Shown: piece by piece, positions 1 to 64,000 of the stretch
Layout of the letters: the number at the start of each line of letters is the position of its first letter
How positions within the stretch are numbered: the first letter of the stretch is position 1
Assembly (NCBI GenBank): GCA_017506865.1
Contig: JAFCMP010000124.1
Span: 1 to 64,000, forward strand
Direction: 5' to 3'
Length of the DNA: 64,000 bases
Source: Tribonema minus
Taxonomy: Eukaryota; Sar; Xanthophyceae; Tribonematales; Tribonemataceae
Translations under genes and position numbers: made by a program
The notes under the pieces: model-generated
Told to the model about the DNA's origin: nothing
The model's database searches: none
Seen by the model: only the letters and a program-made list of their open reading frames with translations

Positions 1-624
1 TTAACCCCTAACCCTAACCCTACCTAACCCTAACCCTAACCCTAACCCTAACCCTAACCCTAACCTAACCCTAACCCTAACCCTAACCCTAACCCTAACC
101 CTAACCCTAACCCTAACCTAACCCTAACCCTAACCCTAACCCTAACCCTAACCCTAACCCTAACCCTAACCCTAACCCTAACCCTAACCCTAACCCTAAC
201 CCTAACCCTAACCCTAACCCTAACCCTAACCCTAACCCTAACCCTAACCCTAACCCTAACCCTAACCCTAACCCTAACCCTAACCCTAACCCTAACCCTA
301 ACCCTAACCCTAACCCTAACCCTAACCCTAACCCTAACCCTAACCCTAACCCTAACCCTAACCCTAACCCTAACCCTAACCCTAACCCTAACCCTAACCC
401 TAACCCTAACCCTAACCCTAACCCTAACCCTAACCCCTAACCCTAACCCTAACCCTAACCCTAACCCTAACCCTAACCCTAACCCTAACCCTAACCCTAA
501 CCCTAACCCTAACCCTAACCCTAACCCTAACCCTACCCCTAACCCTAACCCTAACCCTACCCCTACCCCTAACCCTAACCCCAAACCTAACCCTAACCTA
601 ACCCTAACCCTAACCCTAACCCTA
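1..624. repeat. Telomeric repeat array (CCCTAA)n, left chromosome end
   Basis: About 100 head-to-tail copies of CCCTAA, almost perfect, with occasional CCCCTAA, CCTAA and CCCCAAA variants that become denser from about 535 to 600. The C-rich strand reads 5'->3' inward, as expected for a left chromosome end whose G-strand repeat is TTAGGG. The array stops at about 624, where unique sequence begins. Confidence 0.97.
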
Positions 625-881
625 ATGCAATTCATGTCGAGCAATGCTGCTACAACATGCTCTCAAGAAGCTCAACCTTACAACTGTTGAGGCACCTTCT
701 GCGCATGCGACCTGTCTGCGCTTTAAGCAGCCGCCACCGCTGCTGCCGCTGACACAGCAATGCACGCGCAAGCGGTAGAAACGACAATGCTAAGGGGCCT
801 TCAATGTGTGTATCCTCTTCCTCTCAAGACCGTGCCCTCATGTTCCCTTTTGTTTGTCGTCTCGCTGCCTCATTGCCACAG

Positions 882-1353
882 GGACGTGTCCCCTAGCAAC
901 GTCATGTTAACGGATGGCCATGGCTTGCTGCTCGACTTTCATGTAGCTTGCCAGACAGGAAAGCAGGCCTTCGGGCTACTTGACAACCCAGCGCAGGTGA
1001 CTGGCAAACCGGTGTAACGCGCCATTTCCCTCATGGACACCAAAGACTCAAGGATGCACACTACTTCCACAGACTTGGAGTCGCTGTTGTACACCCTGAT
1101 CCACTTTGCCAGCGATGGCAAGGCAGCAACGTGGCGACATCAGTTGGGTGGCAACATGGAGGCGTCGAAGTACTGTCGCATTGTCGACCACGTCAGTTGG
1201 CGCAAAGAGGTGCTGCCGCACTGCAAGGAGGATTTGCGAGAATGCATTGACAACCTGCATAATCTATTTGTCCTGCCCGGCCGGTCATACGCCATGCCGC
1301 AGGTGACCGCTGCCGATTTCATTGAAAGCCTGAACACATTTTTTGCTACATGA
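882..1353 (+). pseudogene. 5'-truncated protein-kinase fragment (FunK1-like) next to the telomere
   Basis: The frame contains a kinase catalytic loop, HRDVSPSN (the HR is split by a likely acceptor, ccacag, before 882). It continues with a DFH in place of DFG, then a TGKPV...RAISLMD activation-segment motif and TDLESLLYTL, as in fungal-type (FunK1) kinases. This is the C-lobe only: the N-lobe with the Gly-rich loop and the catalytic Lys would lie to the left, where only about 250 bases separate it from the telomere. A TAA at 1015-1017 interrupts the frame inside the conserved activation segment. The second half (1033-1353) stays open in the same frame and ends at a TGA. The DFG-to-DFH change also argues against an active kinase. 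I read it as the remnant of a gene lost at a chromosome break. A recoded stop is unlikely because the other genes here use all stops normally. Confidence 0.6.
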
Positions 1354-2620
1354 CGGACGAGGCAGCAAGTTTGGGTTGCTTCAGCTTGCCTGTGAAGGCT
1401 TCATACACTTTGCGACAATGTACAAACGATGTACTATCTGGCCTCAAATGTGATCATGTTACCATTCGTCCCCTTTTAATGCCAGCTGGCAGGGGCTGTA
1501 CTGCACTTGCTGACGGTTGCTCCTTCTGATGTGCCCTGTGAGGGCGTTACAGCCCTGCATTCGTCTGCACACACTTCCATGGTGATGGTGTATTACTGGG
1601 CTTGACGGTAAAGTATTAAAAGTAGTATGACATTGCATGCAAAACAGCAAAAGCCTTCAAGCCGACAAGCCCCCGGGGAGGAGGGGAATGGGGGGAGGTG
1701 GCCTGTTGACGTGGAATGACATTCACGATGCAGCTTACAAGTCTGCAGTCATGTATGCATACGCACTGTGAGTTAGTAACAGCAGCAGAACCAGCAGCAG
1801 AGCTTTCCGCACATGATTAATGGCATATCCAGACTATTGTGACACTTTAAATTGGTACGGGGTGAAGGAGAGCTGTGCGCATGTGCGTGGCACTATGCGA
1901 CTTGCTCACTTTCTATAGAGGCCCAGCCCAGCCATGGAGTGCTTTACGCAGCTACACAGTGGTGTAGGCGCTGAAGCTGTCCCTAGTGAGGATCCTCCTT
2001 CATCGAGGGACTCTCGATGTCACCAACAGACTTTAGCCATCCGACTGGCTGAACAGGCTCATCAGCGGTTACCATGAACCTGACAGGGGGGTGACGGCGC
2101 TTGGAAAGATGACTCTGTCTGGTGTGCGCCAGGAAGATGAGTTGATCGCAGATGTAGATGTAAACTTGAGAATGTTTCCAGTGATGATTAAGGACATGTG
2201 CGGCTGATGCATGTTGCATTCATTACCACGATCACACAAGTGCCGCTGCTTGTGTGCTCTTGTTAAGCGCTGCAAAGTGCACCTGCACCATGAGGTGAAT
2301 GCAATTTCTGTGTCAAGTAGTTGGGTTTCCAGCAACTGGCGACAACACCAAGCCATGTGTGCACATTGCTTGTCAGTGTTCAACAAAACAACAATGCGAG
2401 CGGGAGAGAATTGTGGTTGTATTTTGTGGCCGAGTCACATACCTACACACTTGCACACACCAACTCAAGGGCATTGCTGCGGGCAACATGTGCACCACCT
2501 CTTCTTTCCCTCATCCACCGCCACCGATCATGTAAAAATTGTGCCATCTACAAGCATCTCAACCTCTGTATGTACAGAGATGAGCGTTTGATGTACATGT
2601 ACAGCGGCGCTGTGTTGACC
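1354..2620. other. Intergenic stretch with no supported gene
   Basis: Between the kinase relic and the 3' end of the NCA2/DGS1 gene I see no convincing exon, RNA gene or repeat structure. Short open frames occur on both strands but have no recognisable motif or flanking splice sites. Confidence 0.5.
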
Positions 2621-5600
2621 CTACCCTACCAGCCGCAGATGCCTGCCCAGGCGGTAACTCAGACCTGTGCTTTCTCGCGTGTACTGCAAGAACGGGTAGG
2701 TGCGCTGCATGCGCCGCACCACAGCGAGCTGCTGCGTAACTGTAATGCCATGCGCAAGCAGGTCGCGCAGGTCCTCCTCAACGCCACGCCTCGTGCGCGC
2801 ATCAAAGCGGCTCGCGTTCTGCTGCAGCAGCTGCTGAAACAGATGCACCTGCAGCACGAGGGCACCACACCCTCCGGCCGACAGACCCAAGATTGATGTG
2901 GTGTCCCTGTCGATGCCACCTGCAAAAAGTCAGCAAGGTAACAGCGCAGTGACTGCAGATCAGACGTTGCTGTCTTGTGCATGCAAGGATGCACCCAAGA
3001 CTGTAAGGCTCCTCATCAAAGGACAATGTTCAAAAATGCACAGACTACTAGTAAGTACACTAGGAGAAGCGGTCTTCAGAGATATGCCAACAAAACACCG
3101 GCAGTTGCAATGCGTGTACTGCAGTTTAACATAGGTCACAGAGCTGATGCAATTGCACTCACTGAGTATGCTCCGTCATGATCATGACATGTGGGTTTGG
3201 CTACAAAACTTAATTGAGCACATGGCATGTATCGCAACTCTTCAACAATGGCGAGACAGCGTCTGCTGTCCGGTGTCAGCACCATTTGGCTAGCTGTGGC
3301 GAACGCATCGGCTACAGTTCTTGAGCGCCATCCAAGTCTCTATCTTGCTCTGAGCGGCATGTTGTCTCGAAACTCACCGATGCGATCCTGGCCAGCCCCA
3401 GCCACCACAAAAGTGTCGCCACCACCAATATCACTGCCAGCGCCACCATCATCTGGCCCATCAACAGCTTCTCGCAAGATCAGAGGCTGAGCCTGGCGTG
3501 AGAATGCGCTGCTGTTTGTCAGGGCACGCTCCACCTCTCGCAGTGCTCCACGCATGCCCGCGTGGACTATCGCTGTTGGCTCCAGTCTCCGTGACATTAT
3601 TGCGAAGAACACGTTGCGTGCTACAAAATAGGTGCCCGCCACCACAATCAGCGCTGGCAGGCTGGCGAGCAGCTGCAGATTCAGCTGATTGGCATTGTAC
3701 AAGTCGTCTATAGCTTCCATTGCAGACAGGCCCTGCAAGGTGGCAATGAAAGTGCAGCAGTGAATCAGCAGAGCGGTAAGCTATGGATGCAGGCGTGCTC
3801 AAGTCAAGGAAACACAAATAAATGATTGATGGCGATGCCTCTGCGCTCGTCAGCCAGAAGGACTCCTCAAGCAAAACGGTAGACTGCTGACAAACGTCTC
3901 ATCCCCACAGGTAGCAATATAAGCTAAGATGGATGGCTACGGTAAGGGTTGTAAAGGTAGGAGTTAAGGTTAGGATAAGAGGAGTAGCAGCACCGGCCAT
4001 AAGTCTGCACCAAGTATTTCAAAGTATGTACTTCAGAGTGTATGAAATGTGTACAGTCACAAGCATGCTTATGGTTGTGAGCACGTCTAATACATGACGT
4101 GGTGCCGATTACTGAGAAATGAGGTGCTGACTGCACTCTTCAACAAGAAATCATCATTGCAGCAGGTTGCTGGGCTAATGCTCTGGGTGTGAATCATGCC
4201 ACCAATACCCACAGCACCACCACTTGAAGGCACACCTTACATGTAGCCAGGACTTGACTAAAGAGCACATGGGGACAATGCCATCACCATCAAAGCAAAT
4301 GCGCATCACTCCAATTGGTTACATAGCAACGGTTTCACGTCAATATGAGGCTTAGGGCTGACTTTAACCCCAACTTAAACCCTATTGAGCACCTGCAACA
4401 CGGCCGCTTATTGCAGGTGTTCACCTCAATTAGCAGATGTTGACGTGCCGCCTCACCTGAAGTTTCAGGTGTGCAATCTGTATGAGCAACACACGAAGCA
4501 GCGGCCCTGCAATGATGCCACGCAGGGCTCTTGATGCTTCCTTCTCAAACCGGCGTGTTATTGGTGTCATGTCCATTTGTGATGCCTGCTGCTCCCGCTC
4601 CTGCTCTGGCACCTGCAGGTTGCCCGTGTGTGACAAACAACAGCTCAATGCAGTGCTTTTTACACTTTCTGGAGGCTAGGTTCAGCCCTAAACCTGACCC
4701 GAACCCTCTACTTCAGAACCTGCGGCGGATCACATGTGTTGCAGTACTTTAAGGAGTATCCTAATATGTATGCTGTTTGTGCTACTTGAAACATCATAGT
4801 AACTAGCCTACTGGGCTGGTCGACAGGATGCGATGCTCTATTTGTGCCAAACTGCCGAAAATTTTGAGATTAGAACTGCTGGCGGCTTGAGAAGAAGTGG
4901 ACTTGCACGTGTATGCTCAGGCAAGTTCGGGGAAATGATTGATGAATGGTGCCAGGTATGACAAGCTGACCAAGTGCATCGCTGCTGACATAACTGCATC
5001 GCTGACATAGGCATCAACTGTGCCAGGCTCCGCTGCGCAGAGCTGATACACACATGGTTTTGTTTGGCAGAGGTAAAAGAAAATTGCACATTAAATGAGC
5101 AGTATGTGATGCGCCCTGATTTGACAAACATTACTAAAGTTTTGCATTTTCTACAAAGATGAAGTGTCTCAGAAGCGACATGCATCAAGTATGACGCTTG
5201 CGTGCATGTCGGCGTGGCCAAACCTTGGGTTGCATGTCCTTCAGGAAGTCGCGTAGAAGGTTCTGCAGACTGGTCTTCGCGTCCTCCATGGCCCCCTCCT
5301 CTGTCAGCGCCTGCCGCCGTCGAAACAGCACGCCATTTACAATAGCCGTCACCGGCGCCACCAATTGGTCATTGAAGAAGTTGTGTATCCCTGCCTTTGC
5401 TTGCTGAGCAGTGGCCACAGCAGCCTCGCGGGTCTCTGCGGAGAACATTCCGTAGCGCCGCGCGGTCTCCAGTCCGATGGCCATAACGCCGTAGCGTATG
5501 AAGGGCGTGCGGACGGGCCTCTGTGCGTGTGCCTCTGTGACCATGCGTGCCAGCCTGCGCTTCTGCGTCTGTGAGGTGTTCGGAGACCAGCAGTGGGGAG

Positions 5601-8600
5601 AGTGTGCCACCAGTGAGTTGTTGCTGTTTGTTGCTGTTTGTTGCATGGGGGGGGGGGGGGGGGGGGGGGCTACAGGGGGGTTACGATATGAGAGCGCTCG
5701 ATATAAGAGCGGTCACGGTACAAGAGCGGTCTGGCGGCTGAACACGGATCTGGTTGATATAAGAGGGGTTTGGTGCTGCTCGGGGCAGGCCGCTCTTATA
5801 TCGTGTCCACCTACGTCCGGCAGCTTCACGATCGATGCCTGAACAGCGGCTTTTGCGTGATATTCAACAACGCTCCAGCGCGTATCGATCAGTCACAGCG
5901 GATAGCGCACGGTGCAATTGCTTTCCAGCTTCATTCGTAGCCAACTTCAACTGTTGGCACACTAACCCTACTTACTTACTTCAAACCCCAGATATAGGGG
6001 TAGGGTTAGCCTAGGGTTAGGGTTAACCCTACTCAAGCAAGGACGATATAGGAGCGGTCACGGTAAAGAGCGGTGAGGCTGGCGGGGCGGACCCGCTCTT
6101 ATATCGTGACCCCCCCTGTATTGACAGATGCTTCGTAGCCACCACAGTAGTACCCAACACCAGCAGCGGTAGCAGCAAAACCAACGGCAGCAGCAGTAGC
6201 ACTACACAGCAAATGGTGTTTTCATCATGACACCTTGCGGTGGCGGTGAGGGGCGCGCTGTATACAGACCGCGGGGGTCGGTATGGATGGCCCAGCAATG
6301 ATTAGCGTTAGGTAGTCTAATCCTACCACCCACCCTCAACTAAACCCCAAACTTCACTTTAAGTGTGTCCGCAGCAGTTGTGTAGTCGCTAAAGCGATTC
6401 ACACTTGGGGTTAGGATGGAGGTTAGGGTTACCAAGGAGGTTAGGGTTACCAGTGACGTAGTTCTTGATGCCCCTGATGCAAGCCCTACCACTGATTCAC
6501 ATAAGCATTCCTTGACAGCCGCTAACGCATGCAGTTTATGAGCCAGAATTATAGACGGCCAGGTCAATGCTGGCAGTTGAAGAAGATCACCAGTGGTGAT
6601 GTATGGTATCAGCAATTGCAATATATGAATGTTAAGATCCTGTATCCACAATTGCTTGCATGAATGCAAACACATTGGGTTGAAGTTTGTGATTGGTGGC
6701 ATGACCCATTCGACCACCACAATTATGTGTACTAAAAGTTGCCGTCAGCAAATCGCCATAGGTTAGAGTGAAGGACAGAGTTGTAGTGTAAGAGAAAACC
6801 CACTGCTGAGCGTGTCAATTGTTGTGTGATAAAGTTCGCTGTTGATATCATGGTGAGCTCACCTTCTGCAGAAACACAGCCTTGTCAGCGCGCTGTATCA
6901 GCATCTGCTCCAGCTGCTGGCGCGACCTGCCATGTAATCCCTCGCCGCCTGTGGTCTTGCTACCTTTATGTTTCTTCTTGGAGCTGGTGCCGTCGGCAGG
7001 TGCAGCATGCTCTGTTTTGCTGGTGCTGCTGATGCTGCTGGAGTCGGGAGCAATGCGCTCATGCTCAGCTTCATCAATTGCCGAAGCCATGGTTTCATGC
7101 TCGTCATCTGTGAACAAACCAGGTGTGTAAACAGGTCAGGAACGAAGGACGCACAACAAAAGGGCATCAGGAATGTGCACGAGGAGTGTACGCTGCAAAG
7201 GCCTTTTGTTGGCGTGAAGATTTGAGACACATTTTCAGGATCTTCAGAAATGTAGTGGCAAAAATCCGGGCAAGGATGAGGATGATGTACTGCAGGAAGT
7301 GTGCGTTATCCTTCCGCCAGAAGTCTTCCTGTCTCAGTTGAACTGAGCTGTAAGATCTGTGGCTGCAGAGTGCTTGCTGCATCATTCATCAGAACGCTTG
7401 CCAGAACTGTTTGTAAGTATGCTAAATGGATTCTGGCTCGATGAGGTTGCTAAGGGGGGCTTGAGGCAGTGCGCAAGGTTAGTGTGGTAAATTTGCCCTC
7501 GACACTTGGCTGAGCACTGACTGTGCTTCACACATACGTCACTTACGGCAAGCAGATGCACACATGCTGTGATGCTTTGTGCAGCAACAACGCTGCCAAC
7601 AATGAGGCACATAAATGCTATGAGGCACTCTCATGCTCATGCTATTCATGTGCAGTTACAAGCAAGCATCGCAGGGGCAAACGTTTGTCGGGACACCACT
7701 GCCCTGCACGCCACTACGGCTTGCTCTGAACTCGATTGCGACATGGAATCAATTGCACCCACCAAATTGTCATATTGCCCAGCATCGAATTGCATGCAAA
7801 GCACGTTGCATTAGTACGCTCCAGCGTGCACCTACTTTTGTTAGCTCACCTGTGACAGCATCCGCCCCATCAGCTCTGGTGGTTGTCTTGTCGCCGCCGC
7901 CCAGACCCAGCAAGTTCACCGCGCCATCTCCCCCAATGCCTGCCACAAACTGCCGCACGAGGCCTCCAAATCCTCTTGCCTTGCTGCTGCCGCTTGGCCT
8001 GTCAACATCGCCGCTGCTTGCAGGCGCCTCTGGCTCCGCCGCCTCTGCCTCTTGCGCTGACCGTGTCAACGGCTCAGTAACTGCTGCTGTTGCATCTGTC
8101 AAGCCGCGCTGCGCAGCGGTACGCGCAAACGCCGCAAGCACCGCGTCGCTCACCACATAGTCATCAGTGCCGCCAGCTGTGTCTTGTGCACCCCCCAGAC
8201 TGCCCTGCACTGTGCTGACCGACACCGTGTGGATCTCCTGCACAGCCACCGCTGCCACCAGCACTGCTGCTGCCTCTGGAGATTGAGCGCTGCCATCGTG
8301 TGCGGCATGGCCACCGGCGTTGCGCGCATGTCCCCGCTGCTGCTGCGGTGGTCGCAGAGGCTGTTCGTGAAGAGCATGTGCTGCTGGTTGTGCAGGCTCT
8401 GTAGGGGGTGTTTCGGTGCTGTTCGTGCGCAGATGGTGCTGCCAACCGCCCTCGTTTGTCAGCACCGTGTCCAACATGCGAAGGGCAGACCATGACCACT
8501 GCTCCAGCGCAGTACAAACACCGCCTGACACAAAGATTTGCCCAGCAGAAAACGAGCTTGGTGAGCGATGCAGCGGCTGATGTGACATTTTCGTCAGGTT

Positions 8601-11600
8601 CACAGTGGCACAGATACGCAGACGACGCCGGGATTTGGGGGCAGAACATGGTGTGATCACTAACTGTGAGCCGCAATTAAGCACCGTGTATGGGTCATCA
8701 TGCATATGATTGAGACCGTGATTACTGAATGGTCAAACGTTTTGCTCGAGAAAGTGTACCGAACGGTCAGATGTTATTCTAGAGAAAGTGTGCCTGACGT
8801 CAATCTGTGGGGACTACTATACAAGAGCGGGTCCGTTGCGCCAGCCCCACTCTCTGACACTGTGGCCAATCGTAAAATGACCTTGGGCTTAACTAGGGTT
8901 AACATAAGCCCTATACTGCCCTAATCCTACTGGTAGGGTTAGGCTGACTTGCATAAATGGCTAGGGCTAGAAAGTAAGCAAGTTTAAGCCAGCAAATATG
9001 TGTTGAGCATCTGCGGCTGTGGTGCCGAGTCTTGGGGCTAGGGCTAGGATTAGGGGTGGGGTTAAGGCTAGGGTTAGCATACACAGGCGCATCATAAGAG
9101 GTTGTTTGTCAAGATTTGCACAACATGACCGTTGTAATTCATCAATACCGTCGTGATGCATCAAATGCGGACCGGCGAGTGGAAAATTGAGATGATATAC
9201 AAGAGCCCCCAGCGCCCTTAGTGTGCAAGTTGGTCACCAGCGCTGTGCAGTGCAGCCAGCCTTTGCTGTCCAGCACACCACTCAAGCACAAAGACTCAGC
9301 ACCTCCATGATGTCTAAGCGTCAGTGGTAGAGACCGGGGTGGGGCTACTATGTACTGGTAGGGCAAAAATCCTGACCCTCATATTTTCAACGTCGGCCCT
9401 CTTACCCGGCAGTAGGGCAGGCTTGTCGCCAGCACTGCTCAGCGCAGCCAATGACACCTGCGGCCGTGACAGCAGCGTGCACTGCACGTTCCCAAGGGCA
9501 TCCATGTGCTTGGCCAGCAGCAGCTCCAGAGCTGCCACACGCTCCCTGTTTGTGCGCATGACTAGCTCTCGGCCGCCCATGCCCTGCTATAGCGTGCGTT
9601 GTACAACAAATGGCTGTCAGGACCCAAAACCAAGCGATACTGCGTTGTGATGCATAGAACTGGCTGAACGACTGTTGTCCTCTCACCCAAGCTTGAGCTG
9701 AAATGCATAGAGGTGGCTGACTTTGGTAATTACAACACATATCAGGCAGAAAAGTTCTGAGAGCACCAAGGTGTTGGTTGAGGTACATGTGATTACGATC
9801 CAACCCATTGCCTTGCTCCAGCGTAGACACCACTTAGGTGCAGAGATTAACATGTACTTTTCTTAGCATCAGGATGCTCAGTCAGTTTTCAATCCAAACA
9901 CGGCTTGAGACAAGATGCGAGACCCATCAGAAGGGCGAGACCTGTGCATGGCAGTGCATGGATCCCCAACGGCGGTAGCCCAGCTGTATCGACATAACAG
10001 TCAGGCACAGTGTGAGCAGGCAGCTCATAGCTGGCATTGGGCACAACGGTGGCTGTAACTAATTGCAATGACACATACGGGAGGCTCATTCCTGCACCCA
10101 TAGCATCAACACATGTGGCTATTCTATTGGCAATCAACCTCTGTGAACGCAGCAGCAATGCTGCAAGACCTCAACTGATGAAGGATACAGAGACCCTACA
10201 GATCACCGCCAAGCCATGTAAGCATGGATCAGACCATGTTGAGCACTGCCATTGCCACCACAGACTGGCCAGCACATCACGTGCGGCCATTGCCTGGCAG
10301 ACTCTGCATTTGCTGCACTCTCTATTGCTGCACTCTCTAAAACCTGATGGACCATGATATTAATGACATGAAAACAAAGAACCTGTACTTGATGTTGACA
10401 TCTTTCAAGCAGAACAGACTCCCTAACAATGTCAATGACTCAATTTAAGCTCACCTGCTTTCGCCGCACGATGCTGACGAGCGCGCTCTGCACCCTCCCC
10501 ATGCCGCGATCGTGCTGACACCTCTCGCGCCAGTACAGCAGCAACGCGCGCAGATCCCGCGCCGTTGCCAGCAGCGCGTCTCGCACCACCCTCAGCTGAG
10601 CATCAGCAAGCCTCACGCTCGCCACCAGCTCTATCTGATCCACCACCGCCGCACCCACACCAAAGTCAAACTGACCACCGCCTGCTCCACTCTCCTCTCC
10701 GCCGTGGTCACCGTCGCCGCCGCCGTCGCCGCCGCCTTTGCGCAGCACGGTCATGGTGGACAGCGTGCGCCGCAGCGCTGCGAGCTCTGAACTTAGGGTA
10801 TGCACGTATGCTGTGCGCTTGGAAGGGGCGCATCTCACGCCGGCCGCAGCTTGCGCTGCGCGCAGCAGACTGGTCCACTCCTCCGCCGCTGCCGCGTAGT
10901 GCATGAGCTCGGAGTCTGCGTTGTGGTGTACGCTGCTGTGACTGGCCACCTGCACGACCATACATGTTGCAATTTACTCTGAGAGGGATGGTGATGGGTG
11001 TTGATGGACCATTATCTGCAAACCAGGACGGCAAACTGGAATGCCAATGAGAACGCTGTGGTACAGTTGGGCGACCTGAGTGCTGTACTGTGGAATGCTT
11101 TACATGGCAATAGTATGTGCAGTCGCAGAAAAAAACACGCACAGCGATGCCCAGTGGCACTGCATCGCTTTCTCTCAAAAAACCATCTGCTTCTAATGTG
11201 CATTGCAGCAGCACTGGAAGTACAAGTGTGACAAGCATACGTTCAATAATGATACCCGCATATACGAATTGCTTTGCCGACGCTCTCTGTCAAGGAGCAC
11301 AGGTATCTGTTGATCCGTCATCGTGACAGATATCGACCGTCGACTGGCGATGCAATGCGCAACGGTGCAACCACGGCAGGAGCTCAAGTGAAGCAAATGG
11401 CAATTACGGTTAGGCTGGGCTCGATGCGTGGCCTGCTGGAATTCGAGTTACATGCCAAGGTATCCGATGGCACAGCACAAAAGCAGTATGACTTGCCTTT
11501 ACAGTTTCCAGCGCGCGAGTCAGCGCAAAGCACTCCGCCTCCATTATGGTCCCCCGCTGCACATAGTCCGCATCAGCGGCGTCCACGTACTTGTCGTCTG

Positions 11601-12153
11601 TTCTGATGACCACCCGCTTGCGAATGACCTGCGCCGCCTTCCTCGCCTGCTTGGCAGATGCAAGCACTATCAGCACGACTGCTGCCTTCTCCAAGGCACG
11701 ACGCCTTGCCCATCGTAGCACGCCAAGGCCTGCGTAGAGCCAGAACTTGCTGAATCGCACGGCGCGGTTGGCTGCCACGGAAGGGAGGTCTCTCACAGTC
11801 CGCCTGCCAGATTCGCCACCATTTCCGTGCTTGCGACTGATGGTGTCTTTGCCATCGCTTTCATGCAGTTGTTCAGGCTCTGGTGCTGAAAGCTGCTGAC
11901 TGAAGTTACAAAAGTCCTGTATCGCAGCTCTGCTGATGAAGGCCAAGGCATGTCGCCGCTGCTGTCGTCGACAACCTGAATGCCTACAACTGCCCTGAGC
12001 TTGCAACGATCTGACTCTTGCTTGGCCATGCAGGCCTGGCGCCTTGCGCTGCGAGCGCCTGGCAACCTGAGCCTGCGCCCTCGGCGATGTTGCATCGACT
12101 GCACTCAGCAACAGCAGCGCCAGTAGCGCTGTCGATCTGCCAGCTGATATCAT
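2621..12153 (-). CDS. NCA2/DGS1-like mitochondrial membrane protein, 9 exons
   Basis: Probable orthologue of yeast NCA2 (nuclear control of ATPase) and plant DGS1, mitochondrial membrane proteins linked to ATP-synthase subunit expression and lipid remodelling. Exons in transcript order: 12153-11497, 10949-10455, 9586-9406, 8524-7850, 7107-6863, 5568-5224, 4612-4457, 3732-3378, 2871-2621; all phases agree and give about 1119 residues. The NCA2 domain is in the last four exons (about 752-1119). It includes FEKEASRALRGIIAGPLLR with LLIQIAHLKLQ, the hydrophobic NLQLLASLPALIVVAGTYFV, and the C-terminal VVRRMQRTYPFLQ. The first exon has a hydrophobic stretch after Met1 (STALLALLLLSAV), possibly a targeting signal. 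The protein is nearly twice the usual length because of Gly/Ala/Ser-rich low complexity in exons 2 and 4. The first exon is joined only by splice phase, and its donor could be GC (AAAG|GCAAGT) or GT six bases upstream. The C-terminal identification is strong; the N-terminal half is less certain. Confidence 0.75.
5646..5670. repeat. Poly-G homopolymer
   Basis: An uninterrupted run of about 24 G directly before the left end of the TA-flanked element at 5671. Similar but shorter G-runs lie at 25763-25776, about 40725-40749 and 56808-56820. Length in the assembly may be unreliable. Confidence 0.85.
5671..6120. mobile_element. TA-flanked MITE (Tc1/mariner-like), G-rich termini
   Basis: Terminal inverted repeats read CAGGGGGG then TTACGATATGAGAGCG at the left (5673-5696) and, on the opposite strand, CAGGGGGGG then TCACGATATAAGAGCG at the right (6094-6118). 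Each end is flanked by a TA dinucleotide (5671-5672 and 6119-6120). Internally GATATAAGAGCGGTCACGG recurs near both ends. No transposase is encoded, so it is non-autonomous. It lies in the intron of the NCA2/DGS1 gene between 5568 and 6863. Assignment to Tc1/mariner rests on the TA duplication only. Confidence 0.7.
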
Positions 12154-12903
12154 CCCATCAGGTTTGCATTGCAAAGGTTTCACGCCCTGGTCTAACAGCA
12201 GCAGTGCAGTGCACTCAACAACAGCGAGCTTTTTGTGACAGTTGCAGAGGCACGGAATGCAGAGACAGTTGGCGTGTCGCCTGCACAGACTTCAAAAGCC
12301 AGGTTTCACACATGAAGTTCGGCACCATTGTTTGGACGGCGGTACTCTTTTGCCGCTACTCGTACTTGTAAGAACACCATGCTGTAAGGTCCACGGTGGT
12401 GTTGCTGCAATGCTGCTGGGGAGTGACGTGCGGGGATGTATTGGGAAGGGAGTTTTAGCAAGGGTCGTACTTGCACAAGAAGCAGCGATCTGGATGACAC
12501 AACAAAATGACTTTGGTTTCAAGTTGTTATCTCACAATAGATGACCATCTGCCACAGGTGGGGGCCTGGGGCCGGTTTGCCATGCCATGCCAGTGGCTCC
12601 CCGCGAAAGATTAGGCCTAGCCTACTATAGCGACAAGGTCAGGTCAGGGTTAAAATCAGGGTTAGGGTTAGCCTGACCATGAGGTTCTCATCAGGAAGTA
12701 CATCTACATATACCTGCAGGTGGCCTGCAGTTGACTTCTACACGTATGTGTGCCAACACAATGGACACATCCCAAACCAGTTGCGATGTGCGTGATGTGG
12801 GCACAGACTCAAAAAAGCCAAACAACACGAGAAAAAAGCAGCAACAAGCTCCGTCATGATTGTTTCAAGTGTGTTGAATTGTGCAAATGTGTATATACAT
12901 GGA

Positions 12904-15597
12904 TCATGAGAGCAGAGTCTTGAATTCTTCAAACTCTATTTCCCCTGAACCATCCACATCAATACGGTTGATCAAGTCCTCAATGTCGATGGTCAGACCA
13001 AAGTCCTGTTTGATGATCTTGACCTGCAAGCAAGAAAGACAGAAGCAAAACGCTAGGTCAGTCAGACTGATTGCTAACGCCAAATTAAACTCTGATGATG
13101 TGTGTACGTATGCAGCAAGCTGAAAACATCACTGCGTAGGCTGTGCCGTTGCACTCAGCCAAAGCTGTCACGACATGCAATTTGGAGGCAGCATGATACG
13201 TTGTGAGGGTAGATGTTAGATTAAGCTGTGGCTATTTACCAGCGGCATGGCAAACACCATGTCAAAACACCGTAAGACACATCGTGCAAAGTGAGCCTGT
13301 GTACAATCTCTTGCATTTGCAGTTACTTGCTCTACTCGAGGGAGTCCTACATAGAGCTTGTGAAAGACAGATGACTCTCAACCATTCAAAGTCATACAAA
13401 CTGTCATATTGAGGCTCAAGGTGATGCACATATTTAGATTCCGTTCGCCAAGTTGGTGCCAGTACACTTGGTATCTGGCAGTGCATAGCTCACGGTGAAA
13501 TACGATACTGTGCTGTTGCATCACGTGACACATGCTGCAAGACACCTGCTGCAAGCTGGGTCTCGCTGGGAGAGCGAGAATGTGCGGGAAACTTGGCAGT
13601 TGAAGTTCTCTATTTGTTGGCAGCATGACGCAGATTGGCCAACTACTGCAAATGTTCTGCTGCTGATGCTGAGCCTAAGCTGTCGTCGCGGCAGTGACGT
13701 GCTACGTTACTGCACAGCTCTGCAGTTGAAGTTGAAGTGCGCTTTCGCAGCCGGTTCAATGCTGTGTACAGAAGGTTGTCAGACGCTGAAGTGCGCAGCC
13801 CAGTTGGCATATAAGCTGCTCAGGGCATTCTGTAGGCGAAGGTTGATACAGCATGCACATGCACATGACGACTTCGTCTGCATATTTCAGTGCACATGTG
13901 CCATTGTAATTGAAAGCTGGCTTCACCTGAAACTTCTTGCATGTTTAGTGCACATTCTGCCACATTAGTGTACGCTAGTGACTAGTTCATGAATACTCAA
14001 TAAACTTGACACCCTGAAACTCACCAGCGTATCCCGTTTTACATGCCCGCTCTTGTTGGCCAATCCTCCGCATGCAACAAAGGCATCAATCATGTCCGTC
14101 TCATCATCAAAGCTCTCTGCTCGCATTTTCTGGTTTTCAATGACCTGCGGGGGATTGGGCACAGCATTGTGACAAAGTCATCACCTCCGTTCAATCAAGT
14201 GCGGTGCTTGCAACTGAACGCCTACACAACAGCTTCACTCCATGGCAAATTGTTTCAGCAGAATGCATACCATAGTATTGTGCAGATGCCAAACCTTGTG
14301 GATCTTGCACAGTGCCTGCACCAGTACCTGTGAACAGCGAACGCGCCTTTCCTGGACAGCGACCGCGCCTTTGCCATGAAAAAACTGTATGTAATGTATG
14401 GGTAATGGCTGACCCTACCCTAAAGGTTGCCGGCCCGTCACCCCACACAGATTTGCACCAATGCAACCATGAAAAAGCACAACGAATGGGCAGGTACTGA
14501 GGACCACTGTTTGCTGTTAATCAGACACCATTGACACCAGTGGTAGGAGGCGATTGGGACATTTTAATGTGAATAGAGGTACACATTATGACATGGCCAG
14601 GTCTGTTGATATATAGGGCATCAAGTGCTTGAACCCTAACCCTGGCCAGGTCTGTAGACATATGGCATCAAGTCACCAATCTTTTCCTGATCGTTTCAGA
14701 TCAGTTTGTTTGCATGAGTGCCAGGAGGTGAGTTAGGCCTCTGCCATAACTGCAACCCATTGTGAGACCGATGCTGATGACCTACACTGCAAGTGCTGGT
14801 GTGCATATAACGTGTATAGCCCTAATGCCACCAGTGAATCTGCTTGTAACCCTAATGCCACCAGTGAACCTGCCTGTAAGCCTACATTTGAGGCTCACCA
14901 GCCTAGATGGCGGTGCTGTGATGAGCCAGAGTTGAAAAACACTGGTAATTCGTCGATGCGGTAAAGGCGATTTACGCGTGGGAACAAACAGCATGCTCAG
15001 TGCGCGCCGCTTCATAGAACCTCGATTATGGCGCCTGCAGCGCACACGTCGACAATGCCTCACAGAACGTGAAGTACTACATAGTAGGTAGGTGCCCGAC
15101 GCTTCATCTGTGCTTGTAAAATCGTTGCAGCATCGGACAGGAGTCTGTACAAGGGATTCAGCCAAATTAATTGCCCAGTTGCTCAACAGCCATGCCCCCT
15201 GAAAATGATATGCAAGTAGCGTAGTGGATCCGCTTGCTCGACGTTAAAGGAGGCAATAGGAGCTCTACTGAGTGATCTGCAATTATGCCTTCGAGTACGC
15301 TACCACTAGCACTTCATAGTGCTTGCATCAGATCCGATGATTAAAGCAAGAGCTGCATGATCAAAAGTCATTGATTCGACTTCTACTTGCCTTGAGAAAC
15401 TCTGAGAAGTCTATAGAACCGCTCATGTTGTCGTCCACCTCCGATATCATCTGGAACAGCTCCTCCTCTGTTGGCTTTTGTCCCATCGCCTCCAGCACCT
15501 GCCTCAGCTCCCATACGTCAATGTTGCCAGAGCGGTCCTTGTCGAAAGCGAGAAAAGCATCTCTACAACCATCAATCTCCTCCTGCGTCAACACCAT
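12904..15597 (-). CDS. Calmodulin-like EF-hand protein, 3 exons; resembles an axonemal (outer-arm docking DC3-type) sensor
   Basis: Exons 15597-15391, 14144-14025 and 13023-12904 join in phase 0 to give 148 residues, calmodulin size. EF-hand loop 1 (residues 21-32) reads DKDRSGNIDVWE. Loop 2 (about 55-66) is DDNMSGSIDFSE. The third hand (around ACGGLANKSGHV) has lost its acidic ligands. Loop 4 is a canonical DVDGSGEIEFEE near the C-terminus. The pattern of two good N-terminal hands, the phrase FLKVIENQK and a degenerate third hand reminded me of flagellar docking-complex EF-hand proteins rather than calmodulin, but that is from memory of the family. Start: the Met at 15597 is the first before the EF-hand, and a possible acceptor (caatcgcag) lies just upstream, so a 5' UTR exon is likely. 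Intron 1 (15390-14145) has a GC donor, AAG|GCAAGT. Intron 2 is about 1 kb. Confidence 0.85.
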
Positions 15598-16206
15598 GCT
15601 GCCGTGATCAGGCAGTCCTGCGATTGTTGCAGTTATTCCCCAATTGCTGAGTTGTCTTGGTGGAAGGCGCCTCACCCAGTGTGGCTCACCAGGAGTACAG
15701 TTTACGACAACACTCCCGAGCAAGGTTCATTGGCGTTGTTGGAGCGACTTGAATGCACGAACTTCGAAGCTTCGAACTTCACGCGCACGGCGGTTATGCC
15801 TTCATGAATTCATGAACGCGATGAGAACCAGCGAAGGTGAAAGTAGGGTACATAGGCGCCGTTCTCCCAACCTCGTTCAAGGACAACACTCACAGATTTA
15901 CATGATCAACAACCAAAAGGCACCTTCAGGCCCCAACATCATGATATATCACTATAGTGGTTGTGGTTGTAAGCGCGCGGCTTTGCCGACGATAGGGGGC
16001 GGCGGCGAAGAAACTCAGGTGTTGGACGCTGATGTTGCTGGTGTTGGTGTCCGCATTCATGCTCTTGGTACAACAGGCAGCCGATCATCAGCTGCTGCAC
16101 CGCCATTGGCCATGAAGCAGGTTACTGTTGTTACTATATGCCATCTTTCCGAACACTCTTATTATGATGTGTGAAGAGAGTTACAAGGGTGAGGGTTAAG
16201 GCTTTC
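15598..16206. other. Upstream region of the EF-hand gene
   Basis: The stretch between the EF-hand start codon and the first retrotransposon fragment. It should contain the promoter and perhaps a 5' UTR exon. I see no further coding exon that I can defend. Confidence 0.4.
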
Positions 16207-16382
16207 AAGTACTCCTGACGTAGGGGAGGATCCCGAGATGCCATTTGGCGGCGACAGCGTTTGAGCGGTTGTCGTCACGACACTTTCAGACTGTCATACG
16301 ACATGTAGATTCCGTACAGCTAGATGCCAATCATCTGGGCTTTTTCGCGCCCTGAGCGAGAATTAATAAAAAGTACTCCTGA
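16207..16382 (+). mobile_element. 5'-truncated RLE-type LINE copy with a perfect 12-bp target-site duplication
   Basis: The 152-bp body (16219-16370) matches the 3' terminus of the large element ending at about 22178: it contains GCCATTTGGCGGCG, the GATGCCAATCATCTGGG block and the tail GCGAGAATTAATAAA. It is bracketed by AAGTACTCCTGA at 16207-16218 and 16371-16382, a perfect 12-bp duplication. This fixes the true 3' end of the element and shows that insertion is target-primed with severe 5' truncation. Confidence 0.9.
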
Positions 16383-16400
16383 GGCTGCGCCTGCTCCATT

Positions 16401-16443
16401 GGTACTTTTATTAATTTCGCTTCGCAAGGGGCGCGAAAAGCCC
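16401..16443 (-). mobile_element. Inverted fragment of the same LINE 3' terminus
   Basis: Read on the minus strand, this 43-bp stretch matches the last 40 bp of the element (GGGCTTTTCGCGCC through AATTAATAAAAGTAC) with a few differences. It faces the truncated copy ending at 16370, so the two form an imperfect inverted repeat with a spacer of about 30 bp. I see no clear target duplication. Confidence 0.7.
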
Positions 16444-16855
16444 TCTCTTTGGATGTGCACTCAATGCAACATTCCTTCTCCGAAGAGAGACTCAACCGCA
16501 AACAGGCTTCCCCCTCTTCACACTACCACCAACACCCCACAACCAAACCCTACTTAGGGTTGCCCAGCCGTGAGGCACACTTGTCCCGTCTTGAAAAAAA
16601 TGTATGCAGGCCTGGGTCGCCTTTGACAGCGCCCAGACTGAGGACCATGCTGACACGTCTGAATCACGCCTCTAGGCAAAATGATCACTGGGCACCAGGC
16701 ACTGGTGCTAAGGGTATCAATGCTGTTGCTACGAAGAGTCCAACCCAACCCCAACAAACCCCACCCAAACCCCGATCGGTCCCCACTATCATGCTGCACC
16801 AAAGTGCCTAAGCTACTGCCTCTACACGACCAGACCCACTTTGAGGCCTCCCGTT
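16444..16855. other. Unique spacer between LINE copies
   Basis: About 0.4 kb without a recognisable gene or repeat. It separates two 5'-truncated copies of the same retrotransposon. Confidence 0.4.
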
Positions 16856-17097
16856 GGTACATCTACATGGCGTACTCTGGCCGTGTCATGACACACATGG
16901 CAGAATCCAGGGGGGGGGGCACATGGAGGAGGACGTAGGGGAGGACCCCGAGATGCCATTTGGCGGCGGCGGCGTTTGAGTGGTTGTCGTTGCGACACTT
17001 TCAGACTGTCATACGACATGTAGATTCTTTACAGCTAGATGCCAATCATCTGGGCTTTTTCGCGCCCTGAGCGAGAATTAATACAAAGTACATCTAC
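16856..17097 (+). mobile_element. Second 5'-truncated LINE copy, directly upstream of the full-length element
   Basis: The body (about 16867-17087) begins at ATGGCGTACTCTGGCC, equivalent to about 21955 in the large element, and runs to the common 3' tail. GTACATCTAC occurs at 16857-16866 and again at 17088-17097, a 10-bp target duplication. Compared with the large copy it lacks a 6-bp insertion near CCATTT and differs at a few bases, so it is a separate insertion, not an assembly echo. Confidence 0.85.
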
Positions 17098-17118
17098 ATC
17101 TACATCTTATGCGACCTC

Positions 17119-19770
17119 GTGGTGAAGAAGGGCATGTCGCTGCTCTCGTTACAGCAGAGGTTAAACGCCCACATCGCGGCGAAGCACCAGCGCGAACACC
17201 ACAGTGGGACAGCAACAACGTTCCTGGAGCGCTCCGACCTCAGCACCTCGCACTTGCAAACCATCTACACCGAGTGTGCCTTGTGCAAAAACCTGTTTCA
17301 TGCCAACAAGACATTCAGAGTGGACAGCAGCGATGCCAGCGCGGGCAAGCGCTGCCGCAACTGCAGGCCTATCACTTCACCCGCTGCAGTGGCGGCAACA
17401 TTGTCAACAACAGCATCAGCAGCACCGCTGGCACCTGATGCATCGACGGCAACAGCTACCACGTCGCTGCCACAGCAGCAACCGGCGTGCACACCCATCG
17501 GCAACCCCTACGCAAAGGGACCAGCGCACGCGCAGCAGGCACCTGCTGCTCAGGCTGGTGGCAGCAGCTCCTCCGGCAGCTCAAAGAGGCCGGAACGCGG
17601 GGGCAGCAGTGCTACACGAGGGGGTCGGGGTCGCAGTGGAGGGCGCGGACGTGGCAATGGAGGACGCGTTCGCAGCGGCAGCAATGATGCAGACATCGGC
17701 AGTAGCAGAGCGACTAGCGGCAGCAGAACCGGAGGCGGCAGCAGCAGCGGTGCCGGCGGCGGCAGTGCAGCCGGTACTAAGGACAGCGGCGCTGGCAACG
17801 GCCGCAGCAGTGATGCCAGCAGCCGCAGCGGCGGTGCTAGCAACAGCGGCAGTGGCGCGCGAACTCAAAACGGCCGCGGTGGCCGTGGCAGCGGTCGCAG
17901 CAGCGACAGTGGCGGACGAGGCTGTGGTCGTGGCGGCCGCGGCGGCGGCGGAGGGGGCCCCAGAGCGGCAGGTGCGGCGACAGCAGCGGCAGCGCCAGGC
18001 CCTGCAGGCGCAGCAGGTGGGGCAGGTGGGCTTTTCACGTGGACCATCTCAACCCCCGCAGTCGCAGCAGTGCTTGACAGCATCAGCCTCGATGAGCTGT
18101 GCAAGCTGCAGTTCGCGACAACTAGAAGCCTTGCTAGACCACGCAATCGTCGCCATGTGGGAGCTGCACTGGAGAACGCAGCAACACATCTGTTGGCACA
18201 CACAATGACGATGTTCGTCAATGCGGCGCGGGAGCCAGATTCCGCAGGGCGGGTGCAGCGACTGCAAAGATCCACGATTCTACACCACCTCATGCCATCA
18301 CTCATCACCTCCACCGATGGCGCACCTGGCATCACTCGCTCCGACAGAATCAGAATGTTGGCACGCGGTGAGCTTGACCGGTTGGTGCCAGCGCTCCTCG
18401 CACACGCGCGTGCGCACCGGCGCTGGCGCGCGCGCCAGCAAACGGAGGCAGCGATCAACGCCTACGTCCTACAGTGCATGGGCACACGGGGGGGGCTACA
18501 GCAGGCAGCGCGTTTCCTTCAGCCCAAAACGGCGGCGATACCTGATGATGACTGCTTTGCCGCCATGCAGTCCAAACACCCCCCCGCTGCGCCAGGGGAA
18601 CAACTCCATGAGCTATCCGGCATGGTTGATCAGCTTGTGGCGAAAGCAGCCGACATGCCAGCAGAACTCAGCCTGTCACAGGGGGAGGGAATTGAGCCAG
18701 AGACGGTTGCCAAGCTCATCCAGCGAGCAAGCCCTTACAGTGGGGCAGGCCCATCGGGGCTGCGCTACAGCCACCTGCAGGATGCGCTACGGACAAGCTG
18801 GGGACGGCATGAGTTTGCTGCTGTCCTCACACGGTGGCTTCAGACCGTTATGCGGGAGGCTGCGCGGCTGCCGGATGCTTTCTGGCAGTTGCATGGCGCG
18901 GGGCGCCTGACGCCACTTGCAGAACAACAGGAAGATGGTACAGCTAAGCAGCGGCCCATCGTTTGCGGCGAGGTGCTGCAGCGACTATGCACTTCGGTGT
19001 ACGTGGCAGACCGCAAAGACTTCCTGGCGGAGCTCCTTGAGCCAGACGGGCAGTATGGGGTAGCCGTCTCAGCAGGAGCGGAGAAAGCGGCCATGGCCGG
19101 CAAACTCGCGTATGAGCTCGGTCACTGGCAGTTCATGCTGGACCTCAAGAATGCCTTCAACATGGTGTTCGTCCTGGCGGCAGCGGAATGGGTAGCAGCA
19201 CAGCTGCCGGACTTCCTCGACTACTTCATCGGCACATACGTTCGCACTCGGCCACGCCTGCTGTTCCAGCACGTCGACGGCTCCACGCGCATCATCATGT
19301 CTCAGCGCGGGTTTAAGCAGGGGGACCCCGCGGCACCGATGCTCTTCTGCGGCGTTATTGCTCAGTGCTTGAAACGGTTCAATGAGGCGGCGGCCGCGCA
19401 GCGCGCGCGGAGGCGGATGGGCGCCTACATGGACGATGCCAACGTCCGAACAGGCGCTTGCACGCTGACTCAGGATGACATACAGGCGGTGGCGCAGCTC
19501 AAACAACACTTTGCGGAGGTGGGGCTGGAGCTAAACCTAACCAAGTCACGCGCGCTGCCTGGCAGGGGGCATGTGGTGACAGACCACGAGCGGCAACTGC
19601 TGCAGCAGCTGGGCGTTCAGCTAGTGGGGGATACGGATGAAAACAGAACCGTGGAGCTGTGTTGCTGGGGGTGCCGGTGGGCCACAGCAGCTTTGTGGAC
19701 GCATGGCTGCGCAGGGAAGCGGGTGCAGGCGGGGCAGGGGCTCGATTTGCAGAGCGATGCGCGCGCCTGA
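17119..19770 (+). CDS. LINE polyprotein, N-terminal part: zinc finger and reverse transcriptase
   Basis: The 883-codon frame opens at a GTG at 17119; the first ATG is at 17134 (residue 6) and the frame is open upstream to the target duplication, so the start is uncertain. Residues about 50-90 hold CALC...CRNC, a possible nucleic-acid-binding zinc finger. About 90-300 is Ala/Gly/Ser/Arg-rich. The RT follows: SGAGPSGLRYSHL, DLKNAFNMV (from about 675), FKQGDPAAPM (about 733), and the catalytic YMDD (about 770; codons 19426-19437), then GLELNLTKS. All catalytic Asp residues are present. After VEL (about 19659) the frame drifts into non-homologous sequence and stops at TGA 19768. The expected continuation LLGVPVGHSS is in the -1 frame. 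GC is clearly higher than in the surrounding host DNA. Confidence 0.88.
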   Translation: MVKKGMSLLSLQQRLNAHIAAKHQREHHSGTATTFLERSDLSTSHLQTIYTECALCKNLFHANKTFRVDSSDASAGKRCRNCRPITSPAAVAATLSTTASAAPLAPDASTATATTSLPQQQPACTPIGNPYAKGPAHAQQAPAAQAGGSSSSGSSKRPERGGSSATRGGRGRSGGRGRGNGGRVRSGSNDADIGSSRATSGSRTGGGSSSGAGGGSAAGTKDSGAGNGRSSDASSRSGGASNSGSGARTQNGRGGRGSGRSSDSGGRGCGRGGRGGGGGGPRAAGAATAAAAPGPAGAAGGAGGLFTWTISTPAVAAVLDSISLDELCKLQFATTRSLARPRNRRHVGAALENAATHLLAHTMTMFVNAAREPDSAGRVQRLQRSTILHHLMPSLITSTDGAPGITRSDRIRMLARGELDRLVPALLAHARAHRRWRARQQTEAAINAYVLQCMGTRGGLQQAARFLQPKTAAIPDDDCFAAMQSKHPPAAPGEQLHELSGMVDQLVAKAADMPAELSLSQGEGIEPETVAKLIQRASPYSGAGPSGLRYSHLQDALRTSWGRHEFAAVLTRWLQTVMREAARLPDAFWQLHGAGRLTPLAEQQEDGTAKQRPIVCGEVLQRLCTSVYVADRKDFLAELLEPDGQYGVAVSAGAEKAAMAGKLAYELGHWQFMLDLKNAFNMVFVLAAAEWVAAQLPDFLDYFIGTYVRTRPRLLFQHVDGSTRIIMSQRGFKQGDPAAPMLFCGVIAQCLKRFNEAAAAQRARRRMGAYMDDANVRTGACTLTQDDIQAVAQLKQHFAEVGLELNLTKSRALPGRGHVVTDHERQLLQQLGVQLVGDTDENRTVELCCWGCRWATAALWTHGCAGKRVQAGQGLDLQSDARA

Positions 19771-22163
19771 CATCTCCGAGGGCATTGTTCAGGTTACTGC
19801 GCTACTGCGTGGTGCCTCGCATGACGTACTGCCTGCGCACCATTCCCACTACGCAGACAGCGCCAGTCGCCAAGGAGTGGGATCGGGTCACGCAGTGGGT
19901 GCTTGAGCACTCAATGGGCCTGCAGCCACCAGGCCAGACCTGGCGCCAGTTTGAGCAAAGTGGGGCCCACTGCCATCTGGCAGCGCACGGCCCAGCCTTA
20001 CAGCAAGCGCGACTCCCAACACAGCATGGCGGCCTTGGCATTACCAGCGCCTGCGACATCGCTGATGCTGCGTATGTGGCGCGCACGTTGCAAGCGCTGC
20101 AACCAGCACTCTCTGGATGGGCGGGGGTGCTGCAGCAGGCGGCTCCTCAAGCGGCTGCAGACAACGCTGCTGAGGATGCGGCAACACAAGCGGCACCGGC
20201 AGCAGCGGCAGCAGCACCAGCACCAGCAGCATCAGCAGCGGCAACTGTTACAGCGGCAGCGGCGGTTGCCAATGGGGGCGCGACCGCTCCGGCAGCGGCA
20301 ACTGCATCAGCGGCTGGCCGCGCTGATGGCGCAGCCATTCCGGCAACATACGACGCAGCTGCCGCTGGATCAGGGGCCGCGGCGGCAGCACAGGCGGCAC
20401 CAGCGGCAGCAGCAGCAGCGGCGGCGCACGGCGCAACTTCTCCGGCGGCAGCAGCAGCGGCGGCAGCAGCAGCTGCTCCAGCATCAGAGGCTGCTGCAGC
20501 AGCGGCAGCACATGTTGCACCTCAAGTGGCCTCGGCGGCATCACTAACTGCAGCATCAACAGCAGCGGCTGCGGGCATAGGCAACACAGCTGCTCCAGGC
20601 CCTACTAGCCTAAGGGCTGCTGCAGCACCTGCAACAGGAGCAGCGTCGGCAGGCGGCGCCGCAACCGTGCCGGCTGCGACAGCGGCAATGGCGGTGGCAG
20701 CGGCCAATGCGGCAGGACCTGGTGCTGCACCAACACCTGCGGCAGCAGCAACACCACTGGCAGCAGCAGCAACGGCAGGCGGCGCAGCTGCAGCACCAGC
20801 GCACGCAGCAGCGGCAGCCGTCAATGCAGGCGCTGCGCGTTCCACACCAGCAATGCTACAAGGCGCAGCAGCAGCAGAGGTGGCGCGCCTGCCCCTCATG
20901 CGGACGATCGCCACAGCTGTCGCATCTCTACGTGCAGCAACAGGTGACAAGCTGGAACATATACTGCCACCAGCGCTAACGCCACTGCAGCAGCAACCAC
21001 CTACGCAGCAGCCGCCGCTGCGGCCGACAGCAGGTGGTGGCACTGGTGCGGATGCTGCTTGCGTACTTGACGCCAGTGCTCTGCAGTTGCAGTGTAGCCT
21101 GAAGCGCCCCAATCAGAGTGCGCTTGCAGATGCCGTCGCTACCGAGCTTGCAGATAAGGTGGAGGCGGACCTGCAACAGCTGCCGCAGGGCACGCATTGC
21201 ACGCAAGCACTTGCTCGATTCCGGTCGCAGCGCCACATGCACTCGATCGGCATGGCATTCCTCAACGAGCCCATGTACTCCACAACGGCTTCGTTCGATG
21301 GCCTATCCTGGCAGCTGGCCGTCAAACGCGCCATCGGAGTAGAGGAGCAGACGGCAGACTGCAAGCTGTGCGGGAAGTCGCCGGGCGGCACCCTGCATGC
21401 ACGGCTGTGTCAAGCGCCACGCGTCAAGGCGCACGACACCATTGTCCACAATAGCGTCAAGAGGGCCACGCAGCGCCTCCTGTGGCAATACCTCAAAACG
21501 GGACTGGTGGACGAGGACTACACGCCGTTTCTGGGGTCCGCCGGGCCGCCGGGGAGTCGCAGGATGGACATCGTGCTGCCTGCCGACGCCTTCCCGGTGA
21601 CCGGCTACGACGACCCGACACGCCACCTACCGCTCATGGTGGACGTTACCTGCTTCGAGGCACAGGTGGCGTCGCGGGCGGCGAAGACTGCAGCAGACCC
21701 CGAGCGATGCTGCCGCGACCAAGAGGCCGCCAAGACTACCCACTATTCTGGTCATTATGATCAGAATTGCTACAAACTTGCCACTTTGGCAATAGGGTCA
21801 TTTGGCAGCATCGGGGAGCAGGGGCGGAAGCTGCTGGAGGCTGTGGCGACGGAGTATGCCAGCAGGATGTCAGTGCCCGGAGGAGCGCGCCCTAAAGCTC
21901 TCAAGGGCATCGCCCTGGCGCGCTTACGCTCGGCACTGTCAGCAGCGCTCCACATGGCGTACTCTGGCCGTGTCATGACACACATGGCAGAATCCAGGGG
22001 GGGGGGGCACATGGAGGAGGACGTAGGGGAGGACCCCGAGATGCCATTTAAATTGGCGGCGGCGGCGTTTGAGTGGTTGTCGTTGCGACACTTTCAGACT
22101 GTCATACGACATGTAGATTCCTTACAGCTAGATGCCAATCATCTGGGCTTTTTCGCGCCCTGA
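19659..22163 (+). CDS. LINE polyprotein, C-terminal part: RT thumb, Ala-rich linker, zinc knuckle, restriction-like endonuclease
   Basis: Continues the upstream RT frame after a one-base loss: LLGVPVGHSSFVDAWL is the usual segment after the RT palm. From about 20110 to 20880 comes an Ala-rich, GCA/GCG-repeat linker of about 250 residues. The C-terminal part has CKLCGKSPGGTLHARLC (from 21360), a CCHC-like knuckle. It is followed by RRMDIVLP (about 21560) and LMVDVTCFEAQ (about 21635), the PD-(D/E)XK-like core of RLE endonucleases. The frame ends at TGA 22161-22163, just before the element's 3' end. There is no separate start codon in a good context, so this is the distal half of a broken or frameshifted gene, not an independent ORF. 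Confidence 0.85.
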   Translation: MLLGVPVGHSSFVDAWLRREAGAGGAGARFAERCARLTSPRALFRLLRYCVVPRMTYCLRTIPTTQTAPVAKEWDRVTQWVLEHSMGLQPPGQTWRQFEQSGAHCHLAAHGPALQQARLPTQHGGLGITSACDIADAAYVARTLQALQPALSGWAGVLQQAAPQAAADNAAEDAATQAAPAAAAAAPAPAASAAATVTAAAAVANGGATAPAAATASAAGRADGAAIPATYDAAAAGSGAAAAAQAAPAAAAAAAAHGATSPAAAAAAAAAAAPASEAAAAAAAHVAPQVASAASLTAASTAAAAGIGNTAAPGPTSLRAAAAPATGAASAGGAATVPAATAAMAVAAANAAGPGAAPTPAAAATPLAAAATAGGAAAAPAHAAAAAVNAGAARSTPAMLQGAAAAEVARLPLMRTIATAVASLRAATGDKLEHILPPALTPLQQQPPTQQPPLRPTAGGGTGADAACVLDASALQLQCSLKRPNQSALADAVATELADKVEADLQQLPQGTHCTQALARFRSQRHMHSIGMAFLNEPMYSTTASFDGLSWQLAVKRAIGVEEQTADCKLCGKSPGGTLHARLCQAPRVKAHDTIVHNSVKRATQRLLWQYLKTGLVDEDYTPFLGSAGPPGSRRMDIVLPADAFPVTGYDDPTRHLPLMVDVTCFEAQVASRAAKTAADPERCCRDQEAAKTTHYSGHYDQNCYKLATLAIGSFGSIGEQGRKLLEAVATEYASRMSVPGGARPKALKGIALARLRSALSAALHMAYSGRVMTHMAESRGGGHMEEDVGEDPEMPFKLAAAAFEWLSLRHFQTVIRHVDSLQLDANHLGFFAP

Positions 22164-22190
22164 GCGAGAATTAATAAAAAGTACATCTAC

Positions 22191-23689
22191 AATTGGACAA
22201 GTCACCCGCCGGGAGTTTTGTGTTTGACATGGCTAATTGCTGAGGTTCTGTGTGACATGTATTTATAAAGGTGCGTGCAGCACGTCATGGGTCCAAAGCT
22301 TGTGGCAGATTGCATAGCACTTCTTGCATAGCGCTTTTTGAGCAACTCAGCCTGCTGTGTATGACGTCACAGACGCCTGCAAAAGTAGCAATGGTTGATG
22401 ACGTGGCATGCCTTCAGGGCAGCGCTCAACGAGTGCATTACCGCACTACTGAAGGAGCTATGACCATGCATGCTGGCACCTAGGTGTAAATCTGTTGGGC
22501 GCGCAAACCTGCGTTGCCTCAAGTTGGTGATTGGGTGACCTGAAGGCATGTCAACTGAAGGTTTTCCTTGCCCCGGCCTGCGGCTGACGGTGCATCAATG
22601 AGCGTATGGCGGTTCAACTCCACAACGCTCGATGCAACTGGACCCGTGTGTGAACTTGCAAGTATCTGATCTGGCACAAGGAACATTGCTTACACGCTAG
22701 CCCTTGATGAACCAGTTGTGCCATGCGCGCGGCCAGCATGTGCATCTCAAGTACTGTGACTGTCCCAACTGGAACGCAACTGTTGCTGCGTTTTCTGCAA
22801 GACGAGCAAAACTCTCTCGTATAGCCCACACAACAGTAAAGGTCACAAGACGGCTTGGGAGCACCACAGTCACTGTGCACTGCAAAGTTATGCGCTCTAG
22901 CTTGAGGCGTATTGAAACCTGGTCGACTGCAGTCAAAATCGTTTGATTGTCACCTAGAGCTCTACGATCTTTTGATTCGTTTTACTTACTGTGAAGTGCT
23001 GCATTTGGCAAGATCAAACAAGCATACACAGGAGAGAACGACGTGCAAGAAACGGCAAGCAATCGTGTTACTAATGAATTTGATCAATTGACCACAAGGG
23101 AAGACTGGCGTGGACTCGCATGCTTGCTGTCGAAACAGCTGATGCTGGGACTCATGGAGAGGGCACGTAACATATATCACACTGACTCCTGTGGCTGCAG
23201 GCACTGAACGAGCGCCTGGCGTAGTGTGTGCCAGACTGCGAGCGCAAGCAGGGAAAACCCTGGCTTAATGCAAGTTAAGATGATAAGATAAGCTAACAAC
23301 CAAAACGAGGTTGAAGGAGCTCTGACAGTTCGGGTCCCTGCGTATGTACCACTTTGTAAGATACTTCCACTTGTGACTGAAATGGCGGCGGCAAACCACG
23401 AAAAGCCTGCAGTGTCGTTACACTGCAGCTGCCGATGGCAACAGGGCATCGTACAGCTGACGCCGTAGCGATGTACTACATCCTGAATGTCCATAGGACC
23501 GGCTGCGGGGGCTTGGGCACAGGCTATCCTGCACCTCTTGCTTCCACTGTGATTGGTGCGTCAAATGTTTGCACACATCGGGCACTGGTTCAAGAATGAC
23601 TGTAGAATCCAAACCAGCATGTCGGAGGTAACAACATGAGGGAGATACCTAGGTAGGGGCATGTAGACATCAGTCGGTGGGTTGAAGGG
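22191..23689. other. Spacer between retrotransposon and xylanase gene
   Basis: The 1.5 kb downstream of the LINE and downstream of the xylanase stop codon. Short overlapping open frames exist on both strands at 22697-22946, but neither has family resemblance or splice context. I see no supported gene. Confidence 0.45.
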
Positions 23690-26600
23690 CTAAAGCAGGT
23701 CGCGCACTTTCCTGCGCCTGCCGTTGCCATCGTCATCACACTTCCAGTTGTCCGCCACTGCTGTCATCTCGCCCATGCCCAGCGGTACCTTGAAGTGGCC
23801 GACGCAGTCACCAACTTCAACAGTGTAACTGCCCGGAAATGCGTCGAAGTACACTTTGGAATCGTCAAAGTAGACGTCATGTCGGGTGCTGTTCCACTCG
23901 CTGTGGAGCAGGCCATCATCGGCAAAAATGCGCTGCCCGGGCTCTAGGAAGTTGAAGTTTTCGTCCACCATCTCCTGGTCAGGGCGCCACTGGCCATCAT
24001 GCCTGGCCCACCTGCGGAAAGATTTGATGGCCGCAGCGGGGCGGGGGGCATGATCAGCATGCTGATTTGAGCATGAGGCATGCTAAAATTTGATTAGCTG
24101 TGTTGCGCAGCGCCAAGACCGCTCGATGCAAATGATTTGGAGGTAGTGGACTCACCCAAGTCCACAGAGGCATTGACCAGCTATGCAGAGTTGCAACTAC
24201 TGTATCATTTGCCACAGGTAGCAGACCGGCATGCTCAAGTACCACAGTGAGTAGAATTGCTACAAAGGCTCCATTCGCATGTGCGTGCGTCTGCACGACC
24301 TTGAGTGCAAGATAAATGGCTTGCTCATCAGATGTTGCAAGCAGCATTTCCCCTTCTGCGGGGAAAAAGACGCGTTTGGATCACTTACCTCGTATTTGTG
24401 GACTTTGTGGACTTTGCACACACAACGTGCATACGTGCATCACCAACGAGATGTCAAGATAGAGTCAAATGTGGCGTAAGGTTCACTGGCATGTGAGTGT
24501 ATCCAAGGTATGTGCGTATGGGGCTTGACTCACCCCCATACAAGCATGCCGCCAACTCCCGCGCTGGCATATGCTGCCCTGTAGAAAGACTCGTAGGCAT
24601 CGCCACGCCAATGGAGATCGGTGTCCTGTATCAGCACGTGCAGTAGTTGGGGGTTGTAGTTCAGCAATCACAATAAACCTACTGTGAAGTCACACAAGTG
24701 CATGCAAGTGCCCAAGTGCAGATTTTGCAGGAAAGGCAATCTAAAATCATGATTGCGAAAGCAGCATTAATGTGTGAAGTACCGCAAACACATTAGGGCT
24801 GTTCTGCGCTGGCGCATTTTGCGTGAATATGGTTGAAACACACATGAATACTGTGGCATATTGCAGATGAATTCACAGCGCCCTTTAAAAGGCCGTGAGG
24901 AACAATTAAGTGGATGAATCGGAAACCAGACAATCAGATCGCGCGTAGCTTGTGATGAGGGTGGCTGGCCATGCGTCACTCAGCACGCCGAGGCATTGCG
25001 AGAGTGGCTGTGCTGCGCCATGACTACTAGATGTTGAGCTTAAGGTTAGCTGCCTGCGCCACAAGCGGTTTGCTGAAGGGCTGTACCTGCGCTGGTCGCT
25101 AGCGCTGCGAGTGACATTGCGTTGGCCACGTACTTGAAAACTAGGGCGCTGTACAGAATGCGGTTCAGAGTTCACGCCCAGATTCACGGCACACACTGGC
25201 TATGCAGAACGGGTCTTGCTTGTAGTACTTCAAACATTAGGCTACACCACGTACCTACATCCATGTATGGAAAAAGTACATACCCTGACTTGCCCCTGTT
25301 CTTTATTACAAATTATAAATTCATGCGTGACCCTGTATACCTAGGTACATGTCTTCTGGAGCACAGTTGTTCCACGCACCTGGGAGTCCATCTCTGTCAC
25401 CCAGATCTTTCTTTCCATTTGCAGAAGGCCCTCTTGAGGCAAAGGGCACTCACTAGTCCTGTCGTTGGCAACAGCAACTGCATGATCAAATCGCGCCATC
25501 AAGTCGAATCCGCAGACCTGAAAGTCAAAATAGAGCGTCGTTCGAAATGTAAGCCGCAATGCACAGTGACGGTATGATGCCTTTGAGGTCAATCAACCAA
25601 TAGGCGATGTTTTCCGTGTCTGAGAACGCCTTTGACATTATATTGAATAGAAATCAGAGCATGGGGCAATACTTCTCTAACTACCGTAGATCACGGAGTA
25701 TAAACCCCCCCCGTTTTAGCACGTTGCGAGGCCCGTGTTCGGAAGACGGGGGGTCTTATACGGGGGGGGGGGGGGTCTTATACAACGTACCCCCTGTCTT
25801 GCACGCGCGTGGGTAGCTGCGGTCGCATATATCGCATGATGAATACTTCCGCTGCTGCAGGCAGCAGGCCCACAAATGCACGTTCTGCAGCTCCTACCCT
25901 AGCACGCCTGGTTCAAACACGCCCTTAGCACTACAAAGTCACGGCTGCAGAGGCATTGCGCAGTAACACAGCTCGCACCACTTGCTTTCGCGCTGCACCA
26001 CAACTTGTCCCCGCTCGCGCTGAATTATGCCGAAACGACTTGAAGGTTGCGTAACTGCCATGTTCGTTGTCTACGACCCGTCTTATACAACACGTGCTTA
26101 CCCCCGGTCTTATACAGCATACCCCCGGTCTTGCGTACACACAGACATCTCCCTAGGGAGACGGGGGGTCTTATAGTACAGTGTACGATGGGGGGGTCTT
26201 ATACAAGAGGGGGGTTTTATACTCCGTGATCGACGGTAAATGCATGCACCCTTTAGCCTGCATCCACCAAACACAGTGTAAGCATGTATCACCTCTTTGC
26301 CACCGGCCACGTGTGATTGCAGCCCAATGCCTTTAGCTTCCGGGAACCCCTTGGCCTGCTTGATGATGGAGCTCAGTGTGATATCTGGCCCGCAGTAGAC
26401 CAGCATGCAATAGTCGTTGAGGAACAGTGTCTTGCCCGGTACGAGGTAGGCCATCTGGCAAAATAAGAAAGAAGGAGCCACAGGGTCAGGGATAGGCTTT
26501 CAGAGAGTGTGCGCGTGGTACGAGGGGTACGCAAAGGGTTGGTCGTCAGTAATTTTGCCAGACAAGAGGTAGGCCCCCCTACAAGCCGAGTTTGACAAGG

Positions 26601-29600
26601 CTGCATTAACGCATGCGTGCAATCATGAGAATTTTGCCATAATGATCGTTGTAGATCGTTAGAAGCATGGTACAGTGACATTTCCACAGTGTTGGTGCCC
26701 GTATAGCTACCAGAGATGCCCCGTACTGCCATCATCGCACCAGTCGCGCGTAACGCGAGAAAATTTTTAACCGGTACCGGTACCAGTACTCAATAACTGG
26801 TACCAGCAGCTACCCGTACCAGTTTAACTGGTGCGCTGTGACGACCGGTACCAGTATACTGGTGAAACCGGTAAAATCTGGTCTGACCGGTTTTCACCTG
26901 TGATACCAGTTTTTTACTAGACTAAGTGATGCCAGGGTTTTCTCATATGCATCACATACGTAGTATACCGTGCGATCAGTACATACAACTACAAAGGCTT
27001 CGTTCGAGGATTCTAGGTTATGCAGCCGAATGGACCCAAGTGCATAGTGCGCAGCTCAAGGCGTTACCCACAGCATACTTGCGCAGTATCTGCTCCTGTG
27101 AGTGACACTCAAAGTGCACCCGTCACGATGCAAAGGCAGTCAGCAACATGTGTGCAGCATGCAGCCAGCAAAAGGATGGGCAGCATGCTCATATATCATT
27201 CTGCCTGCTGCCACCTGTTTCGACTTTCGCTCTGCAATTGGCACCCTTGCACTTGTGGATCAGCAAACAACCTCTGTCATATGTATTTATACCAGGTTTT
27301 CATGTTTAGCAGCTGAAGCTTGAGCCTTTCGTTGGCTGCGACAGCACAGCGCATCAGAAGCGGAAACAATCCGATCCGGAGTTGCGTTCCTCTGAATGAA
27401 TGCACCACGTCCCACGTCGGTTGTGGATGCTTATGCTTTACATCCAACCTGCTATCTCAGCCTGCAGAAGCTGCTTGTGCAGTCAGCAACATCAAACAGT
27501 CGCGCCTCCATCAATCGGAGACATTGCTACCTGTGTTTGTTTCTTGCCACATGGACCGCTTGCATGCCATGACTAGCCGAACTCATATGTCAAGAGCAGC
27601 ATCAGTAGGTCGACTCACGACCATATCTGCCAGTATACACCGTCCATACACCTGTCGTGTGTCCTGTACACATGTGCCTCCCCGACTAACTTCAAGGCAC
27701 GAAGAGAATAAACTCGCTGAAACGGTCTACTTGCATTTTAACTGGTGGCGCCGGTCATCAGCTACGGCATCGGTACGTGTTTACGGGTTGCCTCACGCGG
27801 CCAGTCACCCGTACCAGTTAGCGAGCGGCAACCGGTTACCGGTTACAACTGGTACAAAGACTGGTACGGGTACCGGTGCTACCAGTTAACGGGGCATCTC
27901 TGATAGCTACCATTCAACTCGCCTTCTGACACAGGGAAGCAAGGTCGCCACTGTTGCTGGCTGCCCAATCCCTCACACGGCACAGACTCGTACAAAAATA
28001 AAAGCCCATGGTCCACTTCAGCGTTGATGCATCAGCGGTGGCACTTGCGATTTGGAAATGGTCATGAAGGTGCGTAGTGAGGTAACAGCGTCAACAACCA
28101 TGCTGCAACAGGAAAAATTCCTGTTGTTTGGGATGAATGCAACCTGAGGTGCACAGCTGCCGTCATTGCAATGCCATGATGCATGTATGCAGACCATGTG
28201 TGTATCCGACAATAACAGAATAACAGTACTCAAAGAAAAGACAAAGTTGCCGGTTATGTTTGGTGGTCGCAGCTTACCATTTTGTAGGCCCACGTCTGAA
28301 CGTCCACGTTCGGCGCCACCCCCAGTTCTGGGGGACAGGCGGGCCCGTAGTCACAAATACAAGCTGGCACATCTGCGTTGCACGCCAGTGCGTCTGGTGC
28401 AGAGGAGTAAGGCGTAACATGCGCTGGGCTTAGCATTGGTAACAGACTGGCAGCATACGCAATACGCAATGGCAGGAAGAGAGTGCGGTTGGCTCGCACT
28501 TGTGTCAGAGTTTTGACGAAATTGTGAGCTGGGTCAGGTGATGTAGGGTAGGCGCATGTGATTGCAATCAGATACGCAATACGCAATGGCAGGAAGAGAG
28601 TGCGGTTGGCTCGCACTTGTGTCAGAGTTTTGACGAAATTATGAGCTGGGTCAGGTGATGTAGGGTAGGCGCATGTGATTGCAATCAGATTGCAGGCATG
28701 TACCAGTGCCAAGAGTAGCGCACAAGCTTTACATCAACAATTGGTGTGCGCACAGCTGTAACGTCAGCAACAAAGATACTGGAGTGAGTGAAGTTCAGAA
28801 TAAGCGTTAGGGTAAAACCTACCCTTTTCAAGTCGGCCACCCGACACTTGCATTCGAAATGACTGGGTTAGTACAAGTGAGAGCAGTGTTTGTGCTGCTT
28901 GAGCCGGCGTCAGTGCTGTAGTGTGTCACAGGTTAACGAAGTTTGGCTCCTTCATTTATTGCTGTTTGTTTTGTTGATGATTTGCGGCACATCGTTGTGA
29001 GTGCAATCACGAGCCTACACTCAGGGTTACGGATAGATCAAAGGAACTTAGAGACTCAATACTGTACTGGCGCATTCGCACAAGAGGCGGGCTTGAACTT
29101 GGTGCGAAACATACTGTGCCTTTATTTCAAAGCGTAACTACCTCATGTATGGGCGTGACCGCCTCTGCTGATCGAATAGCAAGGGTAAGTCAGCATCCCT
29201 GTGTCAAAACTGCCATAGGCGCGCACCACAGCACTGGATATGGGGTAACCTCAACACTTCCCCTTACCTCAACCCCAAAGCGATACCAGATCACTGCAGT
29301 TTGTTTGCAAGAGTGTATCACATACATGCTCCTTCTTCTACATGCGAGTTCGCAAGGCATGTAAATTACTGTGTGCACTTGTGCACAACGATATGATCAC
29401 TTACCCTTGAAGAAGGAGCCATGCAGCATCTCGTTGTCGACGTCATCGTTTACAGTCTGCACCAAGCACAAATGCGCAATGAGATCGTGATGAGGCAGGA
29501 TGGAAGATGCATTAGCTGGCACAGGTAGGCTGTACGTGCATGGAGTGCAGCGTGAAAAGTGCAGATGATTCATGAATAGTATGGGGTAACTGCCTACCCC

Positions 29601-32600
29601 TACCCTTCTGTATGCATCCATTTTGAGGATTAAGCAGCAGCCGTGACCAGAGTCTCATTCAACTGCTCGAAGTGGCTGTGCTGAGCAGCGGGTCACGTTA
29701 AGCTGCATTTGCTTTGATGCGGCCAGAAGACTCAGACATAGCATTCAAGCATGTACAAGTGCAACAATTCACTTTGGATTACACAGATAAAGTACAAATC
29801 AAGAGATCGTAGAGCGCTAGGTGACAAGGTGTGGTTAGCCGCAAGTGCCTGCCACCAGTAATCATGGTCACGGCTGCTGCAGTCAAACAGTGCCATCATA
29901 TCCAACGTGGTCAAAAGACTTCCGTGTGCAAGCTTTTTAGCGTTCGAGTCATGGGCGATCAGTATGGTAAGGTCTCAAGCTAGCCCATATACTTCATGTT
30001 TTGTCAACCCTCACTCTAACCATGCTGAAGGTCCGTGGGCTGAACCCTTGCGTTATCCCTTCAGCTAGGGGTCTCACCCCTAACCCTAATGACAGCGCAC
30101 ATCTCAGCTCATTTTGAGGCTGAGTCCTGTTCAGCACTGATGTTGTTCATGTTTTGCCTACTGGTCGTCGATGATCACTTCTAGCAACACATGCACTAGG
30201 CGCGAGTCTTGTATCTGCTTGGGTCCCTTCTTGTCCATCTCTGGCATGGTAATGAGCTATACGCTCTCACTAACCTAACCCGACAGGCCTTGCCAACAGT
30301 GCAACACAAGTTAGGGTAGGCTGCGTCTTAACCTCACCGCTCAGCCCGACCGTATTATGTCGCCACAACGCATCGTTCGATCTTTGAACAAACACTCAAC
30401 ACTTAAGTACATTCCCATCATCATGTACCTGCAAAAGTAACTCTCACCCTAACCCTAACCCTAATCACTCACCACATCCCCGTACTTGTTGGTGTACCTC
30501 TTGATGCGATGGTACATGGCCCACTGCAGCGAACCAGATGAGCCATCACGTGGCAAGTTCTGCGGCAGACATGGTGCATGAAAGAAGCTATAATGAATAA
30601 ACGCGTTAAGGCTGTAGATTTGAAGCTGAAGATTTGACCGCCACGAAATCATGCCCGCAGCAGCACACCCAATCTGCCGCAACACACTTAATCATGCAGT
30701 CACTAAAGTTATATACTGCGCATGCACATGAGCTCCGCAACTAGTCAACCTCATGCCCGCTGGGCATGGCATTTCTGAAAACTTCATGGGTGGCCTCAGC
30801 TTTAACCCTAAGTAGTCAACCCTCGTCCTGCGCCGGGCAGTGGCCGAGAGAATACCGGATGAAGGTCGGTACAGTTGTTCGTCGGCAGCGCTTGTTGTTG
30901 AAGTTGAACTTGCCTGTACCCAGTCCTGAACTTGCAACGGCACCTCCCAGAACACGGTGTGCCCACGGAGCTTCAGGTCCAGCTTGTCAACAGCAGCCAG
31001 TACCAGTTCGTCTGTGTGGGTGTACACGCCAAGCTCCGGCTCTGACTCCTTCCACTTCATGGACTGCTCTGCGGCTGCAGTGGCAAAGTTGGGCGAGCAG
31101 CAGAATCATGTTCATTTTGAGCGCTGCTGCCAGTTCCTTTGCAGACATGTGATGGCATATTCAACCATGAATACATGGTGGACACGTCTGAAACCCAGCT
31201 GGTTTAATGTACATCATGTGACAAGCGTACTGTGCACCATCTTCAGCCAACACCTAGCACACGTGGTGCAAGCATGCATCAAGCAAAGCACCTGTCCCTG
31301 TGTGGATGTGGGCAGGCAATGAAGTAAGGTAGAAATTGCGATTGCACTGTCACAGATGGCTATCAGGGCCCAACAGCCTGAGCTTGAGCAGATGTAAACT
31401 GTACCCTCAGGGCCACCAGCCTGGCTGCAAACCATACAATTGACAATGTACACGTAAACATTTTAAATCTAATCAGTATGACGACACACGGGAAATTCAG
31501 ATGGTCCCATTCAGGTGTACCAAAGGCTCATGAAACCTATATCTGAGTGCCAGGAGGCCCAATGCAGGGGCTGACGCTAACCCTACCCCTACCCCTAACC
31601 CTGATGCTGACCCTCATCTTAACCCGGTGACCCAACATTGAGTGCTTCAACATTTAAGCACATTCTAAATCGTGACATTGACGACACACACCTACACACT
31701 TATATATCTTTGGAAACATCTGGCGACAGACACATGGGGGAACTTACAAATGGTCCATTTCAAGTGCAGTGTCTAATGAAACCTGCATTTAGATGCCAGG
31801 AGCCCCAAAACAGAAACAGGGGCTAACCCTAACCCTGACTCTAACCCTGATGCTAACCCTGATCTCAACTCGGCGTGAAGTGCTTCAACACTCAAGCACA
31901 CACAAAAACGTGACCTTGTAATCCAGGGTGGTCCACGCTGCTTAGGGTTAGGATTAGGGTACCAGCGCCACGACGCGCTGCACTCGCGTTGTGAGCAAGA
32001 TCAATCTCTTCAAACACACCAAATGCACGATGTAGTTGGAGGATCTTATGTCACACAAAGCAGAAATGCTCTGCAGTAGATAGCAGGCGCTCGAGAGCAC
32101 GCCTTGCGCAAGTAGCGTCACTGATTACGATCCACTTGGCGCGCGTCACTCACTTGCGTAGTTGAAGTGCTTCTTGAAGAACTTGAGGCATTCAGGCTCG
32201 GTGGCACACTTGTCCCACATGGCTCCGCCAAATGGGTACTCATGCTTTTTCATGGTGATGTCAGCTGTGCAGTCAGGACCACCTCCGTAGTCGCCCAACT
32301 GCAACTGCACTGTGCGCTTGCGCACCTCATCTACTCGCCTCTGTGACACAGGCCTGGCAGAAGCATGGCAAGTAACAGCAGTAAATCAGCGTTACTAGTA
32401 GCTAGTAGTAGTTGGGGCTGCAAGTAAGGGGCCTGGCAGAAGCACCACAGTACGAGCATTGAAATAGAGTTGGTGATCAAAGTACAACTGGAGGTGACCT
32501 CATCAGTAGCAGAGGGCTTTTGGTGACACGCACTGCCAGGATGAGCGACATTCACCATGTCATAGCCGAAAATGAACTCCCTGGCAAGTACCTTTGGGCA

Positions 32601-35600
32601 TTTCTGGAAGTTAGTGGCGTGCACTATAATGTGTTTTTTCATAGTGTGCGCCCAGGTACATGTATGCATTGCATATACGACGCCTCGGCGCGCAATGGCC
32701 CCAACCACAAGCTGTCTTCGCCACAGCAAGGGAAGGAAGTTCAAGTTATTGAAGCACTACACGCCTAACCCTGAACTTCACCTTTAAGAAACTCAAACGC
32801 ATGACGGCCAGCTCATCACTGCGGCACCTAGGAGTACTACATTACCTAGTAAATGGTACAGTAAGTTAGTAGCTCAAGTATGACAAACTATGATGGGGTG
32901 CTGGCGATAAACTGCCTAGTGATCAAGCAAAGTGTGTGCACGCATACATACCTGAAGTCTTCCATACCGCAACGGCTCAGTATGACGTCATCGACCCACA
33001 CTTCCGCCCCTAAGGGGATGTCCTGCAACCGCAGCTCAACCGTGTTGGTATCGCCAGCTGTCCAGATGGTGCCTGAGATGAGGTTCCAGTTGTTGCCAAC
33101 GGCTGTGACGGTGACGCCAGCCTGACAGCACGGGCAGGGGGGTTGAACGAGTTGCATAAGGCAAGCACAGCATATATAAATGCATTAGATTTCATGGCCA
33201 GCAACGCGTTACAGGTAACATGTCAAGTGCATCATGGTCGGTGCCACAAGTGGGAGCGCTAGTGTACATAATTACCGTCTATGACATTGTGGTGACCCTG
33301 GCTTTTGCCACTGAGCTGGAAAGCTTGTGCACACTTGGCAGGGTACTACCACTACTAGCTGTCTCCTTCTGAGGTGCCAGCATACTGTATTACCTCAACA
33401 AATCTGCCTCCGAGGTGACCTGCGCGTAATTGTACACCCCACCGCTCACAGTCACTTGTATTCCCTATGCACTCACTGACAGTGTGCTGTGCCATCATGA
33501 TACATTATCTCTGAGTCATGGCTTGGATTGCCCAAGCCACGTGAATGGTGTGCGAGTTTTCGCATGTTACACACCACATAGTAATTATGTGTATGTCAAG
33601 CCGGAACCCTCTACTACTAGTAGTACGTGTAGTATTCCAAGTACTAGCTCAAATATGTACGTGCTGCAGCTATATAGCAACAGTCTCTGCTGGCTCAGAG
33701 TCCACAGGTCCTGGACATAGTAGTACTTCACGTACTACTTCTACAATATGTAGCAATGTGCTCTGTATGAAAGAGCTGCACTTCTGGTGCTACTGGTAGT
33801 AGTACAAGCACTTGAAACTTAGAAAGAGCTCCGTGAGGTGAGATACATCGAGTACTACTACAAGTAGCAGGTACTACTATAGTTACTGCACTGGAGTTGC
33901 TTCAGCCTCAGGCTGGCTGCACGTTGCTTGCTGTTACAGTGGTGTATGCACAAAGGTGAGACGATGCATATTGCTACCTGCGACCGTCACACCATTGTGA
34001 TAGTATTGCAATACCTGCGCGCATGGCATATGTACTACATGCTTTCAAATCAGTAATACACATGTCATGCATCTTTATGCACCTCTAAAACATCCTTAAC
34101 TTCGAAAGCGTATTGCCCTTGAAGGCACATGAGCTATCATCAATTCTAAGACTTGCAGCAAATTGGACGCTGAGAGTGTATATGTGGCGTCTGAATTCGC
34201 GTCTGCGGCAGCCGCAAATCACATCTGATTCGCTTACCCCAGTGTACTCATCGGTGTCCACGCGATGATAGAGCAGCTGTGGGCATTTGGTGGACGCTAT
34301 CTCCGTGGTGCACTCGCTCTCTGGCAGCCAGATGTACAGCTGGAAGGGGATTCATAGAGTATCATAATGTACACGTTGTCAATCGTTGAACGAACAGCTC
34401 ATTGACAATACGCCTCTCACAGCAGGAATAAACAGGAGAATGCAGTGCAGTGCCACAGTGCCAGAGGTTCTTGGTCGCCACAAGCAGGCAGCTCTCAGAC
34501 TCAATCTGGGTGCACTTGCATGCAGTGCTTTTCTGCGACAGCCTGCGCCTGAGCCTGATGATTTGCAAATGAATACAGCGTCTCTGAATCAGAGTCTAAA
34601 GCTCACCATGATGTGGTATGGCACGTACGGCTCCAGCGTGAGTGTTTGCCACAGCATGATTGTGTCCGGACAGATGTCAGTGCTCTCAACAGCCTTGAAG
34701 TAGTACATCCAATCCCCAGTTTTGGGGCATCCGGGACCACCAGGCACCTCCCACCCCTGTATACGCCCACTGGAGGGATCTGCGCATGATGTCTGCCAGC
34801 CAAACGGTTCCTCTTGCTCAAAACCGCCATTCACTAATCTGTCGCTGGTGTAGCCATAGCCATAGGGCGCCTCTTGTTCAGGCTCATCCTGAGAAGAAGA
34901 CAGGGTCGGTTGAATTGGCATCATCACGCCAAAATGATTATGGTCGAGGAGTGATCATACATGATCAGCTGCATCTGATGACTCAGTGATTCGGATTCAC
35001 TGTGAACGTGTTATTCTCAGGATCAGCTGGTCTCAGAGCTAGGTCAGAATTACCAATGTCAGCTGCACCACAGCCACGCGATTCTGGGTTGCAGCCGGCT
35101 ACAAGTGTGGCAACGCTAATCAACTACTGAATACCAGTATACTGAGTCAGTCAACATGTCCATGGTTTCTCAATCATTGCTGATCATGCATCAAATGAAG
35201 AAGTTCAACGTACTTCATGTTCAATCAGATGCGGCATTTCTGCCGACAGCCATTCCATGGGCTGCACTATATCATGCACAGTATCATGAACAAACAATGA
35301 TTGTTCTTTGATATTGAACGAGGTCGTTGAGAGTTACATCCACAGTGACTGTGGCAGCGTCGCGCAGCGTCGCGATCATCAATGATTCAACTCTGACCGA
35401 GCCTTGCAAAATGACGCGACAGCGGCTGCGGCTGGGCAGCTACAGAGTCTAAACCTAGGCGAGTCTACAGATGAACGCGAAATCAGGTCGACGGCATCGA
35501 TCTCTCGCACAGCTTAGCAAGCATGACTCCTGCCTTGTCCTGCCTGTTTGTCAAGTGTTTGAAGATTCGGCTAATCATGAGCAACGTAGTATTACCTGTG

Positions 35601-35682
35601 AGTGGTCGTCGTCTGACCATCCGTGTGTCTTGTGGCAGCAGGCAAGAAACGCCAGGCCCACCAGCCCAGCTGTCGTCCTCAT
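23690..35682 (-). CDS. Secreted GH10 endo-1,4-beta-xylanase with N-terminal carbohydrate-binding module, 13 exons
   Basis: Cleaves internal beta-1,4 linkages of xylan-type polysaccharides outside the cell. Exons: 35682-35596, 34888-34607, 34339-34238, 33121-32952, 32338-32154, 31068-30914, 30559-30473, 29456-29405, 28393-28278, 26454-26293, 25517-25380, 24625-24534, 24011-23690. All phases match; 649 residues. Exon 1 is a signal peptide (MRTTAGLVGLAFLACC). Residues about 40-213 form a CBM4_9/CBM22-like module (LVNGGFE...VDDVILS). GH10 landmarks: PFGGAMWDK, SMKWKESEPE, LKLRGHTVFW, DVDNEMLHG with acid/base Glu365, LFLNDY, GIGLQSH, IWVTEMD with nucleophile Glu508, and GGMLVWG. Domain order is that of plant CBM22-GH10 enzymes. 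Exon 6 may use a GC donor (CAG|GCAAGT) or a GT six bases earlier; both keep the frame. About 85% of the locus is intron, much of it transposon-derived. Confidence 0.92.
24796..25215. mobile_element. PIF/Harbinger-like MITE, copy A
   Basis: This 420-bp element is clearly similar along its whole length to the copy at 40843-41257. Ends: GGGCTGTTCTGCGC at the left and GCAGAACGGGTC at the right, an imperfect inverted repeat of about 12 bp. The left flank is TTA and the right TTG, a decayed 3-bp duplication. It lies in the xylanase intron between 25380 and 24625. No coding capacity. Confidence 0.75.
25682..26238. mobile_element. TA-flanked MITE with 27-bp inverted repeats
   Basis: The left end reads CCGTAGATCACGGAGTATAAA then CCCCCC. 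The right end on the opposite strand reads CCGTCGATCACGGAGTATAAA then ACCCCCC. TA dinucleotides flank both ends (25682-25683, 26237-26238). GGGGGTCTTATA occurs several times inside, in both halves. It is in a xylanase intron (26292-25518). It resembles the 5671-6120 element in having G-runs followed by a TATA-containing motif, but the terminal sequence differs. Confidence 0.7.
26703..27910. mobile_element. hAT-like non-autonomous DNA transposon
   Basis: The element (26711-27902, 1192 bp) starts CAGAGATGCCCCGT and ends with the exact reverse complement, a perfect 14-bp inverted repeat. It is flanked by a perfect 8-bp duplication ATAGCTAC (26703-26710 and 27903-27910). The 8-bp duplication and CAGAG terminus are typical of hAT elements. 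About 180 bp at each end is packed with ACCGGT, ACCAGT and ACTGGT hexamers in both orientations. The interior has open frames of 98 and 189 codons without recognisable transposase motifs. It sits in the xylanase intron between 28278 and 26454. Confidence 0.9.
28452..28690. repeat. 118-bp tandem duplication, two almost identical copies
   Basis: Copies begin at about 28452 and 28570, each containing GCAATACGCAATGGCAGG and ending TGTGATTGCAATCAGA. I found only one or two base differences between them. It is in the xylanase intron upstream of exon 9. The near identity means it is recent. Confidence 0.9.
31485..31920. repeat. Diverged ~250-bp tandem duplication carrying degenerate telomeric repeats
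   Basis: Two units, about 31485-31680 and 31728-31920, share AATGGTCC-type sequence, GAAACCT, TGCCAGGAG, CAGGGGCT followed by CTAACCCT-like repeats, and GTGCTTCAACA...AAGCACA. The telomere-like tract in each unit alternates CTAACCCT with CTGATG. It lies in the xylanase intron 31069-32153. Confidence 0.7.
33600..33880. repeat. AGT/ACT trinucleotide-rich, self-complementary tract
   Basis: GTACTACT, AGTAGTAC and CTACTAGTAGTAC recur at least eight times in both orientations within 280 bp of a xylanase intron. They would allow several hairpins. I see no terminal repeats that would make it a transposon. Confidence 0.5.
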
Positions 35683-36319
35683 CAGCTGCGCGGTGCTGGC
35701 GTGTGTGTGGTCGGCGCCGCTCGAGCTCGCAGATGAATATGATCATGAAACGACACACGGGGAAACTGAAGGGGCCGCAGCCCGCTCATGAAAATTCCAA
35801 AAGTTTTCGAGATGCAACCGGTTGAACCTTCAGCTTACTATGTTTTAGTTTATCAACAAGCAACTTGAATGTAAACGCCTGTACCGTAACGGTAGCACCC
35901 TGCAACCGTGACCGCTGCGTTTGATGGAATGCCTCAATTGCAGGCGTTGAAGCGCTCCATCGGAGCAGCAGGCGGCGCGCTGCAGGCTGCTCATGTGCAG
36001 GCAGTCGCCGGGCGGCAGTCTGTCACTTGGCAAGCACCACGCGCCAACTTCAAGCAGTGGTAGCATTTGTTTCTGCGTACTTCAACTTCAAGTTTAAGTT
36101 CAATATCAACTTGCAGTTGAAATTGTCAACTTCCCAGAAATTGTGTCATCACCGTTGTGGAGAAGTTTCATCAACTTGAAGTTACATGGTAACTGGTTGA
36201 CCCCCGAACTGCCCCTGAAAATTTCGGGCCTCGTGCGCGACAGGAATAATAACAATACCAGGTTTCTTCATAGTATTACCAGGTTTCTTCAAAATCCGGG
36301 TTGCCCGACAAAAACTTCT

Positions 36320-36450
36320 GCCCCAGTGGGGCGGAAGCTGCCAGTGCTGGAGGCTGTCGCCACGGAGGTTGCGATCACGACATCGGTGCCCGCAGCAGCC
36401 ACTGCAGTCATCTAGTCCTAAAAGGCATAGCACTGGCGCGCATATTATAC
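36320..36450 (+). mobile_element. Eroded fragment of the LINE ORF 3' region
   Basis: GGGGCGGAAGCTGCCAG, CTGGAGGCTGTCGCCACGGAG and AAAGGCATAGCACTGGCGCGC match, in the same order, the segment at about 21815-21920 of the retrotransposon, with many substitutions and small indels. No 3' tail is visible, so it is an old internal piece. Confidence 0.6.
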
Positions 36451-37225
36451 TATCACTATAATAATCTACAGTAATACTTATGCTCTGCTCTGCGGATCCG
36501 TACTACTAGTGGCACGGCAGCGCGCGACGCCCCGGTCAAGTTAGAGGGGGGAGATTTGGCCATGTCGTTTGAAACTGCTCTTAACTTTGAAACTGAATGC
36601 GCATTCATAAGCTTTCAAGTTGTAAGACAGATGTTCCATAGACTCTGGTAGCAAGCTGGACAACCACGTAGAAGTCATGACTATAGTCACACGGGTACCC
36701 TAAGCGCCATACCAATTTGAAAAGAGCCTCAGGCAAAGAGTTCAACAAGAAGTTCGTGCTTGTGATGGCGCTGAAAGATGACGGCCGAGCAGACTTGTAG
36801 CCGTTCTGGGATCATCTAGATGTTTCGTTGACAATGCCAGATACTGCGCGTCAGCAATGTCCACTCTACATTCTACAGCGCAAAGTCGTCCTCCGCTTCA
36901 CTGAAACGACAATGAGGTTGGCGCGCCTGTCGTGTTAGATTTGCATGTCACCAACAGCTTGTCAGGTGCAGTTATTCTATTCATTACTATATGCTCAGCT
37001 GTTGCATGAGTCCTCTTTCAGCGACCTTCACACCGGCTTTGCCTGGATGACAGTATGAAGTTTGCTGCCTGTACGTATGGACTTGTATTTATAAAGGCCC
37101 AAGGGAGGCCGGGTTGCCTATGCAAGCGAAAAGCTTGCGTCAACGCAGCAGCCTAGTCTGCTGCCTGTACTAGGCATTGTACTTTTTCCTAGGCTTGAAA
37201 AGCCTACTTAGGCTTGAAAAGCCTA

Positions 37226-37537
37226 CTAGGTTTTAGCCGCTGGGGCGTAAACACGAGAATGTAAGACTTTCGCAACTACCCCTGACGGGAGGAACCAGGC
37301 CGCGATAGCAGCCCCGTGCTTCTCAGTATAGGCCTGAATGGTGACCAAACTGAGATACGCGACTGGCGAGCTCGCGCCATCGCCTGTGGCTAGAGCGACC
37401 TTAGGGATTATCGGCTTTTTGTCGGCCAAAAGGTGAGGAAGGCCATTTATGACCCGATAACTGGCGCTGAGGCCTCCCCGCAAGCCCCCGCCCGCCAGCT
37501 CGCTCGGCAAGCAGTGCTGGTCGTCTAGGCCTGACAA
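37226..37537 (-). CDS. Unidentified 103-codon open frame
   Basis: Runs from ATG to TAA without splice signals and has an amino-acid composition more protein-like than its alternatives (PIIPKVALATGDGASSP; VTIQAYTEKHGAAIAAWF). I do not recognise the family. It lies amid repeats next to a minisatellite, so it may be a piece of a mobile element. Low confidence that it is a functional gene. Confidence 0.25.
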   Translation of the reverse strand: MSGLDDQHCLPSELAGGGLRGGLSASYRVINGLPHLLADKKPIIPKVALATGDGASSPVAYLSLVTIQAYTEKHGAAIAAWFLPSGVVAKVLHSRVYAPAAKT

Positions 37538-37659
37538 TTAGCCAGTCAGGCTCGAGCAACCTAACTAAACCACATGCTGTTTGAGGAGTCTGTCATTTGC
37601 GCAATTTTGCCGACGCGACACGCAGTCTCACTGCAGTCTCGGCTCGCTCGCGCCCACAT

Positions 37660-38095
37660 AGATAAGGCTTCGTCGTAACAGCGCATGGTGAGAAGGCTTC
37701 TTCATGTACTTGTGGCAGATCAGGGTTCAGTCCACTAAGCAGCGCATGGCACAAAAGGCTTTGTCAGGCAATCAGCGTTGCGGCAGATGAACATAGGTCA
37801 CAGCGTATGCCGTGGCAGATTAGGCTTCGTTATTCACAGATGGCAGCTAAAGCTTTAGCCTCGTCAGATTGACTGTGGCAGATCAGGCTTCGTGCAGATC
37901 AGGCTTTGTCCACAGCGCAAGGCAAAATGGGCTTCGTCATGACACGTTTCAACTTGCGTGTTGTTGCAAAGGCTTCAACAGGCATGGCAAAACAAGGGCT
38001 TGGCGTCTTCAGGATAAACAGCATGGCAGAATAAGGCTTCGTCCGGGTTCGTCAGGAGAACAGCGCTGCAGAACAAGGCTTCGTCCAGCCAGCTA
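37660..38095. repeat. Degenerate minisatellite, core GCAGAATAAGGCTTCGTC
   Basis: At least ten imperfect copies of a unit containing GGCAGAT(C/T)AGGCTTCGT or close variants, spaced about 25-60 bp apart, with CAGCGCATGG often between them. Copy spacing is irregular, so this is an old or repeatedly rearranged array. Confidence 0.7.
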
Positions 38096-38830
38096 GGTCC
38101 CCGCAGCGGCGCATACGACCGAGTGATCGCAGCTGCCATCACGTTTTTAATACAGCAGCGCGAGTTCTTACGAGGTCTTCACTCTTTAGGTTTGGGCGCA
38201 TGCCCCTGCTTTCGCTGTGTGCAAGGCCTCGTATATCTTTCGCTTCCTCCTGTGAACAAACCGACCTCAGAATAAACGTCGGCGAGTTGAGGTTGGGCTC
38301 GCATTCGAACCCGGCACGCCGCCGCCGCCGTGATTCTGCACTCTTGCCGAGGTTGGCAGCAGGGCTCACGTGCCAGCTGGCTGAAGTGGCTGGAAGTGGC
38401 GGTGAGCCGACCCCGAAGGTGAGGTGCTGCGGGAAGTCAAGCTTAGCTCGTGAGATTAGACCACCACCAGAATTTGACCAGATGTACCGTAAACTGCTAG
38501 AGAAAGGGGCAACGTCAAAAACAGACTGCAACGAGATGTCTTATTGCAGCATTGCCCACTTCAGCATGCCCTCGACATCATCGCCGTTCCTCTTGCTTCG
38601 TTGTAGTACAAGAAGGCAGCGCCTGGGGCTGACGAAGGTGTCCTTCCTCCAATCGGTGCTTAACTGCCACAGCGGCAGTCGCCTGCCTGATGACGCGGGA
38701 CTTGTGTTTCTTTGTGTGTGGGCACTTCTGCGATACTCTGTACTCTGCTCTGGCCTGGCGGGTATCAATGGAAGCCATGTAATCAATGGTTCCTTGTTGC
38801 TTGTTGTTCGCTGTGCAGAGGGCGGGCAGC

Positions 38831-39349
38831 ATGAACGAAGCCAACAAGCCAAGCGCAAGCATGTTGGAAACTACAGAGCAGCAAGACAAGCGCATGCTTG
38901 AAGCACTCTGGAAGGTGGCCGCTCAGAAGCTCGATGCGACCCAGCTGACCCTGGTCAAGCAGGCAGGTCCTGTTCTGCTGCGTCACGAGCTGCTGGCCGC
39001 AACAATTATCGTGCATTCAACCGACAAGACACTGGAGTCATGTGGGCTGGAGCCAGGGAGATCAGAGCACTCCGAAGGGCATTCGGTGAGCGACACTTGC
39101 ACGACAGTGGTGCCGTGCCTTAGTTGTGGTGGTAGCATTGCTGTAATGCATGCAACATATCGCCTGCAATATAGGGCCTGTTGCATTATAGCGCATTGAT
39201 AGCACATTTGCTGAGGTGTTTTTGTGTTTCCCTGCATAGTTTGTTGACAGCGCAGTGACCGGCACGTGTGCCTTGGACATCTCAATTTGTGGGCAGCGTG
39301 ACTTCAACGAGATGCAGCAAAGTCCACGTTTTCACAAACATACTTCGAA
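38831..39349 (+). CDS. Two candidate exons of an unidentified protein
   Basis: Exon 38831-39085 opens at ATG and codes for 85 residues (RMLEALWKVAAQKLDATQL is a likely helix). It ends at a TCG|GTGAGC donor. A good acceptor (ttcgctgtgcag) just before 38816 suggests a 5' UTR intron. Exon 39240-39349 follows an acceptor tttccctgcatag in matching phase (FVDSAVTGTCALDISICG) and ends at GAA|GTAAGA in phase 2. I do not recognise the family and could not decide the next exon; an acceptor at 39410 is phase-compatible. It could be the 5' part of the gene at 44.5-49 kb or of a separate gene. Confidence 0.35.
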
Positions 39350-39644
39350 GTAAGAATTTGTTTTCTTGCCATCACTGTGTCCTTGGTGAATGGAACGGTG
39401 CATGTTTGCAGCGCATATCTGCTGAGGGCATGCCTCGTCCACACAGCTACTTCACCTCATATCGCACATCGGTCCAGATATTGTGGCTGGTGTCGGCATG
39501 CAGTAGTTGCCGCAGCCTTGCAGCAAGCGGCTGCACCTCAGCCACTTCCCTCGGCAGAGTAGCTGCTGGAACCTGAGGTACGTATCGTGTTGAGGTAGTC
39601 ATACCTAGGCCTAGTGTTATTGAGCCTAGTTGCTTTGTTGTGTA

Positions 39645-40090
39645 CTCCCCAGTTTTTGAGGTGGTCGCCGAGATTTTGCGGCGTTACATTGAGAAGTGCG
39701 CCAAGAGGGATCAGCAGTTCCACGCGGCGGAGGCAAAGTTCATGGAGGGGAGTCTGATGTCCCTTCGCATGCCCAGCGTCGCTGCGGCCCCAACTTGTGC
39801 CGCAGTCATGTGCAACATACAGTCCGTGCAAACGCGCCACTACCGCGCTTGGGAACGGCGCACGCGGGCCTTCAACTTCAAGTTGCTTCCCGTACGGGAG
39901 CTTTTGATGGCCCGCGTGGCCCGCAACATCATTGGGCCGCGCAACCAGGTGTAAGCTGCATCGTGTTCTTTGGGAAGGCAGAGTTCGGCAGCACCTCTCG
40001 CTGCCCCATCCCCCGCGAGCGGCTGATACGCCACCTCACCTGCCTGGAGTTGACGGTGATGACGGGCGAGTCTTAGAATTCAAATACATG
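39645..40090 (+). pseudogene. Relic of an unidentified repeated gene, direct arm of an inverted pair
   Basis: Encodes pieces of a basic protein (ARVARNIIGPRN; then IVFFGKAEFGS and RLIRHL after a frameshift) that also occur, inverted, at 40230-40700. Frame changes and a stop (TAA at about 39952) break it. The order, a basic helix, a VFFG...FGS strand, then a short segment ending VMADE in the sister copy, recalls RNase-H/RuvC-fold proteins of the TnpB/Fanzor type. That assignment is tentative. Confidence 0.4.
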
Positions 40091-40229
40091 CCCGAAGCAC
40101 TGGGCACCCCTGCGCCGCAGCGTCGCAGGCTTGAGGGTCTCCTGATGCGAAGAAGCAAGGCCTGAGGTTCCCGTGGAGTTGCGGTACGACATTATTGCGA
40201 TCGACCGCGACCACGCTCTGACACATTGT

Positions 40230-40700
40230 CATGTGCGGCGTGGTGTCGCTGCGGGTGCAGGGGCACCTGGGCCTTCAAGTTCGGGCATGTGACTCCAGAC
40301 CTCATCCGCCATCACCGTCGGCTCCAGGCAGGCAAGGTGGCATCCCAGCGGCTTGCAGGAATGGGGCTGCGGGAGCCGCTGCCAAACTCTGCCTTGCCGA
40401 AGAACACGATGTGGCGCACAACTGGTTTGCGTGGCCCGATAATGTTGCGGGCCACGCGGGCCACCGCCCGCTCCCGAACACGATACGCGTTCAAGGCCCG
40501 CATGTGCCGCTCCCAGGTGCAGTAGTGGCACATTCGCACGGACAGAGTGTCGTACGTGACTGCGGCGCACTTGCCAGTGGTTGCCGCAGTGACGTTGGGG
40601 TTGTGGAGGGACAGGGATGGAGTTGCTGATGCCTCTTGGCGCACTTCTCAGTATGTACTGCCACAAGTTCTTGGTGAGCGCCTCTACACTGGGGAGCACA
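40230..40700 (-). pseudogene. Second relic of the same gene, inverted arm
   Basis: The minus-strand sequence aligns with 39645-40090 over most of its length: GAGAAGTGCGCCAAGAGG, GTGGCCCGCGTGGCCCGCAAC and ATCGTGTTCTT are shared. It keeps VARVARNIIGPRKPVVRHI and FFGKAEFGSGSRSPIP in one frame, then shifts before VMADE. The two arms differ at many positions, so the inversion is not recent. The spacer is about 140 bp. Confidence 0.45.
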
Positions 40701-40839
40701 CAACATATTTAATAGTAGTTTCAACGGGGGAGGGGGGGGGGGGGGGGGAGTTGCAGATAGCCCCTTTGAGTTTAATGGCTGCAAGTCACTGATGGCATAC
40801 TCGTACATGAGAAGAGATGTCCAAACAATGAATTTACCC

Positions 40840-41260
40840 TAAGGGCCGTTCTGCGCTGAGGCTTTTTGCGTGAATATGGATGAAAACCACGTGAATGTTG
40901 TGGCATACTGCAGATGGATTCACAGCACCCTTTGGAGGGCCGTGAAGAACAATTAAGTGAATGAATACAAAACCAGCCAATCAGATCGCGCTCAGCTAGT
41001 GATGTGGGTCGCTGGCCGTGCGTCACTCAGCATGCCCAGGCATGGCGAGAGTGGCTGTGCAGCGCCATGACTACCAGGTACCGAGCCGCTGCTGCCTGCG
41101 CCACGAGCCGTGTGCTGAAGGGCCACATCTGCGCTGGTCGCTAGCACTGCGAGTGACGTCCGTTGGCCACGTATGTGAACACTAAAGGCGCTGTACAGAA
41201 CGCGGTATAGACTTCACGCCTGGATTCACGGCGCAAACTGGCGGTGCAGAACGGGTCTAA
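40840..41260. mobile_element. PIF/Harbinger-like MITE, copy B
   Basis: The element 40843-41257 (415 bp) has ends GGGCCGTTCTGC and, on the other strand, GACCCGTTCTGC, flanked by a perfect TAA duplication (40840-40842, 41258-41260). A 3-bp TWA duplication and a GGGCC terminus are features of PIF/Harbinger elements. It aligns end to end with 24796-25215. Confidence 0.82.
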
Positions 41261-42170
41261 GGCTTGTATTCTGAACTGCTTTTCATGTCACAGACAGAAA
41301 TTGGCATGCACGCACCGTGTCCCCGACGTCATGCATGTGCACATGCAAATTGAATGCAGATATCTATGCCAGTAAAGTGTGGGACGTGCACGTGTAGTGA
41401 GCGCTCTAGGTCAATGGTACGTTGCCCCAATTTTTCACTCATGACGAAGCAAGTGTACATCATTATGACATGTTCAATGACCAGTGCTGACGGTACACTG
41501 CGTAGTACCCTGGTTGTAGCATACACTGCCATACTGTCAGTATGCCGACCATATCCGATAAGCGTACTCGTACATGCTAAAGTGCATATTTTCTGCAGAC
41601 ACTTTTGCGCTGTAAGCCGCATCATAGATCACAGCGCAGGTTGTGAGACCGCCAGTTGCAAAGGCATCCTCTGGGGCAATGCAGCTTATGGTCGGGCGCC
41701 ACGCGAATCGGCAAGGCGCCGATGTGGCGCTGTGTAAATGACGACTGACCTTTGCATGGCCAGTCAACATGAACTTGAAGTTTGTGTGAATGAACAGTCA
41801 TTTGACTCTGACAGCAGCAGAACCCACTCAACAAGCGGCCAGCATACCAGTGGCATGTCTGCTGCTTCTGACGCTGAGCGCGGCCAAGGTTTTAACATTT
41901 GTGAGTCGATCAGCAGTTACATGCTGCTGAAACGAGGGCTAGGGCTGCAGCATGCCTGAGTCAGTGCTCAACACCAGAAGTAGAAAGCTTGTGCGTTAAC
42001 TGACAGCAACCCCCCAGGCCGACCGCTGCAGCATCTGCCAGTGGTTGGTTGTGAAGTTGTGATACTCAGTTGAAGTCAGCAGTTCTTAAGTCCACCGCTG
42101 TCTCCTGGGGTCTTCAGCGGGGGCAGGCCTGGGCTCACGGTGCCACAGACGCTGAGCGCGATTGACTTAC

Positions 42171-42650
42171 GGCTGGGGTCCACGCCGATGGCCTCGATCA
42201 CATACTTGGCTGGGATGTCACCACAAGGACTGCAAAGAGAAGCAATGGCGACGCATACCATCAACAGCCAATCAGTGCTAAAACGCTGCCAGTAAGGCAG
42301 GCACTAGTATGGTGAATATCGTCTAGGCCCTAGTAGGGGCTTAGCCAGGGGGGTTAGGTTACGCCCCTAGCTCAGTGACACAAGACCGCTGTCAGCCCGG
42401 CGCACACGCACCACCAAACGTCTGCTGCCATCATAATCTGATCAAACATTTGCCACCACATCGCTCTAACATTATGTGCGCGCCAGGCTCTGCACAAGCA
42501 GGCCCTCTTCAATATCAGCTGTGTATTGACATTACTATAACAGCAATGCGCAAGACTCATTGTCAGCCGTGAAATGTCCCGTGTAAGTTCCATGCCATGG
42601 GCACGCACTTGGTGTCATGGGTGAAGTTCTCGTCCAGCAAGAGTACACTA
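42171..42650 (-). CDS. Two linked candidate exons of an unidentified gene
   Basis: Exon 42650-42609 (acceptor ctactgcag, donor AA|GTGCGT) reads VLLLDENFTHDT. Exon 42229-42171 (acceptor ctctttgcag, donor AGCC|GTAAGT) reads PCGDIPAKYVIEAIGVDPS. The phase of the first donor fits the second acceptor exactly. Both reading frames look protein-like, but I recognise no family, and I could not find the 3' end. Confidence 0.35.
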
Positions 42651-42765
42651 CTGCAGTAGCTTCTAACCTAGCGGTTGACGATGCCACAGCGTGAGCACCA
42701 CACAACCACGATACAGCCAATTCTTGAGAGCTCTTCTTGCAGTCATCAAGACGCACCTTTCACTG

Positions 42766-43771
42766 TCAGCTGCTTCGTGCAAGTGCCTCAAGCCACTCGT
42801 CCGGCAGCTTCTTGACGTTATTGAACACACCGCGCTTGTTTTGCTCAGCAATAAACTCCTGCTGGACACTGCAATAGCCCCTTTCACACAGCTCGGCTAC
42901 CCCCGTCCGCAGCCTTCAAGTTGATTGACTCCTTTCCCTGCAACGCCAACAAGGTGTGGGCAGAGACTGTCACGGCCATCTCAGTTCGCAGGGTCTGCTC
43001 TATGGCAAGGCATGATGCTGTGACGACGAGCGCTGTGGCAGACGTGTAATCATCATGATCAGCATGCATCCAGGCAGCACATTGGGTGCAGCCAGCTTGG
43101 CAATGCTATGACGCATGATAGCTGCTCGCGGCACAAGAAGACCCCATCACGGGAAGCTCAGACGTTGTGAGTTCTTTCGTGCTGCAAGCTCGACGTTACA
43201 TGTATCCCTGGTGATATTTGAGCAAGACCTTGCATAGACACATACTTACCCTTACCGTTGCTCTGCCCCTGACCCTCAACTCTAACCTAACCCTTACCCT
43301 AATCCCTGACTCCTACCTTAAGTCTAACCCTAATTCCAAAAGGTATCGGCAGCACGATGCAATTGAAACCTGATGCTTCACAGGCAAGCTCAGCTCTGTG
43401 GAACAAGCAGCTCCTGCAGCTGAGGACAACTTCTGAATCATCTCAGTGCACTTGCAATCATGCGGTCAGTCACTGTCACATCAGCATCTCAGCCCCCACA
43501 AGCAATGCTCATGTATAAGCGCCAGTGTGATTCCACAAGTCCAGGCGCCACACTGCTATCTCATGAGGAACCTGCTGGCACACAAACTGATGGCCTTGAA
43601 TAAGCTCGCGCTCTTTTCAACCAAAACATGCGCTCTTCGATCAACACACGCCATGTCTCATGTCAGTACATACCCTGCACTGTGCCATAGGCAGCAACTC
43701 ATATCCTGCCTTGGAGCAGCCGCGAACTTCAGACAAGCGCCGTCGCCAGGGTAGTAGGGAGGCCTACTCCA
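42766..43771 (-). CDS. Candidate last two exons of an unidentified gene
   Basis: Exon 43771-43674 (acceptor catcactcaccag, donor AGG|GTATGT) reads PPYYPGDGACLKFAAAPRQD. Exon 42868-42766 (acceptor gctattgcag) reads VQQEFIAEQNKRG...LPDEWLEALARSS and ends at a TGA. Phase 2 to phase 2 fits. A further good acceptor (ggcgttgcag) upstream of about 42940 could mark an additional exon (GKESINLKAADGG). Cys and Tyr/Pro richness might mean a secreted protein, but no family is recognised. Confidence 0.35.
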
Positions 43772-44507
43772 CTGGTGAGTGATGATGCAAGAGACAAGCG
43801 GGGGACATGCTGTGACTGCCTAATAGTTGACATTCGTGTAGGCTCTGCTTGCTGACTGCTTCCCACCGACTTGCATTGGTGAACGTCCTACCTTGTGTGG
43901 AAGGATAGTAATTTTTTACGCTCAGGATTTTAATATCCCATGTTGAACATTAACCTCAATTGTGAGCTTTTGCTGAGAGAGAAGTTCGACTCCTAATTGA
44001 AGTCTGAAAACCGCTCATCATGGAATATTGAACGACTCCAGCACTGTTCGCTTCACCCAATAACCTCAACATCATGTTGAATGCAGCAATGAATGCTGTG
44101 CGGGGTTCGGCCAGGTGGTTTGACGCTGAATTCTGTTTCTAAATTTAGGTCCCGGTTTTTTTCGCAATTCAAACCTTACAGCCAGATGCCAATCATACCA
44201 GGCGTGTTGTCGAGAGCTTCGAAATATTTCGAGTATGTTGCCCATAATCATCACGTGGCATCAAAAGAATTAATAATGCTGTTTCAATGTTTGCCGCGTG
44301 ACCAGCAGAGAGTGAAGCTGTACAGATGACGCCGCTGGTGCTTGATCATTTCCTCAGGTTGTGGTTCTGCCATTCTTCCATGTTGTGCACGCATCTCTTG
44401 TAGTGGCGTACCTGGCTAATAATGGGTGCTTGAACAGCTAACATTCGTATGAATATCACACAGGTACCAAGACACGTGCATGGCACCTGGACGCACATTC
44501 ACAACAG

Positions 44508-47500
44508 CTTGCAACTTTTTTTCTTGCTGTACGTCATACGCTGGCTGTTCTGCCGCTACTTTGTGCAAATTACACCGGGAAGCATGCCATAATTGAGGAG
44601 CATGCCATCAGTGCCTTTCTACGTGTCCTCCTGGACCAGAAAACTGACTTGGACGAGCCACAAGTGCTGCAGATGCCAGCAGACGTCACTGTGCCCGCCT
44701 TCCAGGCTAGTGGAACGGCAGGCTTATCCGGCATTCTGATCAGGGAGTGCTGGCCCGCTTTTCGCGACTGCATTCTACGGGACAAGTGCGCCAACGTCGG
44801 TAAGCTGCTGTGGTCTTCTTCAAGCATGCCTGTTTTCTTTAAGAGGGTAAAATGTGCTGTGTATGTCGGTTTAAACCACCATTGAATTATGCAAGTTGTT
44901 AGAATATGAGATGGTCCAATACTTAGTGCATCCCCTAGGGGTAGGGCACGGTCCAGTTCTAAGGGTTTCTCCAGCAAGTTCTAGCAAGTTCTTGAAGGTT
45001 CTGGTGCCCCTACGGAACGGAAGGTTTCCGCTGGCCCTTGTTTTGTGTCAGCGATAATATCACTTCTTCTTCTTCTCCCAGCTCGAGGCGCCTGCGGGCG
45101 GCCTGCGGCCAGGGCATGGCTGCTCTCCTCTCTGATACTCTCTGCGCACCCCCGGTTTTCCAATAAGTGTATGGCATTCAGATTATGTTTGCCGTTGGTG
45201 AAGTCAAATTGTGAAGGCCATGTGTGGAATCGAAAGGAAGTTGCAACGTGCCATAGTTTTTTTGGGCAATGTCTTGGTGTCAATGTCATGTGTGGGATCG
45301 AAAAGTGAAGTTGAACCAGCTTTATGAGCATTACTACGGTCCAGTCTTCAGTGCAGGAATAGAAGGAAAGTTGAGCAGATTTGCAGCAGTTTTGAGGTAC
45401 AGTTGTCTTGCCCATATGCTCTTGGTGCACACTTGCTTTGCTCTTAGCCCTTGTCTGCTGGAACCATGGATGCCTGCCTGTTGCGGCAAATCAACTCTTG
45501 AAGTATGATCATATTCTACCACATCTCAATGACGTAACACACTCCACATGTCGTAGGTATCGCTCACTTGGCGGGTGCAGATGGACAGTGGCTTTTGACT
45601 GTATACATGTACATTCGCATACATCCATGCAGATTTTGTCGGCATAGCTACATTACTCACAGTGTTCCTGCTCCGTCATCTAATGCGACCCGTACTTGCC
45701 ATCGGTGTCTTGCATGCAACCGTCTGCAGTATCTGGAACTCCGGGCGTCGGCAAATCATGGTTCGCCTGGTGGTTCATGGCCTGCCTCTTGCGAGGGACA
45801 GAGGGACGGGCGCCCTTGCCTTTTGTGGTGTACCAGCGCCGGGCAAACCAGTCGTTTCTGTTGGGGCGCGATGGGCGCGTGTTCCGCGGCTCTGCGGGTG
45901 CATTTGCAGGTCAACTCACCCATCTTGGCTCCGATGCATGGTGCGTTGTTGCTAACCCTAACTCCAACCCTAACCCCTGGGTGCTTGGCATATATATGCG
46001 GTTCACTTTCTGGGTACTGTGACTTGAGCGGTTGGTCAACTCACCCAACTTGGCTTCGATGCATGGTTTTTCACTCAATGACTCATTGTGGTTCCTTGCA
46101 CTTCGGCTGCTTGGCATATGAGTGTGGTGCACTTTCTTGATACTATGACTTGAGCGGTTGGTCAACTCACCCAACTTGGCTCCGATGCATGGTGCGTCAT
46201 TCAATAGCTTATTGTGGTTTTCCTTGCACTGTGGCTGCTTGGCATAAATGTGTGGTGCGCTTTCTTGATTCTGTGACTTGGACGGTTGTTGTCGATGTTT
46301 TTTTTGTTCACAGCAGTGACTACCTAGTCAAATGCAAGCTATTTCTACTGCATGGTTTGCAGCTGGTGCAATCTGCCTGTCGCATCCCTTCTGGCAGTGG
46401 CCTGCGCTCATAACTACAGCGCTGCCTGTGCCGTTCTGATGTCGACATATCCATTACTTGCTCCTTGTCACAGGCTAATATTGGATGGGCTGCAGCCAGA
46501 AGACATTATTAGACATCATGTCCTGGTTATCTGTGCCTCAAGGCCCAGCGCCTACAAGGTAGGTTTCGTGAAAGTAGGCAATGCAGCCCCCTGCAATTCT
46601 TTGTGCAGCATTTGTAGCCATGGTATACATACAGATTTTAGGGGGAAGATAGGTGGGCTGATACCAGAGTATGCTTTGATCTCTGATGACGCAAAGCCCT
46701 TGCAACTATTATGCCTCTTAGTAGCTAGAGCAATTCAAGGAGTAAATGAGGTGGGCGAATCAGGAAAGTAACCTGCGATACATCTGACAGCTTCACAGCT
46801 TAGCGGGCGTGGCCAGCTAACTTCATTGTTGTAACTTGCTGTGCCATGATGCGCCTTATGGCATGTGTGAGTACCTGGTGAGACTTGTGCATTTGTATAT
46901 AGCTGCTTCTGTCACCGAAGTGCATGGCTGTCAGTGGCACATGATCACTCAGATGTCAGAGTCTTGAGCATCCAGGTGCTGTTGTGATCTTGTCGTTGAA
47001 GCTTTCAGCGATTGAGCCATCCGTGAACAAAGTTTAACGAAATGTGAAAGGTGTTGTTTGTCGCGCTGAGTAGTGCTGCTGTTGTGAGGACAACTTCTAA
47101 GCCAATCCAGGCTTACTGCCAGCAGACCTGAGCACAGTGGCATAGCAACCTCAATCATGTCTGGCAGCACACAACTTTGGGTTAGGGTCAGGGTTAGGGT
47201 GAATTATGAGTGTTATCAGTCGTGGATATGCTGGCTTTGACACAACACAACATGACTGCAGACTGACATAGCAATTCGGCATCTCGAGCTTCATGCACCG
47301 TACCTGCATTACATGAATCGTCAGCAATGCCAACATGTGCGCTGGCTGCCTGTATGGCAGGACTTTGTGGATGGGGGTGCGCATACACGCTTCATGCCCA
47401 ATGACTTCATGTCCAAATGGCAAATGTAGCAATTCAGCATCTACAGCCTCAGGCACCATACCCCTGCGTTTTCACAACTTGTTGGCAATGCCGACATATG

Positions 47501-48991
47501 CGTTCACTGCCTCCTGTATGGCAGGACTTTTTGGATGGGGGTGCGCACACACGATTCATGCCCAACTGGACTTGGGAGGAGATTCAGCTGTGCTGGCAGG
47601 TCCTCTACCCCCTTGCTGAATACCCAACGATGACAGAGGAGCGCCTGCAAAAGTTGTACGGCTGGTATCGGGGAGTGCCACGCTGTGTGCTCACCATCCC
47701 GAGCCGCGAAGCATGTCTTGAGATGGATGAGCACGCGTTCAATGGTGTCGTGGCACAGGCCCGCAGGAAGCCATCTAAGGTGAGCAGACAAATAATCATT
47801 GCATGATGGTTTGTGCTGCTGGAGCTATGTACAAGTACTGTCGTCTGGCTGAGAGTGCTATGGTTGATGTGGCTTCCATATGGTTCGTCTGCAGGCATCG
47901 CTGATGCGAGGCCGCAAGTATATGGAAACGTGCAACTGGTGTGCGATACCCTCAGTTTTGAGTTGTATTTCATTAGCCTTGTGTCTTGATGCAGGTCTAC
48001 TTTCTTAAATACAGGTACAATGCTGCTGCAATCGTCAATGTTGCTCACCGCACGTTGAGTTTTCCGTGAAACCTCTGCTTTGTCATGGGCTTGTGGCCCT
48101 TATTGTGCAGGTTGAGCTAACATTACATAATTCTTATGCACTTGGTGTTCGTCCTTAATTACACAGGTTCTGACCATGGTGGCGTCCGGTTATATTCCTG
48201 AGCCGTACCACAAGGTGCTGTACAACGAGCCTATCGATGAGCGGTTTGAGCTGGTGCGCCTCATCTTCGCCTGCCGCAAAGTGACTGAGCTCTTGCTAGA
48301 GAATGTCAAGAAAGCCGGCGAGCAAGCCCTGACTCAGGTGTTTGACGATCTACAGAAGTATCCTGGCCAGGCAGCCCTCTGCGGGCAGGTGTTTGAAGTG
48401 CTGATGATAAACGCGCTAGCGGCAGGCTGCGACGTCCCTGTGTCCAGCTCTACAATCGCCACCCACTTAAACAGCGAGAGGGTTAGCTGCGATGAACACA
48501 CCTCTGTGAGGGCCAATGACCTTGCCCTCAAAGGGGGGCGACGCGTACATGTGCAGTATACGATAAGCACATTCGAAGAGGATCTCAAGGACTGCTGGCA
48601 GCGGGAGGGTGTATGGGGGGGTCGCACTCTTCTGGTGCCAGATGGCGCCAACTTCCCGGAGGTCGATGCAATTCTGCTTCCTGCACGTCCGGCTGGTGTG
48701 GCTTCCACTGGCAGTGGGCAAGCATGCGTTGATGAAATTGAGCTTTGTCAGTTCACGGTCAGTAGGAACAACAGGGTGCTCCACCGCACTCAGCTGGGGC
48801 GGGTGCTCGCAGCACTGCCCGCTGCCAGGCAGTACACCCTGTATTATATAGTCCCAGCGGCCGAGCACGGGACATTCAGGTTGAAGAGCATCACGCGAGA
48901 AACCGTCGTTGGCGAGGCACAGTGCCGCTTGGACAGAGTCAAGTTGCGTGTCATCTCCCCAAGCAGGCCTTTTCAGGATTGGGCATTGTAG
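44508..48991 (+). CDS. Crinkler/RHS-like P-loop NTPase with C-terminal PD-(D/E)XK nuclease domain, last 5 exons
   Basis: Exons 44508-44799, 45730-45940, 46474-46558, 47525-47779 and 48167-48991 join in phase to 555 residues plus stop; an N-terminal exon is missing. Exon 2 holds the Walker A motif VSGTPGVGKSWF and FVVYQRR. Exon 3 holds a Walker-B-like WLILDGLQ and the sensor-like ICASRPSAYK. Exon 4 has FMPNWTWEEI and YGWYRGVPRCVL, the lid-region signature of Crinkler (CRN) and trypanosome RHS NTPases. Exon 5 has a nuclease-like pattern: Glu in GQVFEVL, Asp in FPEVDAILLP, and CQFTVSRNN. In oomycetes, relatives are secreted host-acting effectors; in free-living eukaryotes their role is unknown and may be intracellular conflict with mobile DNA. 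No signal peptide is visible because the 5' end is unresolved. Introns 2 and 4 contain tandem copies of the neighbouring exon edge. Confidence 0.78.
45908..46270. repeat. Three tandem units containing the 3' edge and donor of the NTPase exon
   Basis: GGTCAACTCACCCA...TTGGCTCCGATGCATGGT occurs at 45908-45946 (the true exon end), 46032-46069 and 46158-46197. In each case it is followed by CACTTCGG/CACTGTGG, GGCTGCTTGGCATA and TTTCTTGAT. The period is about 124 bp. The third copy keeps an intact donor (GCATG|GTGCGT). Confidence 0.9.
47277..47572. repeat. Two tandem units containing the acceptor and 5' edge of NTPase exon 4
   Basis: CTGTATGGCAG|GACTTT(T/G)TGGATGGGGG(T)GCGCA continues into CACG..TTCATGCCCAA at 47350-47401 and again at the true exon start, 47514-47565. 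The offset is about 164 bp, and the similarity extends back through GCATCT..AG..TCA.GCACC. The upstream copy has its own AG acceptor and reads DFVDGGAHTRFMPN before running into a stop. Confidence 0.88.
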
Positions 48992-50161
48992 ACTGCAGCA
49001 GCCCACCGTGCCAACACATGCGGTGTGCAGTGGTACATTGCTCGCTTGGGTGCAGCTTGCATTGTAGGCAGCAGGCGTCGAACAGGGTGAGAAGACTGGC
49101 ACAAGGTTTGCGCGCACCCACACCAATGGTGTTACGGATTGATCACGACTTCAGTTCTCAACAAGCCATATAGTGCTCTCTGTTCATCGATGGTGCTTCA
49201 TCAAATTGCCCCAGCTGTGTACATGTGTCTTTGTATTGCTGCCCATGTCGTGCTACTGTGTTTGAGCATGAAGCTCATGACATGCCTACATATGTGCGAC
49301 AAGCCATGTGCTCATGAGGTTGCTTTGAGGTTTTCTTCAGCTTCAGCTTCAACAACAGGTAACAAGGGGTAAGCTGGTATGCGCTCTTGCCCCCGCCAGC
49401 ATTCTCTTGTCGACTCCTGATGCATCATTGCGTTTCTCGCCCGGTACTGCAACATCTGACCATGCTGCCTCTATCTTGTGTTGCTGTGTGTGAATGATAG
49501 CAGCTCAGCAATGTCGCATGAACAAGCAAACATGCTGCATACATCATGGGAATTGCGCTCTCAAGTGGAAGCAGTGACCTGCACGGCATCGAAAGATTTC
49601 TTTATGACAGGGTGCTCTACTCGTGCCTTAACGTTGCTTGCGCTACTTAGTACACAGACGTGGAAACGTGCAGGAGAGCATTGCAATTGACCTGGCAAGG
49701 CTATAACCTGCCAGTGGTGGTTGATTGCGATCAAGCCATAAGTCTACAGTGTTTGTGTCGCCTTGGCAATGTCAAGGCAAAAGAAGTAGGATGCTTACTA
49801 ATAGATGCCTTAGCCAGGGTAAGCACGCTTGCTTTTCCTCAAAACCAGTGCAATGTCGCGCATGCGCTCCTCGTTCAAGAGAAATGCATGGTGAACATAA
49901 CAAACACACCGAGCCCTGATGTTTATTACTTCGAAGTATGAGCTCAAACTCTGCAATCATGGCATGAACACGGCCACTGCTCCACTGCAATGCCAGGCTC
50001 ACAGAGCATTGACGGCCAAAGAAACCGGTAGCAGCAGGCAGTCATACAACCTTGAGTGCAGGAACGGGGCAAGACAGCTTCACCATATGACTAAATAAAA
50101 GATGTATTCTACACTGTGGTAGCGGTCAGAGGCCGTGTGTTTGTGTGAGGAGCCTACTGTT
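48992..50161. other. Convergent intergenic region
   Basis: This 1.2 kb lies between the stop codons of the NTPase/nuclease gene (+) and the aminotransferase (-), so it must contain both 3' UTRs. No clear polyadenylation signal or third gene is visible to me. Confidence 0.45.
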
Positions 50162-53100
50162 CTATTTCGAGTTTTCCACGTGCAATTTGTGCAGTGCTGC
50201 GGCTGCGCCTTCAATGGTGCTGTCCTCTTTGCAGAAAGCAAACCGTGCCAGGTTGGCAGCCAGATGCTTGTGCTCGGGCTGCAGGCACACAACAGAATAC
50301 AGGCAGTGTAGCAAGTCACTGTAGTGCGGACCACCTTGTATTCAAATACCATGGTGCTTCAACAGTGAATTGAATTCTTCGGTGCACGCCATACATCATC
50401 ATGCTCGCGTGAGGCTTGAACCTTGAAGGCAAACTGGAGACGGTTGACCCAAGGCGTTGCGAGATGACATGTCAGGTGCCACTGTCAGTAGAGCTGGCAG
50501 ATACTCCACTTCAACTTGAAGTGAGCCCTCCGCGCATGATTTGCCTGTAGCCATGACAGCCATGGTTGACATATACAGCCTACGCCGTATGACCGTATAT
50601 ACCGTATGAGCGTACGTATGAGTCCCGCCAGAGCGAATATACGGACCGGTGCAGGCAAGCAGCTCGCGAGGGGGCAGCGCAGCCGGGATACAGAGCACAT
50701 ATGGTTGTACAATGCCTGCATTGAGCAATCATATACGACATGAAGCGCAGCTCATGCTCGACAAACGAAACCATCGCTCGGCAACCGCACACAGCCCTCT
50801 CACGGCGGCAAATGCTGCGGCAAATAAGGGGAAGTTCAACATGAAGTCAAATGTGAAGTTAAAGTTGAAGTTAGCGACAACCGTATATTGCGAACGTATG
50901 AGGTTCTCAGGGCGGTATACGTATATGACGAACGTATGACATAGAATCGACCGTATATGTCAACCCTGATAACAGCGTGCTTTGAAGTGGATTGGGATGT
51001 GACCGTGGAATGCTCTGGCAAAAGCAGTAGAATGTACTGGGCGCATTGCACAATCAGACTCATGAATTGCAAGTCTCTACCACAATGTCCGGCCACCTAC
51101 AGTGACAAATCTGCAAAGCACTTGCTACCAGCAGCGGTTGGTGCCACTTCAGATCAAATTTCCTAGTCACACTTGCCTTGTAAAATGTGCTGGGAGGGAT
51201 TGCGCACACGCCCTTCTCAATAGTCAGCCACCGGCACAGGGCCCAGTCGCGTGTCATGATAGGGCATGCTGGGGTTGTTTGTTGCATGTATTGCTCTGCG
51301 ATAGTGCCGTCAAAGCCCAGCACGCCGCTCGTGTCTGCCACCACAAATATGCCTGCGACAACAGAACAGGCAGGGTCAGCATGTGGGTTGGGGTTGAGCC
51401 AGGATTAGGGCAGGGCCGCTGTGTGGTGAGGTTAGGGTTAGAGTTGGGGTAGGGCTGGGGTTAGGGCAGAGCCGCGGCACAGTGAGCTGCTGCTGAGGCA
51501 GGAGTGGACAGTAGTAGTAAACAGCACAGTTTACTAGTACCTTGCCAAGAGTTGCCTGACGTTGCATAATATCATGATAGTTAGGGTTGGGGTGAGGGTT
51601 GAGGTTACGATTTTACCTTGCTGCATTCTGTGCAATGGAGCGCTCCAAGTGTGTACGCAACACTTAGGGGTTAGGGTTAGCGTTTGGTGAAACTCTAGAC
51701 TCCAGTGCGAACATAATGTCAGTCAAAAAAAGAGTTTGAACTTCGCACTCAAGACTGGATATCTTGCTTGCTGATGGCGGCAATTATAATCGGCCGATGG
51801 ACTGATGCACAATACGTGCAGTAGGAAACCCTTAGCTGAATCAGGTTCGATTGCAAGAAAAATGATCTGCTTGTGAACTGCAAGCGTACTGGTCATGAAC
51901 TGCAAAAGTGTTCGGTACTTCTGAGCATGGAGTTGTGACCATGCCTGTCAAGTACCCTGTAATGAAAACTACAACTTGCTGACAGCTTCAAAGAACGGCT
52001 GTGACCGTCAGTCAGACGAGTGGGAGGATGAAGCTCAGGTGTGTGAAATGCAATTGTTCTGTACTCCAAGCATGAAGTCGTGATGACGCCTGCAAAATAC
52101 CGTGTAATGTACATCAACTTGACGGCAGCTTCAAAACACAACTGTCACCGCCAGATCAGACAAGCGCAAAGATGCAGTTGAGCACTGCAGCAGTGAGCAG
52201 CAAGTCCGCCTACTGTGCGACCTTGTCCCACATCAGCTACAATCACTTACAATAGTGATCTGTGCTGATGGCAATGCTCTAGAGAAGTAACAATCAGAAC
52301 CCACCTCCTTCTGGCACAATGGGCACTATGTTGGCATCCCTCAGTGCCACCACGAGTCGGTCCCTCTTACGCTGGTATCGATCCACTAGGTAGGCATAGT
52401 AGCTGGCATGGCCTTCAAATGGTTCCTCCGCCTGCGTACACACAGCAGGGCAGGCAGAGAAGACAAGTGTGAGGCACCTGAACAAACTTCAACCTTACCA
52501 AAATTCAACCTGTCATCGCATCAGTGACTCCCCAGGCTTGACGTTTGTATGTCAGACATATTAAAGGTTAGGATAAGCCCATGACCCAAAACCATGGCTG
52601 TACCCTCACCGAAACCCAGAGATATGATTGTGCGATTCGGTGGTCTCACCCATAGTGAACCACTCTGAACTTCCAGTCTATGACTTGGTCACTGCCTTCA
52701 AATCTCCGTACCACACAGTTGACATTTCACCGGGAGCACCCTCAAGCACCTAGTGGGACAGTTGAGGGTTTGCCCTAAATGAGCCTAAGCGCAACACGCT
52801 GTCCCGCGATGTCCCGCGAAGCGAGCCTTCCACAGGTGACAAGCAGAAAGCGCGGAGAAGTGCCTGTGCTGAGCAGCGTAGCGACAGGGCTGCAACCAGG
52901 CACTGTTGACTATTTGCTGAGCGCTACGACCCTGAGACTGACCCTTATATCCTGGTCCTTGAGGGCCTAAGCTCGGATCTCAACCCTCATAAACCCTGCC
53001 AGAGACACTGACCCTGATATTGACCCTAACCTTGGCTTGTCAACACAACACAGCATTGGGAAACGGCATTAACGTAGCGGGGCTATGTCTCACCTGCTTC

Positions 53101-56100
53101 AAGACCTCCGCCACAGCTTGCTGCAGCACGGTGGGCACGCAGTACTGCACCCACTGATTCACGTTCATGACCTGTAGCACCAGGGCCTCGGGCCCAATCA
53201 CCCACCCCACCTTCCAGCCCGTGGTGCTGAAGGTCTTGCCAGCGCTGCTTACCGTCAATGTGCGGTCCTGCAGTGGTGGCAGCGACCAGGGTTGCGAAAA
53301 GCAGCAAGGCTCAGGAATTGAAAACTGTGGCAGTGCTCACAACAGAGGGTTAAGCTGTCAGTGTGCGGTCCTGTGACGGAAGCAGTGGCAACGCTTACCT
53401 GTATTGAAGCGTAAAGCTGCAAGTAGTGAGAGTGCCGTCAATGTGCGGTCCTGCAGCAGCGTCAGGGTTAGCATTAGGGTTAACTAACCCTAACTACACT
53501 GCACAAAGTGACCTGATGCTGACAGAACAGCAGCCCAGCTAGAGAGCCTTGACACTGGTGCTTAGCACTGACAACAGCGACAGCGCTCACGCTTGGCGAC
53601 AGCGATGGTGTGAGGTACGCTTGGCGACAGCGATGGTGTGAGGTGCTCAGCATTGAAAACGGTGCTCACAGTGGACAGCAGCAATGCGCTCAGCATCGTG
53701 GACAGTGAAAGCGTTCAGCATGAGAACAGTGACAGTCCTCACAAGATTGCCTGCGCTGCTCACTCTCGGCATGCAGTTCTGCGAACATGAGTGCGCAAAG
53801 GCGAGAAGCAGGCATCATGACGGTCGCCAACTGGCACCATGTGACAGAGTATGCCTTAAAACATAATATTACAGGTTTGTTTCTTTTGCTGGCGCTCAAG
53901 CTTGACACTGTAGGTGATGCCGATCTCGCATGCGCTGGTACACCTGACAACATGGTACGTTCATTTTCCTGCTGCTGGCGCTCAAGCTTGAGGCTGTAGG
54001 CAGACATGCGCTCTTCGCTCTGAGCGAACCATGGTCAAGCATTGCAAGCATCTGTTCTGACGGACTGCTCAACTAACCTAACCCTCACGCTAACCCTAAG
54101 CACTGAAAAGCACCGTGACATGCTCTCAGATTCAATTCAAATCGTCACCGTAACCCTAACCCTCACTTCAACTGTAGACCTAACCCTACCGCTGGTCACT
54201 CACCCACATGCCATCCAGGCTGGCAGCGTAAACGTGCTTGTTGCCGTCAAATATGATGCGCTCGTAAACCTGTCACACCATGCACGATACAAACAAAACG
54301 TCACTGCAACTACCAAGCATCACATCTGCGATCATGCAGCAAGATGAGGAATGAAGGTGTGCAGCAATCTAGGGCAGTTCAACTTGAAGTTGCAAGCTGC
54401 AACACGCACATGATCTCAAAGTTCAACTACCCGTTCATTTTGCCTTTTAACCTGCGTCACAATGAACTTCAACAGACATAACTAGAGTGAGTTCAACACT
54501 GATGCAAGAGGATAGGTATAGGTTTCACAGCAGAGCGTCGCCGTGGTACTGTTGACGTCTAGCCAGACAGCTGTGTTCGCTTTTCCTCCCCAAGCAGTAA
54601 TGTATTTGCTACCTAACCTCAAGCTCAATGCCCCAATGCTGCGAGTGCACTCAATGTCCATAGGGTGTCGGAGGTTTATCATCAGGGCAGAACACCGCTA
54701 CCGTGTCATACACAATAGTTCTATGTGGCAATGTGAGTCTACTGTGCAAATCGGTTCGAAAAGTGCGCCTTGTCACAGTGGCAGCCTACGTAACTGCTTG
54801 GTGGGGACTCAAGTCATCTCATACATTGTGCATCACCCTCGCAAAGCTATTCTGATCGGAAGCACACAGTGTGTGTAGAGTCACACGGTGTGCAACACAT
54901 AGCAGCACACTGCAATTTCACGCACACTAGCAAGGTTGGCAGAAGGCCTTGCCTCATCAGCGTGCATAAAGCTTCAGCTGTTTGTCAGTGATGAGTAAAA
55001 CCTTAATGTGATTTGTGACGACTAAGCACAACCGAAACGGTCTGTCCCAGTGCTACGGCTCACACCGGCGGCAGTTCATGAGTGCCAATAGGTTTAGGGT
55101 TAGGGTTAGGGTTAGCGCCATCTCTGCACCGATCGCGCGTAGCGCGATAAAATGTTTGACAAGTACGCGTACGAGTATTCCAAAACTTGTAGCTGTGGCT
55201 ACCCGTACAAGTTTAACTGGTGAGCTGTGCCAACCGGTACCCGTTAACTTGCTGCACCGGTTATTACTGGTTCAACAAGTTTTCACCAGCTGCACCAGTT
55301 ATTTAGAAGGCCTGCCAGTATTCATGTCATGCAAACTTCATAGTATGAACATGTACCCACTCAAAACTGGCATGGGTGTGAAGGCTGCAAGAGGTAGGCA
55401 CGCATTTGCACGCGAATGTCACAAAAGTGTAATTTGCATGATATGCATGGCGTGCGGCACACACGTAACAGCAGCAGCATGCCGGCACAGCTTGTCCTCT
55501 ACAAACAACTCACGAAGTGAACGCATCAAGCTGAAAGCCGCGTGCTGTGCAGCACTGCTTGTTGTCGGCACCTGTGTTCTGCAGGCAGCCGAGCGTGCTT
55601 GCGTCGCTACACATACTTCCACAAACTCTAACCTTACCCTGCTCAAAGCTAGAAGGCCTTTTCGAGCTGCTCAACAGTAAGGGAGTGGCAAACATCTCTC
55701 GCCTCGACCGATCATTACCGTGATGTTTCCTCCGCAAAACTATCGAGCACCGACAGAATAAACCGGAACGGGCATTTAACTTGTACCGCAAGTTATCAGC
55801 TGCGGGACCGATGGGTGTTTACGCGTTGCCTCCCACGGCGAGTTACACATACCGGTTAACGCGTGCGGCGCAGCGGGCCACCGGTTACGGGTTAGAACCG
55901 GTACAAAAACTTGTACTCGGTACCGGTGCAACAAGTTAACGCGCCATCTCTGCAATAGACACTTCAATATGCAGCATAATGATCTTGCACTGTGGAGCGG
56001 CAGGCAGGCGCCTTGACGGCACAGTCCACGAAACCGAAACAGCAAGGAAACTAACATAGATCTCCGACCACATCGCCATGTCAAATGTGCGCAAGCGCAC

Positions 56101-59100
56101 AACTTCAGGTGCTGCGTTACAGCTTGCAAGCGAGAAACATGCTCAACAGGTGGTGACTCACCTCATAGCTACTTCAACTGGTGGTGACTCACCTCATCAG
56201 TGACCAGTATCACCCCTTCGTGTTTCTTGACTACGTTGCACAGAGCCTCCAGCTCCTCATTCGTAAACACCTTGCCTGTTGGGTTCTACGACAATTGAAC
56301 CAGCAGGGGCATGCATCAGTCGCACAACAGGACCAGGGATGGAATTTGGATGAGCATTAGGGTCGCATGCTGGTAATGCAGTCTGCTTAGGGTTAAGGTT
56401 AGGTTAAATCTTCTGCTAGTTAGGTTAAATCTATCTGCAAGCGCCGGTGGAAGTGTGATGTGTGCTTCCTACAGTGCGCTTTGCGCATTGACGTGCACAA
56501 ATGCCTTCCAAGAAAATTCTCTGGCGCAGCGCATGTCATATACGTGTTGCAGTATCAATCTCAAAAGTTAGGGTTAGGTTGAGTTCAGGTTTAGGGTTAG
56601 ATTCGCCGGCGCTGCCACTGTCGGCACCAGCTGCGCAGTGAGGCTCATGTGCCTATGCGTACGCCGAATCGAAATCATGCAGCACGCGCGGCATGAAAAT
56701 CTTGCACGGCTGTCCTGCCTGCAGTCACGCTTGCAGCCGAAAGCTGCTGAGGGTGCAGGGTTACTTTTGCAGCTGGTCTTGATAACATTCAGTAGCACTC
56801 AAATTAGGGGGGGGGGGGGGTTGAGCAACACATTCCTGGTCTTGTTCGTGAAGGCCTCCTCGAACTCTATCAAACAAAATTGAGTAGCCTTAGGCCATGC
56901 TGCGGGGCGCACTTGCAGGCAAGTTTCAAAACTGGTGCTCTTGGTGCTCTTGCTGGCATCCGATTTCAGTCAGGGTTGGAGATTGGGTTCAGTCTCAAAC
57001 GAGGTTTGTTGAGTGCAACTTACTCGTGATTCTCCGCAAATTCCTCCACATACAACCCATATCAATCCTAACCCTAGGGTTGGGTCACCTCAAAGCGAGC
57101 AGGCCTATTCGCAGCTGGCACGTCTGAATACACTGAGGGACAGGGTTAGAGTTCCGTCTCACATGCGGGTTGTTGAGCAACACTGCTCGCGTCTTGTTCG
57201 TGAAGGCAGCCTCAAACTCGGTCACGTCAAACCCCCAGCCCCCCTTGTCATCCGGCTTGAGCGGCACGAATGTGCACTTCCCTCCCGCCATCTGTAGAGC
57301 AACGCCATCACCAAATGCATGTAATAACATGCATGTAATAACATCAGTCACAATGATGGTGGACAAACTGTAGGGTGACAGCTCGCGTGCGCAACTATAA
57401 CATGTGCTTGCCCTGGTGGGCAATGAAAGGCACTCTGACGAGCATACGTGTGAGGGACATGAAAGAAGCATGCAGGCAATAATGGTGGACAAACCGTACT
57501 GTGACAGTTTGCGGGCGCAACTATCTAAACAGAAGAACACGGTGTGTGAGGCACCCAGATTTTAAGGTGTGCTGAGCATTGGGGCAGTGTCAGCAGACTG
57601 GGTCGTATGCAAAAATCATGTGCACTTGCTAGTGTCAACGGGTCTGTCAGTGTGGCCTGCTGCCTCAGGATTAGGGTTAGATGTGAGCATACCATCATAT
57701 CACATCTACATGCTGAACACCTAAATCATTACCTGGGGCAATTGGGGTTAAATGTCAGCATCGCACTCGGAGTGAGGGTGCACCCTGAGGGTGGGCGTTC
57801 CTGACCGTTCATGATTTGACCCTGACCCTAACCCTAACCCTAACACTAACCCTAAAAAATTTCATGCTCCTGCTGGAAATGTTGAGATTGCTACTCCCAC
57901 ATGAACACATGCAGGCAATTGGGAATACTATGTCCAATGGCTTCTGTCCTGCTGGCAGTGGGTCACGGGCAAGAGTCGCCACAATAAAGCATTACCAACC
58001 CGTTCACCGTACAACACTCATCATTGGAACTCAAGCAGTAAAGTCAAGGTAGGATGCTGCCCTTGCTGTACGAGAAAACACACTCAAGAGAGTTGATTGC
58101 TGGGAGTCATTGACTGATCATTGGAGCTGACCTGTACTTTAGGAGCGCACACATCACCTTGGATCATTCATCCATTTGATTCATTCGTCCATTTATTCAT
58201 TAAAGTCATTTATTCATTCATTCATTGACGCACTGAGCACTGGCATTTACCTGTACTTGAGGAGCGAACACATCATCTAAAAAAGAATTCATTCATGTGA
58301 GTCATTCATTCATCCATGTGTTCATTCACATACTGGGCACTGGCGCTCACCTGTACTTGAGAAGCGTACACATCATCCCAAGTCATTCATGCATTCAACT
58401 ACGCAATTCATTCATTGATTCATTCATTCACGTACTGAGCACTGGCGCTCACCTGTACTTGAGGAGCGTACACATCAAAGGCTGGCTCAAACACCACCAC
58501 CTGCACGCAATCAAAATCAACAACAACATGTGCATATGTGGCAGTTGCATCAGCACCGAGTATGTGTCTGCATTAACAGCAACTGCCAAAGCATCTCTTA
58601 CCCTCATGACATTTGCTGCATATGCAACTGTTGTAATTTACCACCAACACTGTGGCAGTGTGTTACATTGCATGTAAGATTGTAGAGCTCCCAGCGTTGT
58701 ATTGTGTCATGTCATCACGACAGCAGTGACCTGCCACACTGATGCTTCAGCTTGCCCAAAGAAAGTATTTGTGCTGGCACAGCACACCACCAGCTCAATG
58801 TAGGTTCAATACTGCCGCAACTGCGACAGTCGTCAGCTTATTGTACTTAGGGTTTGGGTTAGGGTTGCATCTGGAGACCGCACACCCTGTACAGCATTAC
58901 CTAGTGAGTTTAGCGAGAATCTGCCTCTATCAGTACGCTTCAAAGTGGGTTGCTTGTATGCACCAGAGGCATAAGAGAAACAGACCTGACCATCAGGATG
59001 GCAATATGAATCGAAAGCTTCATGCAAATATTTACGCGGGCCAGAAAAAGCGAGAATCGGTACAATATCATTGTTCTACCCCCAACCCTAACCCAAACAC

Positions 59101-60967
59101 GATTGTCTCATCAACCTTTTATGGCCGAGCAGAATTGTCTCTGTTGTCTGAGCTTGTTGTAATTCACAACATCACAAAAGACAATAGGCACAGATATGCA
59201 TACAAGATGAATGGCTACAGGCACTGTGCGTGTTGCGTGCTCGCCAGTATACATAGTACTTCTGAAAGACATGTTGTTGCCATGCAAAAATACTGATATG
59301 CTGTATCCCGCCACGGAAGCTGCCACTACACCTTGTGCAGAACTCGCAGTGTTCAGGGTATGCTATGCATATAGAGTATGTACGTGTCGGAGCATATCAC
59401 AGTAACATGATCATTGCCGTTTGCACGCTTGGCGGTTACAGCAGTTACACTTGCCGGTAGACAGACTACAATACATGCTCTTCTAGCGGCACACGACTGG
59501 CGTCGGCTTTCTTTTGCACTGTTCACCTTGATGTCTACCTCTGCGGGTGTGGAGCAGAGCAGCAGCTCTCTGCGCTGCAACGGTACGTATGTATGCATAC
59601 CCCGCAGTGATGGACAACATGTTTATGCAATGTACGTTTGATGATATCGCACCCAGCGCGAAAACTGCCACTTTGCCTTGCACAGAACTTGTCGCGTTCA
59701 GGGTACGCCATTCGTGTAGGGTATGTAGGGTATGTGCATATACCCCTGCCATAGCCTCACCTCGTCGCCATCGCTCAGCAGCGCCTGCCAGATGGCAAAC
59801 AGCCCCTCTGTGCACCCCATGCTCACTGTGACCTCCGTCATACCGTTGATGTCCCGCCCCATGAGCTTAGAGTACTGCTCTGCGAGCACCTGTGGGATGA
59901 CATGAAGCAGCAGGTCGCATGTATTGGTGTTGTACACTGTTAAACACAGCATCTTCGCCAGCATGGCAAACGCGGAGGCGTGTATATATATACTTCTATG
60001 CAATATTATTCAGGCTGGGCATGATTCCGCAGTGATCACGTCAAACACAACGTCACATTCACACCTCTCTATGAGTACACACAGTCCCTCTCAACAGATG
60101 TGAGCATAGCAGGCCATGCCGGTCATGCTATTGTCAACCTCAGAGGTCATGCCGTCAACCTGATAGTCATGTCGGCACAGGCAGCGGCTATGAAGTCTAG
60201 CGCGCTGTGGCGGGTAGGTTTGTCGTCATGTGAGAGCAGCGCGCAACAAACATTCCTGCAATCCATCCACACATCACATGAGCACCACCTTCACAAGAGT
60301 CCGCAGCAACAACTATTGCAAGCAAGACATGCCCCCACCAGATAACAGTACCTGCAACAGATACTGTTACAGGTATGCCATGCATTTTGCTCAAACTTGC
60401 ACAGCATGTCACTGGTACCTACCTGTACCAGAGCGGGGTGCCCTGCGGACCTTGCGTACTGATTGAAGTTCTCCTGAACTGCCTTTGCCACCGCCTGCTT
60501 GCAGAAGTCCGGGCAAGGCCAGTCAGGGAAGCCCTGGCCCAGGTTGAAAGCGCCGTGCTGTACCGCCAGCGGTGTGAACTCAGCCCACACTGTGGGGTCC
60601 ATCAGCCCACGCATTCTGTGGCATCAAGGACACAGATGAATCATGAGCAGCGCAGGCAATCATGTCAAATGTTGAAGTTCATGTATGTTGTTGAAAAGGA
60701 GAAAAGGAGATGAAGCTGCTTCCACTCGTCATTGTGCGTGCAGAACCAACGTTGAAGCCACGCCAACCTCCTTGTTGGTTCTTTAGCTCAACTCATACCG
60801 CATGCGTCTGACACCTAGGCTGGCTGCAGATGTTGTTTAATCGGACTGCTGATGTCGCTGCTGCTCGCGATGCGTGATACAAGAGCGATGGCGATTTTGA
60901 GAGCATCAATCAAGCAATTGTGGCTCGCTTACCTGGGAGGCGCGCTGTGAGTCGTAAAGGCAGACAT
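50162..60967 (-). CDS. KYAT: Kynurenine-type aminotransferase / cysteine-S-conjugate beta-lyase, 11 exons
   Basis: PLP-dependent class I/II aminotransferase; family members transaminate kynurenine, glutamine or methionine with 2-oxo acids. Exons: 60967-60933, 60615-60423, 59889-59761, 58500-58453, 57291-57163, 56285-56193, 54269-54204, 53267-53094, 52431-52305, 51352-51177, 50278-50162; in phase throughout, 428 residues, the normal family length. Landmarks: FNLGQGFPDWP, NQYARSAGHP, SMGCTEGLFA, NNPHNPTGKVF (Asn179 contacts PLP), VTDEVYE (Asp208, Tyr211), the Schiff-base Lys242 in SSAGKTFSTTGWKVGW, and PIVPEGGIFVVAD. The start ATG (MSAFTTHSAPP) has a good context (accATGT) and no obvious organelle signal, so cytosolic location is likely. 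Intron 10 has a GC donor, TACAAG|GCAAGT. About 88% of the locus is intron; introns contain a hAT-like relic, a MITE and duplicated exon edges. Confidence 0.95.
50564..50965. mobile_element. MITE with GGTTGACATATAC termini
   Basis: The left end GGTTGACATATACAG (50564-50578) is matched on the other strand by GGTTGACATATACGG (50951-50965). CCGTATGA and CGTATATA motifs crowd the first 60 and last 90 bp. No target duplication is evident. It is located in aminotransferase intron 10. The superfamily cannot be told. Confidence 0.6.
53250..53470. repeat. Three copies of the acceptor and 5' edge of aminotransferase exon 8
   Basis: GTCAATGTGCGGTCCTGCAG (minus-strand exon start and acceptor) occurs at 53254-53273 (true), as GTCAGTGTGCGGTCCTGTGA at about 53357-53376, and again exactly at about 53436-53455. 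The copies lie upstream in the intron, in transcript terms before the real acceptor. The third copy keeps the AG. Confidence 0.85.
55086..55958. mobile_element. hAT-like element relic, sister of 26711-27902, with telomeric repeats at its left end
   Basis: From about 55115 to 55952 it aligns with both termini of the element at 26711-27902: GCACC..TCGCGCGTA.CGCGA.AAAAT near the left, and GTACCGGTGC.AC.AGTTAACG..GCATCTCTG-like sequence at the right. The right end ends CGCGCCATCTCTG. The left inverted repeat is absent; instead TTTAGGGTTAGGGTTAGGG (about 55093-55115) abuts the body. CAATAG occurs just outside both ends (55086-55091, 55953-55958), perhaps the remains of the duplication. It lies in aminotransferase intron 6. 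Confidence 0.75.
56148..56200. repeat. Duplicated donor edge of aminotransferase exon 6
   Basis: GGTGGTGACTCACCTCAT occurs at about 56149-56166 and at 56181-56198. The second holds the true exon end and donor (minus strand GATGAG|GTGAGTCACC). The first is a copy 32 bp further into the intron, with its own intact GT. Confidence 0.85.
58121..58478. repeat. Four tandem copies of the 3' half of aminotransferase exon 4 with its donor, plus (TTCA)n
   Basis: CACTGGCGCTCACCTGTACTTGAGGAGCGTACACATCA-like units occur at 58441-58478 (true exon edge), 58339-58375, 58237-58277 and, more diverged, 58121-58158. They are separated by ATTCATTCATTC-type microsatellite. On the minus strand each reads GTGTACGCTCCTCAAGTACAG followed by gtgagc, gtgagc, gtaaat and gtcagc respectively. 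Confidence 0.92.
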
Positions 60968-61768
60968 GGTTCTTGTCTGATTCAAGTTGAGGCACCTTCG
61001 GACAACGACAGCTGCTTGACGGAGCGTCGTGGCAGCCTGTGTCGTCACTGGTGCTGCGACCAGTGGTGGGCGTGGGTTGCCGATTCACCGATGGTGTCGC
61101 AGAGCAACAAACCTTTCCTTCGAGTACAACTTCAAGTGAAGTTTTGCCAGTATTTGTTGGCCAACATATTCACACACGTTTGCAGTCTTGCAGTCGCATC
61201 GCCTTGAGCGCATGTATTGTTGCAATGACAATTTCCTGTGAGACGAGCGATGCTGCATTATGACAGCACTGCCCGCTCCCACCGCCGCTCGCTTGGGCGA
61301 CTTCAACCACGTGCAAAAAGGTGTCATCGCATCTAATGGCATCGCAATGAAAGTGTGCAGACTGGAGGAGCTGGCAGCTGCTTCTCCATGTCACAACCAA
61401 TGACTCACAGGGCCATGCTCAGCACACTCCATCAACATCAGTGACCACAAGGCAGTCTCTGCTCCGAAGCAGGTCAGCAGCAACGGTTGCATCACCCATG
61501 CAGAATGACAAGAACAGAAGTTACATCAAGCGTAGGAAAACACAGTAGCAAGCAGTCATGTGTTCACTGTGTGCACATACGGACTGTTCCTACCTACCTA
61601 CATACACTGGCCCTGTCAGGTCTGATGAACGACATGCAGCTCAGCTGCCATGTCAATAAAGCACCTTGAAATACTGTTTTGAAATAACATGCAGCAGTGC
61701 TGCTATGGCGACCCGAAGTTCACTGCCCGCGCAGTCACACAAGATTCCCATAGGCTCGCCTTGTGTAT
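60968..61768. other. Aminotransferase upstream region
   Basis: This 0.8 kb between the aminotransferase start codon and the 3' end of the next minus-strand gene should hold the aminotransferase promoter. CAACTTCAAGTGAAGTT lies at about 61127-61144. No other structure can be called. Confidence 0.4.
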
Positions 61769-62573
61769 CTATGCACTCGGATTCTGCTGTACAGACGTCG
61801 TCTGCGCGCTGTGCGACTTGCTATGATGTTGTGCTCCTTCCCCCTCTACCCTAACTATGATTGGCTCCGAACTCTCCTGTTGGCTCGATGCAGATTGCCG
61901 CTTTGCTGCTGCGGCAGCTGCCGCCTGCTGTCTGTCTCTTTGCCGTAGATCCTGTGCGATTGCTTGTTGCTCAGGCGTCAGTGGCGGCAGTGCGTATTTG
62001 ATGGCCAAGGCACGCCTGCGAGCCAAATACTGGACAAGCAGCAGTAGCAACACATGCACGCAGGAAGCTAGATATTAGACGAACCACATTTGCGGGCAAA
62101 TAAAAACTGCCAATTAGAACATGTAAAAATGGTCACTGCAGCTGAGAAGCAACATTACTAGAGAAGCATGGACTGCCTGAGGCACAATTAGATGTCTGTC
62201 AGCGCAAGATTCTGAACCAAGATTTCTCCATCAATGCTGAAAGCGACCGTTGCCGCTTTTGTAGCACACATGCGACGCCAGCAGGATACAATGCAAGTCA
62301 AGGCATCAGAGAACACGCATGGTTCGCGCAAGTGAAGAATGGAATGGGCAGCATGGCACCGCGCCTCTGACGCAGTCACGCGACTGCATCAAAGCCATTT
62401 GCACAAGGACGCATGCCCACCTGTTGCGCATCGGCGTTCCCCTTATCCCGCTGATCCGTTATCTGCTCATGCATTATCTGCCAGATGTAGATCTTGGCGG
62501 CATAGCCTCCTGCAATCACTGCGCCAACTCCAAACCACAATTGCCCTTTTGTGAGTCTCGACACCGCTCCCAT
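61769..62573 (-). CDS. Small single-pass membrane protein, 2 exons, unidentified family
   Basis: Exon 62573-62421 opens with MGAVSRLTKG and contains a hydrophobic segment QLWFGVGAVIAGGYAAKIYI at about residues 11-30. It ends CAG|GTGGGC. Exon 62029-61769 (acceptor tgcttgtccag) joins in phase 0 and encodes YLARRRALAIKY, a Gln/Ala-rich probable coiled coil (QAIAQDLRQRDRQQA) and a polar tail to TAG; 137 residues in all. The topology, a short N-terminus, one membrane segment and a charged helical tail, is common among small mitochondrial inner-membrane and assembly proteins, but I do not recognise the family and do not infer a function. Confidence 0.6.
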
Positions 62574-64000
62574 GCCTGCTTTCTGAGCCCGTTGCGCGCA
62601 GTTCGGTGTTGAGGTGCACGATGCTCTGATGCTCGGCTGTCACGGGGAGTGAAACGCACTTGTCCTCAGGTCAACTTCAAGCGTTGAAGTTTTTCTAGCT
62701 TCGTGAAAGATCTTATCAGTGGGACCACGGCAGGCCCGCAGCTGAGCCCTTCGCCAGTCAGCAGTGGAGAAGTGCTCTGCCGTTCCCTGTAGTGCCGCCA
62801 TGTTTATCATCAAGCCCACGCATCAACGAGGGCCGCAAAGTCTGCGGCTGAAGACGTTGAAGAATGTGTCCATCTGCTTGGCTGCATTCGGAGGACTGCG
62901 GCTAGTACACGAGTACCTCTTGAAATGCAGCTGAGGAGCGGCTCGGCGATGGCGTCGTGGACTAATTTATGCAGCAGCCCAGGCATGGGTGCCTATATGT
63001 ACAAATGTGGTGATCAAAGAACGATGGCGGCTTTTCAAGCCCGCAGCCGCAAAGCCTCAGGTGAGAACGATGGTTTTGCTTAGCATGCCGTGCTATGGCG
63101 CACCTGAGGCTGTAGCTGTGAATAAGTTCCGACCTGATCAGAGCTCGCGTATTGTAAAACGACTGTCCCTATGGTATCTGCCTGGTCGCACTTGACTCCC
63201 CAGGCTGGCCAAGTGCGGCCAAGCAATCACAGGGGTCGCTTGACCACATGCTGAGTTTAATAAGAAGAATTTATTGATGCTTGCAAGGATAATCCACTGT
63301 CGCCACATGCACCAAGTCCCTGCGGGCACGGTGATCATCGGCCTCGGTCTTTGAGCCCTTGCCACACTAACACAACAAGCTGCACTTGCGCGAGTTTGGT
63401 GGGCTCTTTGCCTTTCCGGCCACCCACTGCACTGTGCATGCAGCATACATACTCCGCCCTTTGTACCACGTGCGAAAAGCTGCCACAACGTGATTGCGTG
63501 CTTCAAATCATGCGAAGCATCGTTACGCCACCCATGACGTCTTTCAACAGCGGCACCCTTGCTGTTCCTGTGCTGGTTGCCAGGCGCAAGAAACGGATGG
63601 ACAAGCCGCACCTTGACCCTACGTGCACATACAATGGATCAACTGCTCTCGACCCGCTTGACCCACACGCACAGCGCCACCATAGGATCAGAAGCATGGG
63701 ATGGCAGGCAGAGGACGAGGCATGCTGCTGCCTGACACACAACAATGAAATGTTTGTTTGCTCTTTCCGATATCACCGACTTTGAATGGGTTGTGCTGCT
63801 GAATTGATAAATTTCTGCTTCGTTTGTTCATTTTGGATTGACATGCATGGCTAGTAATCCAACGGTCAGCAATGTTTATTGCCTGCTCAGTGACATACCC
63901 TGGATTCAAAGCCCCCTTTGCTGCACAAATTTGAGTTGTCAGCCTTCCAAGTTGTTGGTGGAATCATTTGCCAGCACACTGGACACCAAAATCCTAGATG
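62574..64000. other. Right end of the window, no supported gene
   Basis: Open frames of 144-157 codons overlap on both strands at 63138-63785, but neither shows a motif or splice context that I trust. A palindromic CAACTTCAAGCGTTGAAGTT sits at about 62671-62690. A gene continuing beyond the window cannot be excluded. Confidence 0.4.

Follow-up and report, generated by a model that had tools for sequence, protein, structure and literature searches.

Exon-edge-straddling tandem duplications as a likely route of intron growth in Tribonema minus

Intron 4 of a kynurenine-aminotransferase-like (KAT) gene in Tribonema minus carries an array whose units, in register with one another, repeat the end of exon 4 together with its splice donor, and the annotated donor is the exon-proximal one. 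Comparable copies recur at donor and acceptor edges of exons in other genes. We consider it highly probable that the KAT array arose by tandem duplication straddling the exon–intron junction, followed by amplification within the existing intron, with splicing staying at the outermost site. Based on sequence comparison, we propose that introns of this organism likely grow by such exon-edge duplications, which leave behind intact-looking splice sites that splicing would need to ignore, and that the same process has likely enlarged a good share of the introns in the genome.

The 64,000 nucleotides analysed (hereafter the window) open on a 620-bp run of the telomere repeat CCCTAA and include the KAT gene, whose exons are joined at GT-AG sites and once at GC-AG. 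Residues 13-428 of the gene model are identical to a deposited T. minus protein (416/416), and the protein matches kynurenine aminotransferases in the PDB, with 1yiy and 3fvs as relatives. The GC-AG intron is intron 10, which starts with GC (AAG/GCAAGT) at 51177/51176. A second aminotransferase, with 46% identity over the query, is encoded elsewhere (L008, contig C19) in a single open frame of 446 aa. The features of the KAT locus on which the argument rests are as follows.

50162..60967, minus strand: KAT gene, 11 coding exons, 428 aa model
58453..58500, minus strand: true exon 4, 48 bp, phase 0, sequence VVVFEPAFDVYAPQVQ
58447..58452, minus strand: true donor of intron 4, GTGAGC, in the context CAG/GTGAGC
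57292..58452, minus strand: intron 4, 1161 bp
58351..58375, minus strand: copy 2 of the exon-4 end, then GTGAGC at 58350-58345 (CAG/GTGAGC at 58351/58350)
58251..58275, minus strand: copy 3 of the exon-4 end, then GTAAAT at 58250-58245 (CAG/GTAAAT at 58251/58250)
58132..58156, minus strand: copy 4 of the exon-4 end, then GTCAGC at 58131-58126 (CAG/GTCAGC at 58132/58131)

Intron 4 contains three extra copies of a segment that joins the exon-4 end to the donor and the first part of the intron; in all three, the shared exon part is the final 25 nt, or about half the exon. The four units stand in register at 58434-58477, 58332-58375, 58232-58275 and 58113-58156, with starts 102, 100 and 119 bp apart going outward from exon 4 and with a TTCA microsatellite between them; the copy donors lie 102, 202 and 321 nt downstream of the true donor. 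This agrees with the preliminary description, in which the 3′ half of exon 4 and its donor were present four times at roughly 100-bp spacing, separated by TTCA repeats, with the three extra copies inside the downstream intron. Its ladder of decoy 5′ splice sites is likewise present as intact-looking copy donors, since GT is kept in all three. Its count of two perfect donors is a little generous, as one copy has a hexamer identical to the true one and the others read GTAAAT and GTCAGC.

Tandem Repeats Finder reports a single array at 58206-58477 (period 102, 2.7 copies, 78% matches), and its head-to-tail copies of one unit identify it as a tandem repeat of the minisatellite type. When the exon-4 junction was used as a query against its own intron, the E values of the three copies were 4e-18, 1e-17 and 1e-9. 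In the reversed control, none of the 11 KAT exons had a match within the window at E 0.05, and forward queries with exons 2, 3, 7 and 8 gave one weak match each elsewhere in the window (E 0.002-0.044).

Identity of the copies to the true unit falls with distance across the junction core (94.5, 89.1 and 86.4%), whereas whole units show no grading (76, 77 and 65%), so that the graded divergence noted earlier applies to the core and not to the units as a whole. Copy-to-copy identities are 0.67, 0.60 and 0.65, and each copy resembles the true unit at least as much as it resembles any other copy, which fits a true edge held by selection while the copies drift. As donors, the copies score 13.4, 6.7 and 9.6, compared with 13.4 for the true donor and 6.0 for the weakest of 30 real donors. 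The annotated donor of intron 4 is the exon-proximal one on the basis of the deposited gene model and protein conservation; when translation is continued in frame from exon 4 into the intron, TGA is reached at codon eleven, and use of a copy donor would therefore truncate the protein.

A genome search for dispersed or allelic copies of the array, which skips simple repeats and very common words, returned six matches besides the locus itself, at 78-88% identity and all in the TTCA-rich part, and the exact pattern of donor plus TTCA had zero matches in the genome. An introner or transposable element was rejected as the source, since this search found no near-identical copies dispersed at other loci.

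Exon edges are also copied in three further introns of the KAT gene, the doubled exon-6 donor not being part of the blastn counts of junction-spanning copies given below.

56815..56872, minus strand: copy of the exon-5 end in intron 5, 77.6% identity, E 2.6e-9
56959-57013, minus strand: second, weaker junction-spanning exon-5 piece, GT lost, E 4e-4
53435..53465, minus strand: copy of the exon-8 acceptor and exon head in intron 7, E 6e-5
begins near 53370: shorter exon-8 acceptor-side copy in intron 7, found by eye
56145..56196, minus strand: GAGGTGAGTCACCACC twice at 31-nt spacing, the exon-6 donor and its copy in intron 6, found by eye

To evaluate recurrence, proteasome genes were located by a Pfam-family search of the genome and 20 regions were taken, blind to repeats. 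We analysed the 39 of the 45 proteasome matches that lie in these regions, the six left out being five long single-frame matches (C3, C7, C6, C14, C41) and one on C223; stops are present in 3 of the 39. An edge copy outside the exon and within 2.5 kb was found for 17 of these 39 exon matches at E 1e-5 (45 copies), against 0/39 in the reversed control, and at E 1e-3 without the exon-overlap filter there were 57 matches against 0 reversed. In the Ras family, edge copies accompany 10/25 exon matches (reversed control 2/25), a share that is biased because two of the ten Ras loci (C77, C446) were already known to hold duplicate matches when the ten were chosen. Printed alignments show copies that continue through the junction on both sides, including four acceptor-side copies at L032 and three donor-side copies at L018, and the pattern is present on many contigs. 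By eye, a Ras-family exon head with its acceptor occurs at least four times at about 1660-2270 of L043 (minus strand), two of these exon-head copies being matched by the Pfam model itself. At the Rab5 locus, the Pfam model took two edge copies as extra Ras segments. Over 100 nt, the true Rab5 donor shares 98% identity with a copy lying 151 nt further downstream, so that sequence strength alone can hardly explain donor choice.

Splice junctions were sought for 30 exon pairs by phase, Pfam continuity and splice scores, of which 26 were solved and 20 kept; 4 pairs stayed unsolved and 6 were set aside because their junctions were weak or ambiguous, and these losses include two pairs with copy-rich exons, one of L023 and that of L016. 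Together with the 10 KAT introns these make a set of 30 introns, with junctions placed partly by heuristics, that covers one genome, two gene families and KAT, itself the gene of the original observation. Counting as junction-spanning any copy with at least 12 nt of exon and at least 6 nt of intron at E 1e-3, we found such copies in 10/30 introns (proteasome 5/10, Ras 2/10, KAT 3/10), both of the Ras introns belonging to the Rab5 gene. The 29 copies fall on the donor side at 5/30 junctions and on the acceptor side at 7/30, and acceptor-side copies are thus as common as donor-side ones. All 29 come from 60 own-intron tests, compared with 0 for reversed sequence, 1 for the minus strand and 4 across the 1548 tests that covered all other introns. 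With the low-complexity filter off and any match counted, the controls gave 17 matches for reversed sequence, 12 for the minus strand and 1 in another intron. Introns that hold spanning copies exceed the others in length (median 1117 bp, n=10, versus 702 bp, n=20; p=0.01); the Fisher tests made together with this comparison and the site scores pool non-independent copies.

The exon breakpoint is the same across the array in KAT intron 4 (25, 25, 25 nt), at the L015 donor (88, 88) and among the spanning copies of L020 (46, 46, 46), which points to one founding duplication followed by amplification. Breakpoints differ at the L015 acceptor (73, 59 and 82 nt of exon) and in Rab5 (113, 120, 50, 44, 42, 49, 18, 13), and several events are therefore likely in those arrays.

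Local repeats cover 19.5% of the 28,271 intron bases, compared, at a slightly stricter cut-off, with 5.5% of the window and a mean of 12.3% in the 20 proteasome regions. Self-comparison yielded 244 repeat pairs against 15 reversed, and the controls for repeat pairs in the intron set gave 2 reversed and 11 on the minus strand, all 11 in L018. Coverage across the junction is about even (0.14-0.23) without a peak and drops to 0.06 within the exon, at a depth of 75-100 nt behind donors and 50-75 nt behind acceptors, a profile compatible with units some 100-150 nt long that fall regardless of the splice site. Given this evenness, targeting of the duplications to splice sites looks unlikely, also for the AG/GT-containing segment named in the preliminary description. 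Junctions are crossed by 11 of 22 repeat families, where about 4 would be expected for 100-bp units placed at random; with introns at today's length, the excess has p=0.001 for 100-bp units and p=0.02 for 150 bp, and may be explained if ancestral introns were shorter or if pairs that contain exon decay more slowly.

Divergence between the copies and their true units differs on the two sides of the junction, with 167/1498 mismatches in exon parts (0.111) and 287/1361 in intron parts (0.211), a ratio of 0.53. If the copies drift freely and the true exon stays nearly fixed, exon pairs accumulate changes along one lineage and intron pairs along two, for an expected ratio of about one half; the match with this expectation fits copies that would be unconstrained, with only the true exon held. 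Single copies scatter, and several Rab5 copies have an exon part that is more diverged than the intron part. Within exon parts, third codon positions have the highest mismatch rate (0.145 versus 0.078 and 0.111), as expected from silent change in the true exon and equally from once-constrained copies. Splice dinucleotides are kept in 27/29 copies (GT 15/17, AG 12/12), slightly above the roughly 23/29 predicted from exon-part divergence. Given this slight excess some copies may have a role, and among the 29 there is no sign that decoy sites are purged.

Taken together, these results show the KAT array as head-to-tail units of about 100 bp, each of which contains the 25-nt end of exon 4 with the donor and the first part of intron 4. 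The founding event was most likely one tandem duplication straddling the exon–intron junction, and the founding unit would then have been amplified inside the intron, which would gain one unit per duplication event. Since the true exon edge is the outermost unit, exon-proximal splicing would leave the protein unchanged and extra units would cost little. Splicing would then be decided by position (exon definition, with the first donor or the last acceptor taken) and not by how strong a site is. We infer the direction and the age of the duplications along with these steps.

Function of the extra sites is improbable in our view, whether as alternative splice sites, giving isoforms that are targeted by NMD or 40 aa longer, or as decoys that retain the intron. 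Such function would accord with the strength of the copies, as 14/17 copied donors and 11/12 copied acceptors score at least as high as the weakest real site, and one inner donor at L018 would give an open in-frame exon of +120 nt. However, use of 28/29 copies would bring a stop codon, the divergence fits unconstrained copies, and deposited or transcript proteins of three genes skip the inner sites. For Rab5, with 8 donor copies in the intron, the deposited T. minus protein follows exon-proximal splicing (160/160), as does, for L018 with arrays at both ends, the protein of a Trinity-assembled transcript (P0241; 149/149, identity complete). A ladder of recursive splicing, in which each CAG/GT copy acts as a zero-length exon and the intron is removed stepwise, is a far more doubtful reading still. 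AG abuts GT in 13/17 donor-side copies and five Rab5 copies score at least 6.6 as acceptors, but the KAT copies reach only 2.3, 3.9 and 3.3, no higher than the weakest of 30 real acceptors (3.9), and acceptor-side arrays do not have the AG/GT form.

The copies might instead be remnants of whole-exon tandem duplication and once have been mutually exclusive exons, tandem exon duplication being a recognised origin of alternative exons in the accessible text of PMC9013439. We regard this as very improbable, given that in the printed arrays each copy has a single exon edge and a single splice site, its breakpoint falling within the exon (25/48 nt in KAT), that repeat coverage dies away about 100 nt into the exon, and that 28/29 spanning copies lead to a stop, unlike a whole exon duplicated with both splice sites and kept open. 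Tandem repeats are liable to mis-assembly, and the 98% identical Rab5 pair could be artefactual; as an account of the pattern, an assembly artefact has a next to negligible chance, because the KAT units differ from the true unit by 23-35% and the pattern is found on many contigs. Duplication straddling the junction, followed by amplification, is the reading we retain.

We read this process as intron growth and not as intron birth. The AGGT tandem-duplication model (Rogers 1989; Hellsten 2011; Gao and Lynch 2009) is an established route to introns in the accessible parts of PMC4974935 and PMC3443670. As in that model, as described there, the duplicated segment contains AG/GT (CAG/GT in 4/4 KAT units) and splice sites are doubled; unlike it, no new intron results, the coding sequence stays the same and the duplicated segment includes intron. 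A new intron of the AGGT type between copies was rejected because all KAT copies lie in one intron and the deposited protein joins exon 4 to exon 5. The same placement, the unchanged coding sequence and the annotated exon-proximal donor speak against intron birth, which the preliminary description had mentioned as a proposed outcome of such duplications, and its own suggestion, that copying of an exon edge in tandem is expanding an existing intron, is supported. The acceptor-side copies, the further cases in KAT and the recurrence in other genes had escaped that description.

In the potato RdRp gene, an intron was gained by tandem duplication across an intron-exon boundary (Ma, Lan and Niu 2016, PMC4974935). 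Within what the accessible text of that study describes, the duplication likewise crosses one splice junction and leaves exon-derived sequence in an intron, and the case concerns a new intron, one duplication and one gene, whereas in T. minus the intron was already there and becomes longer, its units have multiplied, donor and acceptor junctions alike take part, and the pattern extends to several genes. Regional tandem duplication has also produced novel intron positions in Drosophila, according to the portion of PMC2891723 available; there, too, duplicated exonic sequence becomes intronic, whereas T. minus shows no sign of a moved position. Among the literature matches listed, drawn from openly available papers, there was no title or abstract opening on recurrent exon-edge arrays in the introns of one genome. 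Duplication across a boundary was thus already known, and what is new is that an existing intron grows, recurrently, at both intron ends and in several genes.

Intronic minisatellites have head-to-tail, diverged units of about 100 bp. The T. minus arrays are alike in all of these respects, and unlike in that the first unit is a live exon edge under selection and that each unit contains a splice site.

The window contains other repeats. Interstitial telomere-type repeats (TTAGGG, at least 10 nt) number 31 in positions 701-64000 compared with 1 reversed, among them 55094-55115, 57825-57844 and 58856-58866; 15 lie in the KAT gene and 0 in its exons. There are 73 in L015-L044, compared with 2 in the reversed control, and they occur in 12/30 introns; they may mark break repair by telomerase. 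The octamer AACTTCAA (or TTGAAGTT) occurs 147 times against 16.8 expected in the 309,830 bases of the window and L015-L044. As drivers of breakpoints, the AACTTCAA family and telomere-type octamers show no clear association, with 17/543 and 15/543 repeat ends close to a motif against 12.6 and 11.7 for shifted positions. A tandem array at 45909-46288 has a period of about 126 and units with a donor-like GGGTGAGTTGACC stretch on the minus strand, and its frames have no Pfam match. At 28455-28690 lies an apparently recent 117-bp tandem duplication (99% identity) with, by eye, 2 bp of microhomology at its ends, and at 16217-17091 a direct repeat of 160 bp (94% identity, 715 bp apart). No tie to an exon was found for these arrays near 46, 28 and 16 kb, where 9/10 of the frames given are without a Pfam match. 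A reading frame at 30695-31105 (minus strand) matches glycosyl hydrolase family 10.

Intron lengthening is usually attributed to transposons. In T. minus, growth by splice-junction duplication can be read unit by unit in 5/10 introns of unselected genes and in 10/30 overall. The chances seem about even that junction-straddling tandem duplication is a main engine of intron growth in this organism, in which case its introns would be stacked records of exon edges whose intact duplicate donors and acceptors are rejected by position alone. Such edge arrays are a natural test of splice-site choice, and gene predictors are confronted by the same puzzle of site choice in genomes of this kind.
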